From assembly GCA_021737145.1 (NCBI GenBank), contig JAIPEN010000001.1:186001-250000 (forward strand): 64,000 nucleotides of DNA, written 5' to 3'. Source of the DNA: Desulfarculaceae bacterium (GTDB taxonomy: Bacteria; Desulfobacterota; Desulfarculia; Desulfarculales; Desulfarculaceae). Each line of letters starts with the position of its first letter. The first letter of the stretch is position 1. The notes under the pieces were generated by a model, which ran no database searches, was not told the DNA's origin, and worked only from the letters and a program-made list of their open reading frames with translations. Of this stretch, positions 1 through 64,000 are shown one piece after another. The position numbers and the translations under genes are program-made.

Positions 1-2
1 TC

Positions 3-221
3 CTGGCGCCCTACGCCGACGTGCTGACCTCCGGCGCCACCATCAACGGCCAGATCGTGGCCAAGCAGATCGAGGGTTCCTTCAGCACCACCGGCCAGAA
101 GTTCAGCCCCTACAGCGGCGGGGCGTCCACGCCCGAGCCGGGCACTCTGGTGCTCTTGGCCAGCGCCCTGGGCGGCGCGGCCGGCTGGGGCCGTTTACGG
201 CTGCGGCGCAAGAAGAGATAG
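3..221 (+). CDS. PEP-CTERM sorting-domain protein, C-terminal end (partial; choice-of-anchor A-like)
   Basis: Only the last 72 residues lie in the window; the open frame runs off the left edge. The visible part (LAPYADV..ATINGQIVAKQIEG..FSPYSG) looks like the end of a choice-of-anchor A domain, which in secreted proteins ends with a repeat of the form 'NGQLVA..L'. It is followed by a PEP-CTERM tail: the PEPGT motif, a hydrophobic helix and a terminal Arg/Lys cluster. Such tails are cut by an exosortase so that the protein is delivered to the envelope or an exopolysaccharide matrix. The family call for the tail is firm; the anchor-A call is inferred from a short stretch. Confidence 0.8.
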   Translation: MAPYADVLTSGATINGQIVAKQIEGSFSTTGQKFSPYSGGASTPEPGTLVLLASALGGAAGWGRLRLRRKKR

Positions 222-248
222 CCCTCCTCCCCGCAACCCGACACGAAC

Positions 249-283
249 AAGCCCCCGCCCGGAATCCGGACGGGGGCTTTTTA
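249..283. terminator. Intrinsic terminator, probably bidirectional
   Basis: A 7-bp G/C stem (GCCCCCG / CGGGGGC) is followed by T5 on the + strand. It sits between the PEP-CTERM gene and the convergent barrel gene. On the - strand the T tract is weaker (TTGTT), so it may serve both genes. Confidence 0.8.
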
Positions 284-309
284 TTGCCAAAGGGCCGGGA
301 GCTACGGCC

Positions 310-984
310 CTAGAAAGCCCAGGACACGCCCACCGCGGCCACGGGATAGTACTGCAAGAAATCCAGCTGGCTCTCCAGGTCGCTTTCCTCCCGTTCCAGG
401 GACTGCTTGAGCCCAGGCACCACCCCGGACATGTTGGAGCTGAGGCTCACGTTGGGCGAGCCCCAGAACATCACCCCCAGCTCGCAGGTGAACGACAGGC
501 GCTCATAGGCCCGCCACACCCCGTTGTAGCCGATGCCCACATAAGGGGCCACCTTGTTGAAGTCGGCCTTGGCGTCCAGGGTGCCCAGGGCCGCGCCGGG
601 ATAGGTGGTGCCGCCGATGTCATAGGTCTTGTCCTTGGCCGGGTTGGCCGAGGAGTTGATGTCGTGATTGTTGAAGATCACTCCGGCGCTGACCCGGAAG
701 CCTCCGGCCAGGGGATGGTAGTCCACGAATCCCCCCAGGCTGTAGATGCTCATGTCAAAGTCGTAGTTGATGTCGCTCACGTCAGCCGAAAAGCCCCACT
801 GAGGCATGGCCCCCAGGGACAAGCGGGCGTCTAAGTACTTGTTAAGTTTGGCGGTTATCTGGCCCTGCACGCCCAGGGTGCCGATCTGGCCGGTGACCGC
901 CACCTGGGAGGCGGCGGGACTGGCCAGCAGTAGAACGAGCAGGATGGGGAAGCAAAACTTGGTGATCCGCGCGAACCGGTGCAT
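310..984 (-). CDS. Putative outer-membrane beta-barrel protein
   Basis: 224 residues with a signal peptide (basic start, hydrophobic ILLVLLLA stretch, cut near ASQ). The mature part alternates polar and hydrophobic residues with repeated Gly/aromatic pairs (GFVDYHP, FRVSAGVIF, APYVGIGYNG, LSFTCELGVMFWG). It ends in the aromatic terminal residue expected of barrels recognised by BamA (..VGVSWAF). The size fits an 8-10 strand barrel of the OmpW/OmpA-transmembrane kind. A good ribosome site (GGAGG) lies 6 bases before the ATG. No family name can be given; the localisation is inferred from the signal peptide and the barrel pattern. Confidence 0.7.
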   Translation of the reverse strand: MHRFARITKFCFPILLVLLLASPAASQVAVTGQIGTLGVQGQITAKLNKYLDARLSLGAMPQWGFSADVSDINYDFDMSIYSLGGFVDYHPLAGGFRVSAGVIFNNHDINSSANPAKDKTYDIGGTTYPGAALGTLDAKADFNKVAPYVGIGYNGVWRAYERLSFTCELGVMFWGSPNVSLSSNMSGVVPGLKQSLEREESDLESQLDFLQYYPVAAVGVSWAF

Positions 985-1128
985 CTCAACCTCCGGCGCG
1001 CCGCACCCCCGGCACGTGAAGAAAGTAGGTTAACACCCCAACAGCATTGTCGTTTCACCATGCCTCGCCCGCAGGCGATTCCGGGCAGACTATGGGAGGG
1101 ATTCGGAGATGTCAACCATTTTCGTCAT

Positions 1129-1166
1129 AAAAAACGGGCGCGTCCGCTGTGGGGAGCGGCGCGCCC
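1129..1166 (-). terminator. Intrinsic terminator of the flavodoxin operon
   Basis: On the minus strand a stem GGGCGCG / CGCGCCC with an inner CCGCT/AGCGG pairing is followed by a run of six T. It lies just downstream of the flavodoxin stop codon at 1191. Confidence 0.85.
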
Positions 1167-1190
1167 TGAAAATGTTGGGTTTGGGCCGGA

Positions 1191-1625
1191 TCAGGCGGTC
1201 AGCTGGGCCAGCTCCTTGCCGTAGCTCTGGGCCATCTGCACCCCGCCTTCCAGGTCAGCGCTCTTCAGGCGCAGGCAGTCGCCGCCCATGTTCATCTTGA
1301 AGATGTTCTTCATGGTCTCGTAGATGCGCGGCGGGGCCTCGCCGCTCCAGCCGTAGGATCCGAAGGAGCCGCCGCACTTGCCCTCCAGTTCGGCCTGCTC
1401 GGCCAGGAACAAAAACTGCTTCATGGAGGGCATCATCTCGCCGTGATAGGTGGCCGAGCCGAACAGATAGGCGTCGTAGCCGTTGAGCTGCTCGGGGTTT
1501 TTGATCTCGGTAACGTTTTTGAGCTCCACCTCGCTACCGCTCATGCGCAGGCCCTCGGCGATAAGCTCGCCGATGCGCTGGGTCTGGCCGCTGCGGGTGG
1601 CGTAAACAATCAGGGTCTTGGACAT
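1191..1625 (-). CDS. Flavodoxin
   Basis: 144 residues, the normal size of a short-chain flavodoxin. The N-terminus holds the FMN phosphate-binding loop (TRSGQTQ, residues 9-15) after the first beta strand (TLIVYA). The isoalloxazine-contacting loops follow (GSATYHGEMMPS near 56-67 and SFGSYGWSGEAP near 87-98). The GSYGWSG stretch is also shared with the flavodoxin half of flavodiiron proteins, such as the one at 17187-18416. The start at 1625 follows a GGAAAGGAA ribosome site; an open frame further upstream is in the next gene. It is the last gene of a three-gene redox set with the iron-sulfur flavoprotein and the rubredoxin-like protein. Confidence 0.9.
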   Translation of the reverse strand: MSKTLIVYATRSGQTQRIGELIAEGLRMSGSEVELKNVTEIKNPEQLNGYDAYLFGSATYHGEMMPSMKQFLFLAEQAELEGKCGGSFGSYGWSGEAPPRIYETMKNIFKMNMGGDCLRLKSADLEGGVQMAQSYGKELAQLTA

Positions 1626-1651
1626 TTGGGGTTTCCTTTCCGGCTCGGCTG

Positions 1652-2239
1652 TCAACTGGCGGCCTGGGCCACGATCTTGCGCCCCAGGTCGCGGGCCTGG
1701 GCCAGGATGTCCTGGTCGCCGGCCACCTGGCCCTTGGCTTCCACGCCGGGGACCAGCAGGCCGCCCTGGTAGGTCATGTCCAGGGCGTCGTAAAAATAGC
1801 GCGCCGTCAGCTCCATGCACTCAAACATGCGCTTGCCCTTGGTGGCTCCCACCGCGATCATGTAGCCCTGGCCGCTGTCAAAGGACTTGCGCTGCTCGGG
1901 GGTGGTTTTTTTGAGCATGCGGGCGGACCAGCAGGCCTGGCTGCGGTCGATGAGCGCCTTGGCCTGGGCCGGTGGCCCGTAAAAATAAACCGGCGAGGAG
2001 AGCAGCACCGCGCCGGCCAGCTGCATATAGGGGTAGATCGCCTGCATGCCGTCGTCCAGCACGCACATGCCGGTTTCATCGCATCCGCCGCAGGCGATGC
2101 AGCCCGACATCTTCAGACGGCGGCAGTAGACTCTTTCCACCTCGGCGCCGGCGGCCTGGGCCTCGTCCAGGGCGGCGTCCAGGAGCAGGTCGGTGTTGCC
2201 GCCCTTGCGCGGGCTGCCGTAGATTCCCAGCAACAACAT
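1652..2239 (-). CDS. Iron-sulfur flavoprotein-like NAD(P)H-dependent FMN reductase
   Basis: 195 residues of the flavodoxin-like FMN reductase fold. The N-terminus has the FMN loop GSPRKGGNTD (residues 8-17). A compact cysteine motif C-x2-C-x2-C-x5-C (CIACGGCDETGMC, about 47-59) matches the 4Fe-4S site of the archaeal/clostridial iron-sulfur flavoprotein (Isf) family. A third FMN-contacting segment (SSPVYFYGPPAQAKALIDR) follows. Known Isf proteins move electrons between ferredoxin or rubredoxin-type carriers and can reduce oxygen or peroxide. The start at 2239 is taken at the conserved MLLLGIYGSP; upstream open frame belongs to the next gene. The neighbours are a rubredoxin-like protein upstream and flavodoxin downstream. 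Confidence 0.85.
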   Translation of the reverse strand: MLLLGIYGSPRKGGNTDLLLDAALDEAQAAGAEVERVYCRRLKMSGCIACGGCDETGMCVLDDGMQAIYPYMQLAGAVLLSSPVYFYGPPAQAKALIDRSQACWSARMLKKTTPEQRKSFDSGQGYMIAVGATKGKRMFECMELTARYFYDALDMTYQGGLLVPGVEAKGQVAGDQDILAQARDLGRKIVAQAAS

Positions 2240-2247
2240 GGACGGGG

Positions 2248-2418
2248 CTACACCAAGCGGTCGTCGGTGCCCGGTCCGGAGCAGTCCGGGGTGTAGCAGC
2301 TCACATCCACGAACTCGCATTTTTCATTGCATGCGGGACAGGTCTCGGCCGGCTTCTCGGCGGTGTAGGTGTAGCCGCACTTGGTGCACTTCCAGGTGAT
2401 CATGGGGATCTGGCTCAT
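2248..2418 (-). CDS. Small rubredoxin-like / zinc-ribbon protein with seven cysteines
   Basis: 56-residue protein that precedes the iron-sulfur flavoprotein gene by 8 bases. It begins [16 protein letters not shown] and has CxxC pairs at 11/14 and 27/30, which is the rubredoxin/desulforedoxin knuckle pattern, plus extra cysteines at 34, 41 and 46. The WKCxKCGYxYxAEKPAExCPxC stretch fits the rubredoxin-like domain found at the end of rubrerythrins. The additional C-terminal cysteines ([13 protein letters not shown]) are unlike standard rubredoxin and could bind a second metal. A GGAGTGAGAAG ribosome site precedes the ATG. It is likely an electron carrier for the flavoproteins in the same operon (inference). 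Confidence 0.75.
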
Positions 2419-2526
2419 CTTCTCACTCCAGGTCTGGGGTTGCTTTCTTTTGATCAGCGGCCGGGCGCAGGGGCTCGGGCCGCCAGGATTAGTCTTCTAA
2501 ACACAAGGTCGCACGATTGCCCCGCC

Positions 2527-3654
2527 TTACGCAACGCGCTGGGACAAGGCGTCCCCGCCGGCGGGCAGCTCCATCTGGGCGGCCAGCTCGTCCACCAGCC
2601 CCGGGGACAGACCTTGGCCCGCGGCCAGCAGCTTCACCCGCGGCCTGCCGCCCATAATCTGGCAGGCCCGGGCCAGGCTGCGGTCTTGCCACACCCCGGG
2701 CAGCTCGTCGCGCAGCAGGGTGTGGGCGGTCAATCCCGCCTTCAGACCGCCCAGCATGGCGGCTACGAAGTGATTGGCCAGGTTAACCACCATCTGGCTG
2801 GTGTTGGGGTCCCGGAAAAAGGCCTTTTGGCGCGGGGGAAGCTGGCGCCAGTTGATCAATAGCCAGGCCAGGGAAACCAGGTCATGGGCCACCAGGGAGC
2901 GCGAGGCGATTACCAGGCCCTGCTCCGGCGTGGACACGAAGCCCTTGTCCGGCCCGTAGGTGGCCAGCACCTTGTCCGCCCCGGTCACCACCAGACGCAG
3001 CTTGTCCCGGAGCGAGGGCACGGTGTTGGCTTCGGCGGTCTTTTCCTGGATGCTCCGGGCCTGGTGGTGGTATTCCAGGCGGGTGTCGAAGCGCATGTAG
3101 CCCACCACCGCCTTGAGGCCCAGGGTGGAGCCCAACAGGGCGTGGCGGCCGCAACGGGGCATGAGCACGATGTGGTCCGCCTCCCGCAGCACCTTGGGCA
3201 GCATCAGGCCGCCCTGCCAGTGGGAGCCGGACGCGGGGTGTTCCTCGAAAAAGCCGTCCCAACCCGCCTCCTCGAAAAAGGACAGCTCCGCTCCGGCATC
3301 CTGGGCGGCCTGGGCCAGGCCGGTCTTAATGGCCAGGGCCCGGGTGCTGCCCCGGCAGCCGGTGGAGCTAAGCTTCACGTGTTCCACCCCGCTCATGTCG
3401 CCCACCACCACCCGGTCCGCTCCCTTTTCGCGGAGCAGGCCCACCATGGCCGACAAGGCCTGGGGGCTGGTGGTTGCTGGATAGGGGTTGCCCGAGTTGA
3501 TCACCGGCTTGATGAACACCGTGTCGCCGGGCTGGAGCCAGGCCAGGTCATCCACCGCCGACACCGCCTCGCGGGTGGCCGCGGCCACTTCTTGGGGCGA
3601 AGGGTGCCGCCCGACCGGGGCCAGGCCTACCTCTTCCACGCGGGCAGGGGTCAC
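2527..3654 (-). CDS. DUF362 domain protein
   Basis: 375 residues matching the DUF362 family: IKPVINSGNPYPATTSPQ (metal-loop-like), then VVVGDMSG, and later CGRHALLGSTLGLKAVVGYMR. Family members are often fused to ferredoxin domains; this one has none and only scattered cysteines. The biochemical role of the family is not settled. I chose the GTG at 3654 because AGGA lies 7-10 bases before it; a GTG at 3681 in the same frame has no ribosome site. The gene stands alone, reading away from the cytochrome genes. A perfect 6-5-6 inverted repeat at 3685-3701 lies just upstream and may be its operator. Confidence 0.8.
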   Translation of the reverse strand: MTPARVEEVGLAPVGRHPSPQEVAAATREAVSAVDDLAWLQPGDTVFIKPVINSGNPYPATTSPQALSAMVGLLREKGADRVVVGDMSGVEHVKLSSTGCRGSTRALAIKTGLAQAAQDAGAELSFFEEAGWDGFFEEHPASGSHWQGGLMLPKVLREADHIVLMPRCGRHALLGSTLGLKAVVGYMRFDTRLEYHHQARSIQEKTAEANTVPSLRDKLRLVVTGADKVLATYGPDKGFVSTPEQGLVIASRSLVAHDLVSLAWLLINWRQLPPRQKAFFRDPNTSQMVVNLANHFVAAMLGGLKAGLTAHTLLRDELPGVWQDRSLARACQIMGGRPRVKLLAAGQGLSPGLVDELAAQMELPAGGDALSQRVA

Positions 3655-3684
3655 ATATTGTCCTGAATTTGCATTGGCCACCTA

Positions 3685-3701
3685 TTAGTAATGACTACTA
3701 A
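3685..3701. promoter_or_regulatory. Palindromic operator-like site
   Basis: TTAGTA-ATGAC-TACTAA is a perfect inverted repeat with 6-bp arms, 30 bases upstream of the chosen start of the DUF362 gene. Its form and size fit a MarR/TetR-type dimer site. No regulator gene lies next to it. Confidence 0.45.
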
Positions 3702-4106
3702 CAAATTAAAGGCAGGCATCGCTGCTGTCAAGCGCCATCCCTTGGCCGGTGTATCGGCCAAGAGGGCGCTTATTTTTATGCTAGCATCATATCCTCTTGG
3801 CCGGGCGGTTTGTGCGTTTTGACCAGCACTTTTTGCGCCCGTCTTGGCCACGAAGCTCAATAAGGGTGATAACCATTATTTATAAAACACCAACCATTTG
3901 TCCCTACTAAATTTAGGGTTTTTAACCTGCTATTTTTTATGGTTCTTCTCATGCTCCCAAACAGGAATAGTTATTTGGTTGTTTACCTTTTATCTTGATA
4001 TTTTAATTATTTAACCCTTGATTTAAACAACGCGCCTTTCCCATAATTTAGTGATACGGGCATGCGCCGCCCTTTAATGCGGGCGGCAGGCAGCTAGGGG
4101 AGAGGG
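3702..4106. other. AT-rich intergenic region before the cytochrome operon
   Basis: About 400 bases with no convincing gene. The part from about 3860 to 4060 is strikingly AT-rich for this genome and holds several T/A runs. It separates the divergent DUF362 gene from the cytochrome genes, so it probably carries their promoters and upstream regulatory sites. I could not single out one promoter with confidence. Confidence 0.6.
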
Positions 4107-4658
4107 ATGGCTGACTCGCCTTTGCGCAAATTGTGGCGGACCAAATTATTCAAGCCCATATTTTTCGTGGTCCTGGGCCTGGTCCTGGCCTTCCCGGTGT
4201 TCAGCGTCACTTATTACAGCATGTACCGCACCTCCACCCCGGAGTTCTGCTCCTCCTGCCACGAGATCCAGCCCGCTTACGACCAGTGGCGCACCTCACG
4301 CCACGCGGTGAACGACAAGGGCTTCCGGGCGGTGTGCATGGACTGCCACCTGCCCGCGCCGCACGAAACCTTTGACTTTTTCTACGCCAAGACCTTTCAC
4401 GGCATAAAGGACGTGGTGGCCCATTTCCTGGGCGGCGAGTATGACCGCCAAAAGGCCCGGGAAACGGCCTGGGCGGACATCAACAACGACCGATGTCTAA
4501 AGTGCCACGGCAATATCCTCTACATGCCCAAACAGCGCGGAGCCATGCTGGCTCACCGCAGCGTGCTCTACCCGCGCCCTGGTTATGAAAAACGCTGCCT
4601 GGACTGCCACAAGCCCTTGGTGCACAAGCCCAAGGAGCTCTACACCTACGGCAGTTAG
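4107..4658 (+). CDS. NapC/NirT/NrfH-family tetrahaem cytochrome c (quinol dehydrogenase)
   Basis: 183 residues. One N-terminal membrane anchor (KPIFFVVLGLVLAFPVFSVTYY, about 16-37) is followed by four CxxCH haem sites: CSSCH (48), CMDCH (77), CLKCH (130) and CLDCH (164). This is the architecture of NrfH/NapC proteins, which take electrons from the menaquinone pool and pass them to a periplasmic multihaem partner. The partner here is clearly the octahaem HAO-type protein encoded 49 bases downstream. AGGGGAGAGGG precedes the ATG. The NrfH/HAO pairing resembles the HaoC-HaoA pairs of epsilonproteobacteria. Confidence 0.92.
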   Translation: MADSPLRKLWRTKLFKPIFFVVLGLVLAFPVFSVTYYSMYRTSTPEFCSSCHEIQPAYDQWRTSRHAVNDKGFRAVCMDCHLPAPHETFDFFYAKTFHGIKDVVAHFLGGEYDRQKARETAWADINNDRCLKCHGNILYMPKQRGAMLAHRSVLYPRPGYEKRCLDCHKPLVHKPKELYTYGS

Positions 4659-4707
4659 GCTTGGCATGGATCCGGACGAGCCAAATATGGCGAAGGGATG
4701 GAGGGAG

Positions 4708-6120
4708 ATGAAAAAGGCGATCACCCTGTTGGGGATGGCTCTGCTGGCGGTCATGGCCTGGTGCCTGGCCCCCGGCGCGGCCCTGGCCCAGGACAAGACC
4801 GCCCCCAACCAGGCCAAGGTCAAGGAGTTCCGCATCGTGCGCGGCATGTCCCCCCAGGCGCGGGCCTGCATCGAGTGCCACAAGATAGTCTCGCCGGGCA
4901 TCTTTGACGACTGGGCCAACAGCCGTCACGCCAGCGCCAACATAAGCTGCGCCGACTGCCACCTGGTCAAGGAGGGCGAGGCCGACGTCAGCCAGGCCCA
5001 CTACAAGGTCTATGAAAAGGGCGACAACCCTTGGGCGACCAGCAAGTACCGCGCCCCGGTGGCCGGGGTGGTCACGCCCAAGGACTGCTCCCGCTGCCAC
5101 CCGGACGAGGCCAAGCAGTACTCGGTGAGCAAGCACGCCAACACCCTGCAGATCATCTGGACCATCGACCCCTGGCTCAACTACGGGCTCAACAGCGACC
5201 TGGAGCGCACCAACGGCTGCTTCCACTGCCACGGCACGGTGCTCAAAAAGGACAAGGACGGCAAGCTGGACCCGCTCACCTGGCCCAACGTGGGCGTGGG
5301 GCGCGTCAACCTGGACGGGTCCAAGGGCTCCTGCGCGGCCTGTCACACCCGGCACCGCTTCGCGGTAAGCGAGGCGCGCAAGCCCGACACCTGCGGCCAA
5401 TGCCACCTGGGCCCGGACCATCCCCAGATCGAGATATGGGACGAGTCCAAGCACGGGGCCATCTACCGCTCGGCCGGGACCAAGTGGAACTTCAACGCCG
5501 CTCCCGGCACCTGGACCCCGGGGGTGGACTACCGCACCCCCACCTGCGCCGCCTGCCACATGAGCGGCTCGGGCCCGGTGCTCACCACCCACGACGTGAC
5601 CGAGCGCCTTTCCTGGGAGCTGCAAGCGCCCCTGACCATCCGGCCCCAGGACTTCAAGCCCTGGCCCGCCAAGAGCTCCTGGCAACAGGAGCGCAAGAAG
5701 ATGCAGGCCATCTGCTTGCAGTGCCACAGCGATCAGTGGGTGCAAAGCCACTACGCCCAGATGGACGGGGTGATCCGCGACTACAACGAGGTTTACTTCA
5801 AGCCCACCAAGAAGAAGCTGGGCGAGCTCTATGCCAAGGGGCTCATGCCCAAGGACGCCTTTTTCAAGGCGCCCCTGTGGGTGGAGTTTTACGAGCTGTG
5901 GCACCACGAGGGCCGCCGGGCCCGCATGGGCGCGGCCATGATGGCCCCGGACTATTCCTGGTGGCACGGCTTCTACGAGTGCAAGAAGCGCTACGTCAAG
6001 TTCCACGAGGAGGCGGACCATCTGATCAGCGAGCACAAGAAGGCCTACGTGGCCCCCTACTTCCCCGGAGCCACGGGCAGCACCACCAAGCCGCCCCAGA
6101 TTTTCGGCAAGAAGAAGTAG
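4708..6120 (+). CDS. Octahaem HAO-family multihaem cytochrome c
   Basis: 470 residues with a Sec signal peptide (LLGMALLAVMAWCLAPGAALA). Eight CxxCH sites at about 54, 81, 117, 161, 209, 229, 280 and 336 match the octahaem hydroxylamine oxidoreductase family, and the spacing with a C-terminal ~130-residue helical tail is also typical. The tail carries PDYSWWHGFYECKKRY (about 414-429), where the cross-linking tyrosine of true oxidative HAO lies in some homologues. I cannot tell by eye whether Y416 is that residue. With an NrfH-type electron donor upstream, a reductive role (nitrite or hydroxylamine to ammonium) is more likely than ammonia oxidation; this is inference. ATG codons at 4666 and 4687 are alternative starts. 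Confidence 0.88.
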   Translation: MKKAITLLGMALLAVMAWCLAPGAALAQDKTAPNQAKVKEFRIVRGMSPQARACIECHKIVSPGIFDDWANSRHASANISCADCHLVKEGEADVSQAHYKVYEKGDNPWATSKYRAPVAGVVTPKDCSRCHPDEAKQYSVSKHANTLQIIWTIDPWLNYGLNSDLERTNGCFHCHGTVLKKDKDGKLDPLTWPNVGVGRVNLDGSKGSCAACHTRHRFAVSEARKPDTCGQCHLGPDHPQIEIWDESKHGAIYRSAGTKWNFNAAPGTWTPGVDYRTPTCAACHMSGSGPVLTTHDVTERLSWELQAPLTIRPQDFKPWPAKSSWQQERKKMQAICLQCHSDQWVQSHYAQMDGVIRDYNEVYFKPTKKKLGELYAKGLMPKDAFFKAPLWVEFYELWHHEGRRARMGAAMMAPDYSWWHGFYECKKRYVKFHEEADHLISEHKKAYVAPYFPGATGSTTKPPQIFGKKK

Positions 6121-6134
6121 CCTACCGCCAACCG

Positions 6135-6169
6135 CCCCCGCCTTGCCTTGCGCGAGGCGGGGGTATAAT
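6135..6169 (+). terminator. Terminator-like hairpin after the HAO gene
   Basis: A 9-bp stem (CCCCCGCCT / AGGCGGGGG) ends the cytochrome operon and is followed by TATAATTT rather than a clean T run. The TATAAT could instead act as a -10 box, but it is only 8 bases from the next ATG. Confidence 0.6.
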
Positions 6170-6177
6170 TTGGAACC

Positions 6178-6381
6178 ATGAAGCGCCTTACATGCCATTG
6201 TTGCGGCCGGGCCCTGGAGCCGGGCCTCTCCTATCGCCACCAAGGGCAAGACCTGTGCGAGGCCTGTTGCCTGGACCTGCGCCAGACCCGGCCCCGCAAG
6301 ACCCACTGGCAATACCTCACAGCCATTAAAAGCCAATACCTGCAAGAGGCTCCTTCCGGCCGGGATGATCCCAAAAAGTAA
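6178..6381 (+). CDS. Small double-CxxC (LIM/zinc-finger-like) protein
   Basis: 67 residues. It contains CHCCGRALEPGLSY and, 14 residues on, CEACCLDL, the pattern of a treble-clef or half-LIM zinc finger (C-x2-C .. C-x2-C). The remainder is short, basic and helical. The upstream spacing leaves little room for a ribosome site (GGAACC), so translation may be weak or leaderless. No function can be given. It stands between the cytochrome operon and the SelD-associated oxidoreductase. Confidence 0.6.
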   Translation: MKRLTCHCCGRALEPGLSYRHQGQDLCEACCLDLRQTRPRKTHWQYLTAIKSQYLQEAPSGRDDPKK

Positions 6382-6479
6382 CCGCCAATTTTCGCGGGCT
6401 ATTTTTTGTTCCTGCCCCTGCGCCTCGCGTACAATCAATGCATATGCTGATTTGATCGAACCCAGGGCGGGGAGAAGGC

Positions 6480-7595
6480 ATGTCGCAGCGATTGGTGCTG
6501 GCCGGGGCGGGTCACGCCCACATGATGGTGTTGCAGAATCTGGCCGAGTTCGTGGAGCAAGGGGCCGAGGTCACGGTGATCGGCCCGGGGCCGCGCCACT
6601 ATTACTCGGGCATGGGGCCGGGCATGCTGGGCGGCACCTACGAACCCCAGGATATCAGCTTCCCGGTGCAGGCCATGGTGGAGCGAGCCGGCGGAACTTT
6701 TTTACTGGACAAAATGACCGGCCTGGACCCCGAGGCCAGGCAGGTGCACACCCAGGACCACGGCCCGGTGCCCTATGACCTGCTCTCCTGCAACACCGGC
6801 AGCGCCATCCCGGACCAGACCGTGGAGAACCAGGCCCGCATCTACCGGGTCAAGCCCATCGAAAACCTGCTGGAAGCCCGCCAACGCATCGCCGAGATGG
6901 CCGCCACGCGGCGGATGGAGATCGGGGTGGTGGGCGGCGGCCCCGCGGCCCTGGAGGTGGCGGGCAATGCCTGGGCCCTGGCCCGCATGCACAACGGCCA
7001 GGGCGCCACGGTGCGGGTCTACGCGGGCAGTCGCTTTTTGAAGCGCGCCCCCTCGGGAGTGGCCGGGCGGGCCCGCAAGGTCTTTGCCAGGCGGGGCATC
7101 GAGGTGATCGAGGGGACCTATGCCGCCAAGGTGGACTCGGGCCGGGTGGAGCTGGAGGACGGCCGCGCCTTTTCCCATGACCTGGTGTTTCTGGTCACCG
7201 GAGTCAAGCCGCGCCCCCTGTTCGGGCCCTCGGGCCTGCCCGCCGGTCCTGATGGCGGCCTGATGGTGAACCAATACCTGCAATGCAACCAATACCCCGA
7301 CATCTTCGGCGGGGGCGACTGCATCTTTTTCGAGCCCGAGCCCCTGGACAAGGTGGGGGTGTACGCGGTGCGCCAGAACCCGGTGCTGCTACACAACCTG
7401 CGGGCCCGCCTGAGCGGCGGCGAGCTCCAGGCCTTTGACCCGGGCGGAGCCTATCTGCTCATCTACAACCTGGGCGGCGGGGTGGGCATCCTGCACAAGT
7501 GGGGACTCATCACCGAGGGCAAGCTGGCTTTCAAGATCAAGGACTACATTGACCGCAAGTTCATGACCAACTTCAAGCCGGAGTGGGACGAGTAG
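6480..7595 (+). CDS. FAD-dependent pyridine nucleotide-disulfide oxidoreductase of the SelD-associated type
   Basis: 371 residues with two nucleotide-binding folds. An N-terminal GAGHAH segment (residues 9-14) replaces the usual GxGxxG, and a central GVVGGGPAALEVAG (about 144-157) binds NAD(P)H. The C-terminal FAD motif is YPDIFGGGDC. The opening MSQRLVLAGAGHAHMMVL is typical of the family that in many bacteria is fused to the N-terminus of selenophosphate synthase SelD (TIGR03169). It also resembles NDH-2 and sulfide:quinone reductases, which is the main alternative. No selD lies beside it here, but the window encodes a selenoprotein at 31228-31947. AAGG-type ribosome site lies before the ATG. 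Confidence 0.82.
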   Translation: MSQRLVLAGAGHAHMMVLQNLAEFVEQGAEVTVIGPGPRHYYSGMGPGMLGGTYEPQDISFPVQAMVERAGGTFLLDKMTGLDPEARQVHTQDHGPVPYDLLSCNTGSAIPDQTVENQARIYRVKPIENLLEARQRIAEMAATRRMEIGVVGGGPAALEVAGNAWALARMHNGQGATVRVYAGSRFLKRAPSGVAGRARKVFARRGIEVIEGTYAAKVDSGRVELEDGRAFSHDLVFLVTGVKPRPLFGPSGLPAGPDGGLMVNQYLQCNQYPDIFGGGDCIFFEPEPLDKVGVYAVRQNPVLLHNLRARLSGGELQAFDPGGAYLLIYNLGGGVGILHKWGLITEGKLAFKIKDYIDRKFMTNFKPEWDE

Positions 7596-7678
7596 GCTAA
7601 TTTGGTGAATCTACAACTTTGCTTTTCCGCAGGAGGAGATGTTAATGGAGATATAAGCTATTCAACGGGGGGTATCAA

Positions 7679-8329
7679 ATGGCAGACATACTCGACGCTC
7701 ACGGACAGCCCTTAGTCAGGGCATACAACCGCAAACAACGCCATGACCGCACGCTTGATGAATTATTGGGTTTGGCCAAAGGCATGGCGGCAGACGGAGT
7801 TATAAACCAACAAGAAGCAGAGTTCCTGAAAAAATGGCTGATAAAAAATAGTGAGTTGAACACTACATGGCCAGTCAACGTAATTAACAGCCGCGTGAAT
7901 GAAATGCTCTGCGATGGGGTTCTGGACGAATCAGAGCAACAAGAGCTACTGGAGTTGGTTTGTTCCTTCACTGGCCAAATTCCGGTGGAACAAGAATTGG
8001 AAAACATGGCCTCTACCCTGCCCCTGGACACCCCTCCTCCTTCCTTGACCTTTAATGGCTCTGTTTATTGCTTCACCGGCAAGTTTGTGTCTGGCACCCG
8101 GAATGACTGCCATCAAACGACAATTCAAATGGGTGGAGATGTAAAAACCTCCGTTTCAAGAAAAATCGATTTTCTAGTCATCGGTGTTATCGGCAGCCGC
8201 GATTGGGTGCACACTTCCTATGGCCGTAAAATAGAATATGCCGCGCAATTGAGAGAAGAAGGACACGGCGTGTGTATCGTCTCGGAAGATCATTGGGCCA
8301 AACACGTTTACGGCACCGAGTCTTACTGA
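7679..8329 (+). CDS. BRCT-domain protein with TerB-like N-terminus
   Basis: 216 residues. The N-terminal half (about 25-105) is helical with two acidic repeats, GLAKGMAADGVINQQEAEFL and MLCDGVLDESEQQELLEL, that resemble TerB-like domains. The C-terminal part (about 120-215) is a BRCT domain of the NAD-dependent DNA ligase kind (YCFTGKFVSGTRNDCHQTTIQMGGDV..DFLVIG..YAAQLREEGHGVCIVSEDHW). BRCT domains bind DNA ends or phosphopeptides, so a DNA-metabolism role is plausible. Base composition and codon choice differ visibly from the neighbours (many A/T-ending codons), which suggests recent acquisition. Ribosome site is weak (GGGGGG about 7 bases before ATG). Confidence 0.8.
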   Translation: MADILDAHGQPLVRAYNRKQRHDRTLDELLGLAKGMAADGVINQQEAEFLKKWLIKNSELNTTWPVNVINSRVNEMLCDGVLDESEQQELLELVCSFTGQIPVEQELENMASTLPLDTPPPSLTFNGSVYCFTGKFVSGTRNDCHQTTIQMGGDVKTSVSRKIDFLVIGVIGSRDWVHTSYGRKIEYAAQLREEGHGVCIVSEDHWAKHVYGTESY

Positions 8330-8428
8330 GCGGTGAGCTCCCGTCACACCCTCCGCGTTGACGCCCCCTCCCCCCTTGGGTATATTGCCTGGATGATTCG
8401 TTCTTTGCATCCAGGAGGATAGCCAGCC

Positions 8429-9394
8429 ATGCGGGTACTTTCGGGCATCCAGCCCTCGGGCACGCTGCACATCGCCAATTACTTCGCCATGATGCAGCGC
8501 ATGATCCAGTTTCAGCGCGACCACACCCTGTTCTGCTTCGTGGTCAACCTGCACGCCCTGACCACGGTCTACGACGGCAAGCGCCTGGCCACGGACACCA
8601 TGAACGCCTGTCTGGACTTCCTGGCCCTGGGCCTGGACCCGGACAAGGCCTTTTTCTGGGTGCAGGGCGACGTGGCCGAGGTGTGCGAGCTCACCTGGAT
8701 CCTGAACAACCACACCCCGGTGGGGCTGCTGGAACGGGCCCACTCCTACAAGGACAAGATCGCCAAGGGCTTCCAGCCCCACAACGGCCTGTTCTCCTAC
8801 CCCGTGTTGATGGCCGCGGACATCCTGCTCTACCAGGCCGACGCGGTGCCCGTGGGCAAGGACCAGAAACAGCACCTGGAAATCACCCGTGACATCGCCA
8901 TCAAGTTCAACAACACCTATGGCGAGACCTTCACCGTGCCCGAGCCCTGGATCGAGGATGACACCGCGGTCATCCCAGGTATCGACGGCCAGAAGATGTC
9001 CAAGAGCTACGGCAACACCCTGGAGATCTTCGCGCCGGAGAAGTACCTCAAGAAAAAGGTGATGAAGATCGTCACCGACTCCACTCCGGTGGAGGAGCCC
9101 AAGGACCCGGACAAGTGCAACGTCTTCGCCCTGATCAGCCTGTTTTTGGATTCCAAGGAAAAGGCCGAGCTGGCTGAGCGCTACCGGGCCGGCGGGCTGG
9201 GCTACGGCACGGTCAAGAAGGAGCTCTTCGCCCGCATGTGGGAGTACTTCGAGCCCTACCGCGACAAGCGGGCCGAGCTGGCCGGCAACCTGGATTACGT
9301 GCGCCAGATCATGGCCAAGGGCGCGGACAAGACCCGGGCCGTGGCCGTGGAGACCTTGGACCTGGTGCGCGACCGGGTGGGATTGAGCTATTAG
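8429..9394 (+). CDS. trpS: Tryptophan-tRNA ligase
   Basis: 321 residues, class I aminoacyl-tRNA synthetase. The HIGH-type motif is PSGTLHIANY (residues 9-18) and the KMSKS motif is QKMSKSYGNT (about 188-197). The family segment YPVLMAADILLYQADAVPVGKDQKQHLE, which forms the tryptophan pocket, is intact. AGGAGG lies 10 bases before the ATG. The length is normal for bacterial TrpRS. The next gene begins at or over its stop codon. Confidence 0.95.
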   Translation: MRVLSGIQPSGTLHIANYFAMMQRMIQFQRDHTLFCFVVNLHALTTVYDGKRLATDTMNACLDFLALGLDPDKAFFWVQGDVAEVCELTWILNNHTPVGLLERAHSYKDKIAKGFQPHNGLFSYPVLMAADILLYQADAVPVGKDQKQHLEITRDIAIKFNNTYGETFTVPEPWIEDDTAVIPGIDGQKMSKSYGNTLEIFAPEKYLKKKVMKIVTDSTPVEEPKDPDKCNVFALISLFLDSKEKAELAERYRAGGLGYGTVKKELFARMWEYFEPYRDKRAELAGNLDYVRQIMAKGADKTRAVAVETLDLVRDRVGLSY

Positions 9395-9884
9395 CTACGC
9401 CAAGTTTCCCTTCAGCCCCCGCCGCTGGGCCCTGCGGCTAAAGGGGCTGTCCGCCGAGCTGGCAACGCCCTCCCAGACACCCGCCCGCGAACTGGCCGCG
9501 CGCATCGACGCCTGCCTCGAGATCCCACGCGACATCTTCGCCCGGCACTGCCCCAATCTTTGCCCCTCCTGCTCCCGCCCCTGCTGCGTGCGCATCTCCC
9601 GGCGGGGGCTCATCGACACCAGCGACCTGATCCTCATGGCCGCCCTGTGCCCCAAGGGCCTGCCCTACCCCCGCGCCCGAATGCGCGGCTGCCCTTTCCT
9701 GGAAAAGGACGGCTGCGCCCTGCCCTGGAACGCGCGGCCCTTTGCCTGTCTGCACTACGTGTGCGGCCACTTGAGACGGGTAATGACCCACGCTGAGGCC
9801 CAAGCCGTGGAACAAGCCCTGGTGGAGGTGGCCCGGCTCAGGAGCGAGTTGGTGGGGGCCTATGCCACGGGCCATGGCGCATAA
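9390..9884 (+). CDS. YkgJ-type cysteine-cluster protein with no canonical start
   Basis: The frame opens at 9387 and runs 165 codons to the stop at 9882-9884. The protein carries the CxCC-type cluster CPNLCPSCSRPCC (codons 9549-9587), then GCPFLEKDGCALPWNARPFACLHYVC, which is the Cys pattern of the YkgJ (UPF0153) family, thought to bind zinc or an Fe-S centre. No ATG, GTG or TTG occurs before the first cysteines: the first GTG (9588) would cut off the cluster. The best placed candidate is an ATT at 9390 inside the trpS stop (ATTAG), with GGTGGGA upstream; CTG codons at 9432 and 9447 are alternatives. The start coordinate is therefore a proposal; the gene itself is well supported. Confidence 0.75.
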   Translation: MSYAKFPFSPRRWALRLKGLSAELATPSQTPARELAARIDACLEIPRDIFARHCPNLCPSCSRPCCVRISRRGLIDTSDLILMAALCPKGLPYPRARMRGCPFLEKDGCALPWNARPFACLHYVCGHLRRVMTHAEAQAVEQALVEVARLRSELVGAYATGHGA

Positions 9885-9956
9885 TTTCCGCCCAGGCTTG
9901 ACACCAGGCCGCATCCCCTTGAAAATCAGATGATGGAAGGAGCTTCGGCCTGATTC

Positions 9957-10673
9957 ATGCGGTTTTTCTGCAAAATAGCCCTTTTGGCCCTGGTGTTGGG
10001 CCTGGGGAGCGCCGGGGCGGCGCGGGCCGATTCATTCAGCTTCAACGTGGCCGACCTGGCCGATGCCATCACCTCCTCCTGGAGCGTGATCTCCAGCTCC
10101 AGCAAGGATGCCCGCTACAGCGGACCCACCAGCCTCTCGGGCAGCTTCGGCGATCTGGAGTGGAGCTTGGTGGCCTACTTGCAAGGAAAGGAATCAGAGC
10201 TGGTCTACGTGGACGCGCGGGGCCGGGGTTCTTTTGACCCCAACAGCGACGGCCTGGGTTTCGTGGCCAACACCGGCACCGGCTACGGGGCCATGAACAC
10301 CAAAACCGGCTACCTGGAGCTTACCTTCAGCCAGCCGGTGCGCCTGGACTCCCTGGACTACACCCATCTGGGCTCCGACGAACGCTGGGCCTACTCCCTG
10401 GACGGGGTGAGTTGGTCCACCGGGGTGGGCGACTCCTTCCTCAGCAAGACCCAGGGCTACGGCTCGGCCGAGGTGAGCCTGGAGCTTACCTCCATCCGCA
10501 TCACCAGCGGCGGCACCACCGGCTCCGGCGGGCTGATCAGCTTCCAAGGCTTCAGCGGAGCCACCCTGCCCTCCGGGGCCGCGCCCGAGCCGGGCACCCT
10601 GCTGCTCACCGCTTCGGCGGGTGGCCTGCTGTGGCGGCTGCGCCGCCGGGCGCGCAAGGCGCCGCGCGCCTGA
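9957..10673 (+). CDS. PEP-CTERM sorting-domain protein
   Basis: 238 residues. Signal peptide (KIALLALVLGLGSAGAARA), then a beta-rich Ser/Gly-rich domain of about 170 residues, then a PEP-CTERM tail: APEPGTLLLTASAGGLLWRLRRRARK (about 206 onward) with motif, helix and basic end. Exosortase substrates like this are exported and anchored or released into extracellular matrix. Two such substrates lie in this window (see 3-221), but no exosortase gene does. The mid-domain has no recognisable family; discoidin-like or lectin-like folds are possible. AAGGAG lies rather far (about 15 bases) before the ATG. Confidence 0.85.
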   Translation: MRFFCKIALLALVLGLGSAGAARADSFSFNVADLADAITSSWSVISSSSKDARYSGPTSLSGSFGDLEWSLVAYLQGKESELVYVDARGRGSFDPNSDGLGFVANTGTGYGAMNTKTGYLELTFSQPVRLDSLDYTHLGSDERWAYSLDGVSWSTGVGDSFLSKTQGYGSAEVSLELTSIRITSGGTTGSGGLISFQGFSGATLPSGAAPEPGTLLLTASAGGLLWRLRRRARKAPRA

Positions 10674-10697
10674 CCCCCCTGCCCATTCGCCAGGGCC

Positions 10698-11069
10698 TTA
10701 CTTTTTATTGGGCGCGGGCGCATCCACGCAATATATGGTCCTTTTGACGCTGCCGTCCGAGGCGAAGTTGATCAATTTATCTTCGTAGATTTTCACCCAG
10801 CCATGTTTGTCCACGTTGTAGACATCGCACTCCATGAATGGAAGGTGCTCGGGATCGATGTAGGTGACCTTGAGGGTCCCACTCTTGTCAGGACGGCAAT
10901 CGTGCTCGTCCACCGCCATGGACCAGGTGTTGATGCAGCCCAGGCCGCATACGAAGGTGGCGGTCACCCGGTGCTTGGCGTGGTTGTAGGCGCACATGGC
11001 GCTGGCCGAGTTGGGGATCATGAGCGCCAACCAAGCTAAAAACATTCCCAAAACAATAGCTTTTTTCAT
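10698..11069 (-). CDS. Secreted protein of unknown function, cysteine-containing
   Basis: 123 residues. A clear signal peptide (KKAIVLGMFLAWLALMIPNSASA) is followed by a mature domain of about 98 residues with six cysteines (in MCAYNH, FVCGLGCINTW, DEHDCRP, FMECDVY, IYCVD). This suggests a small disulfide-bonded periplasmic or secreted domain. I do not recognise a family. A GGGAG ribosome site lies about 11 bases before the ATG. It converges on the PEP-CTERM gene and is separated from modC by about 280 bases. Confidence 0.65.
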   Translation of the reverse strand: MKKAIVLGMFLAWLALMIPNSASAMCAYNHAKHRVTATFVCGLGCINTWSMAVDEHDCRPDKSGTLKVTYIDPEHLPFMECDVYNVDKHGWVKIYEDKLINFASDGSVKRTIYCVDAPAPNKK

Positions 11070-11348
11070 GAGATCTTTGCTCCCTGCCGAGTATGGCGGA
11101 CCACTTCGGGCAATCCCGGCAATGGCCCCGAGTCAGGCCCATGATTGGAGGATGAACTCGGAACCTACATGCTGAGCCTGGCTTGAGTCCGGGATGCGGG
11201 CCAATGCCTGCCGAGAGGTGGCTGAACGCAGGCTCCGTCCTCGAAACAAGGCGGAATTCCCTGATAATTTCCGGGGCAATATAGCCCAAACCGGCTTGCC
11301 CAGTCAATGCACCCGGTTTTGGGTTAGAGTCGGACGGCAGGAAGCCCT

Positions 11349-12005
11349 TCAGGAATTGGAAGGTGGGATATCGGCGCGGCCCCCGCGCACCGGCACCACC
11401 CGCGCCCCCAAAAACTCGATCTCCTCGATGGAGTGGCTCACGTACACGATGGGTATGTCCAGCTCGCCGGGCAGGCGCAGCAAAAAGGGCAGAACCTCGT
11501 CCTTGCGCTCCTGATCCAACGAGGCCAGGGGCTCGTCCATGAGCAGCAGCTCCGGGCTGGTCAACAGGGCCCGGCCCACCCCCACCCGCTGCTTTTCCCC
11601 GCCGGACAGGGTGGCCGGCCGCCGCGTCAGCAAGTGCCCGATGCCCATCAGCTCCACCACCTCGTCCATATGCAGACGGCGGCGCTCGGGCGGCACCAGG
11701 CGCAGGCCGAAAAGCAGGTTGGAGCGCACGTTCAGATGGGGGAACAAGCGGCCGTCCTGAAACACGCAGCCCACCCGTCTGCGCTCGGGAGGCAGATTCA
11801 CCTTGGCCTCGGAGTCGAAGAGCACTCGGCCGCCCAGCTCCACCCTTCCCGCGTCCGGCTTGAGCAGCCCGGCCAGGATGTTGACCATGCTGGTCTTGCC
11901 CGCGCCCGAGGGGCCGTACAGGGCGGTGATGGAGCGGGCCTGGGCCGAGAAGCGGGCCTCCAGCTCGAATGAGCCGAGTTTTTTGCGGGCGTCGAAAGAG
12001 AGCAT
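11349..12005 (-). CDS. modC: Molybdate ABC transporter ATP-binding protein, short form
   Basis: 218 residues. Walker A is GPSGAGKTS (about 31-39), the signature is LSGGEKQRVGVGRAL (about 133-147), Walker B is LLLMDEPLASLD and the switch His is in YVSHS. It powers molybdate (or tungstate) uptake together with ModB and ModA encoded just upstream. Typical ModC proteins are about 350 residues with a C-terminal TOBE/Mop domain that senses molybdate; this one stops right after the ATPase core. The frame ends cleanly, so it is a short natural variant or a C-terminal truncation. It begins 5 bases after modB. Confidence 0.92.
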   Translation of the reverse strand: MLSFDARKKLGSFELEARFSAQARSITALYGPSGAGKTSMVNILAGLLKPDAGRVELGGRVLFDSEAKVNLPPERRRVGCVFQDGRLFPHLNVRSNLLFGLRLVPPERRRLHMDEVVELMGIGHLLTRRPATLSGGEKQRVGVGRALLTSPELLLMDEPLASLDQERKDEVLPFLLRLPGELDIPIVYVSHSIEEIEFLGARVVPVRGGRADIPPSNS

Positions 12006-12009
12006 GGCC

Positions 12010-12696
12010 TTAGCCCTTGAGCCGGGCGGCCCAGCGCCGGTTGATGAACTCCGAGACCAGCAAGGCGGCCAGGGACACCACCACCGCTATCACGCACAAG
12101 CGGAGCGCCCCCTGCTCGCCCCCGGGCATCTGCACCAGGGAGTACAGGGCCAGGGGCAGGGTCTGGGTCTGGCCCGGTATGTTGGACACAAAGGTGATGG
12201 TGGCCCCGAACTCGCCCAGGCTGCGGGCAAAGGCCAAGAGCGCGCCGGTGAGCACGCCGGGCAGCACCAAAGGCAGGGACACGCAAAAAAAGGTGCGCAC
12301 CGGCCCGGCTCCCAGGGTGCGCGCCGCCTGCTCCAGGCCCTGGTCCAGACTTTCCACGGACAAACGCACCGCCCGCACCAACAGCGGCAGGCTCATCACC
12401 GCCGCGGCCAGGGCCGCTCCCTTCCAGTTGAAGGCCATGCTTATGCCCAGGGTGTCGTGCAGCCAGGCCCCCACCGGGCCCCTGCGTCCCAGCAGGAGCA
12501 GCAGCATGTAGCCGGTGACCACGGGCGGCAGCACCAGGGGAAGGTGCACCAGGCCGTCCAGGATGGATTTGCCCGGAAAACGGCCCCGGGCCAGAACCCA
12601 GGCCAACAGGATGCCCACCGGCAGGCTGCCGGCCACGGCCCAGGCCGCCACCTTGAGGCTGAGGCTGAGGGCCTCGCTTTCAAAGGGAGTGAGCAC
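12010..12696 (-). CDS. modB: Molybdate ABC transporter permease
   Basis: 228 residues with about five to six membrane helices. The ABC-coupling (EAA) loop is AARTLGAGPVRTFFCVSLPLVLPG (about 132-155). The ModB hallmark GEFGATITFVSNIPGQTQTLPLALY follows (about 168-192), which contacts ModC and the substrate path. It lies between modA and modC with gaps of 5 and 4 bases, so the three are one transcript. ModB is the membrane channel of the high-affinity molybdate importer. Confidence 0.93.
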   Translation of the reverse strand: MLTPFESEALSLSLKVAAWAVAGSLPVGILLAWVLARGRFPGKSILDGLVHLPLVLPPVVTGYMLLLLLGRRGPVGAWLHDTLGISMAFNWKGAALAAAVMSLPLLVRAVRLSVESLDQGLEQAARTLGAGPVRTFFCVSLPLVLPGVLTGALLAFARSLGEFGATITFVSNIPGQTQTLPLALYSLVQMPGGEQGALRLCVIAVVVSLAALLVSEFINRRWAARLKG

Positions 12697-12701
12697 GCTC
12701 T

Positions 12702-13478
12702 CTACCGCTTATAGGCCTCGAAGCCGAACTTGGCGAAGATGTCCTTGGCCTCCGGGCTGGCCAGGAACTCCAGATAGCGCCGGGATTCCGGGCGGTCATG
12801 CCCCTTGAGCAGGGCCGCGGGGTAGATGATGGGCGCATGGGTGTCGCCAGGGAACTTGCCCACAATGCGCACTTGCTTGCTGATAAGGGCGTCGGTGGTG
12901 TAGACCACGCCCAGGGCGGCCTCGCCCCGCTCCACCAGCATGAGCGCGGCGCGCACGTTGGCGGTCAGGGCCAGATGCCCCTTGAGCTTGGGCCACCAGC
13001 CCAGCTTGCTTAGGGCCTCCTGCCCATAGGTGCCGGCCGGCACGTGGCGGGGGTCGCCCAGGGCCATCCAGCCGTCTTGCAGCAGCGGCAGAGGGTCCAC
13101 ATCCGGGGCGATGTTCACCGTTTTCAGGCGAGACTTGATGGGCGCGATAAGCACCAGACGGTTGCGCAGCAGGTCTTGCCGGGTGCCCGGGGCCAGCTCG
13201 CCGTTCTTGTCAAGATAATCCATCCACTTCACGTTGGCCGACAAGAACAGGTCAGCCGGGGCGCCGCTGGCGATCTGCTTGGCCAGGGTGCCCGAGGAGG
13301 CGAAAGAAGCAGTGGCCTTGATGCCGGTGGCCTTGGTGAAGGCCTGGTTTATCCGGGTGACCGCGTTGGTGGTGGAGGCGGCGGCAAAGACAAGCAGGTC
13401 GGACGGCGCGGCCGGAGCCGGAGCGGCCCAGGTCAGCAGCAGGGCGATTACTATTAGGGCAGCGATGCGGTGGCGCAT
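12702..13478 (-). CDS. modA: Molybdate-binding periplasmic protein
   Basis: 258 residues. Signal peptide (IAALIVIALLLTWAAPAPAAP) then LLVFAAASTTNAVTRINQAFTKATGIK, the ModA N-terminus with the Ser/Thr oxyanion ligands. FASSGTLAKQIASGAPADLFLSAN contains the second binding segment and GVVYTTDAL the third. It captures molybdate or tungstate in the periplasm for ModBC. In this kind of organism the metal serves formate dehydrogenase and other molybdopterin enzymes (inference). It is the first gene of the mod transcript; two ModE-type boxes lie 28-100 bases upstream. Confidence 0.94.
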   Translation of the reverse strand: MRHRIAALIVIALLLTWAAPAPAAPSDLLVFAAASTTNAVTRINQAFTKATGIKATASFASSGTLAKQIASGAPADLFLSANVKWMDYLDKNGELAPGTRQDLLRNRLVLIAPIKSRLKTVNIAPDVDPLPLLQDGWMALGDPRHVPAGTYGQEALSKLGWWPKLKGHLALTANVRAALMLVERGEAALGVVYTTDALISKQVRIVGKFPGDTHAPIIYPAALLKGHDRPESRRYLEFLASPEAKDIFAKFGFEAYKR

Positions 13479-13505
13479 GGCTTTGTCCTTCTGGTCAAGG
13501 GGTTA

Positions 13506-13529
13506 CGATATTGTAAGGAGACTATAACG
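13506..13529. promoter_or_regulatory. ModE-type box 1 (imperfect)
   Basis: CGATAT-N12-ATAACG, one mismatch from a perfect CGTTAT-N12-ATAACG repeat. It is nearest to modA, 28 bases before its start codon. It has the same arm sequence and spacing as the second box 49 bases away, so the pair is unlikely to be chance. Confidence 0.6.
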
Positions 13530-13554
13530 GTCTCCAAAAAAATAACTCCTTCAA

Positions 13555-13578
13555 CGTTATCTATTTTCGAGGATAACG
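13555..13578. promoter_or_regulatory. ModE-type box 2 (perfect)
   Basis: CGTTATC-N10-GATAACG, a perfect 7-bp inverted repeat between modA and the end of modE. It agrees with the CG(T)TAT..AT(A)ACG form of known ModE sites, which repress mod operons when molybdate is bound. Confidence 0.7.
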
Positions 13579-13606
13579 CAAGCCAAATAAAAAACCAGGC
13601 CAACGC

Positions 13607-13987
13607 CTATTGTTTTTGGGTGTCGATCCACTGCTGGAAGCCCTGGACCAGGTCCCAGAATTCGCCCACCGCCTGGTCCCCGGCCGGGGTGAGCCAGGCC
13701 CCTCCCCCTCCCTTGCCGCCGGCCTGCTTTTGCACCAGAGGCTCCGGGGCCAGGCTGTTCATGCTCTCCACCAGCTGCCAGGCGTGGGAAAAGCTCATGC
13801 CCATGGACTTGGCCGCGGCCGAGACCGAGCCCTTTTCCTTGATGCGCTCCAAGAGCACCACCCGCCCCCAGGAGAGGTAGGTCTGCCCTTCCCGCTCCAG
13901 CCACAGGCGGCCCTTGAGCTGCTGGCCCTGTTGGGCCGGACCGGCGGCCATGGCGTTGTCGTGCTGCTTGCGCTTGGTTTTGGGCAT
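13607..13987 (-). CDS. modE: ModE-like molybdate-responsive regulator, DNA-binding domain only
   Basis: 126 residues. The central part (about 45-110) is the LysR-like winged helix of ModE: LLERIKEKGSVSAAAKSMGMSFSHAWQLVESMN, then LVQKQAGGKGGGGAWLTPAGDQAV. The Gly-rich wing and 'LTPAG' are diagnostic. The C-terminal Mop (molybdate-binding) domains of E. coli ModE are absent, so ligand sensing must be by another route, or repression is constitutive. It reads in the same direction as modABC, immediately upstream, with the two putative ModE boxes in the gap. Ribosome site GGAAAGAG precedes the ATG. Confidence 0.88.
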   Translation of the reverse strand: MPKTKRKQHDNAMAAGPAQQGQQLKGRLWLEREGQTYLSWGRVVLLERIKEKGSVSAAAKSMGMSFSHAWQLVESMNSLAPEPLVQKQAGGKGGGGAWLTPAGDQAVGEFWDLVQGFQQWIDTQKQ

Positions 13988-14068
13988 GGGGCTCTTTCCG
14001 GCTGGGGTGCAGCCTTCTAGATATCAACTATGCCGCTATAAAGGCAAGCCCGGCAAAGGAATAACCGT

Positions 14069-15169
14069 TTATTCCTTGCCCTGCTTCTTTAGCTCCTGGC
14101 CGCATCCCAGGCCCTGCTTGCGGCCCACGGCGAAACACTGGTTGCAGGAGATGCAGGTGGCCTCGGTCTCGCCTGCCTTCCAGCGGTTGGCCAGGTCGGG
14201 CTGGCGGATGAAGGGGCGGCTCATGGCCACCGCGTCCACCCGGTCCAGGGCCTGTTCCACCCTGGCCTTGGAGCGCCAGCCGCCCACGCAGATCACCGGG
14301 CAGGAGACCACCTTTTTGACCGCCGCCGCGTTGTCCAGGAAATAGCCTTCGTCCGCCGGTTCCTTGACCACCCGCGAGGGGGAGAGCTTGCCCGCGGCCG
14401 GGGTGCCGCCGCTGACCTCGATGCCGTCGATGCCCCGGTCGCCGAGCCCCTTGGCCACCTTGAGGGCGTCCTCCAGGCTCAGGCCGCCCTCCACCGCGTC
14501 GGTGGTGTTGAGCTTGATGAACACCGGGTAGCGCGGACCCACCGCGTTCCTCACCTGGGCCAGGACCTCGTAACAGAAGCGGGCCCGGTTGGCCAGGCTG
14601 CCGCCGTAGTCATCCTCGCGCTGGTTGGTCAGGGGGCTCAGGAACTGGTTGATCAAATAGCCGTGGGCCCCGTGCAGCTGAACCGCGTCGAATCCGGCCG
14701 CCTTGACCCGGGCGGCGGCCCGGGCGAAATCGTCCACAATGTCCTCGATGCGGTCCCGGCTCAGTTCGGCCACCTGCTGCTCATAGGCCTTGTTGAAGCA
14801 GGCGGAGGGGCCCACCGGCTGGCGGCCGTCCATCCACTCGGCCTTGGTCTGGCCGCCCGCGTGCACGATCTGCATGGCCACCAGGCCGCCGGACTTGTGC
14901 ACCGCGTCGCTGATGCGGGTCAGGGGGCCCACCAGGGCGTCCATGTACGCCCCGGTCTGGCGGAAGAGACCCACCCCGTCGGGCGAGACATAGGCATAGC
15001 CGGTGATGATAAGGCCCACCCCGCCCTCGGCCAACTCGGCCAGGGCCAGGATAAGCTCGTGGGTGGGCGCGCCCTCGGGATCGGCCAGGCCCTCCCAGGT
15101 GGCGGAGCGCACCAGGCGGTTGGGTATGCTCAGGTCCTTCATCTGCCAAGGCGTAAAGATGTCAGCCAT
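14069..15169 (-). CDS. NADH:flavin oxidoreductase (old yellow enzyme-like), TIM-barrel only
   Basis: 366 residues. OYE/2,4-dienoyl-CoA reductase barrel: NRLVRSATWEGLAD at 17-30, MQIVHAGGQ (about 99-107), FDAVQLHGAHGYLINQFLSPLTNQREDDYGGSLANRARF (about 160-198, FMN and substrate contacts) and the phosphate loop SRPFIRQPDLANRW. The C-terminus keeps a cysteine set C-x2-C-x2-C-x10-C (CISCNQCFAVGRKQGLGC) like the 4Fe-4S site of dienoyl-CoA reductase, but the C-terminal FAD/NAD domains of that enzyme are missing. It therefore probably needs a partner reductase. Substrate unknown. Neighbours are a small membrane protein and a GntR regulator, likely one transcript. Confidence 0.85.
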   Translation of the reverse strand: MADIFTPWQMKDLSIPNRLVRSATWEGLADPEGAPTHELILALAELAEGGVGLIITGYAYVSPDGVGLFRQTGAYMDALVGPLTRISDAVHKSGGLVAMQIVHAGGQTKAEWMDGRQPVGPSACFNKAYEQQVAELSRDRIEDIVDDFARAAARVKAAGFDAVQLHGAHGYLINQFLSPLTNQREDDYGGSLANRARFCYEVLAQVRNAVGPRYPVFIKLNTTDAVEGGLSLEDALKVAKGLGDRGIDGIEVSGGTPAAGKLSPSRVVKEPADEGYFLDNAAAVKKVVSCPVICVGGWRSKARVEQALDRVDAVAMSRPFIRQPDLANRWKAGETEATCISCNQCFAVGRKQGLGCGQELKKQGKE

Positions 15170-15197
15170 GATTTCCTTTTGGGTATTGAATGGTTGT

Positions 15198-15587
15198 CTA
15201 GCGCCCCGCCCAGACCAGGGGCAGGCCGTAGGTCAGCATGGTGATGAGAAAGGCCAGGCTCAGTAGCAGGGAGAGGGGATGCACCATGCGGAAAAAGCGT
15301 TGTTGCAGCGCCAGGCGCAGCAGCCAGAAGGCGGCGAACACGGCCAGGAGTTTGCGCCCCAGGGCGCTGCTCATCAACTCGGGCCCAAAGGCCAGGGACA
15401 GGTAGGCCGCGGCAGCAAAGTAAAAGGTCAGGCACAGGTTGAGCACCTGATAGATGCTGCGGTTGAGCGAATCCAGGGGCTCCAGGGCCTTGCCCCACTT
15501 GAAGATGCGCGGGAACAGCAGGTGAAAAACCGCCCAGCCGATGTGCAGCACCCCGCCGGCATAGATGAAATACAGGCCCTTGGTCAT
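15198..15587 (-). CDS. Small integral membrane protein of unknown function
   Basis: 129 residues with about four hydrophobic helices (FIYAGGVLHIGWAVFHLLF, CLTFYFAAAAYLSLAF, LLAVFAAFWLLRLALQ, SLLLSLAFLITMLTYGLPLVW). Short loops and few charges. It is set directly after the GntR regulator gene (1-base gap between stop and start) and before the ene-reductase-like gene, so it belongs to their transcript. No family recognised. Confidence 0.7.
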   Translation of the reverse strand: MTKGLYFIYAGGVLHIGWAVFHLLFPRIFKWGKALEPLDSLNRSIYQVLNLCLTFYFAAAAYLSLAFGPELMSSALGRKLLAVFAAFWLLRLALQQRFFRMVHPLSLLLSLAFLITMLTYGLPLVWAGR

Positions 15588-16271
15588 CTACAGCTCCAGT
15601 TTCTCGTCGATCATGCGCGAAACGATCCACTGGGCCCCGTGCTCCACGTGCTGGCGGGCCAGTTTGGCCGCCTTGGCCCCCTGCCCCGCCTTGATGGCCT
15701 CCAGGATCTCGCGATGGTCCTGGGTGGACCACAGGCCGGCCTCCATGTTGGAGATGATGGCCCGGGAGATGCGCTCCACGATCTCCTGCAGCTCGCCCAG
15801 CATGCGCAGCAGCAGGGGCGAGCCCGCGGCCTGGTAGAGCAGCACGTGAAACTGGCTGTTGTGCTCCAGCAGGTCTTTCTCGTTCTCCTCGGCCAGGGCC
15901 CGCTCAAAGCCGATGGTGTTCTCTTCCAGCTTTTCGATGGTTCCGGGCGGGGCCTGGCGGCTGGCCAGCTCGGCGCAATAGCCCTCCAGCACCGAGCGCA
16001 CTCCCAGGGCGTCGGCCACCTCTTCCGAGGTCAGGGGCCGCACCTCATAGCCGCCCCGGGGCCGCTTGGTGAGCACCCCCTCCTGCTCCAGCCGGTGCAG
16101 GGCCTCGCGCACCGGGGTGCGGCTGATGCCCAGTTCGCGGGCCAGGCCCTCCTCCACCAGGCGGTGGCCCGGCTTTAGATCGCTGCGCACCACCTGCTTG
16201 CGCAAATGAAGGGTCACCTCCTGGCCCAGGGAACGCCGCCGTTTGAAAGTTGGGTTGCTGTCCTTGCTCAC
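15588..16271 (-). CDS. GntR-family transcriptional regulator (FadR/FCD subgroup)
   Basis: 227 residues. N-terminal winged helix (about 15-78) with LVEEGLARELGISRTPVREALHRLEQEGVL, the signature of GntR proteins. The C-terminal FCD domain (about 90-215) has the metal/ligand residues D..H spaced as in FadR-type folds (NSQFHVLLYQAAG, STQDHREILEAI). FCD regulators respond to small organic acids. A palindrome at 16320-16329 upstream fits autoregulation of this regulator/membrane protein/ene-reductase transcript. Confidence 0.9.
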   Translation of the reverse strand: MSKDSNPTFKRRRSLGQEVTLHLRKQVVRSDLKPGHRLVEEGLARELGISRTPVREALHRLEQEGVLTKRPRGGYEVRPLTSEEVADALGVRSVLEGYCAELASRQAPPGTIEKLEENTIGFERALAEENEKDLLEHNSQFHVLLYQAAGSPLLLRMLGELQEIVERISRAIISNMEAGLWSTQDHREILEAIKAGQGAKAAKLARQHVEHGAQWIVSRMIDEKLEL

Positions 16272-16319
16272 GCCACGCCCTTTCCCCGGCTCTCCTCGGA
16301 CCGATTGATGCCGTGTATC

Positions 16320-16329
16320 TCGTATACAA
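16320..16329. promoter_or_regulatory. GntR/FCD-type operator
   Basis: TCGTATACAA, close to the TTGTATACAA palindrome bound by many FCD-type GntR regulators. It lies 48 bases upstream of the regulator start, consistent with autorepression. Confidence 0.5.
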
Positions 16330-16486
16330 CGAAACTAGCGCGGCGGCCCCTGGGTGTCAAGGCCCCAGGCCCCGGAAGGATTTGTCATGCCTGCGGCTGA
16401 ATAATAAGCATAATTCAATTTAAAATTAATATGTTTAAACGTTATTGCTTATATTTTTTATTCAGATATTTGCATAACAAACTAGT

Positions 16487-17176
16487 TTAATTGTTTTTAA
16501 CCAAAGCTTCCCGCGCCAGGCCGGCCACGGTGACCCTTTGCAGCTCCCCGCCGCGCCACAGATCCAGCTCCGCCTGGTCCCGGCTCAGGCCATCCAGGGC
16601 GTCGGCAGCCTCCTGGTCAACCCCCAGATTGCCCAGGGCCCAGGCAGCGGTTCCCCGCACCAGGGCCGAGTCGTGCTTGAGCAGGGTCAGCAGGGACTCG
16701 GTCGCCCCCTTGTCGCGCATGAGCCCGGGCCGGGCCTCGCACAGCCGCCCCACTCCCCACAGGGCTCCGGCCAGCAGGGGCTCCCAGTCCAGAAAGTTAT
16801 GCCCTTCGGGTTGAATGTAGGACAGAAGCAGGCTGGCGTACTCCGGAGCCAGCTCCGGCGAGTTGGCCAGGATCTCGCCCAGGGCCTCGGCCACCCCCCA
16901 GGGCGAGGCCCCGCACTCCTCGTTGAGGCACCAAAGAAGGCGGCGCAGGAAATCCCGCGCCGCCTCCAGGTCGTCTTGGCTCAGGCCGGCGATCACCGCG
17001 CCCAGGGCGCTGACCGCCCGCCACTTGGTTTTTGGCTGGCCCGCGGCCAGGCCGGCTTGCAGATGCTTGAGCGCCTGCCCGGGGGGCAGCTGCCTTATCT
17101 CCGCCAGCGCCGCGCCGAAATCCGGCTGCTCCAGCAGGCGGCGCATCCGCCGCCGGGCGCTGGTTCCGGAAGCCAC
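16487..17176 (-). CDS. HEAT-repeat-like protein (DVU0298 type)
   Basis: 229 residues, almost all helical, with HEAT-like units such as WRAVSALGAVIAGL, WGVAEALGEILANSPE, LLAGALWGVGRLCEARP and LVRGTAAWALGNLGVD. It resembles the DVU0298-type proteins of sulfate reducers. HEAT arrays are protein-binding scaffolds; partner unknown. The stop codon lies 10 bases downstream of the flavodiiron gene stop region on the same strand, so it may be co-transcribed with the oxygen-defence genes. An AT-rich stretch (16385-16486) follows it. Confidence 0.7.
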   Translation of the reverse strand: MASGTSARRRMRRLLEQPDFGAALAEIRQLPPGQALKHLQAGLAAGQPKTKWRAVSALGAVIAGLSQDDLEAARDFLRRLLWCLNEECGASPWGVAEALGEILANSPELAPEYASLLLSYIQPEGHNFLDWEPLLAGALWGVGRLCEARPGLMRDKGATESLLTLLKHDSALVRGTAAWALGNLGVDQEAADALDGLSRDQAELDLWRGGELQRVTVAGLAREALVKNN

Positions 17177-17186
17177 CGGCCCCCTG

Positions 17187-18416
17187 CTACTCCCCGCAGT
17201 AGATGGAGCGGCAGGAAGCGGGCAGGTTCTGCTCGGCCACCATGCGCCCGATCTTCTGGCCCAGCTCGCGGCAGGGCTTGAGGGTGTCGTGGTTCGGCAC
17301 CCAGTTGATGCGCACCGGATCCTCCACCAGCTCCAGCTTCATGGCCTCCAGCTCGGCCGCGATGAGCTTGGATGCCTCGCCGCTCCAGCCGTAGGAACCG
17401 AAGGTGCCGCAGATCTTGCCGAAGGGCTTGAGACCCTTGAGGTAGTGCAGCAGCTCAGCCATGTTGGGCATCATGCCGTTGTTCAAGGTGGCCGACCCGA
17501 AGACCAGGGCCTTGGAGTCCAGCACCTCGGTGAGCACGTCGGAGCGGTGCACCCGGTCCAGGTTCATCAACTGCACCGACAGGCCCTGGTCGGCCAGGCC
17601 GTCGTAGACCGCCTTGGCCATCATCTCGGTGCTGTGCCACATGGTGCTGTAGATGACCAGGGCCTTGGCCGTGGACTTCTGCTGGCTCCAGGTGTCATAG
17701 GCCTTGAGAATCTGGCCCGGATTGTTGCGCCAGATCAGGCCGTGGTCCGGGGCGATCATGTCGATGTCGATGTCCATTTCGGCCATGGACTGCAACAGCT
17801 TCTGGAGCAGGGGCGAGTACAACAGCAGGATGTTGGCGTAGTACTTGGCCGCCTGGCGCATGAGCTCCTTGTTGTCCACCTCGTCGTCGAAGCGCTCGCT
17901 GGTGGCCCAGTGCTGGCCGAAGCCGTCGCTGGAGATCAAGAGCTTATCCTCGGGGATGTAGGAGAACATGCTGTCCGGCCAATGGACCATCCGGGTCTCC
18001 AGGAAGTGGACGTTGCGCGCCCCCAGGCTCAGGGTGTCGCCCGTGCCCACCGCCTCCACCGGCCAGTTGTCGATCTTGTAATGGGCGGCCATGGACTTGG
18101 CCCCCATCTTGGATGTGTAGATCTTGGAGGGTTTGACCGCCTCCACCACCTGGGGCAGAGAGCTGGAATGGTCCATCTCCAGGTGATTGACCACCAGGTA
18201 GTCGATCTCCTTGGGGTCCATGACATTGTAGATGCGGTGCATCAGGTCCATGTAAAAGGGCTTTTTGACCGTGTCGAAAAGGGCGACCTTCTCGTCCTTG
18301 GCCAGATAGGCGTTGTAAGAGGAGCCCTTGTAGGTGGAGTAGCCATGGAAGTCGCGGATGTTCCAGTCAACCGCGCCCACCCAGAATATGTCTTTTTTAA
18401 TCTCAACCGGTTTCAT
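17187..18416 (-). CDS. roo: Flavodiiron protein (rubredoxin:oxygen oxidoreductase type)
   Basis: 409 residues. N-terminal metallo-beta-lactamase-like diiron domain with the ligand motif HLEMDHSSSL (about 79-88, the H-x-E-x-D-H pattern) and later ligands in FLETRMVHWPDS, SSDGFGQHW and APDHGLIW. A C-terminal flavodoxin domain (about 255-400) has IYSTMWHSTEMMA and GSYGWSGEASK for FMN. The protein reduces O2 to water (or NO to N2O) with electrons from rubredoxin, which is encoded just upstream. The start is the ATG at 18416. The symbol follows the Desulfovibrio name. Confidence 0.93.
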   Translation of the reverse strand: MKPVEIKKDIFWVGAVDWNIRDFHGYSTYKGSSYNAYLAKDEKVALFDTVKKPFYMDLMHRIYNVMDPKEIDYLVVNHLEMDHSSSLPQVVEAVKPSKIYTSKMGAKSMAAHYKIDNWPVEAVGTGDTLSLGARNVHFLETRMVHWPDSMFSYIPEDKLLISSDGFGQHWATSERFDDEVDNKELMRQAAKYYANILLLYSPLLQKLLQSMAEMDIDIDMIAPDHGLIWRNNPGQILKAYDTWSQQKSTAKALVIYSTMWHSTEMMAKAVYDGLADQGLSVQLMNLDRVHRSDVLTEVLDSKALVFGSATLNNGMMPNMAELLHYLKGLKPFGKICGTFGSYGWSGEASKLIAAELEAMKLELVEDPVRINWVPNHDTLKPCRELGQKIGRMVAEQNLPASCRSIYCGE

Positions 18417-18505
18417 TACCGCTTCCGCTCGCTGAGTTAGCCGCGCCTAATGGCGGGGGCAAAAACAGGGGCCGGCCCACGGGCGGTCCGGCCCCTGGCA
18501 GACAT

Positions 18506-18667
18506 TTAGTCTTCAGGGGAGAACTGGTCCTTGGCGGCGCCGCAAACCGGGCAGGCCCAGTCGTCGGGCAGATCGTCGAATGCCGTGCCCGGGGCCACGC
18601 CGCTGTCCGGGTCACCCTTCTCCGGGTCGTAGACGTATCCGCATACGCCACAAACATACTTTTTCAT
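18506..18667 (-). CDS. Rubredoxin
   Basis: 53 residues, too short for many gene callers. It starts [19 protein letters not shown] and ends [18 protein letters not shown]. The CxxCG and CPVCG pairs (6/9 and 39/42) bind one iron. This is the standard one-electron carrier for the flavodiiron protein and the rubrerythrin in the same island. GGAGAG precedes the ATG at good spacing, and the stop is about 90 bases before the roo start. Confidence 0.93.
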
Positions 18668-18691
18668 GATATCTCTCCTATAAGCTTTTTA

Positions 18692-19072
18692 TCAGGCGCT
18701 GGCTTTCCAGTGGCCGTGCAAGTTGCAGTACTCCCGGGCGGTGACCGCGCCGGCGTCCACCAGGAAGGTGGCCTCGGGCGCCTGGCCGGGGTTCAAAAAC
18801 TCCATATAGGCCTTGTCGCCGGCCACCAGCTCGATCCACTGGATCCAGTGCTTGTCTTCCATGGGATGGGGCACGCTGCCCACCTTCACCTTGTAGCCGC
18901 CGTCGATTTTCTCGATCACCGGCACGTGCTTTTCCTGGGCCGCGTCGGTGGTGTTCTCGCTCTGCAGCTTCATGGGTTCGCCACAGCAGACCAACTCGCC
19001 GCCGCCCACGATGAGCAACTCGACCATATTGCCACAAACATCACATTTGTAAACCTCAAGCCTATCGGCCAT
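18692..19072 (-). CDS. dfx: Desulfoferrodoxin (class I superoxide reductase)
   Basis: 126 residues. The N-terminal desulforedoxin domain has C-x2-C and CC ([20 protein letters not shown]), centre I. The catalytic centre II ligands are all present: His in [13 protein letters not shown] and the C-x2-H pair in EYCNLHGHW. It reduces superoxide to peroxide with rubredoxin electrons; peroxide is then removed by rubrerythrin (19142-19717). Standard length for the two-centre form. GGAGG lies before the start. Confidence 0.95.
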
Positions 19073-19141
19073 GATTCGCCTCCTTGGGGACTAGTGGGAT
19101 TTTCAGGCGCCTCGCGCTTTTCTTTCTATGGTAAGCGACTG

Positions 19142-19717
19142 CTACCAGTTTTCGCAAATAAGCGCGAAATGGGCCTGGGGATGAGCGCAGGCCGGGCAGA
19201 TCGAAGGAGCCTCGTCGCCCTCATGCACATAGCCGCAGTTCATGCAACGCCACACCACCGGGCCGGGGCGCTTGAACACCAGGCCCTGCTCGATGTTGTT
19301 GGCCAGGTCCACGTAGCGCTTCTCGTGGAAGGCCTCGGCCTTGGCGATGTAGTGGAAGGCGCTGGCGATGTCTTCGAAGCCCTCGTCCCGGGCGATCTTC
19401 TCGAAGTCGGGGTACATGGTGCCCCACTCGTATTTTTCGCCCGCGGCCGCGGCCCGGAGGTTGTCCATGGTGGCCCCGACTATGCCTGCGGGGAAGGAGC
19501 CCACGATCTCCACCTCGCCGCCCTCCAGGAACTTGAAGAAGCGCTTGGCGTGCTCTTTTTCCTGGTTGGCCGTCTCGGTGAATATCTCGGAAATCTGGCG
19601 GTAGCCTTCCTTCATCGCCGCGGAGGCGAAGAAGGTGTAGCGGTTGCGGGCTTGGGACTCGCCGGCAAAGGCGGTCAACAAATTCTTTTCGGTCTGGCTG
19701 CCCTTCAGGCTGGCCAT
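19142..19717 (-). CDS. rbr: Rubrerythrin
   Basis: 191 residues. Four-helix diiron domain with AFAGESQARNRYTFFA (about 15-30), ETANQEKEHAKRFFKFLEGG and IAKAEAFHEKRYVDL, carrying the Glu/His ligands. The C-terminal rubredoxin-like domain has CMNCGY and CPACAH. NADH-linked peroxide reductase of anaerobes. I took MASLKGSQTEKN at 19717 as start because GGAGGTGACAGC lies just before it; the open frame continues upstream without support. It lies in the oxygen-defence island under likely PerR control. Confidence 0.94.
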   Translation of the reverse strand: MASLKGSQTEKNLLTAFAGESQARNRYTFFASAAMKEGYRQISEIFTETANQEKEHAKRFFKFLEGGEVEIVGSFPAGIVGATMDNLRAAAAGEKYEWGTMYPDFEKIARDEGFEDIASAFHYIAKAEAFHEKRYVDLANNIEQGLVFKRPGPVVWRCMNCGYVHEGDEAPSICPACAHPQAHFALICENW

Positions 19718-19773
19718 GCTGTCACCTCCAAAATAGGGATAGCTTGAGTATGAGAATGTGCGAGCGGCAGTGG

Positions 19774-19989
19774 CTAGCCCTTGAGGGCCTTCTTGCCGTC
19801 GGCGGTGATGCTGTATTTGCAACGGACCGGGCTCTCAACCATACCCGCCTTTTTCAGGGCGCTCATGGCGGTGGAGACCTTCTTGCTTTCCAGGCCGGCG
19901 CTCTCGGCAACCTGCTTGTTGCTCATGGGCTCCTGGGAGCCGGAAAGCGCCTTTAGAACCTTCTTATCCTCGGCGGACGCCTTGGCCAT
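19774..19989 (-). CDS. Small winged-helix DNA-binding protein
   Basis: 71 residues forming one helix-turn-helix: DKKVLKALSGSQEPMSNKQVAESAGLESKKVSTAMSALKKAGMVESPVRCKYSITADGKKAL. This is the size and pattern of a single winged-helix domain (MarR/ArsR-like core) and of small DNA-binding proteins found beside rubrerythrin genes in sulfate reducers. No ligand or metal site is visible. It sits between perR and rbr on the same strand, so it may modulate the same island. Confidence 0.7.
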   Translation of the reverse strand: MAKASAEDKKVLKALSGSQEPMSNKQVAESAGLESKKVSTAMSALKKAGMVESPVRCKYSITADGKKALKG

Positions 19990-20022
19990 TTGTCTACTCC
20001 AATTTTTACCGCGGCATAAACC

Positions 20023-20430
20023 CTAATGGCTGCCGGCTCTTCCTTGGCAGGCCTCGCAACGGCCCACGAACTCCAGGCGGTGGCCCAAGACCTCGAAGCC
20101 CGACTCGCGGGCCAGGCGCTCTTCCACCTCGTCGAGCAGGTCCATTTCCACGTCAAAGACCCGGCCGCATTCCAGGCACCGCAAATGGTAATGGTTCATG
20201 GTGTTGCCGTCAAAACGCATTTCCTGACCAGCAACGTCCAGCTTCTGTATGAACCCAGCCCGGGAGAGGATGTCCAGGTTGCGGTAGACCGTGCCCAGGC
20301 TGATACGGGGCAGGCGCCGCCGCACCATCTGGCAAAGCTCCCCTGCGGTGGGATGACTTTTGACGCTCTGGAGCTCCTCCATGATGACCTGCCTCTGGGT
20401 GGTCATGCGGAGTTTTCCTGGCGCTTCCAT
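20023..20430 (-). CDS. perR: Fur-family peroxide regulator (PerR-like)
   Basis: 135 residues. N-terminal winged helix (HPTAGELCQMVRRRLPRISLGTVYRNLDILSRAGFI, about 25-60) then a dimer domain with the HYHLRCLECG and GRCEACQ CxxC pairs that bind structural zinc. HNTxxHxH-type regulatory ligands (NTMNHYHLRC) are present, as in PerR. It tops the oxygen-defence island, and its own promoter has a Fur/PerR-like box at 20442-20456. Distinction from Fur or Zur is by context, so the symbol is tentative. Confidence 0.82.
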   Translation of the reverse strand: MEAPGKLRMTTQRQVIMEELQSVKSHPTAGELCQMVRRRLPRISLGTVYRNLDILSRAGFIQKLDVAGQEMRFDGNTMNHYHLRCLECGRVFDVEMDLLDEVEERLARESGFEVLGHRLEFVGRCEACQGRAGSH

Positions 20431-20441
20431 GTTATTCTCCT

Positions 20442-20456
20442 TGATAATGATTCCTA
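20442..20456. promoter_or_regulatory. Fur/PerR-like box
   Basis: TGATAAT-G-ATTCCTA. The first half matches the 7-1-7 PerR consensus fully (TGATAAT), the second only in part. It lies 12 bases before the perR start codon, as expected for autoregulation. Confidence 0.5.
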
Positions 20457-20634
20457 CTACCCATTTTAGTCATTTGCAGGGGATTGTCAAGCCTCAAGCA
20501 CTTCAAAACAAGGCGAATATTGGCGCGCCTTGGGCAGGCGGCAGGAATGAGCGCCAGAAGAAAATTTGAACATTCTCTATCCACAATGTCAAGACTCTGC
20601 CGGGCTTTAAACGAAACCAGTTCCCCGAGGGGCC

Positions 20635-21171
20635 TTAATAAACCCCATCCAAGGCCCGGCAATAGGCATCATAGGCGTCGTCGCCGAACAATACGAAGTG
20701 CACCCGTTCAAATGCGCCAGGGTGGGCCTCTATGCCCTCCTTGACCGCCTTGAGGGCCACTTTGGCCGCTTGATCAACAGGATAGCCATAGGCCCCGGTG
20801 GATAGGCTGGGAAAGGCCACGCTTTTCAACTTGTTCTTGGCGGCTAGGGCCAGGGAGTTTTTGTAGGCACTGGCCAACAGGCGGGGATCCTCGGGCCGTC
20901 CCCGGTAAACCGGCCCCACGGTGTGGATGACCTTCTTGGCCTTGAGCTTGCCGGCAGTGGTTATCACCGCTTCGCCGGTGGGGCAGTGGCCAATGGCCCG
21001 GCCCTCGGCCATGATCTCCGGGCCGCCCGCCCGGTGGATGGCTCCGTCCACGCCGCCGCCCCCGGCCAGGGCGCTGTTGGCCGCGTTGACGATTGCCTCT
21101 TCGTCGGCCCGGGTTATGTCCCCCTGGCTAAGAATCAGTTTGGTGTGGTTGATCATCTTCTCAGCGGCCAT
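20635..21171 (-). CDS. Macrodomain protein (O-acetyl-ADP-ribose deacetylase-like)
   Basis: 178 residues from the ATG at 21171. The macrodomain motifs are intact: GDITRADEEAIVNAANSALAGGGGVDGAIHRAGG (about 17-50), containing the NAAN and the catalytic-loop GGGVDGAIH, and SLSTGAYGYP (about 121-130). It binds ADP-ribose and removes acetyl-ADP-ribose or mono-ADP-ribosyl groups. GGGAGG lies 5 bases before this ATG; a GTG 6 bases earlier overlaps the mltA stop and is an alternative. It is co-transcribed with mltA. Confidence 0.9.
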   Translation of the reverse strand: MAAEKMINHTKLILSQGDITRADEEAIVNAANSALAGGGGVDGAIHRAGGPEIMAEGRAIGHCPTGEAVITTAGKLKAKKVIHTVGPVYRGRPEDPRLLASAYKNSLALAAKNKLKSVAFPSLSTGAYGYPVDQAAKVALKAVKEGIEAHPGAFERVHFVLFGDDAYDAYCRALDGVY

Positions 21172-21173
21172 GC

Positions 21174-22397
21174 TCACCTCCCCATGAGCTCCCGGGGGAA
21201 AAAGAAATACAGCCGCCCCGGGTTTTTCATGCGCCCGGCCAGGGCCCCGGCCTGGGGCCCGGTGCCGAAGAACAGGTCCAGCCGCCCCGGCCCCCGGATG
21301 GCCCCGCCGGTGTCCTGGTTGAACACGAAGCGGGAGAACTGGCGCTGGCCTCCCCCGGACGCGGGCATGGTGCCGGACACGAAACCCAGGGCCAGGCCGG
21401 GAAAGAGCCGCCGGTCGGTGGCGATGCTGCGCCCCGCGGTTAGCGGCTGCTCAAAGCAACCCAGAGGCCCGCCCGTGGCCGGCAGGGGCCGGAAGAACAC
21501 GTAGGAGGGGTTGTGGGCCAGCACCTTGCGCCGCTGCTCGGGGTGGGCCTCCAGATAGGCCTTGATGCCCTGCATGGACATGGCGCCGGGCTCCATGAGC
21601 TTTTCCCGCAGCATCATGCGCCCGATGGAGCGATAGGGCTGGCCGTTGCTGGCCGCGTAGCCCACCCGCTGGCGGGAGCCGTCGCCGAACTCCAACTGGC
21701 CAGAGCCCTGGATGTGCAAAAAGAACACCTCCACCGGATCGCCCACATAGCCCAACACCTCGGCCTTGCCCTCCAGGGCCTGGTTGAAGTCGATGGCCTC
21801 GCGGTCCGGATAGGGCTTCACCTTGTGCCCGGACACCTGGCCCACCAGGCGCTTTTTGGGCAGGTCCGGGCTGAACTGCTTCAGATCGATCCACACCAGG
21901 TCCTCGGGCAGGGCGTACACCGGGTATTCGAAGCTGCCCTGGGCCATGCGCCGGGCTTGGAGCAGGGGCTCGTAATACCCGGTCATGAGCACCTCGCCCT
22001 CCCCGTCCCGGCCCACTGATTCCAAAAGCACGTACTTGGCGCGCAAAAACTCGCTACGGGTAACAGGGTCGGGATGGCGGTAAAGCAGGTCCTTGAGATC
22101 GTCGAGCATGGCGGCCATCTGGGCGGCGGTCATGGCGTGGGGGCCAAAGGTGAAGCGCTTGTCCGGCTTCACCCGCCGCAAATAAGCCAGGGAAGACTCT
22201 GCCGCCGCGAAAAAGCTCTTGGCGTCCAGGTCGTCCAAAAGCAGGGGCCACTCGGACTGGGGCACCAGGCGCAGGGTGTTGACCGCCGTGGGCTTGGGCG
22301 GCGGGCCCGACTTGCCGCAGGCGGCCAGGATCAACAGGCCGGCCAGGGCCAGGCAGGCCCAGAAAAGGGGGCGGGAGAAAGCGGCGGGTGTGTTCAT
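21174..22397 (-). CDS. mltA: Membrane-bound lytic murein transglycosylase A
   Basis: 407 residues. Lipoprotein signal with the lipobox LILAAC (Cys27), so the protein is probably outer-membrane anchored. The MltA domain (about 110-300) includes GYYEP, IQGSGQLEFGDG and SYVFF. The 3D domain at the end has DTGGAIRGPGRLDLFFGTG with the catalytic aspartate. It cleaves the beta-1,4 bond of peptidoglycan to form 1,6-anhydromuramic acid. The macrodomain gene overlaps its end. Confidence 0.94.
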   Translation of the reverse strand: MNTPAAFSRPLFWACLALAGLLILAACGKSGPPPKPTAVNTLRLVPQSEWPLLLDDLDAKSFFAAAESSLAYLRRVKPDKRFTFGPHAMTAAQMAAMLDDLKDLLYRHPDPVTRSEFLRAKYVLLESVGRDGEGEVLMTGYYEPLLQARRMAQGSFEYPVYALPEDLVWIDLKQFSPDLPKKRLVGQVSGHKVKPYPDREAIDFNQALEGKAEVLGYVGDPVEVFFLHIQGSGQLEFGDGSRQRVGYAASNGQPYRSIGRMMLREKLMEPGAMSMQGIKAYLEAHPEQRRKVLAHNPSYVFFRPLPATGGPLGCFEQPLTAGRSIATDRRLFPGLALGFVSGTMPASGGGQRQFSRFVFNQDTGGAIRGPGRLDLFFGTGPQAGALAGRMKNPGRLYFFFPRELMGR

Positions 22398-22428
22398 GCC
22401 TGCATGTTAACCCGCCCCGGAGTGGGCA

Positions 22429-23313
22429 TCAAGCGGCTGGCAGATACAAGGCCACGCCCTGGCCCTTGCTCGCCCCCACGCTCTGGGCGATGGTGGCGCA
22501 CTTGGCCAGGAACAACAGCAGCAGGGGCCAGGGGGCCGAGCCGGAGGCCAGCATGCCCCCGGCCACGGCCAGGGTTTCGTAGTGGCCCATGCCCTTGGCG
22601 ATGACCAGGTCGGCCCCGGCCAGCAGCCCGTCCAGATTGGGCGGCAGGCCCTCCGGGTCCAGGCCCACCGCGGCCGGGCTCCAGTCCAGCACCTCGCCCA
22701 GGCCGTGGGCCTCATTCTGGGCGGCCAGGTCGGCCAGGGTCAGGTCGTTCTGGGCCGGGCCGTTCTTGACCACATAGCTCACCGCGCATCCCCGGTTTTC
22801 CAGATGCTCCACCAGCAGGCGGTCGAAGGACTGCTCCCCGCAGTTGTCGGCCAGGATGACCACCGATGCACCGGGGCGCAGATGGACCTCGGCCCGGGCC
22901 AGGTCGTCGCGGCCCAGCTCCAGGCCCCCGCCCTCTTCCCACAAGCGTCCGGTGTCGGCCAAAAAGAAATGATCGATGGCGTTGCCCAGGATGGCCACCC
23001 GGGCCAGGGCGGAGAAGTCGTCCGGCTGGGGGCCCAGCTTGGCCACCGCCTCTTGGGCGGCCAGGAAGTCGGCCTCTTTCTTGGCGGTGAAGGGGTCGTG
23101 CACCCCGGAGCGCTCCCGGGTCAGGTCAAAAAAGCGGGTGGCTATGTGGGCCGGGGCCAGCCCTTGGGCCAGGCCCTCCCGGGTCAGGGCCTCGATCTCC
23201 GAGCGCAGGGCCTGCTCGGCCTCCGCCTCCAGGCCCGAGCCCTTGATGGTGGCCTCGATGAGGCCCTCAAGGCAGGAGGCGCATTGCTCTCCCGGGATGA
23301 GGTGCTTGCCCAT
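22429..23313 (-). CDS. DUF89 (ARMT1-like) metal-dependent protein
   Basis: 294 residues from MGKHLIPGEQCASC. Family signs: N-terminal CASCL and repeated helical region, LADNCGEQSFDRLLVEHL (about 160-177) with the D-N-C-G-E metal-binding motif, VKNGPAQNDLTLADL (about 188-202) and ADLVIAKGMGHYETL (about 231-245). DUF89 members bind divalent metals and act as small-molecule phosphatases or damage-control enzymes; the substrate of this subgroup is not known. The start at 23313 follows the conserved N-terminus; a GTG/ATG upstream in frame is in a Pro/Gly/Ser-rich stretch and unlikely. Confidence 0.82.
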   Translation of the reverse strand: MGKHLIPGEQCASCLEGLIEATIKGSGLEAEAEQALRSEIEALTREGLAQGLAPAHIATRFFDLTRERSGVHDPFTAKKEADFLAAQEAVAKLGPQPDDFSALARVAILGNAIDHFFLADTGRLWEEGGGLELGRDDLARAEVHLRPGASVVILADNCGEQSFDRLLVEHLENRGCAVSYVVKNGPAQNDLTLADLAAQNEAHGLGEVLDWSPAAVGLDPEGLPPNLDGLLAGADLVIAKGMGHYETLAVAGGMLASGSAPWPLLLLFLAKCATIAQSVGASKGQGVALYLPAA

Positions 23314-23388
23314 GGCCTTATCCGCCTGCCTCCCACTTGAAGAGGGGCCTGGCCCGCCCATCCGGACAGGCCAGGCCCCGTTTGGTTA

Positions 23389-24159
23389 TCACTTGGCCCG
23401 CATCAAATAGAACACGTAGCCATACCACTCATGATACTTGCGGTATATGTCTGTTTCATGGCGGCACTGCTCCATGACCAGCTCCATGGCCGGGTCAATG
23501 CCGCCAGTCTTGGCCAGCTCATCCATGTGGGCCGACAGGGGTCCGATGTAATTATCCCACCAGGCCGAGGGGGCCATGGTGAAGTGATCCACCACCTCGT
23601 AGCCGGCGGAGCGGATCACGCCCAAACAATCCTGGATCTGGCCGATCTCCGGGTACAACTGCTCCCAGAATTGGGCCACCTCCTGGGGAGGGTTGGGCTT
23701 GAGCCAGGAGCACTCGGTCACGGCCACATAGCCGCCCGGCGCCAGCCAAGGCCGCCACATCTTGAGGCCATTGGCAAAACCCGGGATGAATATGGCGCCC
23801 TCGCACCAGATCAGATCCCAACTGGCCGGGGCGTACTCCAACTGGAGCATGTCCCCAAGCTCGGCCCGCACCAATTCGGCCAGGCCCCGCTCTTGGGCGT
23901 CAGCTTCCAGCGTATCCAAAAAGGGGCGGTAAAAATCCACCGCCTTAATTGGCACGCCCAGCTCCTCGGCCAAGACCAAGGTTTGCTTGCCCGGCCCGCA
24001 GCCCAGGTCCAGTACTCGTGGCGAGGCCGGCAATCCCTTCAGGCGGCTCAGGGCCTGTCTGGTGTAGTCATCGCTGCCCGGCCCGCCCCTGGGCAGGCCC
24101 TTATGCAGGTTGCAAAGTGCTTCTATGAACTCCTCTTGGCTAATTTCCTTTTGGTTCAT
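23389..24159 (-). CDS. SAM-dependent methyltransferase, class I
   Basis: 256 residues. The SAM-binding motif is VLDLGCGPGKQTLVLAEELG (about 50-70), followed by AVDFYRPFLDTLEADAQERGL and GDMLQLEYAPASWDLIWCEGAIFIPGF, then GYVAVTECSWLKP. The motif IV/V pattern is that of UbiE/Coq5-like small-molecule methyltransferases. Substrate unknown. I used the ATG at 24159 (MNQKEISQEEF) with AAGGACA before it; upstream frame to 24207 lacks a ribosome site. Confidence 0.82.
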   Translation of the reverse strand: MNQKEISQEEFIEALCNLHKGLPRGGPGSDDYTRQALSRLKGLPASPRVLDLGCGPGKQTLVLAEELGVPIKAVDFYRPFLDTLEADAQERGLAELVRAELGDMLQLEYAPASWDLIWCEGAIFIPGFANGLKMWRPWLAPGGYVAVTECSWLKPNPPQEVAQFWEQLYPEIGQIQDCLGVIRSAGYEVVDHFTMAPSAWWDNYIGPLSAHMDELAKTGGIDPAMELVMEQCRHETDIYRKYHEWYGYVFYLMRAK

Positions 24160-24482
24160 TGTCCTTGTTTTCCCTTGGGGGTCAGTTTTGGAGCCAGGGT
24201 TGGTCAACCCCGGCTATGCCTAAACTATTCTTCTCCCCGGGACACAAGAACCCAGATGCGACTGGTCAAGCAGTTGAACAAAAAATCCTCCGGATTAAAT
24301 TTGGCAATGCCTGTGCATCATCTATCCGGCCGTGCAACCCTGGTCAAGGTTAAAAAGCGGTGAAGGAGTCAAAGGCCGGTGGCCGCCTGGAGTCGTGGGT
24401 TAATTTTACGGGCATCTGCTCCGCACGGAGATTGCCGCGTCGCGGCCAAGGCACATCCTTCCCCACCCTTTTCTTTTCTTGC
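24160..24482. other. Intergenic region, nothing recognised
   Basis: About 320 bases between the methyltransferase start and the helicase stop. Short open frames on both strands have no ribosome sites or recognisable products. No clear hairpin with a T tract was found, although the helicase transcript must end here. Confidence 0.5.
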
Positions 24483-27380
24483 TTATAGCCCCAGCTTGTC
24501 GCGGATGGCCCGCCAGGACCAGTCCACCGGGATGCGCAGGCGCTCCCCGCCTTTGCGCTCGTAGAGCAGATAGCCCTCGCGCTGGCCGAACAAGAATAGA
24601 TCGCGGGTCAGCTCCACGTCGGCCCGGCAATAGACGGTGAGCTTTTCCATCTCGCCCTGGTTCCACCAATCCACCGCTTGCAACCCGTCGGCGGTCTTGG
24701 CCGCGCCCAGGGTGGCCCCGGCCAGGGCGTCCAGGCTCAAGCGGTGGCCCAAAGCCTCCTGCACCTCCAGGAGCAAGTCCAGGTTGGGCAGGCAGCTTAA
24801 ATCCTGGCCGGTGTAGCCGGCCAGCACGCCGTAATCAAAGCGCACCTGGTTGAAGCCGATGACCAACTCCAGCTCGTTCAGCCGCTTGATGAGCCGGTTG
24901 ACCTGATCTTCCTCATAAGCGATGCACTGGTCCGCCTCGGAGTCGTAGAGCACCCCCACGCTGACCCGCATCAGGTGGGTGTTGCCCCAGCCGCCCACCT
25001 GGGCGGCCAGCTTCTGGGTCTCCAGATCGAACACCCCGTAGTTCAGGGGCGCGTCCCGGCCCTGCTTCTTGGGCGGAGTGATCATGGGGCGGGCCTCGGG
25101 CTCCACCTCCATTTGCCCCAACTCCTCCAGGCCCAACAGAAGGCGGGTCAGATGCAAGGCCCCGGCCTTGTCCAAAGGCTTGTTGCCCGAGCCGCACTTG
25201 GGGCTGAACACGCAGGCCGGGCAGCCGTCCTCGCAATCGCAGCGGTCCAACAGCTCCACCACCCGCTCCAAAAGCTCCTCTATGATGGAAAATCCCTTTT
25301 CGGCCAGGCCCACCCCGCCGGGCACCCCGTCATAGATGAACACCGCCGCCTTGCCAGTCTGGGGGTGCAGGGGAATGGAGATGCCGCCGATGTCGTCGCG
25401 GTCGCACAGGGCGAACAAGGGGAACATGCTGATGGCCGCGTGCTCCAGGGCGTGGATGGAGCCCATGAAGTGGCGTCCCGAGCGCTCCAGGGCCTGGCGC
25501 ACCAGGTCCTCGATGTCGATCCACAGGCCGTGGGTCTCGAAGGTAAGCTCGGGCAGGTCCAGGGGATAGACCCCCATCAGGTCGCCGCCCGAGAGCCGCC
25601 GCCGCTCGTAGCCGGTCACCTGCTCGGTCACCTTGAGCCTTCCCTGGTGCACCAGGAAGTTGGCCACCGGACGGCGGCCGGTCTCCTCCAGGATCTCGGT
25701 CTCTTTTTCGCTGCGCGCGTGGGTGTAGTAGTCCGCTTTTACCGGGGCCACCCGCACCTTGCGGTGTTCCAGGTCCAGCTCCTTCACCTGATAGGCGCGC
25801 CCCCTATGCAGATAGATGGCCCCTGGGTAGCCTTCCTTATAAACCCGCACCCCGTCGAAGCTGCCCACCACCTTGCCCTGGTGATCCAGGATGGCCAGGG
25901 ACTCGCCCGCGCCGCGCAAGTCCATCTCGCGCTGGGGCCGCTTGCGCGGGGTGAAGTAGCGGGTGCCCTCGGCGTCCAGGAGCAGCTGGCCGTCCTGGCT
26001 GGCCCGGGCCAGGGCCTCGGGGTGCTGGCGGGGATGAAAAAACTCGTCATCCGCGTCCAGGGGCTCCTCGGCCGCCGCGCAGATCAGGTGCTTGGAGAGA
26101 ATCTGGGGGTTGGCCGTGTCCAGCACCGCCGACTCCACCGGCCGGGCGAAGAACTCGGCCGGATGGCTGATGAGCCACTGGTCCAGGGCGTCTGGCTTGG
26201 CCACCAGCACCACCGCGCTGTCGCGCCCGGCCCGCCCCACCCGGCCGCCCCGCTGCCAGGTGTTTATCTGCGAGCCCGGATAGCCCACCAGCACGCACAA
26301 ATCCAGGCCGCCGATGTCGATGCCCATCTCCAAAGCGCTGGTGGTGATTACCCCGGCCAGACGGCCCGAGGAAAGGTCCTGCTCGATCTTCCGCCGCTCC
26401 TCGGGCAAAAAGCCGGCCCGATACCCGGCCACCAGGTCCCTGAGCTCGGGATGGGAGCGGGTGACCCAGGTGTGGATCAGCTCGGTGTGGATGCGGCTCT
26501 TGGTAAAGCAGATGGTGGCCAGGCCCTGCTTGACCGCCGTGGCCACCAGGTGGCTGGCCGTGGTGGAGGCGGCCCCGCCCGGATTGACCAAGGCAAAGGA
26601 GCGCCCGGCCGCGGGCGCGCCGCAAAAATCCACCACCTGGTCCGGCGCGAACTCCCGCCCGGTGAGGGAGGCGGCGTGCTCGCCCGGGTTGGCGATGGTG
26701 GCCGAGCAGAGCACGAAACCGGGCCGGCTGCCCCGCCGCGCGGCCAGACGCAGCAGGCGCCGCAGCACGGCCGAAACGTGGCTGCCGAACACCCCGCGAT
26801 AGGCGTGCACCTCGTCGATGACGATGTACTTGAGCCGGGCCAGGAAGTTGTCCCAGGCCGAGGGAAAGGCGCACACCGCCTGGTGCAGCATGTCCGGGTT
26901 GGAAATGATGATGGGCGGCGGCTTTTGACGAAGCTTGCGGCGCTGGCCGTCCGGGGTGTCGCCGTCGTAGATGGCCGCCACCGGCCCCAGGCCCGCGCTC
27001 AGGGCCAGGTGGTTTATGGCCCCCATCTGGTCCTGCTCCAGGGCCTTCAAGGGGAACAGGAACAGGGCGGTGCCCTCGGGGTCCGCAGCCAGGCGCTCCA
27101 GCACCGGCAGGGTGTAGACCAGGCTCTTGCCCGAGGCGGTGGGCGTGGCCACCACCACGTCGCGCCCGGCCCGCACCAGCTTCAGGGCGGCGGCCTGGTG
27201 GGAAAACAGGCGCTCGATGCCCTGGGCGGCCAGGGCCCCGGCCAGGCCGTCGGGCAGGGGCGGATCGATGTCGCCGTACGAGGCCGGCCGGGGGGGAATG
27301 TCCTCCAGGTGCACCACCTCGCCGGCCAGGTGGGTGCCCCGGCCCAGGGATGCCACGTATCGCTGAAGCTTGCCGCCCAT
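24483..27380 (-). CDS. DEAD/DEAH helicase with DUF1998 fused to an RNase H-like exonuclease (MrfA-MrfB-like fusion)
   Basis: 965 residues from MGGKLQRYVASLG. Helicase core: TASGKS Walker A (81-86), DEVH (189-192), SAT (226-228) and QRGGRVGRAGR (about 376-386). A DUF1998 domain follows, with the cysteine cluster C714/C716/C720/C723/C729 (DCEDGCPACVFSPKCG). The last ~190 residues (from about 780) are a separate RNase H-like 3'-5' exonuclease: FDLETQ (D785/E787), IGFNQVRFDYG (about 841-851) and YCRADVELTRDL (D921), the DEDD pattern. In Bacillus, helicase MrfA and exonuclease MrfB (YprA/YprB) are separate partners in repair of mitomycin C damage. Upstream frame to 27752 looks non-coding. Repair role is inferred from that pairing. 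Confidence 0.88.
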   Translation of the reverse strand: MGGKLQRYVASLGRGTHLAGEVVHLEDIPPRPASYGDIDPPLPDGLAGALAAQGIERLFSHQAAALKLVRAGRDVVVATPTASGKSLVYTLPVLERLAADPEGTALFLFPLKALEQDQMGAINHLALSAGLGPVAAIYDGDTPDGQRRKLRQKPPPIIISNPDMLHQAVCAFPSAWDNFLARLKYIVIDEVHAYRGVFGSHVSAVLRRLLRLAARRGSRPGFVLCSATIANPGEHAASLTGREFAPDQVVDFCGAPAAGRSFALVNPGGAASTTASHLVATAVKQGLATICFTKSRIHTELIHTWVTRSHPELRDLVAGYRAGFLPEERRKIEQDLSSGRLAGVITTSALEMGIDIGGLDLCVLVGYPGSQINTWQRGGRVGRAGRDSAVVLVAKPDALDQWLISHPAEFFARPVESAVLDTANPQILSKHLICAAAEEPLDADDEFFHPRQHPEALARASQDGQLLLDAEGTRYFTPRKRPQREMDLRGAGESLAILDHQGKVVGSFDGVRVYKEGYPGAIYLHRGRAYQVKELDLEHRKVRVAPVKADYYTHARSEKETEILEETGRRPVANFLVHQGRLKVTEQVTGYERRRLSGGDLMGVYPLDLPELTFETHGLWIDIEDLVRQALERSGRHFMGSIHALEHAAISMFPLFALCDRDDIGGISIPLHPQTGKAAVFIYDGVPGGVGLAEKGFSIIEELLERVVELLDRCDCEDGCPACVFSPKCGSGNKPLDKAGALHLTRLLLGLEELGQMEVEPEARPMITPPKKQGRDAPLNYGVFDLETQKLAAQVGGWGNTHLMRVSVGVLYDSEADQCIAYEEDQVNRLIKRLNELELVIGFNQVRFDYGVLAGYTGQDLSCLPNLDLLLEVQEALGHRLSLDALAGATLGAAKTADGLQAVDWWNQGEMEKLTVYCRADVELTRDLFLFGQREGYLLYERKGGERLRIPVDWSWRAIRDKLGL

Positions 27381-27532
27381 GGGCCAGATGTACCACGGGA
27401 CGCAACAAGTGTCTAGCTGCGGCTCAAAGCCCCATATTAAGGGCATGAAAAGGCAACCCCCTCCTTGACAGGAGCATCCCCGTTTGCTATCAAGATGAGT
27501 TAGTTTATTCCTTGGGCGGCAAGGCGAAAAGC

Positions 27533-27667
27533 ATGGCTGCATACCCGGGTCCCGGCACCCTTGAGCCGGGGCAAATAGGTGGAAGGGCCTCCACACCCCT
27601 CGCGGTGAGTGGGGGTTTTTTTTGGGCTGATTCAGGGCCGCGGGGCCCGCAAGGGGAGGACAAGTGA
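27533..27667 (+). CDS. Putative pyrB leader peptide (pyrL-like), 44 codons
   Basis: An ATG at 27533 with AAGGCG about 7 bases before it opens a 44-codon frame ([21 protein letters not shown]..). It runs through hairpins and a T8 tract, and its TGA (27665-27667) overlaps the GTG start of pyrB by a GTGA junction. The E. coli pyrBI leader peptide is also 44 residues and is translated through a U-rich attenuator; coupling of transcription pausing at UTP shortage to translation is the basis of control. No sequence similarity is claimed. It may alternatively be chance open frame in GC-rich DNA. Confidence 0.4.
27551..27623 (+). promoter_or_regulatory. Candidate transcription attenuator before pyrB
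   Basis: Two small hairpins (CCCGGC/GCCGGG at 27551-27570 and GTGGA/TCCAC at 27579-27594) are followed by CCCC..GGGG and eight T at 27616-27623. This looks like a pause hairpin plus a weak intrinsic terminator, 40 bases before the pyrB start. Confidence 0.45.
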
Positions 27668-28590
27668 GCCTGTCGCGCCGCAACCTGCTGGGCCTTGATG
27701 GAATGTCGGCTGGGGAGATCACCACCATCCTGGACACCGCCGAGAACCTCAAGGAGATCTCCTACCGGCCTATCCGCAAGGTGCCCACCCTGCGCGGCAA
27801 GACCATCGTGCATTTCTTTTACGAGGCCTCCACCCGCACCCGCACTTCCTTCGAGCTGGCCGCCAAGCGCCTGAGCGCGGACACGGTGAGCCTTTCCGCC
27901 TCCACCAGCAGCCTGACCAAGGGCGAGACGCTCATCGACACGGCCAAGAACCTCTTGGCCATGAGCCCGGACTGCATCGTGATCCGCCATTCCCAGTCCG
28001 GCGCGCCCCATCTGCTGGCCAAGCACATACCCATCTCCATCATCAACGCGGGCGACGGCGCCCACGAGCACCCCACCCAGGGGCTGCTGGACATGCTGAC
28101 CATCCGCCAGGCCAAAGGCCGTCTGGACGGGCTCAAGGTCTCCATCATCGGCGACATCACCCACTCCCGGGTGGCCCGCTCGGACCTCATCGGCCTCAAC
28201 ACCATGGGCAGCGAGGTCACCTTTTACGGACCCCGCACCCTGATTCCGCCCGCGGTGGAAAGCCTGGGGGCCAAGGTAGCCGGTTCCATGGAGGAGGCGG
28301 TCGCTGATGCCGACGTGATCATCATGCTCCGGGTGCAGCAGGAGCGCCTCACCGACGTGCTCTTCCCCACCCTGCGCGAGTATGCCCAGCGTTTCGGCCT
28401 GGGCATGAAGGAGATGAAGGCCGCCAAAAAGGACGTGGTGGTCATGCACCCCGGGCCCATCAACCGGGGGGTGGAGATGTCCCCCGAGGTGGCGGACGGA
28501 CCCTGGTCGGTGATCCTGGACCAGGTGGCCAACGGCGTGGCGGTGCGCATGGCCTTGCTCTACCTCTTGATAGGACCGGAGGCGGCATGA
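27664..28590 (+). CDS. pyrB: Aspartate carbamoyltransferase catalytic subunit
   Basis: 308 residues, GTG start with AAGGGGAGGA just before it. Carbamoyl-phosphate sites: STRTRTSFE (about 57-65) and HPTQGLLDM (about 137-145); the 80s-loop SSLTKGETL is present. It makes carbamoyl aspartate, the second step of UMP synthesis. No regulatory subunit pyrI is next to it; the following gene is pyrC, overlapping by ATGA. This resembles the PyrB-PyrC arrangement of many bacteria where both form a complex. Confidence 0.95.
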
Positions 28591-29879
28591 GCGCCCCACG
28601 CCCCATATTGCTCAGAAACGGCCGGCTGATCTGCCCGGCCAGCGGCCTGGACAAAAAAGGCGACCTCCTGCTGGCCAAGGGCCGCGTCGAGGCAATCGGC
28701 GGCAAGATCGCCCCGCCCAACAACGCCAAGGTCATCGACTGCGCGGGCAAGGTGGTGGCCCCCGGGTTCATCGACCTGCACGTGCACCTGCGGGAGCCGG
28801 GCCAGGAGTACAAGGAGACCATCGCCACGGGCACGGCCTCTGCCGCGGCCGGTGGCTTCACCGCGGTGTGCTGCATGCCCAACACCGAGCCGGTCAACGA
28901 CAGCGCGGCGGTGACCGAACAGATTTTGGAGCGGGCGGCCAAGGATGGCAGCGCGAGGGTATATCCGGTGGGGGCCATCACCCCGGGCCTGGGAGGCCAG
29001 GCCCTCACTCAGATGGCCGAGCTGCAACAGGCCGGCTGCGTGGGAGTGACCGACGACGGCCACCCGGTGAGCGACAGCCGCCTGTTGCGCCGGGCCATGG
29101 AATATGCCTCGGGCTTTGATTTGCCGGTGGTGTGCCACAGCGAGGAGCTGGCTCTGTCTGCCGGCGGGGCCATGCACGAAGGCCCCACCTCCACCCGCCT
29201 GGGCCTGCCCGGCATCCCGGCCCAGGCCGAGGTCATCGCCGTGGAGAGGGACCTGGCCCTGGCCGGGCTCACCGGCGCGCGGGTGCACATCTGCCACATC
29301 TCCTGCGCGGGCAGCGTCGAGGCCCTCAAGCGGGCCAAGGAGGCTGGCTGGGCGGTGAGCGGCGAAACCGCGCCCCACTACCTGGCCCTGTGCGACCAGG
29401 ACGTGGGCGAGTACGACACCCACCGTAAGATGAACCCACCCCTGCGCTCGGCCGCCGACCGCGAGGCGGTGCGGCGCGGCCTGGCTGATGGCGTAATCGA
29501 CGCGGTGGCCACGGACCACGCCCCCCACTCGGTGCTGGAAAAAGAGCTGGAGTTCGGCTTGGCCGCCTTTGGCGTAACCGGCCTGGAGACCGCCCTGGGC
29601 ATCCTCCTGGAGCTGGTCGACGAAGGCCTGATCACCCTGCCCCAAATGATCGAGCGCCTCACCGCCTCCCCGGCGCGCATCCTGAGCCTGCCCGGCGGCA
29701 GCCTGGCCAAGGGAGGCCCGGCCGACGTATGCGTGTTCGACCCGGCCGCGCCCTGGGTGGTGGAGCCGGGCAAGATGCGCTCCATGTCCAAGAACACCCC
29801 CTTTGCCGGCCGCGAACTGCCCGGCCGCGCCGTTGTGACCATTTGCGGCGGCAAAATGACCCACCAAGCCAAGGAGTAG
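28587..29879 (+). CDS. pyrC: Dihydroorotase
   Basis: 430 residues, type I dihydroorotase. Zinc ligands: [15 protein letters not shown] (about 57-71), DDGHPVSD (about 156-163) and CHICHIS plus ATDHAPHS (about 306-313, catalytic Asp). The full active site is present, so this is an enzyme and not the inactive PyrX partner. It cyclises carbamoyl aspartate. The start overlaps the pyrB stop by four bases (ATGA), giving translational coupling. Confidence 0.95.
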
Positions 29880-29880
29880 C

Positions 29881-30294
29881 ATGAGCGCCTATCGTAAGCT
29901 GGTCAGCTCCGAGGCCATCGCCCTATTGGCCGCCCTTTGCATCGCGGCCATCTTCGTGGGCTCCTATTATCAGCGCCGCATGGACAACCAGGACGAGCAG
30001 GCCCTCAAGGTGGCCCAACAAATCTACCAATTGCTGAGCAAGGCCCCGGCCGCCCAGCCGGCCCCGGAACCGGCAACCACCGGCGCTGCCCAGACCAGCC
30101 CGGTGACCCCCGACGCAGGCCCCGCCCAGATAAGCCTGCTCAAGCTCAAGGCCATGGGCCTCGGCGATCCCTCGCCGATCCAGGTAATTGTGCAGGACCC
30201 CAGCCCCACGGCCTGGAAAGTGGCGGTGGAGCATCCCCTGGGAATTAAGCGCTATGTGGTCACCCCCCAGGGGGTCAAGGAAGAGGTGCGCTGA
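29881..30294 (+). CDS. Membrane-anchored protein of unknown function
   Basis: 137 residues. An N-terminal membrane helix (ALLAALCIAAIFVGSYY, about 14-30) is followed by a coiled-coil-like stretch (DNQDEQALKVAQQIYQLLSKAP), a Pro/Ala-rich linker and a small C-terminal domain of about 50 residues (KAMGLGDPSPIQVIVQDPSPTAWKVAVEHP). It begins 1 base after the pyrC stop, so it is in the pyr transcript. No family recognised. Confidence 0.7.
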   Translation: MSAYRKLVSSEAIALLAALCIAAIFVGSYYQRRMDNQDEQALKVAQQIYQLLSKAPAAQPAPEPATTGAAQTSPVTPDAGPAQISLLKLKAMGLGDPSPIQVIVQDPSPTAWKVAVEHPLGIKRYVVTPQGVKEEVR

Positions 30295-30313
30295 TTCCCT
30301 CAGCCTGAGCACC

Positions 30314-31063
30314 ATGCCCAAGCGCCAATCCCAAAAAGAAGACAACCTGGTGCGCATGTTGCGCTACGTCCTGGGTGTGGCCCCGGCCGAGTTCGGCCTT
30401 TATCCCCTGGAGGACGGCTGGATTCCAGTCAAGGAGCTCTTGGCCGCCCTGCACCAGGAGGAGGGCTGGCGCCATCTGCGGGCCGGCATGATCGCCGACG
30501 CGGCCTCCCGCCTGGCCCCGGATCTGGTGGAGCTGGATGAAAAGCTGGTGCGGGTGAGCGAGCGCGGCCATCCCCTGCCTGACTACGAAGCCATGCCCCC
30601 GGCTCACCTTTACCTGGGCGCGCGGCGCAAAGCCTGGCCCGTGCTGCACCGCCGGGGCCTGGAGGCCGGGCACGACGGACGGCCCTGGCTCCTGGCCGCC
30701 AGCCGGGAGGCGGCCCTAAAACTGGGACAGCGCCGCGACGCCGAGCCGGTGCTGGTCACCGTCCAGGCCCACCAGGCCCAGGACCAGGGGGCCGTGTTCC
30801 CGGCCTGGGGCGAGTACTTCCTGTGCGAGTGGGCCCCGGCCAGCGCGCTCATGGGCCCGCCCATCGCCGAGCAGACCTTTCCCAAGAAAAAACCCCAGCC
30901 CAAGGCCAAGCCTCCCGAGGGCCCGGCCATGCCCTCGCCCGATTCCCCGACCGGCTCCTTCACGCTAATGCCCGAAGACGTGGAAAAACCCTACAAGCGC
31001 AAGGGCATCAAAAAGGACATCGCCTGGAAGCGGGAGCGCCGCAAGCAGCGCCGGAGCAAATAG
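30314..31063 (+). CDS. KptA/Tpt1-like RNA 2'-phosphotransferase homologue with altered active site
   Basis: 249 residues from MPKRQSQKED. N-terminal helical domain (MLRYVLGVAPAEFGLYPLEDGWIPVKELLAAL) aligns with the KptA winged-helix start 'LSxxLRHxPxxxGLxLDxxGWVxVxELL'. The second domain aligns with the ADP-ribosyltransferase-like half. However, the RH pair is GV (21-22), HGT becomes LGA (101-103), and the R..VHL strand reads RPWLLA (123-128). True KptA removes the 2'-phosphate of spliced tRNA using NAD. Loss of these residues argues for a non-enzymatic or changed role. A Lys-rich tail follows. Fold call is moderate. Confidence 0.65.
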   Translation: MPKRQSQKEDNLVRMLRYVLGVAPAEFGLYPLEDGWIPVKELLAALHQEEGWRHLRAGMIADAASRLAPDLVELDEKLVRVSERGHPLPDYEAMPPAHLYLGARRKAWPVLHRRGLEAGHDGRPWLLAASREAALKLGQRRDAEPVLVTVQAHQAQDQGAVFPAWGEYFLCEWAPASALMGPPIAEQTFPKKKPQPKAKPPEGPAMPSPDSPTGSFTLMPEDVEKPYKRKGIKKDIAWKRERRKQRRSK

Positions 31064-31227
31064 CCTTATACCCATCGGATTTACCCCGCACCGTCACAAT
31101 TTAGGGCCCTTCTTTCTTCTCAGTAATATTTCCTAGACATCGCCGGGCATTGCCTTTAGCATTTTCAATAGAACCGCGCGTCAAGCATGGCTTTGGCCGA
31201 TAGTTGACCCTCAGGTGGAGAGACACG

Positions 31228-31947
31228 ATGCCCAAAGAGCAGAAGGCCGGGTGCGCCCGGCCCACCGGGGGAGTGGTGGGACAAACGCCCCCTCCCCAGG
31301 ATGAAAACAAAAAAACTCCTGCCCCGGAGGTGCGCAAGATGATCCAGGTTGGAACCAAAGCTCCCGATTTTACAGCCCCTTGTTATTTTCAAGGCAAGTT
31401 CGCCTCGGTGCAGCTAAGCGAATATTTGGGCAAATGGGTGGTGTTGTGTTTCTATCCCGGTGACTTCACCTTCGTTTGAGCCACCGAGATCTCGGCGGTC
31501 GCCGAGAAGTATCCGGAGTTCCAGAAGCTTGGCGTGGAGGTGCTCTCCATGAGCGTGGACTCCATGTTCGTGCACAAGATGTGGGTGGACCACGAGCTGT
31601 CCAAGATGGTCGACGGCGGGGTGCCCTTCCCCATGCTCAGCGACGGTGGCGGCAAGGTGGGCGAGGTCTACGGGGTCTACGACCCGGCCGGCGGCGTGGA
31701 CGTGCGCGGCCGCTTCATCATAGACCCGGACGGCGTGGTGCAGGCCATGGAGATGCTCACCCCTCCGGTGGGGCGCAATGTGGCCGAAACCCTGCGTCAG
31801 ATCGCGGCCTTCCAACTGGTGCGCGAGAGCAAGGGCTCCCGGGCCACGCCCAGCGGCTGGCGGCCGGGCAAAAAGGTGCTCACCCCGGGCGAGGACCTGG
31901 TGGGCAACGTGTGGCAGGAGTGGAAGGTGGAGGACGCTTTCAACTAG
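31228..31947 (+). CDS. Selenocysteine-containing peroxiredoxin (PrxU-type, AhpC/TSA fold)
   Basis: 239 residues with one in-frame TGA at 31477-31479 (residue 84). Before it: [34 protein letters not shown]; after it: [38 protein letters not shown]. In peroxiredoxins the residue at that place is the peroxidatic cysteine of FTFVCxTE, so TGA is read as selenocysteine. A SECIS hairpin starts 10 bases later. The usual resolving-cysteine site CPAxW reads TPSGW, so this is a one-Sec enzyme that needs an external thiol. A Pro-rich 37-residue leader precedes the fold; ATG 31228 has GGTGGAG 6 bases before it. Function: peroxide removal. Confidence 0.9.
31490..31507 (+). promoter_or_regulatory. SECIS element for selenocysteine insertion
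   Basis: TCTCGGC-GGTC-GCCGAGA: a perfect 7-bp stem with a GGTC apical loop, 10 bases after the UGA at 31477-31479. GGUC in the loop and about 11 bases spacing are the SelB recognition features of E. coli fdhF. Confidence 0.85.
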
Positions 31948-31969
31948 GCCGCAACACTGCACTTGTCAA

Positions 31970-32002
31970 GCGGGGCGCGCCGGGTTTTGCCGGACGCCCC
32001 GC
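31970..32002 (+). terminator. Terminator-like hairpin after the selenoprotein gene
   Basis: GCGGGGCG / CGCCCCGC with an inner CCGG pairing and no T tract. It begins 22 bases after the peroxiredoxin stop and separates it from the multicopper oxidase promoter. Confidence 0.45.
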
Positions 32003-32008
32003 CTGCCG

Positions 32009-32037
32009 TTGACTGGCGCGGCGGAGCCTCTCATACT
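32009..32037 (+). promoter_or_regulatory. Sigma-70-like promoter of the multicopper oxidase gene
   Basis: TTGACT, 17-base spacer, CATACT. The -35 matches 5 of 6 and the -10 matches 4 of 6. It lies 28 bases before the chosen ATG. Confidence 0.55.
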
Positions 32038-32065
32038 TTACAGATAGGCAATGGAGGCCCCACCC

Positions 32066-34387
32066 ATGATCAGAACCGCCCGTTTTATAGTCCTTTTTCT
32101 TGCGTTTCTTTTCCTGTTGGCTGCCCCTTCACCGGGCCTGGCCAAGGTGCGCGAGTATCACCTGACCATCGCCAAGGGCAAGGTCAACCTCACCGGAACC
32201 CCGGCCGAGGCCATGACCGTCAACAACGGCATTCCCGGCCCCACCCTGCGTTTCATCGAAGGCGACACCGCCCGCATCCAGGTTACCAACCAGATGGACG
32301 TGGACACCTCGGTGCACTGGCACGGCCTGCTGGTGCCCCCGGGCATGGACGGGGTGCCGGATATCAGCTTCCCCCCTATCGCTCCGAAAACCACCTTCAC
32401 CTACGAGTTCCCCATTCGCCAGAGCGGAACCTATTGGTATCACTCCCACACCCGCTTGCAGGAGCAAAGCGGGGTCTACGGCTCCATTGTCATCGAGCCA
32501 AAGGATTACCAGTCACCGGCCGACCGGGAGCTGGTCCTGGTGCTCTCGGACTGGACCGACGACCGCCCCGGTTACGTGATGCAGGCCCTCAAGCGGGGCA
32601 GCGAATTCTTCTCGGTGCAAAAGGGCTCGGCCCAGAGCATCGCGGGGGCCATCAAGCTGGGCCATTTGGGCGACTACACCATGCGCGAGCTGGTGCGCAT
32701 GCCGCCCATGGACATATCGGACGTGGCGTATGACCGCTTTTTGATCAACGGCAAGCCCATGCAAAAGCTGGCCGCCCGGCCGGGCGAAAGCTTTCGGCTG
32801 CGGGTGATCAACGGGTCGGCCTCGTCGTTCTTTTACCTGGAGTTCGCGGGCGGCCCCCTGACCATTTTCTCGGCCGATGGTCAGGACGTTGAGCCGATAA
32901 AGGTCAAGCGCCTGCTCATGGGCGTGGCCGAGACCTATGACCTGCTTATCAAGCTGCCGGGCAAGGGCTCATACGAATTGCGGGCCACGGCCCAGGATGG
33001 CTCGTCCTGGGCCGCCCTATGGCTGGGCTCGGGCCATCCCCACCCCGCGCCCGCCATCCCCCGGCCTGACCTGTATCTGCTGCACGGCACACCGTCCCTG
33101 GGGCGCATCCTGGCCCTGACCCCGGCCGGCTCCATGGGCATGCCCGACAGCGCGGTGGAGGCGGGCAAGTTCGACAAGCCCGGCATGGCGGGCATGGGCG
33201 GCATGAAAATGGGCCATAACGCCATGAAGGGCATGGACATGGCAAAGGCGCAACATGGGGAAATGAAGATGCCCTCTTCGGAACAGGGTCACGCCCCAAA
33301 GATGGCCCCCATGGCCAAGGCCCCGGCCGCCCCGCCCAGCGGCAAGCGCTGGGCCCACGACTTCGCGCCCCTGGCCAGCGACGTGGCCGCCTCGCCCGCC
33401 CTGGCCCGGGACGGCGGCCCGGAGCGCCCCTGGCCTCCTTATGCCAAGCTCAAGGCCAAGCACTCCACCGCCCTGAGCAAGAAGCGGCCGGTGCGCAACA
33501 TCCGCCTTACCCTTGACGGGGACATGAGGCGCTACGTGTGGCTTTTGAACAACAAGCCCCTGTCCGAAAGCGACAACATCCGCATCAAAAAGGGCGAGGC
33601 GGTGCGCTTCATCATGATCAACCGCACCATGATGCACCACCCCATGCATTTGCACGGGCACTTCTTCCGGGTTATCAACGGCCAGGGAGACTACTCGCCC
33701 CTCAAGCACACCGTGGACGTGGCCCCCATGAGCACCACGGTGATCGAGTTCGCGGCCGATGAAAAAGGCGACTGGTTCTTCCACTGCCACCTGCTCTATC
33801 ACATGAAAGCGGGCATGGCCCGGCTGGTGCACTACCAGGGCTTCGTTCCTCCGGCAGCGGTGCGGGCGGTGCGTCCCCGGCTGTACCAGGAGCCCTGGTA
33901 CCCCATGGTGGATGCCAGCCTGCTGAGCAACATGAGCGAGGGCGCGGCCAAGCTGGCCTCCACCCGCAACGTCATCGGGGTGGAGTGGGAGATCGGCTGG
34001 CAGCGGCGCACCAAGGCCGCCTGGGAGGTGATGCCCACCTGGGCCTATCATGTGAACCGCTTCTTTTCGGCATTCGCGGGCGGCCACCTGGAAGGCGAGG
34101 CCGGCGTGCTGGACAAGACCCGGGGCATCCTGGGCATCAACTATCTCCTGCCCTACAACCTGCATTCCATGTTATGGGTGGACACGGACCTGGGCGGGCG
34201 CGTCAAGCTGGCCCGCGCCTGGGACCTGACTCCCCGTCTGGCCCTTTTTGGTTCCTGGCAGTACGACACCCACGACTTCTGGGAGGCCGAGGCCGGGCTT
34301 AGCTACATGATCAACAGCCACCTGTCCCTGGTGGGGCAGTGGCACTCGGAATACGGCTGGGGCGCGGGATTGGGCTTCAGCTTTTAG
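32066..34387 (+). CDS. Multicopper oxidase (CopA/CueO-like) with CopB-like outer-membrane barrel tail
   Basis: 773 residues. Signal peptide (FIVLFLAFLFLLAAPSPGLA) then three cupredoxin parts with all four copper motifs: HWHGLLVPPGMDG (about 83), HSHTR (about 126), HPMHLHGHFF (about 525) and HCHLLYHMKAGM (about 573). A Met/His-rich insert (about 355-420, MAGMGGMKMGHNAMKGMDM) is typical of copper-resistance oxidases. The last ~170 residues (WEIGWQRRTKAAWEVMPTW..GLGFSF) are a beta-barrel-like segment resembling CopB, ending in Phe. The enzyme oxidises Cu(I) or other metals in the periplasm; a fused barrel would tether it to the outer membrane. ATG 32066 follows GGAGG by 8 bases. Confidence 0.88.
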   Translation: MIRTARFIVLFLAFLFLLAAPSPGLAKVREYHLTIAKGKVNLTGTPAEAMTVNNGIPGPTLRFIEGDTARIQVTNQMDVDTSVHWHGLLVPPGMDGVPDISFPPIAPKTTFTYEFPIRQSGTYWYHSHTRLQEQSGVYGSIVIEPKDYQSPADRELVLVLSDWTDDRPGYVMQALKRGSEFFSVQKGSAQSIAGAIKLGHLGDYTMRELVRMPPMDISDVAYDRFLINGKPMQKLAARPGESFRLRVINGSASSFFYLEFAGGPLTIFSADGQDVEPIKVKRLLMGVAETYDLLIKLPGKGSYELRATAQDGSSWAALWLGSGHPHPAPAIPRPDLYLLHGTPSLGRILALTPAGSMGMPDSAVEAGKFDKPGMAGMGGMKMGHNAMKGMDMAKAQHGEMKMPSSEQGHAPKMAPMAKAPAAPPSGKRWAHDFAPLASDVAASPALARDGGPERPWPPYAKLKAKHSTALSKKRPVRNIRLTLDGDMRRYVWLLNNKPLSESDNIRIKKGEAVRFIMINRTMMHHPMHLHGHFFRVINGQGDYSPLKHTVDVAPMSTTVIEFAADEKGDWFFHCHLLYHMKAGMARLVHYQGFVPPAAVRAVRPRLYQEPWYPMVDASLLSNMSEGAAKLASTRNVIGVEWEIGWQRRTKAAWEVMPTWAYHVNRFFSAFAGGHLEGEAGVLDKTRGILGINYLLPYNLHSMLWVDTDLGGRVKLARAWDLTPRLALFGSWQYDTHDFWEAEAGLSYMINSHLSLVGQWHSEYGWGAGLGFSF

Positions 34388-34397
34388 AGGAAGGCGA

Positions 34398-34766
34398 ATG
34401 ACCAGGACAGGCGGCAACTGGGAACAGATACGCGAAGAGGCCCGGCGCAACCGGGCCGACCGGGAGCGCTCTTACCGCGAAAAGGCGCTGAAGATGTTCC
34501 CCCATGTGTGCGGGCGCTGCGGCCGGGAGTTCAGCGGCAAGCAGCTCAGCGAACTGACCGTGCATCACAAGGACAGCGACCACGATAACAACCCGCCCGA
34601 CGGCAGCAACTGGGAACTGTTGTGCATCTATTGCCACGACAATGAGCACCAGCGCGACCAGGTGGCCCAGTCTTATGAGGACGCGGCCCCGGAAAAGGCG
34701 GTGGATGGCGGGGTGACCCACCAGCCCTTCGCGGCCCTGGGGGATCTGCTCAAAAAGAAAAGTTAG
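34398..34766 (+). CDS. YajD-type HNH nuclease domain protein
   Basis: 122 residues. CGRCGREFSGKQLSELTVHHKDSDHDNNPPDGSNWELLCIYCHDNEH is the HNH beta-beta-alpha-metal fold, with CxxC zinc pairs (CGRC, CIYC), the catalytic VHHKD and the DNNPPDGSNWELLC asparagine loop seen in YajD. It cuts or nicks nucleic acid in related proteins; the cellular role of YajD is unknown. It starts 10 bases after the multicopper oxidase stop, so it may be cotranscribed. Confidence 0.85.
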   Translation: MTRTGGNWEQIREEARRNRADRERSYREKALKMFPHVCGRCGREFSGKQLSELTVHHKDSDHDNNPPDGSNWELLCIYCHDNEHQRDQVAQSYEDAAPEKAVDGGVTHQPFAALGDLLKKKS

Positions 34767-34791
34767 GCTCGCTGGTTGGCCAGCGGCCAGC

Positions 34792-34986
34792 TCAGACCTT
34801 CACGGCCACCAGGGAAAGGCCTAGCTTCTTTTCCAGGCTCTGCAACTCCTTCAGTGTGCTGTCATCCAACGGAGCTGCTTCCAAGTCCTGGCAGGAAAAA
34901 GCCAGCACCGTAACCCCGGCCTGCTTTTCCAGATCCTGGATGGTGGAAAGATTGCCTTGATCCAGGTTGGCGAGACTGCACAGCAT
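34792..34986 (-). CDS. Small protein of unknown function
   Basis: 64 residues. An unusually good ribosome site (AAGGAGG) is 6 bases before the ATG at 34986, which argues that it is translated. The sequence is helical with a predicted amphipathic end (TLKELQSLEKKLGLSLVAVKV) and two cysteines. No family recognised. It converges on the HNH gene. Confidence 0.6.
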   Translation of the reverse strand: MLCSLANLDQGNLSTIQDLEKQAGVTVLAFSCQDLEAAPLDDSTLKELQSLEKKLGLSLVAVKV

Positions 34987-34992
34987 TTTCAT

Positions 34993-35448
34993 CCTCCTTA
35001 TTGTTTCAGGCTATACTATAATTCTTTATAAATATTTTAAGCGGATAGCGGAGTTGCCTGTAAAACAAAAACTCACTCACAGCGGCATGCTTTTTTGACC
35101 ACCGCCCCCACCCCTCGGCCAGATCCAGCCTGCGCACCAGCCCAAGCGGGGCGTTGTTCATCGGCTTTTGGCGGCTCTGGAAGAGTTGTTGAAGGACAAG
35201 AAGCAGGCTCTCTTTTTCAGGCTGGCCCACGACAATTGCTTGGGAATATTGCCACGCCCCGCCGGGCGGCGCGGCTCGATGACCTATTATTTCAGGACAG
35301 CTATTGGCAAGGTCCTGATAGGGGGAGCGGGCCCTGCCGTCACGGCCGCGAACAGTAGGCCCTGCAAGGCCGGGCAGGGAGCCGACAGCCGCCGGCCTCG
35401 TTTCTTCATCTCCTTTTTTCCCGACCTCTGCTTTTTCTAGTCTTTATC
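34993..35448. other. Intergenic region without a confident gene
   Basis: About 450 bases. Overlapping open frames on both strands (for example 35168-35440 +, from a TTG, and 35006-35230 -) have no ribosome sites and no recognised product. A segment near 35323-35403 is rich in short G/C inverted repeats. It could be a decayed gene or an RNA gene, but I cannot support either. Confidence 0.4.
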
Positions 35449-37563
35449 CTACCCCGCCTCAACCAAGCCCAGCCGCCGGCCCCAGCGCCGCACCGCTTCT
35501 TTTCTGACCGCCGCCAGCTTCTTGCCTTTCATCTCCGGGTCGTCCTTCAGCCAGCCCGCGATGATCTCCCGCAGCCGAGGCACCAGCTCGGCGTCGATCT
35601 CCCAGCGGGCCACCCTAAAGGGCGGCAGGCCGGATTGCTTCTCGCCCAGGGCCTCGCCCGGGCCGCGCAAGTAAAGGTCCGCCTCGGCGATCTCGGCCCC
35701 GTCGCTGGTGGAGGCCAGCACGGCCAGGCGGCGCGCGGATAGCTCGCCGGGGTTGGGCCCGGCCACCAGCAAACAGGCGCCCGGCTTGGCGCCACGGCCC
35801 ACCCTGCCCCTGAGCTGGTGTAGCTGGCTCAGGCCGAAGCGCTCGGCCCCCAACACGATCATCAGGGTGGCGGCGGGCACGTCCACTCCCACCTCCACCA
35901 CGGTGGTGGCCACCAGCACCTGGCTCTCGCCATCGCGGAAGCGGGCCAGGGTCTCCTGCTGCTCGGCCCCGTCCATGCGCCCATGCAGCAGCTCCACCTG
36001 GTGTTTTGGGAAGTACTGATCCAGCCGCCGGGCGGTGGCCACCGCGTCCTGGGCCTCGATCTTGTCCGAGGCCTCCACCAGGGGGCAGATCACATAGGCC
36101 TGCTCGCCGCGCTGGAGCACCTTTGCCAGCTCGTCCACCGCGGCCTTGCGATGCTCGAACTCCAGGGCCCGGGTGGCGACCTTTTGCGGTCCCAGGGGCC
36201 GCTCGGGCAGGTCGCTCAGGTCCAGGTGCCCGGCCAGGGCCAGGGCCAGGGTGCGGGGGATGGGCGTGGCCGATAGCACCAGCATATGGGGCCGCGTCCC
36301 CTTGGCGGCCAGGGCCAGGCGTTGGTGCACCCCGAAGCGGTGCTGCTCGTCGATGATCACCAGGCCCAGCTTGGCGAACTCCACCTTGGCCGAGAACAGG
36401 GCGTGGGTGCCCACCAGGACTTGCGCCCCTCCCGAGGCGGCCTCGCGGATGGCCGCGCCGTTGTTTCCATTGGCTCCCCCCACGGCCAGGGCGAGACGCA
36501 CGCCCAGGGGCTCCAGATAGGCGCTCAGTGTGGCCAGGTGTTGCCGGGCCAGCACCTCGGTGGGGGCCATGAGCGCGGCCTGGGCCCCGGCCTCCACGGC
36601 CAGGCACATGGCCGCCGTGGCCACCACCGTCTTGCCGGTGCCCACGTCGCCGGCCAGCAGGCGGCCCATGGGGTGTCCCCGGGACATGTCCTTCTCAATG
36701 GCGGCGATGGCCTCTTGTTGGCCCGGCGTCAGCTTGAAGGGCAGGTTCTCGAGCAGCCTGGCCAACAGCCTGCCCTCGGGCTTAAGCGGCGCGGCCGAGG
36801 CGCTCTCACGGGTGCGGCGCTTCAGGGCCAGGCCCAGCTCAAAGTACATGAGTTCGTTAACCGCCAGGGAGCCGCGCCAGGGGGCGGCCGAGGGGTCCAG
36901 GTCGTCCGGCCCGGCCTCATGGGGCGGCTGGTGCGCCCGGGCCAGGGCCTCGCCCGCGTCGTGGGGATATAGATCGGACGGCAGCATCCCGGCCAAGGGA
37001 TCGGGAATCTGCCCGTCGCAGCGCCGCATCATCTCGGCCATGAAGCGCCTTAGGGTGGCCGGGGCCACGCCCTCCACCTCGGGGTACACCGGCACCACCC
37101 TGCCCACGGAGGGATGCTCCGGCCCCACGTCCTCCACCCGGTACAGCTCCGGGTGGATGAGCTGCATCTCGCCCTTGGGCCCCTGGCTCACCTCGCCCAC
37201 GGCATAGAGCTCCGCATCCACCCCGTAGCCCTCCAGATGGGCCCGCTTGAAGCGGAACCACAAGCAGCCCAGGCGGCCGGTGGCGTCTTCCAGCACCAGG
37301 CGGTACAGCTTGCCCTTGTGGCCCCACACCCCGGAGGAGACTACCCGGCCCTGCACCACGGCCAGCTGCCCCAGGCTCAGCTCGGCTATGGGCGTGGGGG
37401 TGCGGCGGTCCTGATAGCGGGCGGGCAAAAAGAACAGGGCATCGCCCCAGGATTTGAGCTCCCGCCCGGCCAAACGGCGGACAGTCACCGGCCCCACCCC
37501 GGGCAGGGCGGCCAGGGAGGTGGCCAAAAGCGGCAGATCAAAGGGGGTCACCGAGGCTTGCAA
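35449..37563 (-). CDS. recG: ATP-dependent DNA helicase RecG
   Basis: 704 residues. Wedge (OB) domain with FFLPARYQDRR and RLVLEDATGRLGCLWFRFK at the N-terminal part, then the helicase core: LLAGDVGTGKTVVATAAM (Walker A), VIIDEQHRFGVHQR (DEQH), LSATPIPRTLALA and RGRVGRG. It reverses stalled replication forks and branch-migrates Holliday junctions. The TTG at 37563 follows GGAGAG by 4 bases; a GTG four codons on is an alternative. Divergent from purM, with which it shares an intergenic promoter region. Confidence 0.95.
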   Translation of the reverse strand: MQASVTPFDLPLLATSLAALPGVGPVTVRRLAGRELKSWGDALFFLPARYQDRRTPTPIAELSLGQLAVVQGRVVSSGVWGHKGKLYRLVLEDATGRLGCLWFRFKRAHLEGYGVDAELYAVGEVSQGPKGEMQLIHPELYRVEDVGPEHPSVGRVVPVYPEVEGVAPATLRRFMAEMMRRCDGQIPDPLAGMLPSDLYPHDAGEALARAHQPPHEAGPDDLDPSAAPWRGSLAVNELMYFELGLALKRRTRESASAAPLKPEGRLLARLLENLPFKLTPGQQEAIAAIEKDMSRGHPMGRLLAGDVGTGKTVVATAAMCLAVEAGAQAALMAPTEVLARQHLATLSAYLEPLGVRLALAVGGANGNNGAAIREAASGGAQVLVGTHALFSAKVEFAKLGLVIIDEQHRFGVHQRLALAAKGTRPHMLVLSATPIPRTLALALAGHLDLSDLPERPLGPQKVATRALEFEHRKAAVDELAKVLQRGEQAYVICPLVEASDKIEAQDAVATARRLDQYFPKHQVELLHGRMDGAEQQETLARFRDGESQVLVATTVVEVGVDVPAATLMIVLGAERFGLSQLHQLRGRVGRGAKPGACLLVAGPNPGELSARRLAVLASTSDGAEIAEADLYLRGPGEALGEKQSGLPPFRVARWEIDAELVPRLREIIAGWLKDDPEMKGKKLAAVRKEAVRRWGRRLGLVEAG

Positions 37564-37700
37564 AAGGCTCTCCGGGTTAAAAGGGCTCCTCTCTTTCTGC
37601 CCGCCCTACCCCCCCTGCGTCAAGTCCGTGGCTTTGCTTTATGCCTCACGCGTTTTCTGCTAAGGTTAAGGCCGGTTTAAAGCAGAGGAGTCAGCCCCCC

Positions 37701-38747
37701 ATGAGCCAGGACGACCGTTACCGCGCCGCGGGCGTGGACATTGAAAAGGCCGATCAGTTCATCAAGAATATCGGCGATTTGGTGAAATCGACCCACACCA
37801 AGGGAGTGGTGGGCGGCCTGGGCGGCTTCTCGGGGCTGTTCTCACTGGCCGGCATGACCAGCGCCGAGCCGGTGCTGGTCAGCTCCACCGACGGGGTGGG
37901 CACCAAGCTCAAGATCGCCTTTCTCACCAACCAGCACGACACCATCGGCATCGACATGGTGGCCATGGTGGTCAACGACATCGTGGTCACCGGGGCCAAG
38001 CCGTTGTTCCTGCTGGACTACCTGGCCACCGGCAAGCTGGAGCTGGGCGTGGCCGAGGCGGTGATCGCCGGGGTGGTGGATGGCTGCCGACAGGCGGACT
38101 GTGCCCTGATCGGCGGGGAAACCGCCGAGATGCCGGGCATGTACCCGCCGGGCGAGTACGACCTGGCCGGTTTTGCCGTGGGCCTGGCCGACCGAGCGGC
38201 CATTATCGACGGCTCGCGGGTGGCGCCGGGCGCGGCAGTGGTGGGCCTGGCCTCCTCTGGCCTGCATTCCAACGGCTTTTCCCTGGTGCGCAAGATCGTG
38301 TTCGAGGAGCTGGGCCTGGCGGTCGGCGACCGCCCCGCCGGCCTGGAGGCCACGGTTGGCGAGACCCTGCTCACCCCCACCAAGATTTACGTGAAACCGG
38401 TGCTGGCCATCAAAAACGAATTCGATCTTTTGGCCGCGGCCCATATCACCGGCGGCGGCCTGCTGGAGAACCTGCCCCGGGTGCTGCCCCCGGGCTGCCG
38501 GGCGGTGATCGAGCAGGGCTCCTGGCCGGTGCCTCAAGTCTTTTCCTGGTTGCAGGAGGCGGGCAAGCTCAGCCAACGCGAGATGAGCCGCACCTTCAAC
38601 TGGGGACTGGGCATGGCCCTGGTGGTGCCCGGCGCCCAGGCCGGGGCGGTGATATCCCGCCTGACCGAGCTGGGCGAGGAGGCCTTCATGGTGGGCGAGA
38701 TAACGGCACGCCAGGGCGACGAGCCCCTGGTGGAGGTGAAGGCTTGA
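37701..38747 (+). CDS. purM: Phosphoribosylformylglycinamidine cyclo-ligase
   Basis: 348 residues. Family motifs: GGFSGLFSL, STDGVGTKLKIAF, DMVAMVVNDIVVTGAKPLFLLDYLATGKLE (about 92-121) and GGETAEMPGMYPPGEYDLAGF (about 142-162). It makes AIR in purine synthesis from FGAM and ATP. I took MSQDDRYRAAG at 37701; AGAGGAG is about 10 bases before it and the frame upstream to 37641 is unlikely. Followed by a DUF523 gene that overlaps its stop. Confidence 0.96.
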   Translation: MSQDDRYRAAGVDIEKADQFIKNIGDLVKSTHTKGVVGGLGGFSGLFSLAGMTSAEPVLVSSTDGVGTKLKIAFLTNQHDTIGIDMVAMVVNDIVVTGAKPLFLLDYLATGKLELGVAEAVIAGVVDGCRQADCALIGGETAEMPGMYPPGEYDLAGFAVGLADRAAIIDGSRVAPGAAVVGLASSGLHSNGFSLVRKIVFEELGLAVGDRPAGLEATVGETLLTPTKIYVKPVLAIKNEFDLLAAAHITGGGLLENLPRVLPPGCRAVIEQGSWPVPQVFSWLQEAGKLSQREMSRTFNWGLGMALVVPGAQAGAVISRLTELGEEAFMVGEITARQGDEPLVEVKA

Positions 38748-39199
38748 TCCTGGTCTCCGCATGCCTGCTGGGGCACAAGGTGCGCTATGACGGCCGCCAC
38801 GCCCTGAGCGAGGAGATTAAGGCCCTGGTGGGCTCGGAGCCGGTGTTGGCCCTGTGCCCCGAGGTGCTGGGCGGCCTGGGAGTGCCCCGGCCGCCGGCCC
38901 GTTTCGTGGGCGCCGCCTGGGGCCGCGAGGGCCTGGACCTCATCGAGGGCCGCGCCCGCTTGCTCAACGACCAGGGCCGCGACGTGAGCGCCGCCTTTGT
39001 GCACGGAGCCCGCGAGGTGGCCCGCCTGGCCCGGGAGCACAGGGTGCGCCTGGCCCTGTTGAAGGACCGCTCGCCCTCCTGCGGCTGGGACCCGGCCGGG
39101 ATCAATCCCGCCGGCGGACCGGGCCAGGGAGTCCTGGCGGCGGTGCTCAAGGCCGTTGGCGTCGAGGTGCGTGAGGTGCGCGCCAATGGCCGGGGTTGA
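38744..39199 (+). CDS. DUF523 domain protein
   Basis: 151 residues. The DUF523 motifs are ILVSACLLGHKVRYDGRH (1-19), LCPEVLGGLGVPRPPA and LKDRSPSCG (about 106-114). The conserved SACLLG and SPSCG cysteines suggest metal or Fe-S binding. The TTG start overlaps the purM stop (TTGA), so it is coupled to purM; AGGTGAAGG is 5 bases before it. Function of the family is unknown. Confidence 0.85.
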   Translation: MILVSACLLGHKVRYDGRHALSEEIKALVGSEPVLALCPEVLGGLGVPRPPARFVGAAWGREGLDLIEGRARLLNDQGRDVSAAFVHGAREVARLAREHRVRLALLKDRSPSCGWDPAGINPAGGPGQGVLAAVLKAVGVEVREVRANGRG

Positions 39200-39767
39200 T
39201 CCCATGGGCCAGGCCGACACCTCTGATCCCCAGAAACACGCCCAGGATCTCTACTCCCTTTCCGCCCGCATAGCCGCCCTGCTGGGCGCGGCCCTGCGCG
39301 GCGAGCACGTCATCCAAGGCGCGGTCCTGGGCCAGAGCGAGGTGGTGGACGCCGCCCTGGACGGCCAGATTCAATACGGCCTGTTGGCCTGCGCCCTGGA
39401 AAAGGCGGCCCTGAACCAGGCCGCGGACCCGGCCTATTGGCAAACCGTGGGCCAGGAGCTCACCGCCTTGGTCTCGCGCTCGGCCCGGCGCTCGGCCGAC
39501 GAGATTCTCAGGCCCCTGGCGCCCATGCTCGGCGAGGCCGAGCTGGCCGAGCTGAGCGAAGCGCTTTACCACCCGCTCAAGGCCTATGAAGGGACCAGCC
39601 TGGCAAAGCTGGACCAGGGCCTGGCCGGCACGCCCTTGGAGGTGCTGGCCTCGGGCGTGGTCAAGAGCTTCTATGCCAAGGGGGACGGCTCGGCCGTGGC
39701 CAGCCGGGTGGTGGAGCTGGCCCTGGAAGGGGTGCGCGAGCTTTTTGTAAAAGGCGGGCTGGCCTGA
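39186..39767 (+). CDS. Helical protein of unknown function
   Basis: 193 residues, mostly Ala/Leu-rich helices with no cysteine cluster or membrane segment (IAALLGAALRGEHVIQGAVLGQSEVVDAALD, then EILRPLAPMLGEAELAELSEALYHPL). The frame overlaps the DUF523 end by 14 bases; ATG 39204 is another possible start. It abuts the next gene by one base, and both are wedged between purM/DUF523 and ispG. No family recognised. Confidence 0.65.
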   Translation: MAGVDPMGQADTSDPQKHAQDLYSLSARIAALLGAALRGEHVIQGAVLGQSEVVDAALDGQIQYGLLACALEKAALNQAADPAYWQTVGQELTALVSRSARRSADEILRPLAPMLGEAELAELSEALYHPLKAYEGTSLAKLDQGLAGTPLEVLASGVVKSFYAKGDGSAVASRVVELALEGVRELFVKGGLA

Positions 39768-40204
39768 TGCCCGTGACGGCCAAGGACTTTTTTCGGGGCG
39801 CGGCCCTCAGCCTGGTGCTGGGCCACCCAGCTTGCCGCAAGCTGGAGCCCCTGGACCCGGATCAGGGCCGCTACCTGGTCAATGGCGCGCTCCATTTGTG
39901 GCTGCGCCATGAAAAGCAAAAGTCGCCCTGGAGCTTTGTTTTCAGCCCGGCCGAGCTGGCCGCGCTAAAGACGGACCTGGATGAAGGCGGCGCCTTCCTG
40001 GGCCTGACCTGCGGACGCGACGCGGTCATCGGCCTGGCCCCGTCCCAGATCGGGCAGGCGTTGGATTTCACCAGCAGCCGGGAGCAGGCCCTGCTCATCA
40101 CCCGGGTTCCGGGCCGCCAGTGCTCGGTGGCCGGGCCAGGGGGCGAGCTGCCCGGACTCATTCCGGGAAGCGCTTTCCCTGGGCTGCTTTTTGAGCGAGA
40201 CTGA
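39767..40204 (+). CDS. Hypothetical protein, probably cotranscribed with the previous gene
   Basis: 145 residues. Contains ALHLWLRHEKQKSPWSFVFSPAELAALK and RDAVIGLAPSQIGQALDFTSSREQALLITR; a mixed alpha/beta domain with two cysteines. The start overlaps the previous stop by one base (TGATG). Paired unknown genes with tight coupling are usually functionally linked; no function can be assigned. Confidence 0.65.
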   Translation: MPVTAKDFFRGAALSLVLGHPACRKLEPLDPDQGRYLVNGALHLWLRHEKQKSPWSFVFSPAELAALKTDLDEGGAFLGLTCGRDAVIGLAPSQIGQALDFTSSREQALLITRVPGRQCSVAGPGGELPGLIPGSAFPGLLFERD

Positions 40205-40232
40205 TTTAAGGAACCTTGAGCAGGATTTACAC

Positions 40233-41330
40233 ATGAGCTACACCCGCGATCATACCCGGCGCATTCACCTGGGCGGCGTGCCCATCGGTGGCGGCGCGCC
40301 GGTGGCGGTGCAGTCCATGACCAACACCGACACCCGCGACCCGGCGGCCACCCTGGCCCAGATCGAGGCCCTGGCCGAGGCGGGCTGCGAGCTGGTGCGC
40401 TGCGCGGTGCCGGACATGGAGGCGGCCGAGGCCTTCAAACCCATCACCGACCTGAGCCCCCTGCCGGTGATCGCGGACATTCACTTTGACCCGCGCCTGG
40501 CCGTGGCCGCCCTGGACAACGGGGCGGCCGGCATGCGCATCAACCCCGGCAACATCGGCGGCCAAGCCGCGGTGACCCGGGTGGTGGACGCGGCCAAGGC
40601 GGCGGGCGCGCCCATCCGGGTGGGGGCCAACTCCGGCTCCCTGCCAAAGGACATCCTGGAGCGCTGCGGCGGGCCCACCCCAGAGGCCCTGGTGGAGGCC
40701 GCCCTGGGCCATGTGCGCCTGCTGGAGAACCACGGGTTCGACCAGATCAAGGTGAGCCTCAAGTCCTCCGGGGTGCAGACCACCCTGGCCGCCTGCCGCC
40801 TGTGGGCCGAGCGTTACGACTACCCCCAGCACCTGGGCATCACCGAGGCCGGGGGGCTCCTGGCCGGGGCGGTGAAAAGCGCGGCCGGGCTGGGCGCCTT
40901 GCTCATGGAGGGCATGGGCGACACCTTCCGCATCAGCCTCACCGCCGACCCGGTGCGCGAGGTGGAGGCGGCCTGGCACCTGCTCCGGGCCTGCGGCCTG
41001 CGCTCCCGGGGGGTGGAGATCGTGTCCTGCCCCACCTGCGGCCGCACCGAGTACGACCTCATGGGCCTGTTGGAGCGGGCCGAGCCCGAGTTGGCCAAGA
41101 TTAGCGCCCCGCTCACCGTGGCCATCATGGGCTGCGTGGTCAACGGCCCGGGCGAGGCCAAGCACGCCGACGTGGGCGTGGCCGGCGGCCGGGGCCAGGG
41201 CATCCTGTTCGCCAAGGGCGAGGTTATCAAGAAGCTGCCCGAAGCCGACCTGTTGGACGAGTTGATCAAGGCGGTGCAAGCCGCGGCCAAGGATTATTCA
41301 CCCTCAGTGGATTCAGATAGCGAGCGATGA
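40233..41330 (+). CDS. ispG: 4-hydroxy-3-methylbut-2-en-1-yl diphosphate synthase (flavodoxin)
   Basis: 365 residues. TIM-barrel with QSMTNTDTRD (about 24-33), IADIHFDPRLA, then the three Fe-S cysteines in the C-terminal part: SCPTCGRTEYD (two) and MGCVVNGPGEAKHADVGVAGG (third). It catalyses the next-to-last step of the MEP isoprenoid pathway, with flavodoxin or ferredoxin as electron donor. The start at 40233 follows AGCAGGA by 7 bases. Short bacterial form, as expected. Confidence 0.96.
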   Translation: MSYTRDHTRRIHLGGVPIGGGAPVAVQSMTNTDTRDPAATLAQIEALAEAGCELVRCAVPDMEAAEAFKPITDLSPLPVIADIHFDPRLAVAALDNGAAGMRINPGNIGGQAAVTRVVDAAKAAGAPIRVGANSGSLPKDILERCGGPTPEALVEAALGHVRLLENHGFDQIKVSLKSSGVQTTLAACRLWAERYDYPQHLGITEAGGLLAGAVKSAAGLGALLMEGMGDTFRISLTADPVREVEAAWHLLRACGLRSRGVEIVSCPTCGRTEYDLMGLLERAEPELAKISAPLTVAIMGCVVNGPGEAKHADVGVAGGRGQGILFAKGEVIKKLPEADLLDELIKAVQAAAKDYSPSVDSDSER

Positions 41331-41334
41331 AGCG

Positions 41335-43047
41335 ATGAAGTTCTCCCAGGCATTCATTCCCACCCTCAAGGAGACCCCGGCCGAGGCCGAGGTGATAAGC
41401 CACAAGTTGATGCTGCGCGCGGGCATGATCCGCAAGCTGGCCGCCGGGGTGTACACCTGGCTGCCCCTGGGCCTCAGGGTGCTCAAGAAGGTGGAGCGCA
41501 TCGTGCGCCAGGAGATGGACGCGGCCGGGGCCCTGGAGCTGCTTATGCCCGGAGTGCAGCCGGCCGACCTGTGGCAGGAGTCGGGCCGCTGGGATCACTA
41601 CGGCCGGGAGCTCTTGCGCTTCATCGACCGGCACGAGCACGCCTATTGTCTGGCCCCCACCCACGAGGAGGTCATCACCGACCTGATCCGGCGCGAGGTG
41701 CGCTCCTACCGCGACATGCCGCTTAACCTGTATCAGATACAGACCAAGTTCCGCGACGAGATCCGCCCCCGCTTCGGGGTGATGCGCTCGCGGGAGTTCA
41801 TCATGAAGGACGCCTACTCCTTTGACCCGGACGAGGACAGCTCGGCCGCCAGCTACAAGCTGATGCACGACGCCTACTCGGCCATCTTCACCCGCCTGGG
41901 CCTGGACTTCGCGGTGGTGGAGGCCGACTCCGGGGCCATCGGCGGCTCCTTCAGCCACGAGTTCATGGTCTTGGCCGATACCGGCGAGGACGCCATCGCC
42001 TCCTGCTCCTGCGGCTGGGCGGCCAACTTCGAAAAGGCCGAGGTGGTGCTGCCCGAGGGCGAGGAGCCCGAGCCCCTGCGCGAGGTGGAGCGGGTGGACA
42101 CGCCGGACGCCCACACCATCGAGCAGGTGGCCGCCTTGCTGCAGGTGGAGACCGCCACCCTGGCCAAGACCCTGGTTTATCTGGCCGACGGCAAGCCGGT
42201 GGCGGCCATGGTGCGGGGCGACCGCACCCTCAACGAGATCAAGCTCAAGAACCTTATCGGCGCGGCCGAACTGGAGCTGGCCCCGGCCGCGGTGATCAAG
42301 GAGGTCACCGGCGGTCCGGTGGGCTTCACCGGGCCCATGGGGCTGGACATCCCCGTCTACGCGGACCAGGAGCTTTACCGCTCCGGCACCCTGGTGGTTG
42401 GGGCCAACGCGCCGGACGCCCATTTGATCGGGGTGCACATGACCCGCGACGTGGCCGGAGCCAAGCGGGCCGATCTCAGGATTATCGAGCCGGGCGACCC
42501 CTGCCCCCGCTGCGGCGGCGAGCCGGTCTTCGCCCGGGGCATCGAGGTGGGCCACATATTCCGGCTGGGCACCAAGTACAGCCAGGCCCTGGGGGCCGAC
42601 TATCTGGACGCCGAGGGCCAGAGCCACCCGGTGATCATGGGCTGCTACGGCATCGGCATCACCCGCATCGTGGCCGCGGCCATCGAGCAGGGCCACGACG
42701 ACTGGGGCGTTATCTTCCCCCTGGCCATCGCCCCCTACTCGGTGAGCATCCTGCCCCTGGCCGGGGACGGCGAGGTGTTCGACACCGCGCTGAAGCTCTA
42801 CGACGACCTCACCGAGGCCGGCCTGGACGTGCTGTTGGACGACCGCGACCTCAGGCCCGGGGTCAAGTTCAAGGACGCGGATTTGATCGGCGTGCCCCTG
42901 AGGGTGGTGGTGGGGGCCAAGGGCCTCAAACAAGGCGCGGTGGAGCTCAAGCGCCGCGCCGGCGGCGAGGTGGAGATGGTGCCCGTGGGGCAGGCGGCCG
43001 AATACGTGGCCCGCCTGGCCAATGAAGGCGGAGCGCAGCCTCTTTAG
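41335..43047 (+). CDS. proS: Proline-tRNA ligase
   Basis: 570 residues, bacterial type with an editing insertion between motifs 2 and 3. Motif 1 is at KLMLRAGMIRKLAAGVYTWLPLG, motif 2 at FRDEIRPRFGVMRSREFIMKDAYSF, motif 3 at GCYGIGITRIVAAAIEQ. Insertion domain (about 230-380) hydrolyses mischarged alanyl-tRNA. It begins 4 bases after the ispG stop, so ispG-proS form a transcript, with relA/spoT downstream. Confidence 0.96.
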   Translation: MKFSQAFIPTLKETPAEAEVISHKLMLRAGMIRKLAAGVYTWLPLGLRVLKKVERIVRQEMDAAGALELLMPGVQPADLWQESGRWDHYGRELLRFIDRHEHAYCLAPTHEEVITDLIRREVRSYRDMPLNLYQIQTKFRDEIRPRFGVMRSREFIMKDAYSFDPDEDSSAASYKLMHDAYSAIFTRLGLDFAVVEADSGAIGGSFSHEFMVLADTGEDAIASCSCGWAANFEKAEVVLPEGEEPEPLREVERVDTPDAHTIEQVAALLQVETATLAKTLVYLADGKPVAAMVRGDRTLNEIKLKNLIGAAELELAPAAVIKEVTGGPVGFTGPMGLDIPVYADQELYRSGTLVVGANAPDAHLIGVHMTRDVAGAKRADLRIIEPGDPCPRCGGEPVFARGIEVGHIFRLGTKYSQALGADYLDAEGQSHPVIMGCYGIGITRIVAAAIEQGHDDWGVIFPLAIAPYSVSILPLAGDGEVFDTALKLYDDLTEAGLDVLLDDRDLRPGVKFKDADLIGVPLRVVVGAKGLKQGAVELKRRAGGEVEMVPVGQAAEYVARLANEGGAQPL

Positions 43048-43078
43048 GCCAATCTAAGAGAACGGGTGGCGAGGGTCC

Positions 43079-45232
43079 ATGGCCCTGCAACGCATCAACG
43101 AGATCATCGACGCGGTCCGAGGGTATCACCCCGGGGCCGACGTGGGCACCATCCAGAAGGCCTACGTGTTCTCGGCCAAGGTGCACAAGGGCCAGGTGCG
43201 CCGCTCGGGCGACCCCTACCTGAGCCATCCCCTGGCCGTGGCCGCCCTGTTGGCCGAGATGCACACCGACGTGGCCAGCATCTGCGCCGCCCTGCTGCAC
43301 GACGCGGTGGAGGACACCGAAGCCTCCATCGAGGACATCGCCAAGCTCCTGGGCCCCGAGGTGGCCGCCCTGGTGGACGGGGTGACCAAGATCACCCAGC
43401 TCTCGGCCACCACCAAGACCGCCCAGCAGGCCGAGAACATGCGTAAGATGATCCTGGCCATGGCCAACGACATCCGCGTGCTGCTCATCAAGCTGGCCGA
43501 CCGCCTGCACAACATGCGCACCCTGGGCTACATGCCCCCCAACAAGCAGCGCTACATCGCCCAGGAGACCCGCGACATCTACGCGCCCATGGCCCACCGC
43601 CTGGGCATCCGGCGCTGGCAGGCCGAGCTGGAAGACCTGACCCTCTATTTCCTGGAGCCGCGCATCTACCAGCGCATCAAGGAAGGGGTGGCCACCCGCC
43701 AGAGCGAGCGGGAGCGCTTCATCGCCGAAGTGAAGCAGATGATCTTCGACCGCATGGCCGAGCAGGGCATCGTGTGCGAGGTGAGCGGGCGTCCCAAGCA
43801 CTTCTACAGCATCTACCGCAAGATGCAGCGCCACTCCGTGGACATCGACCAGCTCTACGACCTAATCGCCTTCAGGGTGGTGGTGAACAAGCTCCGCGAC
43901 TGTTACGAGGCCCTGGGGGTGGTGCACAACATCTGGAAGCCCATCCCCGGCCGCTTCCGCGACTACATCGGCATGCCCAAGCCCAACATGTACCAGTCCC
44001 TGCACACCTCGGTGGTGGGGCCCATGGGCCAGCGCATGGAGGTGCAGATCCGCACCGAGGGGATGCACCGGGTGGCCGAGGAGGGCATCGCCGCCCACTG
44101 GCGCTACAAGGAGCAGGGAGCCAGCGACGCGGCCGAGCAGGGGCGCTTCGCCTGGCTCAGGAAGCTTTTGGAGTGGCAGCGGGACCTGGAAGACCCCACC
44201 GAGTTCATGCAGTCGCTCAAGATGAACCTCTACCCCGGCGAGATCTTCGTATTCACCCCGGGCGGCGAGGTCAAGTCGCTTCCCCGGGGCTCCACGCCCG
44301 TCGACTTCGCCTACTCCATCCACACCGAGGTGGGCCACCAGTGCGTGGGCGCGCGGGTTAACGGCCGCATGCTGCCCCTGAAGACCGAACTCAAGACCGG
44401 CGACCAGGTGGAGATCGTCACCCAGTCCAATCACAAGCCTTCCAAGGACTGGCTGAACTACGTGGTCAGCGGCCGGGCCCGCTCCAAGATACGCTCCTAC
44501 ATCCGCGAAACCGAACGGGCCCGCTCGGTCTCCCTGGGCCGGGACATCCTGGACAAGGAGCTACGCAAGCGCAAGCTCACCCTGAACCAGGTGATGAAGG
44601 AGGGCAAGCTGTCCTCGGTGATGGACGAGCTTTCCCTGGCCGACTCCGACCATCTGCTGGCCGCGGTGGCCTATGGCAAGGTATCGCCCCGACACATCGT
44701 CAACAAGATACTGCCCCGCCCGGCCGAGGATGCCGAGGAGAAGCCGGGGATCATCGAGCGTTCGGTGCGCCGCCTGCGGCGCAAGCAGGCCCCGGGGGGC
44801 ATCAAGGTCAAGGGGCTGGACGACATCCTGGTGCGCCTGGCCAAGTGCTGCAACCCCCTGCCCGGCGACGAGGTGACCGGTTTCATCACCCGGGGCCGGG
44901 GGGTCACGGTGCACCGGGCCGATTGCTCCCACGTGGAGCGGGTGGACCCGGAGCGGCGGGTGGAGGTGCAGTGGGATCTGGAAGCAGACGAGGTGCGGCC
45001 GGTGCGCATCCAGGTGCTCACCTCGGACCGGGCCGGGGTGTTGGCCGATCTGGCCGGGATATTGAAAAAGCAGGAGATCAACATTCTGGAGGCCGAGGTC
45101 AAAACCACCGAGGACAACAAGGGCATCGCCACCTTCACCATCCAGGTGCACGACGCCAAGCAGCTCAACCAATTGCTCCGGCAGATCGGCCGGCTAAAGG
45201 ACACCCTGTCAGTTAAGCGCATGGATCACTGA
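43079..45232 (+). CDS. Bifunctional (p)ppGpp synthetase/hydrolase (RelA/SpoT family)
   Basis: 717 residues. The HD hydrolase domain is intact: HKGQVRRSGDPYLSHPLAVA with ALLHDAVEDTEA (about 77-88). The synthetase domain has SGRPKHFYSIYRKM, DLIAFRVVV and YQSLHTSVVG. TGS (about 390-450) and a C-terminal ACT domain (about 640-715) follow. It makes and breaks the stringent-response alarmone. Ribosome site GGGTGGCGAGGG before the ATG. Downstream of proS by 31 bases. Rel is the better term for such a single bifunctional enzyme. Confidence 0.95.
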   Translation: MALQRINEIIDAVRGYHPGADVGTIQKAYVFSAKVHKGQVRRSGDPYLSHPLAVAALLAEMHTDVASICAALLHDAVEDTEASIEDIAKLLGPEVAALVDGVTKITQLSATTKTAQQAENMRKMILAMANDIRVLLIKLADRLHNMRTLGYMPPNKQRYIAQETRDIYAPMAHRLGIRRWQAELEDLTLYFLEPRIYQRIKEGVATRQSERERFIAEVKQMIFDRMAEQGIVCEVSGRPKHFYSIYRKMQRHSVDIDQLYDLIAFRVVVNKLRDCYEALGVVHNIWKPIPGRFRDYIGMPKPNMYQSLHTSVVGPMGQRMEVQIRTEGMHRVAEEGIAAHWRYKEQGASDAAEQGRFAWLRKLLEWQRDLEDPTEFMQSLKMNLYPGEIFVFTPGGEVKSLPRGSTPVDFAYSIHTEVGHQCVGARVNGRMLPLKTELKTGDQVEIVTQSNHKPSKDWLNYVVSGRARSKIRSYIRETERARSVSLGRDILDKELRKRKLTLNQVMKEGKLSSVMDELSLADSDHLLAAVAYGKVSPRHIVNKILPRPAEDAEEKPGIIERSVRRLRRKQAPGGIKVKGLDDILVRLAKCCNPLPGDEVTGFITRGRGVTVHRADCSHVERVDPERRVEVQWDLEADEVRPVRIQVLTSDRAGVLADLAGILKKQEINILEAEVKTTEDNKGIATFTIQVHDAKQLNQLLRQIGRLKDTLSVKRMDH

Positions 45233-45301
45233 ATAAAAAAAAGCGATGGACGCGCAGAGGCCCGGCGCCGCCCGGGCCGCGCATATTTCCGGGGGGAAAT
45301 C

Positions 45302-45520
45302 ATGACCAAGAAATGCGGTATATGCGGCTATAGAATCAACCCCTTCGTCATGCAGGAGGCGGGAGACCTCACGCACCGGGAATGGGTTGATTTCGTCACC
45401 AACCCCGTCATGTCCTGGTGCGACTTTTTGCGGGAATGGGTTCCCGACACCAGGACCGACTGCCCCCATTGGGTTTCCTATGAGGAGCACAACGCCCAGA
45501 TGCAGAGATACGGCATATAA
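45302..45520 (+). CDS. Small cysteine-containing protein of unknown function
   Basis: 72 residues. Begins MTKKCGICGYRINPF, with a CxxC pair at 5/8, later cysteines in SWCDF and TDCPHW. The pair is too isolated for a defined zinc finger. GGGGGGAAAT is 5 bases before the ATG, which supports translation. Follows relA after a G/C-rich hairpin, so it may be a separate unit. No family recognised. Confidence 0.55.
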   Translation: MTKKCGICGYRINPFVMQEAGDLTHREWVDFVTNPVMSWCDFLREWVPDTRTDCPHWVSYEEHNAQMQRYGI

Positions 45521-45574
45521 GCCCGGCTGAACCAGGCCCTGCTCTGGGGCCCCGCTGTTGGCGAAGGCGCAGGC

Positions 45575-45611
45575 CAAAAAGCAAGCGGAGAGCCCAATAA
45601 GGGCCCTCCGC
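45575..45611. terminator. Bidirectional terminator between the small + gene and rpmB
   Basis: GCGGAG / CTCCGC stem with GCCC/GGGC inner pairing. On the minus strand it is followed by TTGCTTTTT. It ends rpmB and perhaps the preceding + strand unit. Confidence 0.65.
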
Positions 45612-45633
45612 GAAAACTTTTGCTAAGCGGGAC

Positions 45634-45825
45634 TTAGGCGGGCTTGTTGATCACCCCGGAGCGCAGGCAACGGGTGCAGACCTTGACCCGGCGCACCTGG
45701 CCGTTGACCACAGTGCGCACGCGCTGCAAATTGGGGTTGAAACGGCGACGCGTCTTGTTATGGGCGTGGGAGACGTTGTTGCCGGTCTGGGGTTTCTTGC
45801 CGCAGTATTCGCAAACCTGGCTCAT
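45634..45825 (-). CDS. rpmB: 50S ribosomal protein L28
   Basis: 63 residues. [34 protein letters not shown] is the L28 N-terminus, with CxxC (5/8), and [10 protein letters not shown] gives the second pair. This is the zinc-binding form of L28 (C+). The start at 45825 is chosen at [15 protein letters not shown] lies just upstream. It stands alone on the minus strand. Confidence 0.96.
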
Positions 45826-46056
45826 GGTTTTATTCCTCCTGACGCTGCCGGAAGTGTCCGGCCCGTGTGCTGAAGTCGGAAATATACACACGCGCCGGGT
45901 GGTTGACAAGTGTTTTTGTGCCCCGGCCCAGCGGCCCGGCCTTGACGTGGACCCGGCTCCATGGCATATTTGACCCGCCGCGTAACCGCTGGAAACCGTT
46001 GAGCGGGCGGGCTCGGGCCCGGGCGGCGTTGTTTAACCTTTGGCCAAGGAGGCAGC

Positions 46057-46275
46057 TTGAGCCGCGACGATCTTATCCACCTGGAAGGCCAGGTGACCCG
46101 CACCCTCGGTGGGGGGCAAATGGAGGTGGTCACCGAACAGGGACACACCCTGCGCGCCGTGCTCAGCGGCAGGATGAAACGCTTCAAGATCAAGGTCCTG
46201 GTGGGTGACAAGGTGCGCGTCAGCGTATCGCCCTACGACCTCACTCACGGACTGATCACCTACCGGCTCAAGTAA
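46057..46275 (+). CDS. infA: Translation initiation factor IF-1-like protein (paralogue)
   Basis: 72 residues, an S1-type OB fold. The IF-1 core reads DDLIHLEGQVTRTLGGGQMEVVTEQGHTLRAVLSGRMKRFKIKVLVGDKVRVSVSPYDLTHGLITYR. It starts with TTG at 46057 after a strong CAAGGAGG site; that start codon is unusual for infA. Divergence at several normally invariant positions (for example GKMRMN is GRMKRF) suggests this may be a second IF-1-like copy, not the main one. Isolated from the ribosomal operons. Confidence 0.85.
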   Translation: MSRDDLIHLEGQVTRTLGGGQMEVVTEQGHTLRAVLSGRMKRFKIKVLVGDKVRVSVSPYDLTHGLITYRLK

Positions 46276-46297
46276 CGCCCGATCAATCCCGGCATCT

Positions 46298-47401
46298 TCA
46301 GTCCTGGCTGGCCGGGGTGGCGCAGCCCACCAGGGGCTCCATGACCACCCGGCGCACCAGTGTGCGCGCTTCGGCGCCCTTGTAGCCGCTCAGGATCTCC
46401 TCCAGCTCGGCGGTGGCGCTGCTGGCCTTTTGCCAGCCCGCCTCCCGGGCCTGCTCGATGAGCCCCCAGTCCTCGTCTTGCATGAACTGCTTCACCGTGG
46501 GGATGATCTCCGGGAAGATCAGGCGCAGGAAACCGGCCAGCCACACCGGGTACAGGGCCAGCACGCCCCGCGCCTTGGCCTCGATTATGGAGGCCAGGCG
46601 TCCGCCCGGTCCGCAATCGGCCAGCATATCCTTCATTCCGCGCACGAAATGCTCCACATCGCTGCCCGGATGCTCCCCGGCGGCCTGGGCCAGCAGATGG
46701 GCCGCCCCGGCCGCGTCGCCGGCCTCGCCCAGCTCGTGCCACAGCACGGTTTTCATCTCGCCCTCGATCACCGGGGCCAGGCCCTCCCAAGAGGGCTTGG
46801 TGAGCACCTGGTTGTAGTCCAGGCCGTAGGCATCCAGGGCATAGCGCTTGAAGGCGGCCATGCTGGGGCGGGGATCGGCCAGCAGGTCCCAGAGCAGATA
46901 GGGAAAAGGCTCGGCGCGCAGGAAGATGTCGCCACCCTGGCGCAGGCCGGGCAAAAACAGGATGTCCTGGCTGAACTCGTCACCCAGGTGGTGCACGGTC
47001 AGGCCGTTGAGGCGCTCCACCCGGCTCTGCCGGGCCAAAAAGAACACCGGAGCCTGGCCCCCTGCCCTCCCCGCGCCGTAGAGCAGGCCGTGCGGGGCCA
47101 CCAGGGCGTTGATGCCCTTGGTGTCAAAGGGGTCGAAGCGCTCCCCGCCCAGGCTTATCTCGGCCGGCTCGGCCTCCAGCAGGCCCTCCCACAGCTCCTC
47201 CTGGTGGCTGACCCACTCCAGCACCGGGGCGGTGTCCTGCTCCTGCCAGGGCGCGATGCCCCGCTGCCATTTGTAGAGGTTGCGCAGGCGCAACAGCAGG
47301 CCGCAGAGACTGAAGCGGCCGGCCACCGCCGCGTCGGCCACGGCGCAGTTGGCCTTTACCTGGGGCTTCAGCTCGGCCAGCAGCTCGGAGGCGGTTGACA
47401 A
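46298..47401 (-). CDS. Conserved-looking protein of unknown function
   Basis: 367 residues, soluble, mostly helical. Notable segments: LCGLLLRLRNLYKWQRGIAPWQEQDTAPVLEWVSHQEELWEGL (about 32-74), with an N-terminal redox-enzyme-like WQRG pattern, then HLGDEFSQDILFLPGLRQGGDIFLR and ETAVLWHELGEAG. No membrane segment or signal peptide. Same strand as, and 4 bases upstream of, the gamma carbonic anhydrase gene end, so they may be one transcript. Family not recognised. Confidence 0.65.
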   Translation of the reverse strand: MSTASELLAELKPQVKANCAVADAAVAGRFSLCGLLLRLRNLYKWQRGIAPWQEQDTAPVLEWVSHQEELWEGLLEAEPAEISLGGERFDPFDTKGINALVAPHGLLYGAGRAGGQAPVFFLARQSRVERLNGLTVHHLGDEFSQDILFLPGLRQGGDIFLRAEPFPYLLWDLLADPRPSMAAFKRYALDAYGLDYNQVLTKPSWEGLAPVIEGEMKTVLWHELGEAGDAAGAAHLLAQAAGEHPGSDVEHFVRGMKDMLADCGPGGRLASIIEAKARGVLALYPVWLAGFLRLIFPEIIPTVKQFMQDEDWGLIEQAREAGWQKASSATAELEEILSGYKGAEARTLVRRVVMEPLVGCATPASQD

Positions 47402-47405
47402 GGGC

Positions 47406-47945
47406 TCAGACCTTCACCGAGAAGTCCACCCTCACCGAGGGGTCTTGGTGCGCCCGCATCACCTGCCGGTAGCGGCCCACCCCGGCCAGGATGTTGTCCT
47501 GCTCGGCCTGGGTCAGGTCGCGCTTGATCTTGGCCGGCACTCCGGCGGCCAGGGTGCCCGGCGGCACCACGAAGCCCGGAGAGAGCACCGCCCCTGCGGC
47601 CACGATGGAGCCTTCCCCCACCGAGGAGCGGTTCAAAAGCACCGCGCCCATGCCGATGAGGCAGGCGTCTTCCACCACGCAGGAGTGCAGGATTACCCGG
47701 TGGCCCACAATCACATCCGAGCCCACCAGGGTGCCGTCGCCGGAGTGGTCCACGTGCACGATGGTGCCGTCCTGAATATTGGAGCGCGCGCCGATGCGGA
47801 TCCAGTTGATGTCACCCCGGAGCACCGCCTGGTACCACACGCTGCTCTCGGGCCCCAACTCCACGTCGCCCACCACCACCGCTCCCGGGGCCACGTAGGC
47901 GCTGGGGTCGATGCGGGGCGTCTTGCCGTTTACTGTGTTGATCAT
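47406..47945 (-). CDS. Gamma carbonic anhydrase family protein
   Basis: 179 residues, left-handed beta-helix with hexapeptide repeats (APGAVVVGDVELGPESSVWYQAVLRGDINWIRIGARSNIQDGTIVHVDHS). The His ligands of the gamma class appear in IVHVD and VGHRVILHSC (about 61-100). It hydrates CO2 reversibly or, in the YrdA/PaaY-like subgroup, may act otherwise. GATC-type ribosome site is modest. Neighbour: the unknown 46298-47401 gene. Confidence 0.9.
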   Translation of the reverse strand: MINTVNGKTPRIDPSAYVAPGAVVVGDVELGPESSVWYQAVLRGDINWIRIGARSNIQDGTIVHVDHSGDGTLVGSDVIVGHRVILHSCVVEDACLIGMGAVLLNRSSVGEGSIVAAGAVLSPGFVVPPGTLAAGVPAKIKRDLTQAEQDNILAGVGRYRQVMRAHQDPSVRVDFSVKV

Positions 47946-48067
47946 GGCTCAATATTACGGGGCAAAACCCCGGTGGGCAAGCCGTGGCTCCTTGACAGCG
48001 TCCCGGCCCTAGCCTACCCTTTTTTTCAATAGCGGTTCCCAACCCCCCGCTAAGGGAGAATGCACCC

Positions 48068-49438
48068 ATGGCTCGTGGAAAAAGCCGCCTTTGGCTGATT
48101 ATCCTCATCCTGCTCCTGGTCCTGGCCGGGGGCGGAGTCTTCTACCTCTGGCCCCATCTGGAGGGCGCCCCGCCCGAGATCAGCCTGGACAAGCCGGTGA
48201 CCCATCTGGGCAAGAGCCAGCAGGTGTTCGTCAAGGTGAGCGACAGCGGCCGCGGCCTGGCCTGGGTCAAGGTGAGCCTGGTGCAAAAGGAACGCAAGGG
48301 GGTGGTCCTCAACCAGACCTTTGACGCGCCCGGCGCTCCCATGGCCGCGCTCAAGCTGGCGGTCAATCCCCTGGAGATGGGCATGCGCCAGGGCCCGGCC
48401 ACCCTGGTGGTGGAGGCGCGCGACCGCTCCTGGCGCAACTGGTTCCGGGGCAACCAGGCGTCCAAGGAGTTCCAGGTCACCGTGGACACCACCCCGCCCC
48501 GCCTGGCTTCGCTCAGCCAGATCATCCGCATGAACCGGGGCGGCACCGGCCTGGCCGTCTACACCGTGGACGAGGATCAGGCCATCCACGGGGTGCGGGT
48601 GGGCGACAATCTGTTCGCGGGCTGGTCCCCCTGGCCCCAGCGGCCCAAGACCAAACTGTGCTACTTCGCCTACAGCGACCAGACCCCCCAGGGGGCCAAC
48701 ATTGACCTCTGGGCCCAGGACAAGGCGGGCAACAAGGCGGTGCTGCCGCTCAACGTGCGCCTGAAGTGGAAGAAGTTCCGGAGCGACGTCATCACCCTCA
48801 ACGACCGCTTCATGAACAAGGTGGCCGCCCGTTTCGCCTCCCTGATTCCCAGCGACCGCCAGACCCCGCTGGCCAAGTTCCTGTGGGTCAACCAGGACCT
48901 GAGGAAGGCCAACAACGCCCGGATACGGGCCGCGGCCCAGCCGGCCCAGGGCTTTCAGCTCTGGGAAAAGGGCCTGGCCCGTCCCCTGGGCGCGCCCCGG
49001 GCCGGGTTCGGCGACCGCCGCACCTATGTGCTCAACAAGGAGGTGGTCAGCCGCTCGGTTCATTTGGGAGTGGACCTGGCCCACACCGAGCGCAGCCCGG
49101 TGAAGGCCGTTGCCCGGGGCATCGTGCGCTTTGCCGGCGACATGGGCATCTACGGCCAGGCGGTGATCCTCAGCCATGGCCAGGGCGTGGCCACCCTATA
49201 CGGCCACATGTCCCAGCTCAACGTGAAGCAGGGCGACGAGGTCAAATCCGGCCAGACCGTGGGCCTGTCGGGCATGACCGGCCTGGCCCTGGGCGACCAT
49301 CTGCACTTCTCGGTGCTGGTGGGCGGGGTCTACGTGAACCCCACCGAGTGGTGGGACCCCCACTGGATCAAGGACAACATCCTGCTGCGCTTCAGCGAGG
49401 CGGGCATGCCCCTGCCCACGCCGCCCGCCGGGAACTAG
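48068..49438 (+). CDS. M23-family metallopeptidase, membrane-anchored
   Basis: 456 residues. An N-terminal membrane helix (LWLIILILLLVLAGGGVFYLW), then Ig-like stretches (ISLDKPVTHLGKSQQVFVKVSDSGRGLAWVKVSL; TPPRLASLSQIIRMN), then an M23 LytM-type domain at the end: HLGVDLAHTERSPVKAVARGIVRFAGDMGIYGQAVILSHGQGVATLYGHMS..GLALGDHLHFSVL. The H-x3-D and HLH zinc ligands are all present, so it should be a peptidoglycan endopeptidase rather than a divisome activator. The next gene starts 11 bases after the stop. Confidence 0.9.
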   Translation: MARGKSRLWLIILILLLVLAGGGVFYLWPHLEGAPPEISLDKPVTHLGKSQQVFVKVSDSGRGLAWVKVSLVQKERKGVVLNQTFDAPGAPMAALKLAVNPLEMGMRQGPATLVVEARDRSWRNWFRGNQASKEFQVTVDTTPPRLASLSQIIRMNRGGTGLAVYTVDEDQAIHGVRVGDNLFAGWSPWPQRPKTKLCYFAYSDQTPQGANIDLWAQDKAGNKAVLPLNVRLKWKKFRSDVITLNDRFMNKVAARFASLIPSDRQTPLAKFLWVNQDLRKANNARIRAAAQPAQGFQLWEKGLARPLGAPRAGFGDRRTYVLNKEVVSRSVHLGVDLAHTERSPVKAVARGIVRFAGDMGIYGQAVILSHGQGVATLYGHMSQLNVKQGDEVKSGQTVGLSGMTGLALGDHLHFSVLVGGVYVNPTEWWDPHWIKDNILLRFSEAGMPLPTPPAGN

Positions 49439-49448
49439 AGGCGCGGAT

Positions 49449-50633
49449 TTGGCCGTGAGCCGCCTGAAAGCATCGCTGCTGCTGCTGGCCCTGGCCGGTA
49501 TGGGCCTGGCCACGGGCTGCGCCGGCCTGGAGACGGCTCCCGCTGCCGCGCCCGCTTACAAGCCCGGAGACTTCCTGGCCCCGCCCGAGCCCAAGCCGCT
49601 TAGCGAACAGCAGCTCGCCAAGCGGCTGGAAGGGGCCCAGGTGGTGCTGGTGGGCGAGCGCCACGACCATCCGGGGCATCACCGCCTCCAGGTTGAGATG
49701 CTCAAGCGCCTGGAGGCCGAAGGCCCGGTGGTGGTGGGGGTGGAGTGGCTGGAGCAGACCGCCCAGCCTGCCTGCGACCGCCTGAGCGCGGGCAAGATCA
49801 CGGTGGACGAGTTCCGCAAGGAAGTGGACTGGGACCAGGCCTGGAGCCAGCCCTGGAAGATGTTCGCCCCTCTCTTCACCCGGGTGCGGGCCCAGGGGCA
49901 CACCCTGGTGGCCCTCAACGCGCCGCTCAAGATAGTGCGTCAGGTGGCCAAGAACGGCCTGGGGTCCCTGAGCCCGGAGCAGCGGGCGGCCATTGCGCCC
50001 TCGCTGAATCTGGACGACCCGGACTACCGGGCCAAGGTGGCCCGCCAGTTCGCGTTTCACGGGGTGAAAAACCCCCAGGCCCAGGAGAACTTTTTCGCGG
50101 CCCAGGTGGTGCGCGACGAAACCATGGCCCATAACCTGGCCCAGCGGCTCCACCCCTGGCCCGACGGCGGCAAGCGGGCCCTGGTGCTGGCGGGCAACGG
50201 CCATTTGGCCGCGGGCCTGGGCCTGCCCCCGCGCATCTCCCGCCGTTTGCCCGGGGTGAAGCTGGTGGGGGTCATGCCCCTGAGCCCCCGCGCGGCCCGG
50301 TTCATGGTCTCGGCCCCGGGCGCGCCCCCGGCCGACCTGCTGGCCGTGTCCACCCCCGGCCCCCGCCGTCCGCCCCGCCTGGGGGTGTTTCTCAAGGTGA
50401 AACCAGGCGGCCTGGAGGTGGTGCGGATATTCCCGAACAGCCCGGCGGCCAAGGCGGGCCTGAAAACCGGCGACCTGCTCCTTTCAGTGGACGGAAAGGC
50501 CCTTACCTCGCCCAAGGGCATCCACGACGCCATCAAGACCAGCCCTCATCAGCCTCACCTCTACCGGGTCAAACGAGGGGAGCGCGAGTTGGAGCTGAGC
50601 ATAAGCCTGCCCCGCGCTGGGGGAAAGCCTTAG
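49449..50633 (+). CDS. ChaN-family lipoprotein with PDZ domain
   Basis: 394 residues. Lipoprotein signal with lipobox LATGC (about Cys24). The ChaN domain (about 45-280) has VVLVGERHDHPGHHRLQVEML and ALNAPLKIVRQVAKNGLGSLS; conserved HEDHP-type residues bind haem in ChaN of Campylobacter. A C-terminal PDZ domain (about 305-390) reads RLGVFLKVKPGGLEVVRIFPNSPAAKAGLKTGDLLLSVDGKAL. ChaN proteins are haem/iron-related. The PDZ fusion is uncommon. The TTG at 49449 or a GTG two codons later may be the start. Confidence 0.82.
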   Translation: MAVSRLKASLLLLALAGMGLATGCAGLETAPAAAPAYKPGDFLAPPEPKPLSEQQLAKRLEGAQVVLVGERHDHPGHHRLQVEMLKRLEAEGPVVVGVEWLEQTAQPACDRLSAGKITVDEFRKEVDWDQAWSQPWKMFAPLFTRVRAQGHTLVALNAPLKIVRQVAKNGLGSLSPEQRAAIAPSLNLDDPDYRAKVARQFAFHGVKNPQAQENFFAAQVVRDETMAHNLAQRLHPWPDGGKRALVLAGNGHLAAGLGLPPRISRRLPGVKLVGVMPLSPRAARFMVSAPGAPPADLLAVSTPGPRRPPRLGVFLKVKPGGLEVVRIFPNSPAAKAGLKTGDLLLSVDGKALTSPKGIHDAIKTSPHQPHLYRVKRGERELELSISLPRAGGKP

Positions 50634-50788
50634 GGCTCGCAAGCAATTGTGTGGCCTAAGCCCATCTTAATCCTAACTATTTATCGTTGCGCCCTCACCG
50701 GGGCTTTGCTAAGCTACTACATCGTCGCCCTGGCAACGCCCCAGGTGGTCCGCACCGAGTTATCTTACAAGGCAGCCTAGGAGTGAAG

Positions 50789-51100
50789 ATGGAATTCAAG
50801 GTAATTCCACAAGAAGATCAGGCCCGCATAGAAATCACGGGTAATATCGACGAACGCGGCGCCGAGGAAATGAAACGGCGTTTTCTGGACCTGGACCTTT
50901 CCTCCTATAAGCAGATCGTCCTGGATTTTAGCGGAGTCACTTTCATCGGCAGCTCCGGTATCGGCAAGCTATTGCTTTTATACAAAAACCTGGCCAATCA
51001 CGATGGCGAGGTCCACATTGACAACCTTTCCAAGGACATCTACACCATGTTCAAGGTGGTCAAACTGGACAAGATCTTCAAGCTCACCCCTGCTCCCTGA
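50789..51100 (+). CDS. STAS-domain protein (anti-anti-sigma factor-like)
   Basis: 103 residues. The STAS signature is QIVLDFSGVTFIGSSGIGKLLLLYKN, with the SSG serine that partner-switch kinases phosphorylate (SpoIIAA DSSG). It heads the chemosensory/partner-switch operon: a second STAS protein, CheY, CheA, HPt-CheW, CheR, CheD, CheB, a receiver-phosphatase and a receiver-kinase follow without large gaps. In known systems its dephosphorylated form binds the anti-sigma kinase. GGAG 6 bases before the ATG. Confidence 0.9.
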   Translation: MEFKVIPQEDQARIEITGNIDERGAEEMKRRFLDLDLSSYKQIVLDFSGVTFIGSSGIGKLLLLYKNLANHDGEVHIDNLSKDIYTMFKVVKLDKIFKLTPAP

Positions 51101-51114
51101 CCGGGGAAGCCGCT

Positions 51115-51405
51115 TTGCTGGACTATCAACTAACGGCTGGCCGCCTGTCCCTGAGCGGACAGCTCAAGGTGCAATACCTGGACATTTTGCATGAGGCCCT
51201 GACCCAGGCGCGGGAGCAGGAAGAGCCGCTGGAGGTGGATCTGTCTCAGGTGCGCGAGGTGGACCTGGCCGGATTGCAGCTCTTGGCCGCCTGGCTTTTG
51301 GACAGCGGCGGACCGGAGGCCCGTCTGGGCGGCCTGTCCGGCGGGGTGGAGCGCGCCCTGGCCCTGTCAGGCCTCAAAGATAGCCTGGCCCCCTTTCAGG
51401 AGTAA
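51115..51405 (+). CDS. Second STAS-domain protein, phospho-serine site replaced
   Basis: 96 residues. A STAS fold, LEVDLSQVREVDLAGLQLLAAWLL, where the SSG of the first STAS protein becomes DLAG. The serine is lost, as in MlaB-like or non-switching STAS proteins. It may therefore act as a constitutive binder or as a docking protein. It lies 14 bases after the first STAS gene. TTG start at 51115 with GGGGAAG upstream. Confidence 0.75.
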   Translation: MLDYQLTAGRLSLSGQLKVQYLDILHEALTQAREQEEPLEVDLSQVREVDLAGLQLLAAWLLDSGGPEARLGGLSGGVERALALSGLKDSLAPFQE

Positions 51406-51410
51406 GACCC

Positions 51411-51818
51411 ATGGCCGCCCCTTCCGGAGAGGACAAGCGCCTGATCCTGTTGGTGGATGACTCGGCCACCCTGCGCATGTCTGTGCGCTCGGTGCTGGGC
51501 CCGGCCGGCTATGAGCTATTGGAAGCGGCCGACGGGCAGGAAGGCCTGGAGGCCCTGGCCGAGCTGGAGCGTCAGGGGCGCTCGCCGGCCATGATCATCA
51601 GCGACGTGAACATGCCCCGCCTGGACGGCATCGCCTTTATCCAGCGGGTGAAGCAGACCCCCTTCAAGTTCCTGCCCATCCTGGTGCTCACCACCGAAAG
51701 CGAGCCGGAGCGCAAGCTGGCCGGCAAGCAGGCCGGGGCCTCGGGATGGCTGGTCAAGCCCTTCCAGCCCCAGACCCTGCTGGCGGTGGTCAAAAAGTTC
51801 ACCCGATCCCTGGACTGA
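51411..51818 (+). CDS. cheY: CheY-like single-domain response regulator
   Basis: 135 residues, one receiver domain. Acidic pocket DD (LLVDDSATLR), phospho-acceptor Asp in IISDVNMPRLDG, Thr in LVLTTE and Lys in WLVKPFQP are all present. It would take phosphate from CheA encoded just downstream. Starts 5 bases after the second STAS gene. Output: motility or another target; not known. Confidence 0.93.
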   Translation: MAAPSGEDKRLILLVDDSATLRMSVRSVLGPAGYELLEAADGQEGLEALAELERQGRSPAMIISDVNMPRLDGIAFIQRVKQTPFKFLPILVLTTESEPERKLAGKQAGASGWLVKPFQPQTLLAVVKKFTRSLD

Positions 51819-51828
51819 GGCCGCCGCC

Positions 51829-53817
51829 GTGGACCCCCAGCTTCTGGAAATATTCGCCGAGGAGGCCAGGGAAATAATCGACGCCCTGGAGGAGGGCTTG
51901 TTGTCCCTGGAGGACCGGCCCGACCCGGAGACCATCAACACCGTGTTCCGGGCCGCGCACACCATGAAGGGCAACGCGGGCATCGTGGGCTTTGACGACG
52001 TGATGGAGCTGACCCACCTCATGGAGGGGGTGCTGGACCAGATGCGCCAAGGCGCCCGCGAGCCCAAAGGCCCGGTCATGGGCCTGCTGCTCAGGGCCAC
52101 GGACCAGCTCAAGGGCATGGTGGAGGCGCGCCTGGCCGGAGGGCCGGCCGCGCCCCCAGACGAGCTGCTGCGGGAGTTGGCCCCCCTGGTGGCCCCGGAG
52201 GAAAGCCAGGCCCCGGCCCAGGAACCGCCCGCCTCGCCGGCCCCTGGCCAGGCATCCCCGGCCGCCCCGCCCCAGCGGCGGCGGGTGCACCTGAAGATCA
52301 GGCTGCCCGGCGACCTGTTCACCACGGGCACCGATCCATTGCAGCTTCTTTTGGAGCTGGAGGAGCTGGGCGAGTTGGAGCGGGTGGTGTGTCATATGGA
52401 GGACCTGCCGCCCTTCAGCCGCTTGGACCCCTTTAACCTGCATTTGTGGTGGGAACTCTGGCTGCTCACCAGCCACCCCCTGAGCACCCTGGACAACGTG
52501 TTCATCTTTGTGCGCGACGAGGCCGAGATAAGCATGAGCGAGGGAGCCCCGCCTCCCCCGGCCGCCACGGTTTCACCAAGCCCGCTCGCCCGGCGGGAGC
52601 CCGCCCCCCCGGCGCGCGGCTCCCTCCCGAAACGCCCGCCCCGCCCCCTGGCCACACCCGCGCCCACCATCCGGGTGGACACCGACAAGCTGGTCAACCT
52701 GGTGGGCGAAATGGTCATCGGCCTGGCCCGGGTGAGCGAGAGCATCGGCGAAAACACGGACCCGGACCTGCAAAGCGCCATGGAGTCCATGGGCCAGATA
52801 AGCCGGGAAATGCAGCAGCAGGTGATGCGGGTGCGCATGGTGCCGGTGGAAGGCACCTTCAACCGCTTCCGGCGCATGGTGCGCGACCTGGCCGCCGAGC
52901 TGGGCAAGGACATCCGCCTGGAACTGAGCGGCCTCAAGACCGAGCTGGACAAGAACGTGGCCGAGCAGATGGCCGACCCCCTCAAGCACCTGGTGCGCAA
53001 CGCGGCGGGCCACGGCCTGGAGACCCCGGCGGAGCGCCGCGCTGCGAACAAGCCGGCCGAAGGCACCATCTGGCTTCGGGCCTTTCAGCAGGAGGGGCGT
53101 ATCTTCCTGGAGGTGACCGACGACGGCCGGGGCATCGACAGCCGGCAGGTGCGGGCCAAGGCCGAGGCCCTGGGCCTGCTGCCTCCGGACGCCCACCTTA
53201 GTCAGGAGGAGACCTACCAGCTTCTGTTTCACCCCGGCTTCACCACCGTGCGGGAGGTGACCGAGCTTTCGGGCCGGGGGGTGGGGCTGGACGTGGTGCG
53301 CGAGAACATCGAGTCTCTGCGCGGCTCGGTGGAGGTGGAGTCCGTGCCCGGCCAGGGAACCACCTTTCGCCTGCGCCTGCCCCTGACCCTGGCCATCATC
53401 GACGGCATGAACGTAAAGGTGGCGGGCGAGGTGTTCGTGTTGCCCATGTTGGCCATCGTGGAGTCCCTCCGGCCAACCCCCGGCCAACTCAAGACCGTGG
53501 AGGGCAAGGGCGAGCTCATCAAGCTTAGGGAGAACTATTTGCCCCTGGTTCGCCTGTCCCGCTTGTTCGGCCTCGAGGGCGGGGTGGAAGACCCGGCCGA
53601 GGGCCTGGTGATGATCATCGGCAGCCTGGGCAAGAGCTTCGGCCTGCTGGTGGACGACATCCTGGGCGAGCAGCAGGCGGTGATCAAGTCCCTGGAACAG
53701 AACTACCGGAAGGTGCCCGGCATCAGCGGGGCCACCATCCTGGGCGACGGCCGGGTGGGCCTGATCCTGGACATCCCGGGCCTGGAAAAGATGGCCCTGG
53801 CCGCGGGAGGGCGCTGA
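51829..53817 (+). CDS. cheA: Chemotaxis histidine kinase CheA
   Basis: 662 residues. P1 HPt with the phospho-His in FRAAHTMKGNAG (about 41-52), a P2-like middle region (about 145-230), dimerisation segment DTDKLVNLVGEMVIGLARVSE, ATPase (P4) with HLVRNAAGHGLET (N box), VTDDGRGID (G1) and GRGVGLDVV (G2), and a CheW-like P5 at the end. The N box reads NAAGHG where most CheA have NxxDHG, a notable substitution. GTG start at 51829. Kinase for CheY and CheB of this operon. Confidence 0.94.
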   Translation: MDPQLLEIFAEEAREIIDALEEGLLSLEDRPDPETINTVFRAAHTMKGNAGIVGFDDVMELTHLMEGVLDQMRQGAREPKGPVMGLLLRATDQLKGMVEARLAGGPAAPPDELLRELAPLVAPEESQAPAQEPPASPAPGQASPAAPPQRRRVHLKIRLPGDLFTTGTDPLQLLLELEELGELERVVCHMEDLPPFSRLDPFNLHLWWELWLLTSHPLSTLDNVFIFVRDEAEISMSEGAPPPPAATVSPSPLARREPAPPARGSLPKRPPRPLATPAPTIRVDTDKLVNLVGEMVIGLARVSESIGENTDPDLQSAMESMGQISREMQQQVMRVRMVPVEGTFNRFRRMVRDLAAELGKDIRLELSGLKTELDKNVAEQMADPLKHLVRNAAGHGLETPAERRAANKPAEGTIWLRAFQQEGRIFLEVTDDGRGIDSRQVRAKAEALGLLPPDAHLSQEETYQLLFHPGFTTVREVTELSGRGVGLDVVRENIESLRGSVEVESVPGQGTTFRLRLPLTLAIIDGMNVKVAGEVFVLPMLAIVESLRPTPGQLKTVEGKGELIKLRENYLPLVRLSRLFGLEGGVEDPAEGLVMIIGSLGKSFGLLVDDILGEQQAVIKSLEQNYRKVPGISGATILGDGRVGLILDIPGLEKMALAAGGR

Positions 53818-53820
53818 GCC

Positions 53821-55122
53821 GTGGCCCGCTCAGAGATGATGCGCCTGCTGGCCGCCGAATCCCCGTCCCTGCTGGCGTCGGTGGAACAGGGTTTGCTGGC
53901 CCTGGAGCGCGGCGAGGAAATGGCCGGGGCGGTGCAAAGCGCCCTGCGCGCGGTGCACACCATTTTCAGCGGCGCGGCCCTGGCCAGCTGCGGGCCCATG
54001 GAGGAGCTGGCCGGGGGCATGGAGATCGTGCTGCGCCTGGCCGCGGCCGGTGAGCTGCAACCCCGCCAGCACCATACCGACGCCCTGTTGCAGGCGGCCG
54101 ACGTGCTGGCCGCCATGTTCTCCCGCCTGGACGAGCTGGCCCACGTAGAAACCGGGGGAGCCCGCCGAGCCCTGGAGGCGGCCCTGGGCGCGGAGCTGCC
54201 CGGCGAGGACCTGGGCCGCCTCAAGCCCCAGCCCCTGGAGGGGGCCCAAGCGCCCGGCGCGGCCTGGCGGGTGTGCCCCTGGCTGCTGGAGCAAAAACTG
54301 TCCCAGGAGGGCCTGTTCAGCCTCAGCCTGCCCTCGCGGGTGGGAGACAGCCCCACCGCCCTGTACACCCGCTTGGGAGAGTTGCTTACCCTGGGCGAGG
54401 TGCTGGCCTGCGCCGGGCTGGACAGCGGCGAGCTAGTGCTGCTCTACGCCTCCCCCCTGGAGCCCGGCCAATTGGGCGAGGCCCTTTCCCTGACCGGGGA
54501 GCAGCTTCGCCCCATGGGCCCGGCCGAGCTGGGCCTGACCAAGGCCGCCTTGCCGGTGGACAAGCCCAAGGAGGAGCCGCCCCTGGAGGCCGAGGAAGGG
54601 GCCGCCCCGGCTCCGACCGCACCGGCGGCCCCGGCCCCGCCCGAGCGCGGTTCCGAGCCGGAGCTTCCCGCGCCTAGCCAAGCGCCTCCCCGGCAATATC
54701 TGGTCTTCGGGCTGGGCCCGGAGGTTTACGGGGTGGACATCGAGTTGGCCCGGGAGATCGTGACCCTGCCGCCCATCACCGCCCTGCCCCTGAGCCCGGA
54801 GCATGTGTTGGGGGTGATGAACCTGCGGGGCTCGGTGGTGCCGGTGTTCGACCTGCGGTGCAGGCTTGGCCTGCCGCCCGACCCGGGCATCGAGCCGGTG
54901 ATTATCCTGCTGCGCCTGGAGGGCAAGCTCCAGGGCCTGGCCGTGGACAAGGTGCGCGACGTGATCGCCCTGCCCGAGGATTTGGTGCAGGAGGCCCCGG
55001 AAATGGCCGGCTCCCTGCGGCGCGACTATCTGCGCGGCCTGGTGGAGCACGGCGAAGAGATGATCATCCTGCTGGAGCTCGAGCGCCTGCTGGCCTTGGA
55101 GCCGGTGGACCATGCCGCCTGA
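53821..55122 (+). CDS. CheW-domain protein with N-terminal HPt-like domain
   Basis: 433 residues. The C-terminal ~150 residues are a CheW domain (YLVFGLGPEVYGVDIELAREIVTLPPITALPLSPEHVLGVMNLRGSVVPVFDLRCRLG). The N-terminal ~110 residues look like an HPt domain: LRAVHTIFSGAALASCGPMEELAGGME, keeping the His but not the following Lys. A Pro/Ala/Glu-rich linker joins them. There is no kinase (P4) domain, so it is like CheA with the catalytic part missing. It may dock kinase and receptor while also carrying a phosphotransfer site. GTG start; 3 bases after cheA. Confidence 0.82.
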   Translation: MARSEMMRLLAAESPSLLASVEQGLLALERGEEMAGAVQSALRAVHTIFSGAALASCGPMEELAGGMEIVLRLAAAGELQPRQHHTDALLQAADVLAAMFSRLDELAHVETGGARRALEAALGAELPGEDLGRLKPQPLEGAQAPGAAWRVCPWLLEQKLSQEGLFSLSLPSRVGDSPTALYTRLGELLTLGEVLACAGLDSGELVLLYASPLEPGQLGEALSLTGEQLRPMGPAELGLTKAALPVDKPKEEPPLEAEEGAAPAPTAPAAPAPPERGSEPELPAPSQAPPRQYLVFGLGPEVYGVDIELAREIVTLPPITALPLSPEHVLGVMNLRGSVVPVFDLRCRLGLPPDPGIEPVIILLRLEGKLQGLAVDKVRDVIALPEDLVQEAPEMAGSLRRDYLRGLVEHGEEMIILLELERLLALEPVDHAA

Positions 55123-55978
55123 GACCAAGCGCGGCGCCGGTTCCCTGCCGCCGGGCCCCTTTGCCCTGAGCGGGGCGGACTTCCAGGCTATCCGCGCCCT
55201 GGTCAAACAGCGGGCGGGCATCAGCCTGGGACCGGGCAAGAAGGACCTGGTGGTCAGCCGCCTGAGCCGCCGTTTGCGCGCCCTGGACCTGAGCTCCTTT
55301 TCCCAGTACGTGGCCCTGCTGCGCTCGGAACAGGGAGAGGCCGAGCTGGTGGAGATGGTCAACCAGATCACCACCAACCAGACCGACTTCTTCCGCGAGC
55401 AGCATCACTTCGATTTCCTGCGCGACCAGGCGCTGCCCGCCATCACCGAGGCCGGCCCGCCCCGCACGGTGCGGGCCTGGTCGGCCGGGTGCTCCTCGGG
55501 ACAAGAGCCCTATTCCATGGCCCTGGTGCTGGCCGAGCACCTGGCCGCCCGCCCCGGCTGGCAGGCGCGCATTCTGGCCACGGACTTGCACACCGACCGC
55601 CTGCGCCGGGCCAGCCTGGGCCAATACCAGGAAGAAGAGGTGGGCCGTTTGCCCCGCCACCTGCTGCTCAAGCATTTTCAGCGCGGCCGGGAGCAAGGCC
55701 GCACCCTGTACCAGGCCCGGCCCGGGCTGCGCGCCATGATCACCTTTGGCAAGCTTAACCTCATGGAGCGGCACTACCCCCGCCCCGCCTCCATGGACTT
55801 CATCTTTTGCCGCAACGTGCTCATCTATTTCGAGGCGGCGGACAAGGCGGCCATCGTCAAGCGGCTGGAAGCCTGCCTGCGCCCCGGCGGCTGGCTATTC
55901 TTGGGCCATTCCGAATCTCTCCTGGCCGATGGGGAACGCTATGCCTGCGTGGGCCCCACCATGTATCGCAAGCGGTAG
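55112..55978 (+). CDS. cheR: Chemotaxis protein methyltransferase CheR
   Basis: 288 residues. N-terminal helical domain (FQAIRALVKQRAGISLGPGKKDLVVSRLSRRLR) and SAM-binding domain with WSAGCSSGQEPYSMAL (motif I), ATDLHTDRLRRASLGQY, and MDFIFCRNVLIYFE (motif IV). NTxTxFFRE motif is NQTDFFRE. It methylates receptor glutamates, implying that a receptor exists elsewhere. It overlaps the HPt-CheW stop by 11 bases. Confidence 0.95.
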   Translation: MPPETKRGAGSLPPGPFALSGADFQAIRALVKQRAGISLGPGKKDLVVSRLSRRLRALDLSSFSQYVALLRSEQGEAELVEMVNQITTNQTDFFREQHHFDFLRDQALPAITEAGPPRTVRAWSAGCSSGQEPYSMALVLAEHLAARPGWQARILATDLHTDRLRRASLGQYQEEEVGRLPRHLLLKHFQRGREQGRTLYQARPGLRAMITFGKLNLMERHYPRPASMDFIFCRNVLIYFEAADKAAIVKRLEACLRPGGWLFLGHSESLLADGERYACVGPTMYRKR

Positions 55979-55983
55979 AACCC

Positions 55984-56577
55984 ATGTTGCGCCAATACTC
56001 GCCCCGCTTCAAACGCCCCCTGATAACCATCCAGGCGGGAGAGTATTATGTAACCAGGGAAGACGAAGCGATCACCACGGTGCTGGGCTCCTGCGTGTCG
56101 GTGTGCATCCGCGACACGCGCCTGGGCATCGGGGGAATGAATCACTTCATGCTGCCCGGCGACCAGAATGCCTGCCCCGGAGCCGGCGCCTCGGACAGCG
56201 CCCGCTACGGCATGTACGCCATGGAGTTGGTCATCGGCGGCATCATCAAGCGGGGCGGCGGGCGCGGCCATTTGGAGGCCAAGGTGTTCGGCGGCGGCCA
56301 CGTATTGGCCCGGGCCCCCTCTTGCTGGCAAAACGTGCCTCGGGCCAACCTGGAGTTCGTGCGCCGCTTTCTGGCCCTGGAAGAAATCCCCCTGGCGTCC
56401 CATGACGTGGGGGGCAACTGCGGCCGCAAGGTTTTTTACCTGCCCCAAAGCGGCAAGGCTTTTATCAAACGCCTGGGCCGGCCCATGAGCCCCGAGGCCC
56501 TGGAGCGCGAAGAGGCCTTCCGGCAACGCGCCGGCCGGGCGGCCAAGAGACAAGACCTGACCATCTTCGAAGATTAG
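55984..56577 (+). CDS. cheD: Chemoreceptor glutamine deamidase CheD
   Basis: 197 residues from MLRQYSPRFKRPL. The CheD active site reads TTVLGSCVSVCIRD (Cys nucleophile) and GGMNHFMLP (His), and the following VFGGGHVL stretch is conserved. It deamidates receptor glutamines and assists adaptation. Starts 6 bases after cheR. Upstream in-frame material to 55807 belongs to cheR in another frame. Presence of CheD with CheB/CheR supports adaptation of a real receptor. Confidence 0.94.
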   Translation: MLRQYSPRFKRPLITIQAGEYYVTREDEAITTVLGSCVSVCIRDTRLGIGGMNHFMLPGDQNACPGAGASDSARYGMYAMELVIGGIIKRGGGRGHLEAKVFGGGHVLARAPSCWQNVPRANLEFVRRFLALEEIPLASHDVGGNCGRKVFYLPQSGKAFIKRLGRPMSPEALEREEAFRQRAGRAAKRQDLTIFED

Positions 56578-56611
56578 GAGCAAGCACGCCCTTTAGGGGC
56601 GGCCAAAAGCC

Positions 56612-57682
56612 ATGCAAAGGACGGTAAAAATTCTGGTGGTCGACGATTCGGCCATGATCCGCGAATTCCTGCGCCAGGTGCTGGACGCCGAGCCGGACCT
56701 GTGCGTGGTGGGCACGGCGGCCGACCCCTACTTTGCTCGCGACAAGATCAAGCAGCTCGAGCCCGATGTCCTCACCCTGGACATAGAGATGCCGCGCATG
56801 GACGGCCTGACCTTTTTGGAGAAGCTCATGGCCTCGCGGCCCATGCCGGTGGTGATGTTCTCCAAGGTCACGCAGCAGGGGGCCGAGGCCACGCTAAAGG
56901 CCCTGGGCCTGGGCGCGGTGGAGGTGGTCAGCAAGCCCATGGCCAACCTGTCCGAGACCCTGCCCGGCCTGGCCCAGGAGATAGTGGCCAAGGTGCGCGC
57001 CGCCGCCCGGGCCAAGCTCGGCCGGGGAGCCCCGGTGGCCGCCGCCCCGGCCGCGGAGCCTTCCCTGTCCCTGGGCGGCTACAAGCCGGCCCCGGACATG
57101 GTGGTGGTTATCGGCGCCTCCACCGGAGGCACCGTGGCCCTGGAGCAGGTGCTCGGCGCCCTGCCCGAGGACAGCCCGCCCCTGGCCATAGTGCAGCACT
57201 TGCCCGCCCAGTTCACCAAGCCCTTTGCCAACCGCCTGAACCAGAGGTCGGCCATAACGGTGAGCCAGGCCGAGGACCACCAGCCCCTGGAGCCGGGCAC
57301 GGCCCTCATCGCGCCCGGGGGGCGGCACCTTTTGCTGGAAAGGGGCCTGCACGGCTTTTACACCAGGGTCAAGGACGGGCCCCTGGTGAACCAGCACAAG
57401 CCCTCGGTGGACGTGCTGTTCCGCTCGGCGGCGGCCAGCGCGGCAGGCAGGGCGGTGGGGGTGATAATGACCGGCATGGGCAGCGACGGGGCCCAGGGCG
57501 CCGGGCTTATGCGCCAGGCCAGGGGGCTCGTCATCGCCCAGGACGAGGCCAGCTCGGTCATCTACGGCATGGCCAGGGCAGCGGTGGAAACGGGGCAGGC
57601 GGACATGGTGCTGCCCCTGGAGCGCGTGGCCGCCGTGATCACACGGCTGTGGAAACAGGCCCGCGCGGGAGCCGAGGTATGA
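56612..57682 (+). CDS. cheB: Chemotaxis protein-glutamate methylesterase CheB
   Basis: 356 residues. Receiver domain (VVDDSAMIREFL, LTLDIEMPRMDG, VVMFSKVT) then methylesterase domain with the catalytic Ser in IGASTGGTVAL, His in VQHLPAQFTKPFANRLN and Asp in MTGMGSDGAQGAGLM. It removes receptor methyl groups after phosphorylation by CheA. Overlaps the next gene's start by ATGA. Confidence 0.95.
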   Translation: MQRTVKILVVDDSAMIREFLRQVLDAEPDLCVVGTAADPYFARDKIKQLEPDVLTLDIEMPRMDGLTFLEKLMASRPMPVVMFSKVTQQGAEATLKALGLGAVEVVSKPMANLSETLPGLAQEIVAKVRAAARAKLGRGAPVAAAPAAEPSLSLGGYKPAPDMVVVIGASTGGTVALEQVLGALPEDSPPLAIVQHLPAQFTKPFANRLNQRSAITVSQAEDHQPLEPGTALIAPGGRHLLLERGLHGFYTRVKDGPLVNQHKPSVDVLFRSAAASAAGRAVGVIMTGMGSDGAQGAGLMRQARGLVIAQDEASSVIYGMARAAVETGQADMVLPLERVAAVITRLWKQARAGAEV

Positions 57683-58860
57683 GTCAACACTGGCGGCAGT
57701 CCCGCGGGGCCCCCCAGGCGGTAATCATGGTGGTGGACGATTCCCGGCTCAACCGGGAGCTGCTGATCTCGGCCCTGTTGCCCCGCCAGGAATACCGTTT
57801 TTTGGAGTGCGAAAACGGCCGCCAGGCCGTGGACATTTTGCAGGCCGGGGTCGAGGTGGATTTGATCCTGTTGGATCTGATGATGCCGGTGATGGATGGC
57901 TTCGAGTTTCTGCGCTGGCGCCAGGAGCACCTGGCCATCCAGGAAATCCCGGTGATCGTCAACAGCTCCCTGGATGACGCGGCCTCGCTTTCCAGCGCCT
58001 TGGAGATGGACTGTTACGGCTACTTCGTAAAGCCCCTGCGGGAAAACGAGCTGAAGCTGGTGCTGCCGCTCAAGATACGCAACGCGGTCAACGCGCGGCG
58101 CATGCTGGCCAGGCTGCGCCAGGCCAACCAGCGCATGGCCCAAGAGCTGAACATGGCCGCCCGCTATCAAAGCTTTTTGCTGCCCCAGCCCCTGGAGGCC
58201 TCGGGAGTCGAGGCGGCCTGGCTGTTCAAGCCCTGCCGGGAGCTGGGCGGCGACTACTTTGATTTCTTTCCCCTGCCCGGCGGCGACCTGGGCATGGTGG
58301 TGGCCGACGTGGCCGGGCACGGGGTGGCCTCGGCCATGACCGCCAGCATCCTCAAGGCCCTGCTGCCCGGCTATCTGGAGCGCACCCACTCCCCGGCCGA
58401 GACCCTGAGCGCCCTGAACGACGATCTGCTCAACCTGACCGAAGAAGACAGCTACGTCACCGCCTTTTTGGGCCTGTATCACCTTCCGGAGCGCACTCTG
58501 TCCTGGTGTTCGGCCGGGCACCCCCCTCCCCTGTGCCTGCCGGTTAACGGCCCGGCGCGTCTTTTGAGCCACCCCGGGTTTTTGCTGGGGGTTTTCTCGA
58601 GTCAGTCACCCCTGGTAAGCTTTGAAGACAAGCAATTCGAACTGGGGCTCGGCCACCGGTTGGTCCTGTACACCGACGGGCTGACCGAAGCCGAGAACGA
58701 CCAGGGCGGACGGCTGGGCATCAATGGACTGGAAAACATGGCAGCCGCGGCCCGGGACCTGCCCCCCCAGGAATTCGTGGACCAATTGGAACGCGAGCTG
58801 GATCATTATTCCCAAGGGAGCCACACCGATGATGTGGCCCTGATCGCCATGGATTTTTGA
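57679..58860 (+). CDS. Receiver-PP2C (RsbU/SpoIIE-type) phosphatase
   Basis: 393 residues from MSQHWRQSRG. Receiver domain (about 16-135): VVDDSRLNREL, LILLDLMMPVMDG, GYFVKPL. Coiled helix then a PP2C-type phosphatase (about 190-393): GGDYFDFF, VVADVAGHGVASAM, LYTDGLTEAEN and DDVALIAM carry the metal-binding Asp residues. In partner-switch systems it dephosphorylates the STAS protein; here the control input is phosphorylation of its receiver, plausibly by CheA. Overlaps cheB by four bases. Confidence 0.92.
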   Translation: MSQHWRQSRGAPQAVIMVVDDSRLNRELLISALLPRQEYRFLECENGRQAVDILQAGVEVDLILLDLMMPVMDGFEFLRWRQEHLAIQEIPVIVNSSLDDAASLSSALEMDCYGYFVKPLRENELKLVLPLKIRNAVNARRMLARLRQANQRMAQELNMAARYQSFLLPQPLEASGVEAAWLFKPCRELGGDYFDFFPLPGGDLGMVVADVAGHGVASAMTASILKALLPGYLERTHSPAETLSALNDDLLNLTEEDSYVTAFLGLYHLPERTLSWCSAGHPPPLCLPVNGPARLLSHPGFLLGVFSSQSPLVSFEDKQFELGLGHRLVLYTDGLTEAENDQGGRLGINGLENMAAAARDLPPQEFVDQLERELDHYSQGSHTDDVALIAMDF

Positions 58861-59729
58861 TGACTGCAACACCTGCCCGTACACCAATCCCTCCCGGCAA
58901 GCGGCCTCCCGGAGGCCGGGTGCTGGTGGCTGACGACGAGAAGCTCATCACCAACCTGCTCAAGCGGTGCCTGGAGGATTACGGCTACAGCGTGGGCACC
59001 GCCGCCGACGGCAAGGAGGCCCTGGACCTGCTGCGAAGCCAGGAGTTCGAGCTGCTCATAACCGACGTTCGCATGCCCCGCCTGGACGGCATGCAGCTTC
59101 TAAAGGCGGCCAAGGACCTCTATCCCCGTCTGCCGGTGATCATGATCAGCGGCTACGGCGAGGCCGAGATCGTGGTGGAGGCCCTGAAGTCCGGGGCCGA
59201 GAACTTCTTGGCCAAGCCCCTGGACCTGGACTCCCTGGAACATGTGGTGAAGCGCACCCTGGCCATGGCCAGCATCCAGCCCCGCCGTTGCGCCCTGCCC
59301 ACCGTGTGGCAACGCACCCGCCTGGAGACCCCCAGCCGCCCGGAGTGCGTGCACGACGTGGTCTACCAGCTGGCCCTGTCCGCGGTGGCGGTGGGCTTCG
59401 CCTCCCCGGACTTGGACAACGACATCAAGCTGGCCCTGGTGGAGGCGGTGACCAACGCCATGGAGCACGGCAACCAATGGGACGAGAGCAAGCTGGTCCA
59501 GGTGGAAGCCGAGATGACCAGCGGCGAAATCAAGGTCACGGTGAAAGACCTGGGCGCGGGCTTTGACCACCGCCGCCAGCTCAACCCCACCGCCGCCGAG
59601 CGCCTGCTGTCCGAGCGGGGCCGGGGCGTGTTTCTCATGCAGTCCATCATGGACGAGGTTGTCTACAACCAGGCCGGCAACCAGGTGACCCTGATCAAGC
59701 GCAAGACGCCCAAAGAGGGGTGCGACTAG
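58860..59729 (+). CDS. Receiver-HATPase (RsbW/SpoIIAB-like) anti-sigma-type kinase
   Basis: 289 residues. Receiver domain (about 20-135) with VLVADDEKLITN, LLITDVRMPRLDG and FLAKPLDL. The C-terminal HATPase (about 155-280) has ALVEAVTNAMEHGNQWDE (N box), DLGAGFDHRRQ (G1) and RGRGVFLMQSIMDEV (G2), as in RsbW. It can phosphorylate a STAS serine and bind a sigma factor in known systems. It closes the operon, overlapping the phosphatase stop by one base (TGATG). The sigma factor or other target is not in the window. Confidence 0.9.
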   Translation: MTATPARTPIPPGKRPPGGRVLVADDEKLITNLLKRCLEDYGYSVGTAADGKEALDLLRSQEFELLITDVRMPRLDGMQLLKAAKDLYPRLPVIMISGYGEAEIVVEALKSGAENFLAKPLDLDSLEHVVKRTLAMASIQPRRCALPTVWQRTRLETPSRPECVHDVVYQLALSAVAVGFASPDLDNDIKLALVEAVTNAMEHGNQWDESKLVQVEAEMTSGEIKVTVKDLGAGFDHRRQLNPTAAERLLSERGRGVFLMQSIMDEVVYNQAGNQVTLIKRKTPKEGCD

Positions 59730-60241
59730 TTTTGCCCCCGGTGTTCACGCCCCGATTCTGCGCCCAGTGCGGCGGCAAGCTGGTGGCCAACGGAGGGCTG
59801 AACTCCGGCGGAGCGCCCTTTTATTGCTCCGGCTGCGGCTCGCCGGTTTACGAGGACCCCAAGGTGGCCGTGGCGGTTATCGTGGAAAACGGCGACGGGT
59901 TGCTCCTGTTGCGCCGGGCCCAGCACGACCAGGCCCACGGCAAATGGATTTTGCCCGGCGGACACGTGGACCGGGGCGAGGTGGTGGCCCGGGCCGGGGT
60001 GCGCGAGGTGGCCGAGGAGACCGGCCTGGAGGTGGAGATAAGCCGCCTGGTGGGGGTGTACTCCTACCAGGACAACCCCTGGGTGCTGGTGGTCTATGCC
60101 GCCCGGCCCGTGGGAGGCGAGCTGTCCGCCGGACCCGAGGCCCTGGAGATCAGGCACTTTACGCCGGAGGAGCTGCCCTGGGACGAGTTGGGCTACCTTT
60201 CCACGGCCCACGCCCTCAAAGACCATCTGAGCCGGGGCTGA
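59720..60241 (+). CDS. Nudix hydrolase with zinc ribbon
   Basis: 173 residues. An N-terminal zinc ribbon (FCAQCGGKLV..FYCSGCGSPVY) precedes the Nudix box GGHVDRGEVVARAGVREVAEETGLEVE (G-x5-E-x7-REUXEEXGU). This layout is that of NudC/ADP-ribose-type Nudix enzymes, acting on nucleoside diphosphate derivatives. GTG 59720 or TTG 59732 are both possible starts; the frame overlaps the previous gene end. Confidence 0.87.
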   Translation: MRLVLPPVFTPRFCAQCGGKLVANGGLNSGGAPFYCSGCGSPVYEDPKVAVAVIVENGDGLLLLRRAQHDQAHGKWILPGGHVDRGEVVARAGVREVAEETGLEVEISRLVGVYSYQDNPWVLVVYAARPVGGELSAGPEALEIRHFTPEELPWDELGYLSTAHALKDHLSRG

Positions 60242-60326
60242 AGCCTCTCAGCCTTGCCAAAACAGGGCCTTGCTGGTATTTTCTCTTTTCCCCGGAAACT
60301 TGCCTTAGACAAGAGAGTTATGAGTC

Positions 60327-61619
60327 ATGCAACTGAAACCAGAGAAGCTTGCCGAGCTCAGCCCCGAACGCATGCAGAGCATCTTGGTGCGCTCCATGCA
60401 GGATGTCTCGGAAATCTACGGCTCCACCAAGGAGATCCTGGACGACATCCGCACCCGCGGCGACGCGGTGAATGTGGAGCACTACACCAAGCTCAAGTCC
60501 GACCTTAGCGCGGGCGACTTCCTCATCACCCCCGAGGAGACCGAGGCCGCCTACAAGGTGGTTCCTCCCAAGGTGGTGGAGCATCTGAAGATCGCCGCGG
60601 CCAACATACAAAAGTTCCACTCAGCCCAGTTGGACCGTCCCCAGTGGCAGATGGAGGTGACCCCGGGCATCATCGCCGGGCGCAAGAACACCCCCCTGGA
60701 CTCGGCCGGCTGCTACGTGCCCGGCCGGCGGGCGGCCTATCCCTCCAGCGTGCTCATGACCATCCTGCCCGCGGTGGTGGCCGGAGTGGGCCGGGTGATG
60801 GTCTGCACCCCGCCCGACGACGGCCTGACCGCCAACCCCTACACCCTGGTGGCCTGCGATATCGCCGGGGTGCAGGAGGTCTACAAGCTGGGCGGTCCCT
60901 GGGCCGTGGGCGCCATGGCCTATGGCACCCAGACCATGCCCAAGGTGGCCAAGATCGTGGGCCCGGGCAACAAGTACGTGACCGCAGCCAAGATGCTGGT
61001 CTACGGCCAGGTGGACATCGACTCCCCGGCCGGGCCTTCCGAGGCCCTGATTCTGGCCGACCAGACCGCGCGGCCCGATTTTTTGGCCTTGGACTTCTTG
61101 TCCCAGGTGGAGCACGACCCGGACGCGGCCGCGGTGCTGATCACCGACGACCCCGGCCTGGCCCAGGCGGTGTGCGACGAGATCGCCCGGCTCTACCCCA
61201 CCATGCCCCGCACCGAGATCATGGACCAGGCCCTGCGCTACTGCGCGGTGCTGGTGGCCGAGGACATGGAGGCCGCCCTGGAGTTCACCAACCAGTACGC
61301 GGCCGAGCACCTGGAGGTGATCACCGCCGATCCCTTCCTGACCTTGCAGAAGATCCGGCACGCGGGCAGCATCTTCATGGGCCCCTGGGCCCCGGTTCCG
61401 GTGGGCGACTATGCCAGCGGCACCAACCACGTGTTGCCCACCGGGCAGGCGGCCCTGAGCTTCAGCGGGCTGTCGGTGGACGACTTCATCAAGAAGCCCA
61501 CCTACCAGTACCTGACCAAGGAAGGCTTGAGCGCCCTGGGCGAAACGGTCATCACCCTGGCCGAGGCCGAGGGTCTGCCCATTCACGCCATGTGCATCAG
61601 AAAGAGGCTGGAAAGCTAG
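60327..61619 (+). CDS. hisD: Histidinol dehydrogenase
   Basis: 430 residues. Rossmann NAD motif region AGVGRVMVCTPPDD, IVGPGNKYVTAAKM (about 212-225), SPAGPSEALILAD (about 236-248), and the zinc/active-site His in SQVEHDPDAA (about 255-264) and QYAAEHLEV are all present. It oxidises histidinol to histidine. No other his gene is nearby; a paralogue with another polyol substrate is possible but unlikely given full active site. AGAG ribosome site before ATG 60327. Confidence 0.92.
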   Translation: MQLKPEKLAELSPERMQSILVRSMQDVSEIYGSTKEILDDIRTRGDAVNVEHYTKLKSDLSAGDFLITPEETEAAYKVVPPKVVEHLKIAAANIQKFHSAQLDRPQWQMEVTPGIIAGRKNTPLDSAGCYVPGRRAAYPSSVLMTILPAVVAGVGRVMVCTPPDDGLTANPYTLVACDIAGVQEVYKLGGPWAVGAMAYGTQTMPKVAKIVGPGNKYVTAAKMLVYGQVDIDSPAGPSEALILADQTARPDFLALDFLSQVEHDPDAAAVLITDDPGLAQAVCDEIARLYPTMPRTEIMDQALRYCAVLVAEDMEAALEFTNQYAAEHLEVITADPFLTLQKIRHAGSIFMGPWAPVPVGDYASGTNHVLPTGQAALSFSGLSVDDFIKKPTYQYLTKEGLSALGETVITLAEAEGLPIHAMCIRKRLES

Positions 61620-61620
61620 A

Positions 61621-62583
61621 CTAGCCCGGCCTTTCCACCAACCAAACCGACACCGTGCGTCCGGCGTCCGGCCCCTTGGCCGGGGCGCCGGAGGCGCGCA
61701 CCTCCATGCGCAGGGGGTCCACCCCCATGTCGCGCAAGGCGCGGAACACGCTCAGGGCCCGGGCCAGGGCCACCCCTGCGTTGTCATAGTAGAGCTTGGC
61801 CGTGGCCGCCCCCAGGGGGGTGGAGTCGGCGTTGCCTTCCACCACGATGCCGTGCCGGGGCCGGTTTCGCAGACTCCCCGCCGCCCGGTTGAGCTGGGCC
61901 CGGGCCTGGGCCCCCAACTGGGTGCGGCCCGGACCAAAGGAGATGGTGGCCACCAGGCCCCGTTGCGGTTCGGCCGGAGCCGGGGCCGAGGCTTTTTGGG
62001 CCAGGAGCTTTTGCAGGGCCTCCTTTTGTTGGTTCAGGTCGTCCAGGGAGCGTTGCTGGAGCTCCAGCTCCGAGCGCAGCCTGCGGTTCAGGGCGCTGAG
62101 CTGCTCCAGGCGCTGCCGGAGCTGGGGCGAAGGCTTGGGCGCCGGGGCCTTTTGAGTGGCGGCCAGGGAGCGGCTCACCTGGACCAGTTCCTTTTGCAGC
62201 TCTTGCTTTTGCCGGGCCAGCTTGCCCACCACCTGGCGCAGATCGGCCAGGCTTTGCCGCAAAAATTGATTGCCGGACTTTGGGTCGTCCAACCGGCCGT
62301 GGTCGGGCCGGGCGGCGGCCTGCACCGTCTTGACCGGCAGGGGGCGCTCTTGCCAGAACCACCAGGCCGCCCCGGCCAGCACCGTGGCGCACACCAGCCA
62401 CACCGCAGCCACCAGATAGCCGGAGCCGGCTCCAGGGCGGTGGCGCAGGAAGTGGTGGCTACAATCGTGGCAGGTATAAGGGTAAAGGCCGAAATTGCCG
62501 ACCAGGCGTTCCCAAGCTCCCTTGCGATGGGCGCGCCTCAGCTCATGGCAACCGCAGTTCGGACAGACATGTCGGTCGGGCAA
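61621..62583 (-). CDS. OmpA-like C-terminal-domain protein with N-terminal zinc ribbon and coiled coil
   Basis: 320 residues. Starts with a zinc ribbon of two CxxC pairs (CPNCGC at 7-10, CHDCSHHF about 38-41) in the cytoplasm, a membrane helix (LVAAVWLVCATVLAGAAWWFW, about 57-77), a long coiled coil (about 100-200: LRQVVGKLARQKQELQKELVQVSRSL; LRQRLEQLSALNRRLRSELELQQRSLDDLNQQKEAL) and an OmpA-like domain (about 210-320: ISFGPGRTQLGAQARAQLNRAAGSL..VVEGNADSTPLG..AKLYYDNAGVALARALSVFRALRDMGVDPLRMEVRASG). It could bind peptidoglycan with its OmpA part. Zinc ribbon fusion is unusual. Function unknown. Confidence 0.8.
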   Translation of the reverse strand: MPDRHVCPNCGCHELRRAHRKGAWERLVGNFGLYPYTCHDCSHHFLRHRPGAGSGYLVAAVWLVCATVLAGAAWWFWQERPLPVKTVQAAARPDHGRLDDPKSGNQFLRQSLADLRQVVGKLARQKQELQKELVQVSRSLAATQKAPAPKPSPQLRQRLEQLSALNRRLRSELELQQRSLDDLNQQKEALQKLLAQKASAPAPAEPQRGLVATISFGPGRTQLGAQARAQLNRAAGSLRNRPRHGIVVEGNADSTPLGAATAKLYYDNAGVALARALSVFRALRDMGVDPLRMEVRASGAPAKGPDAGRTVSVWLVERPG

Positions 62584-62882
62584 GGATTTTCTCCAGCGGG
62601 CGGACAGCAGAAAACCGATGCGGCCCCGACGGGTGACCGCTTGCTTATTATTGTAATCAAAATTTCGTTTGCTTGTGAACCTGTCATTGAAAAAGGCGTT
62701 TCATGGGGCCGCGGCCCCGGATTTATCCCCGTATGCAAGAATTTTGCCTTTACCCCCCATGGCCGCCTATATATACTTGGAGCGCGGAATCCCGGCTAGG
62801 AACGGTCAGACGTGCCGGGGGCATAGGCCTTTGGCCCCTGCCGGGACGAGCGCCCGGCCGGCGCAGGATAACGGGGAGCAGC
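62584..62882. other. Promoter region of the lpt genes
   Basis: About 300 bases between divergent genes. Positions 62640-62700 are AT-rich (TTATTATTGTAATCAAAATTT) and 62768-62777 read TATATATACT. Likely promoters for both the OmpA-like gene and lptC; I see no gene of its own here. Confidence 0.45.
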
Positions 62883-63476
62883 TTGAAGCGACTGAGGTGG
62901 ATAATCCTGGCCGTATTGGTGGCGGTCGTGGCTGGCGCCCTGGCCGCGGCCATGCTGCACAAGCCGGCCCAGTTGCCCGCCCTCAAGGCGGGCGACGAGG
63001 CGCCAACCGACAGCGACGGCCGTCCCCGCTTGCACGGCTTGAAATACACCCACGTGGAAAACGGGGTGCGAAAATGGAGCCTGAAGGCCAACCGGGCCCG
63101 CTACGAGGAAAACACCAGCCAGGTTTTTCTGGATCAGGTGGCCATCGAGTTCTACCGCGAAAAGGCCGGCCCCATCTACCTGCGGGGAGACGAGGGCGTC
63201 TACAACCAGAAGACCCAAACCGTGACCCTCAAGGGCCACGTGGATGGACGCACCAGCGAAGGCGACCGGCTCTCCACCACGGTGATCACCTACCGCGAGA
63301 AGGACAAGGTGGCCGAGACCGACGCCGAGGTCACCTTCGAGGGCTCGCAATACAAGGTCGTCGGCCAGGGGATGCGGGTGCTGGTGGATAAAAACATCGT
63401 GATACTGAAAAGAAACGTGCGCTCCACCTTCCGGCCCCGGGGTTCGGGACCGCCGCCCGGGGCCACGGTGGATTAG
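62883..63476 (+). CDS. lptC: LPS export ABC transporter periplasmic protein LptC
   Basis: 197 residues. Membrane anchor (RWIILAVLVAVVAGALAAAML, about 5-25) then the LptC/OstA-type beta-jellyroll, starting RPRLHGLKYTHVENGVRKWSLKANRARYEENTSQVFLDQVAIEFYRE and repeating YLRGDEGVYNQKTQTVTLKGHVDG. It passes LPS from LptBFG to LptA. TTG start at 62883 with GGGGAG 6 bases before it; this excludes the spurious upstream frame to 62703. lptA follows 33 bases downstream. Confidence 0.9.
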   Translation: MKRLRWIILAVLVAVVAGALAAAMLHKPAQLPALKAGDEAPTDSDGRPRLHGLKYTHVENGVRKWSLKANRARYEENTSQVFLDQVAIEFYREKAGPIYLRGDEGVYNQKTQTVTLKGHVDGRTSEGDRLSTTVITYREKDKVAETDAEVTFEGSQYKVVGQGMRVLVDKNIVILKRNVRSTFRPRGSGPPPGATVD

Positions 63477-63509
63477 AGCCAAAGTATTTTTCGCCAAGGG
63501 GAGATGGTT

Positions 63510-64000
63510 ATGACCCGGTTCCCGATCGCAACCTTCGTTCTGGCCCTCATGCTGGGCCTGGCCGCCCCAGCCGGCGCGGCCAACCTGCCCATGGCCTCCA
63601 ACGACCAGCCCATCCACGTGGTGGCTGACAGCCTGGAGGTGAACAACAAGGCGCAGGTGGCCGACTTCATTGGCCAAGTCAAGGCGGTGCAGGGCGACGT
63701 AAAGATCACCTGCGACAAGCTCAGCGTGTTCTACGACCAAGAGGGCAAGCAGAGCAAGGACCAGAAAGACTCTGCCGGCATGATGGACGGCGGCGGCAAG
63801 GTCCGCAAGGTGGTGGCCCAGGGTCACGTCAAGGTGGTGCAAAAGGACCGCATCGCCGTGGGGCGCAAGGCCACCTATTGGGCCGGCGGCCGCAAGATGC
63901 TCCTGGAGGGCAAGGCCACGGTGTGGCGCGGCAAGAACCAGATTTCGGGCGACAAGATCACCGTGTTTCTGGATCAGGACCGCGCGGTGGTGCACGGCAA
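63510..64000 (+). CDS. lptA: LPS transport protein LptA (partial, runs off the window)
   Basis: The first 163 residues are visible. Signal peptide (IATFVLALMLGLAAPAGAA), then the OstA-like jellyroll: PIHVVADSLEVNNKAQVADFIGQVKAVQGDVKITCDKLSVFYDQEG and KVRKVVAQGHVKVVQKDRIAVGRKATYWAGGRKMLLEGKATVWRGKNQISGDKITVFLDQ. It forms the periplasmic LPS bridge between LptC and LptD. The ATG at 63510 follows AAGGGGAG by about 7 bases; a second ATG two codons earlier has worse spacing. The gene continues past 64000. Confidence 0.92.
   Translation, partial: MTRFPIATFVLALMLGLAAPAGAANLPMASNDQPIHVVADSLEVNNKAQVADFIGQVKAVQGDVKITCDKLSVFYDQEGKQSKDQKDSAGMMDGGGKVRKVVAQGHVKVVQKDRIAVGRKATYWAGGRKMLLEGKATVWRGKNQISGDKITVFLDQDRAVVHG

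Follow-up and report, generated by a model that had tools for sequence, protein, structure and literature searches.

The gene at positions 31228 to 31947 of the window analysed here (64,000 nt of Desulfarculaceae bacterium GCA_021737145.1, contig JAIPEN010000001.1; all coordinates are positions in this window) is a selenocysteine peroxiredoxin of the PrxU type. The family is already known, and the selenocysteine part of the finding is not new. Beyond what the first-pass annotation had described, comparison with relatives points to two conserved translation starts and to a leader cysteine that may be the missing resolving residue. On sequence evidence, it is probable that the UGA is decoded as Sec and that two in-frame starts are used in the same gene. 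That this widespread selenoprotein gene yields two isoforms, and that the mobile N-terminal Cys arm of the long one has replaced the C-terminal resolving Cys, is put forward as a tentative proposal.

The long form of prxU is encoded on the plus strand, comprises 239 residues including Sec84 and ends at a TAG stop codon. The frame is open from 31228 to 31947 except for a single TGA at codon 84 (31477..31479), found in FTFV-TGA-ATE. With the TGA read through, the protein matches the NCBIfam PrxU model NF040737 over residues 7-235 (1.8e-123, 410.8 bits for a cut-off of 270) and the Pfam AhpC-TSA model over residues 41-173 (3.8e-39). Both matches span the TGA, which bears out the earlier claim that it occupies the peroxidatic position with good peroxiredoxin sequence on either side. 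The peroxiredoxin motif PxxxT/SxxC(U) is present as PxxxTxxU, with P77, T81 and U84. A structure model built from 33 family sequences (mean pLDDT 79, pTM 0.80) has the AhpC/Prx1-class fold, its best structural matches being Prx1/AhpC proteins. Typical 2-Cys enzymes of this class, such as Salmonella AhpC and human PRDX2, share the fold (1n8j, TM 0.89; 7kiz, TM 0.85, by target length) and rely on Cys both as peroxidatic and as C-terminal resolving residue. In contrast, the window PrxU carries Sec, the place of the usual resolving-Cys motif is taken by TPSGW (31846..31860), as had been correctly read from the translation, and no Cys is found beyond residue 84.

The selenocysteine peroxiredoxin (PrxU) of Eubacterium acidaminophilum was reportedly described by Sohling in 2001. 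The E. acidaminophilum protein is about 203 residues long and has no leader. Like the window protein, members of family NF040737 have Sec at the peroxidatic site within PxxxTxxU and the AhpC/Prx1 fold, and leadered as well as leaderless members pass the model. Sec peroxiredoxins are listed in the available excerpts of reviews and surveys (PMC13188914, PMC9312934, PMC1794560), and PrxU is up-regulated in ore-grown Sulfobacillus according to excerpts of a proteome study (PMC7409299). In Desulfococcus multivorans, dmul_C20060/70 is a Sec peroxiredoxin with a UGA upstream of a SECIS, entered under two locus numbers (PMC5109826, in excerpt); this fits the expectation that an ordinary gene caller would split or shorten such a gene. 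The same excerpts discuss neither its mechanism nor a leader nor a second start (PMC5109826). No description of a leader Cys or of a double start in PrxU was found in the literature searched, which included few subscription papers, and the excerpts of the Sec peroxiredoxin literature do not state how the cycle is completed in forms that lack a C-terminal resolving Cys.

The genome encodes the machinery required for Sec insertion. Matches were obtained for SelA (610.8 bits), SelB (402 bits) and SelD (374.8 bits), and ARAGORN detected one tRNA-Sec with anticodon TCA. The selD gene of this genome (L017) itself has one in-frame TGA and likely encodes a selenoprotein too. Relatives were collected by scanning GTDB species genomes with peptide patterns that excluded the Sec site, which gave 94 relatives; the window and the best 80 of these 94 constitute the 81 close sequences referred to below. 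TGA is present at the site in all 81, one of them (L099, motif FTYV) having been read by eye. The nearest named relative among those kept is a Desulfarculaceae MAG (L021, 84%), and the relatives include sulfate reducers, Syntrophaceae, Spirochaetes, Acidobacteria, Fibrobacter, Calditrichaeota, Cloacimonadota, Chloroflexi, Syntrophomonas and Dethiobacter. For a search at the level of phyla 395 genomes were drawn, of which 149 had a match at 1e-40, and 60 lower-ranking stretches were added by hand choice. Among the close genes, at least 31 of 81 use TGA both as internal Sec codon and as their own stop (L025, L026 and L029, for instance), and one locus (L170) holds a tandem pair of Sec peroxiredoxin genes with TGA in both.

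A bacterial SECIS hairpin is located at 31490..31507 (+), where the first-pass annotation had placed it. Ten bases separate the TGA from its 7-bp stem (31490-31496/31501-31507), which closes a GGTC loop (31497-31500). The single-sequence fold is only mildly unusual compared with shuffled sequences (z -0.9 to -2.1), and the hairpin rests on covariation among relatives rather than on this fold. The three wobble-wobble pairs, 14-29, 17-26 and 20-23, are Watson-Crick in 138, 150 and 149 of 152 distinct TGA homologs, respectively, with 2-4 pair types each; the two that belong to the stem occur as G-C, A-T, T-A and C-G. They rank 1-3 of 690 for excess pairing (0.56, 0.53 and 0.48), the fourth value being 0.16. 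Of the 152, 79 have AGTT as their loop and 70 have GGTC, so that the loop ends covary too. These covariation sets omit 10 homologs that did not match the site pattern and that were kept in the leader and start set. When near-copies are included, 125 of 163 TGA forms have all seven stem pairs and 32 have six of seven. By comparison, 11 homologs with a Cys codon keep 2 to 6 of 7 pairs, and none has a GGTC or AGTT loop. The description of the gene as a Sec peroxiredoxin with a bacterial SECIS is upheld by the machinery, the conserved TGA and the covarying hairpin; close relatives carry TGA with the hairpin, not Cys without it. The TGA conservation (81/81) and the SECIS covariation also rule out a pseudogene with a chance stop, a reading in favour of which nothing was found and to which we give practically no weight. 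When the whole window was crudely scanned for a TGA followed by a hairpin, with open frames on both sides, two matches emerged, prxU and a site at 52575 (-). The latter is regarded as an artefact, antisense to a long ORF that we take to be CheA-like, and its antisense reading has no Pfam match. An Rfam search of the 64-kb window gave no match at gathering scores.

Two genomes of the same genus as the window, G004 and G007, each contain one leadered copy with TGC at the Sec site, as well as another, TGA copy. These TGC copies (L111:4917-5636; L112 bases 1-701, - strand) are situated at, or close to, the locus of the window gene. In G007, collinearity with the window extends from 29170 to 31926, the contig ending just beyond the gene, and the G004 copy has the same neighbours in a changed order. 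Their hairpins have decayed to 5 and 4 of 7 pairs, with the loop lost. In a careful 17-row tree the window gene falls into a single clade with the G008 copy and both TGC copies (100/99). Placement of these TGC copies with the other Sec copies of the genus, an alternative named after seeing the data, was rejected (p-AU 0.014). Since all other leadered rows of the larger tree have TGA, the direction of change is read as Sec to Cys. We read this as an apparent in-place Sec-to-Cys change in sister species, accompanied by hairpin decay. In its available excerpts, a 2006 survey lists no Sec-to-Cys event for peroxiredoxin (PMC1794560). Such a TGA/TGC swap at the same locus, with hairpin decay, is an experiment provided by nature on the reasons for retaining Sec.

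Among 122 loci no conserved operon partner of prxU was found. The commonest neighbour family occurs near 16 of them, and 11 of the 17 ORFs that make it up lie upstream in the same orientation; one member (L062:1295-3034) is a FAD/pyridine-nucleotide disulfide reductase with a rhodanese domain. This type of reductase is found upstream of prxU in several lineages and is a possible reductant partner. Another neighbour family, near 9 loci, is presumably Fur/PerR-like. In the window, a multicopper oxidase gene lies downstream (32051-34387), and its homolog stays near prxU in L102 and L111. Just upstream, 30188-31063 has a weak match to RNA 2'-phosphotransferase (KptA/Tpt1; 28.6 bits for a cut-off of 26). 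An alignment-based scan of viral contigs for a phage origin gave 11 pattern matches and no relative.

The peroxiredoxin fold is preceded by a leader of 37 codons (31228..31338). The leader had been described as Pro-rich; it is real, and with 7 Pro in the window the description fits there, residues 20-32 in relatives being mainly Glu, Lys, Gln, Pro, Ala and Thr. Near its tip is Cys9 (31252..31254), a candidate resolving or other redox cysteine, which is Cys in 80 of 80 close sequences covering the site. This count is free of start-choice bias. It agrees with that of 131 leadered homologs, in which Cys9 is found 131 times (codon TGT 69 times, TGC 62 times), a set that leans towards this result as its starts were chosen with a preference for ATG, for an SD-like stretch and for a Cys thereafter. 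A second residue, Cys74 (31447..31449, in VVLCFYP), is shared by 80 of the 81 close sequences; 69 of the 81 have exactly two Cys besides Sec. In pairs 78-97% identical from the 131 leadered homologs, codons 8-18 show 6553 synonymous versus 449 non-synonymous differences, residues 19-32 show 1455 versus 10377, and core residues 60-110 show 22541 versus 5195. The pattern at codons 8-18 indicates a translated, constrained leader tip that sits on a loose tether. In the structure model Cys9 falls in a region with pLDDT under 50.

By motif, C-terminal Cys candidates occur in 32 of 36 leaderless homologs and a CP motif in 6 of 136 leadered ones, five of the latter set (L088, L093, L100, L119 and L178) having been labelled by hand and L093, which runs off its contig, having an assumed leader. 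Six leadered proteins combine the leader Cys with the CP motif, and one more (L079) has TPACW. On this distribution, Cys9 is the strongest candidate for a resolving residue that has been relocated, a role we hold to be just short of an even prospect given the few changes on the tree. On a tree of 94 rows (94 of 172 proteins after thinning) the leader requires two changes, which we read as one gain and one loss. A correlation between leader and missing C-terminal Cys has no power on this tree, which offers 2 independent pairs, and with only two leader changes the linkage of Cys9 to the missing C-terminal Cys cannot be shown. Cys74 could be the resolver instead of Cys9. Four leaderless Sec homologs (L149, L150, L176 and L177) have no Cys at all, their altered stretch ending in Sec being FYGGDYTFVU; three of the four genomes also hold a leadered PrxU, and the two that are present in the 94-row tree fall inside the leadered clade. 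Nine other leaderless homologs (L147, L148, L153, L154, L157, L162, L165, L168 and L182) have TPAGW or TPVGW together with two further Cys in the C-terminal part (xAC..V and VCxxW), where a resolving residue may have a third location.

Where the leader ends, an internal ribosome-binding site and a start codon are conserved, which the first-pass annotation overlooked. The first start, M1, is preceded by GGAG (31217..31220), with an anti-SD duplex energy of -6.4. The internal site, GGAGGTG (31326..31332), reaches -10.8 in the window and is thus stronger; it precedes the ATG of codon 38 (31339..31341), a putative second start giving a 202-residue form. In 129 of 131 leadered homologs the duplex at M38 averages -11.1 kcal/mol, as compared with -3.7 at other internal Mets, 10% of which reach -8. 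Means taken without selection by SD strength are -10.81 for M38 (75 of 81 close sequences), -11.22 for M1 (77 of 81, start set by tblastn extent) and -11.16 for the nearest ATG of 36 leaderless homologs. These three are free of start-choice bias and agree with the biased set, in which the M1 and leaderless means come from chosen starts and lean towards a strong SD, its 41 "leaderless" starts including 5 later labelled leadered.

Comparison with synonymous shuffles separates M38 from other internal Mets. Its duplex energy is -11.26 versus -6.14 for the shuffles and is lower in 126 of 128 genes, while other internal Mets have -2.84 versus -2.97 and are lower in 170 of 379. The 128 genes are those of the 131 examined that remain after setting aside 2 without Met and 1 without anchor; where two Mets stood near (19 of 128), the one with the better SD was taken, and likewise in the codon count below. 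Gene by gene, 32 of 128 M38 sites and 11 of 379 other Mets pass p<0.05 against the synonymous null, the few passes at M38 being explained by the amino acids there, which already favour GGAG. By alignment column, residue 38 is below the null in 101 of 103 sequences with a gap of 5.3 kcal/mol. Of columns 108, 113, 118, 127, 136 and 236, only 113 leans the same way (31 of 40 below the null; -1.60 versus -0.75, a gap of 0.85), with no energy near -8. M108 of the window has an SD-like site nearly as strong as that of M38 (-10.6), yet across the family this column is below the null in only 39 of 107. Moreover, of the K/E codons at -5/-4 within the M38 SD, 192 end in G and 8 in A, versus 280:616 elsewhere in the leader. 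In a thinned set of 27 sequences less than 75% identical, 26 of them with Met at codon 38, the ratios are 31:0 and 50:118. Of 130 anchored genes, 128 retain a Met near the core, and the two others have GTG and ATT. The M38 SD is held by synonymous selection, and both a second SD and its start codon are kept. Two starts are strongly indicated by these comparisons, one for a 239-residue form with the Cys arm and the other for a 202-residue form like the leaderless relatives.

Two further readings of the internal site have been considered. If M38 were the only true start, the leader would be an untranslated 5′ region. The stronger SD of M38 in the window and the beginning of leaderless homologs at that very point agree with this, but it is hardly tenable: the substitution pattern of codons 8-18 rules out an untranslated leader, Cys9 is kept in 80/80, and the M1 SD averages -11.22 in 77 close sequences. 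Conversely, the internal SD might start no protein, being either a relic of an old start or a pause site before the UGA. Leaderless homologs do start there with an SD mean of -11.16, which makes the site look inherited. However, at the divergence covered here a relic should lose its wobble bases, whereas the G-ending K/E codons stand at 31:0 in the thinned set, and a pause site needs no start codon, whereas Met is kept in 128/130 with GTG in one of the other two. We regard this reading as improbable. The simplest history would be that the old start and its SD were retained when an upstream start added the leader. One gene giving two products through an internal in-frame start is also the case for Cas11 from cas8/cas10 (PMC11899642, in excerpt). 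Cas11 is a different, small subunit, whereas the short form of PrxU would be the whole enzyme minus its arm.

The following mechanism is proposed. On comparative evidence, the UGA at 31477 is read as Sec by SelB and tRNA-Sec with the help of the hairpin 10 bases downstream. The mRNA would be translated from two in-frame starts, M1 giving the 239-residue form with a flexible Cys9 arm and M38 a 202-residue form with the same extent as the leaderless relatives. Sec84 would attack the peroxide, and the resulting selenenic acid would be resolved by Cys9 of a long-form arm, from the same or the partner subunit, in replacement of the C-terminal resolving Cys. A thioredoxin-like partner might then reduce the Se-S bond. 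How many active sites are provided with an arm would depend on the ratio of the two starts.

Resolution by Cys9 has to be weighed against two other roles for this residue. The first-pass annotation had proposed a 1-Sec peroxiredoxin in need of an external thiol. Such an enzyme would have no resolving residue of its own, the thiol would reduce the selenenic acid directly, and Cys9 and Cys74 would serve other purposes. A C-terminus without CP motif and the existence of the Cys-free Sec homologs described above fit such an enzyme. However, Cys9 is invariant and occupies the tip of a leader that evolves rapidly at residues 19-32. With this invariant Cys, a tip evolving as coding sequence and an almost invariant Cys74, the need for an external thiol is unproven and not supported as it was stated; we consider a 1-Sec enzyme unlikely, though it deserves to be kept in mind. 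Alternatively, Cys9 might form interchain disulfides between leaders and have no catalytic role, as does Cys51 in the N-terminal extension of human peroxiredoxin 4. In the available excerpts on that enzyme, Cys51-Cys51 bonds join the N-terminal regions of neighbouring dimers, and mutation of Cys51 altered neither decamers nor catalytic parameters (PMC3824332). By analogy, a leader Cys can be non-catalytic (PMC3824332). However, peroxiredoxin 4 combines its peroxidatic Cys with a resolving Cys at the C-terminus (PMC3824332), whereas 130 of 136 leadered PrxU proteins are without the CP motif, and there is no sign that the two extensions are related. A purely interchain role is thus rather doubtful in our opinion.

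The invariant leader Cys offers a concrete, testable answer to how the cycle is completed without a C-terminal resolving Cys. If the conserved second start is real, what is purified or annotated as PrxU may consist of two isoforms together, and annotators picking one start would miss the other. If both the two isoforms and the arm hold true, PrxU would form mixed oligomers with a tunable share of self-resolving active sites.
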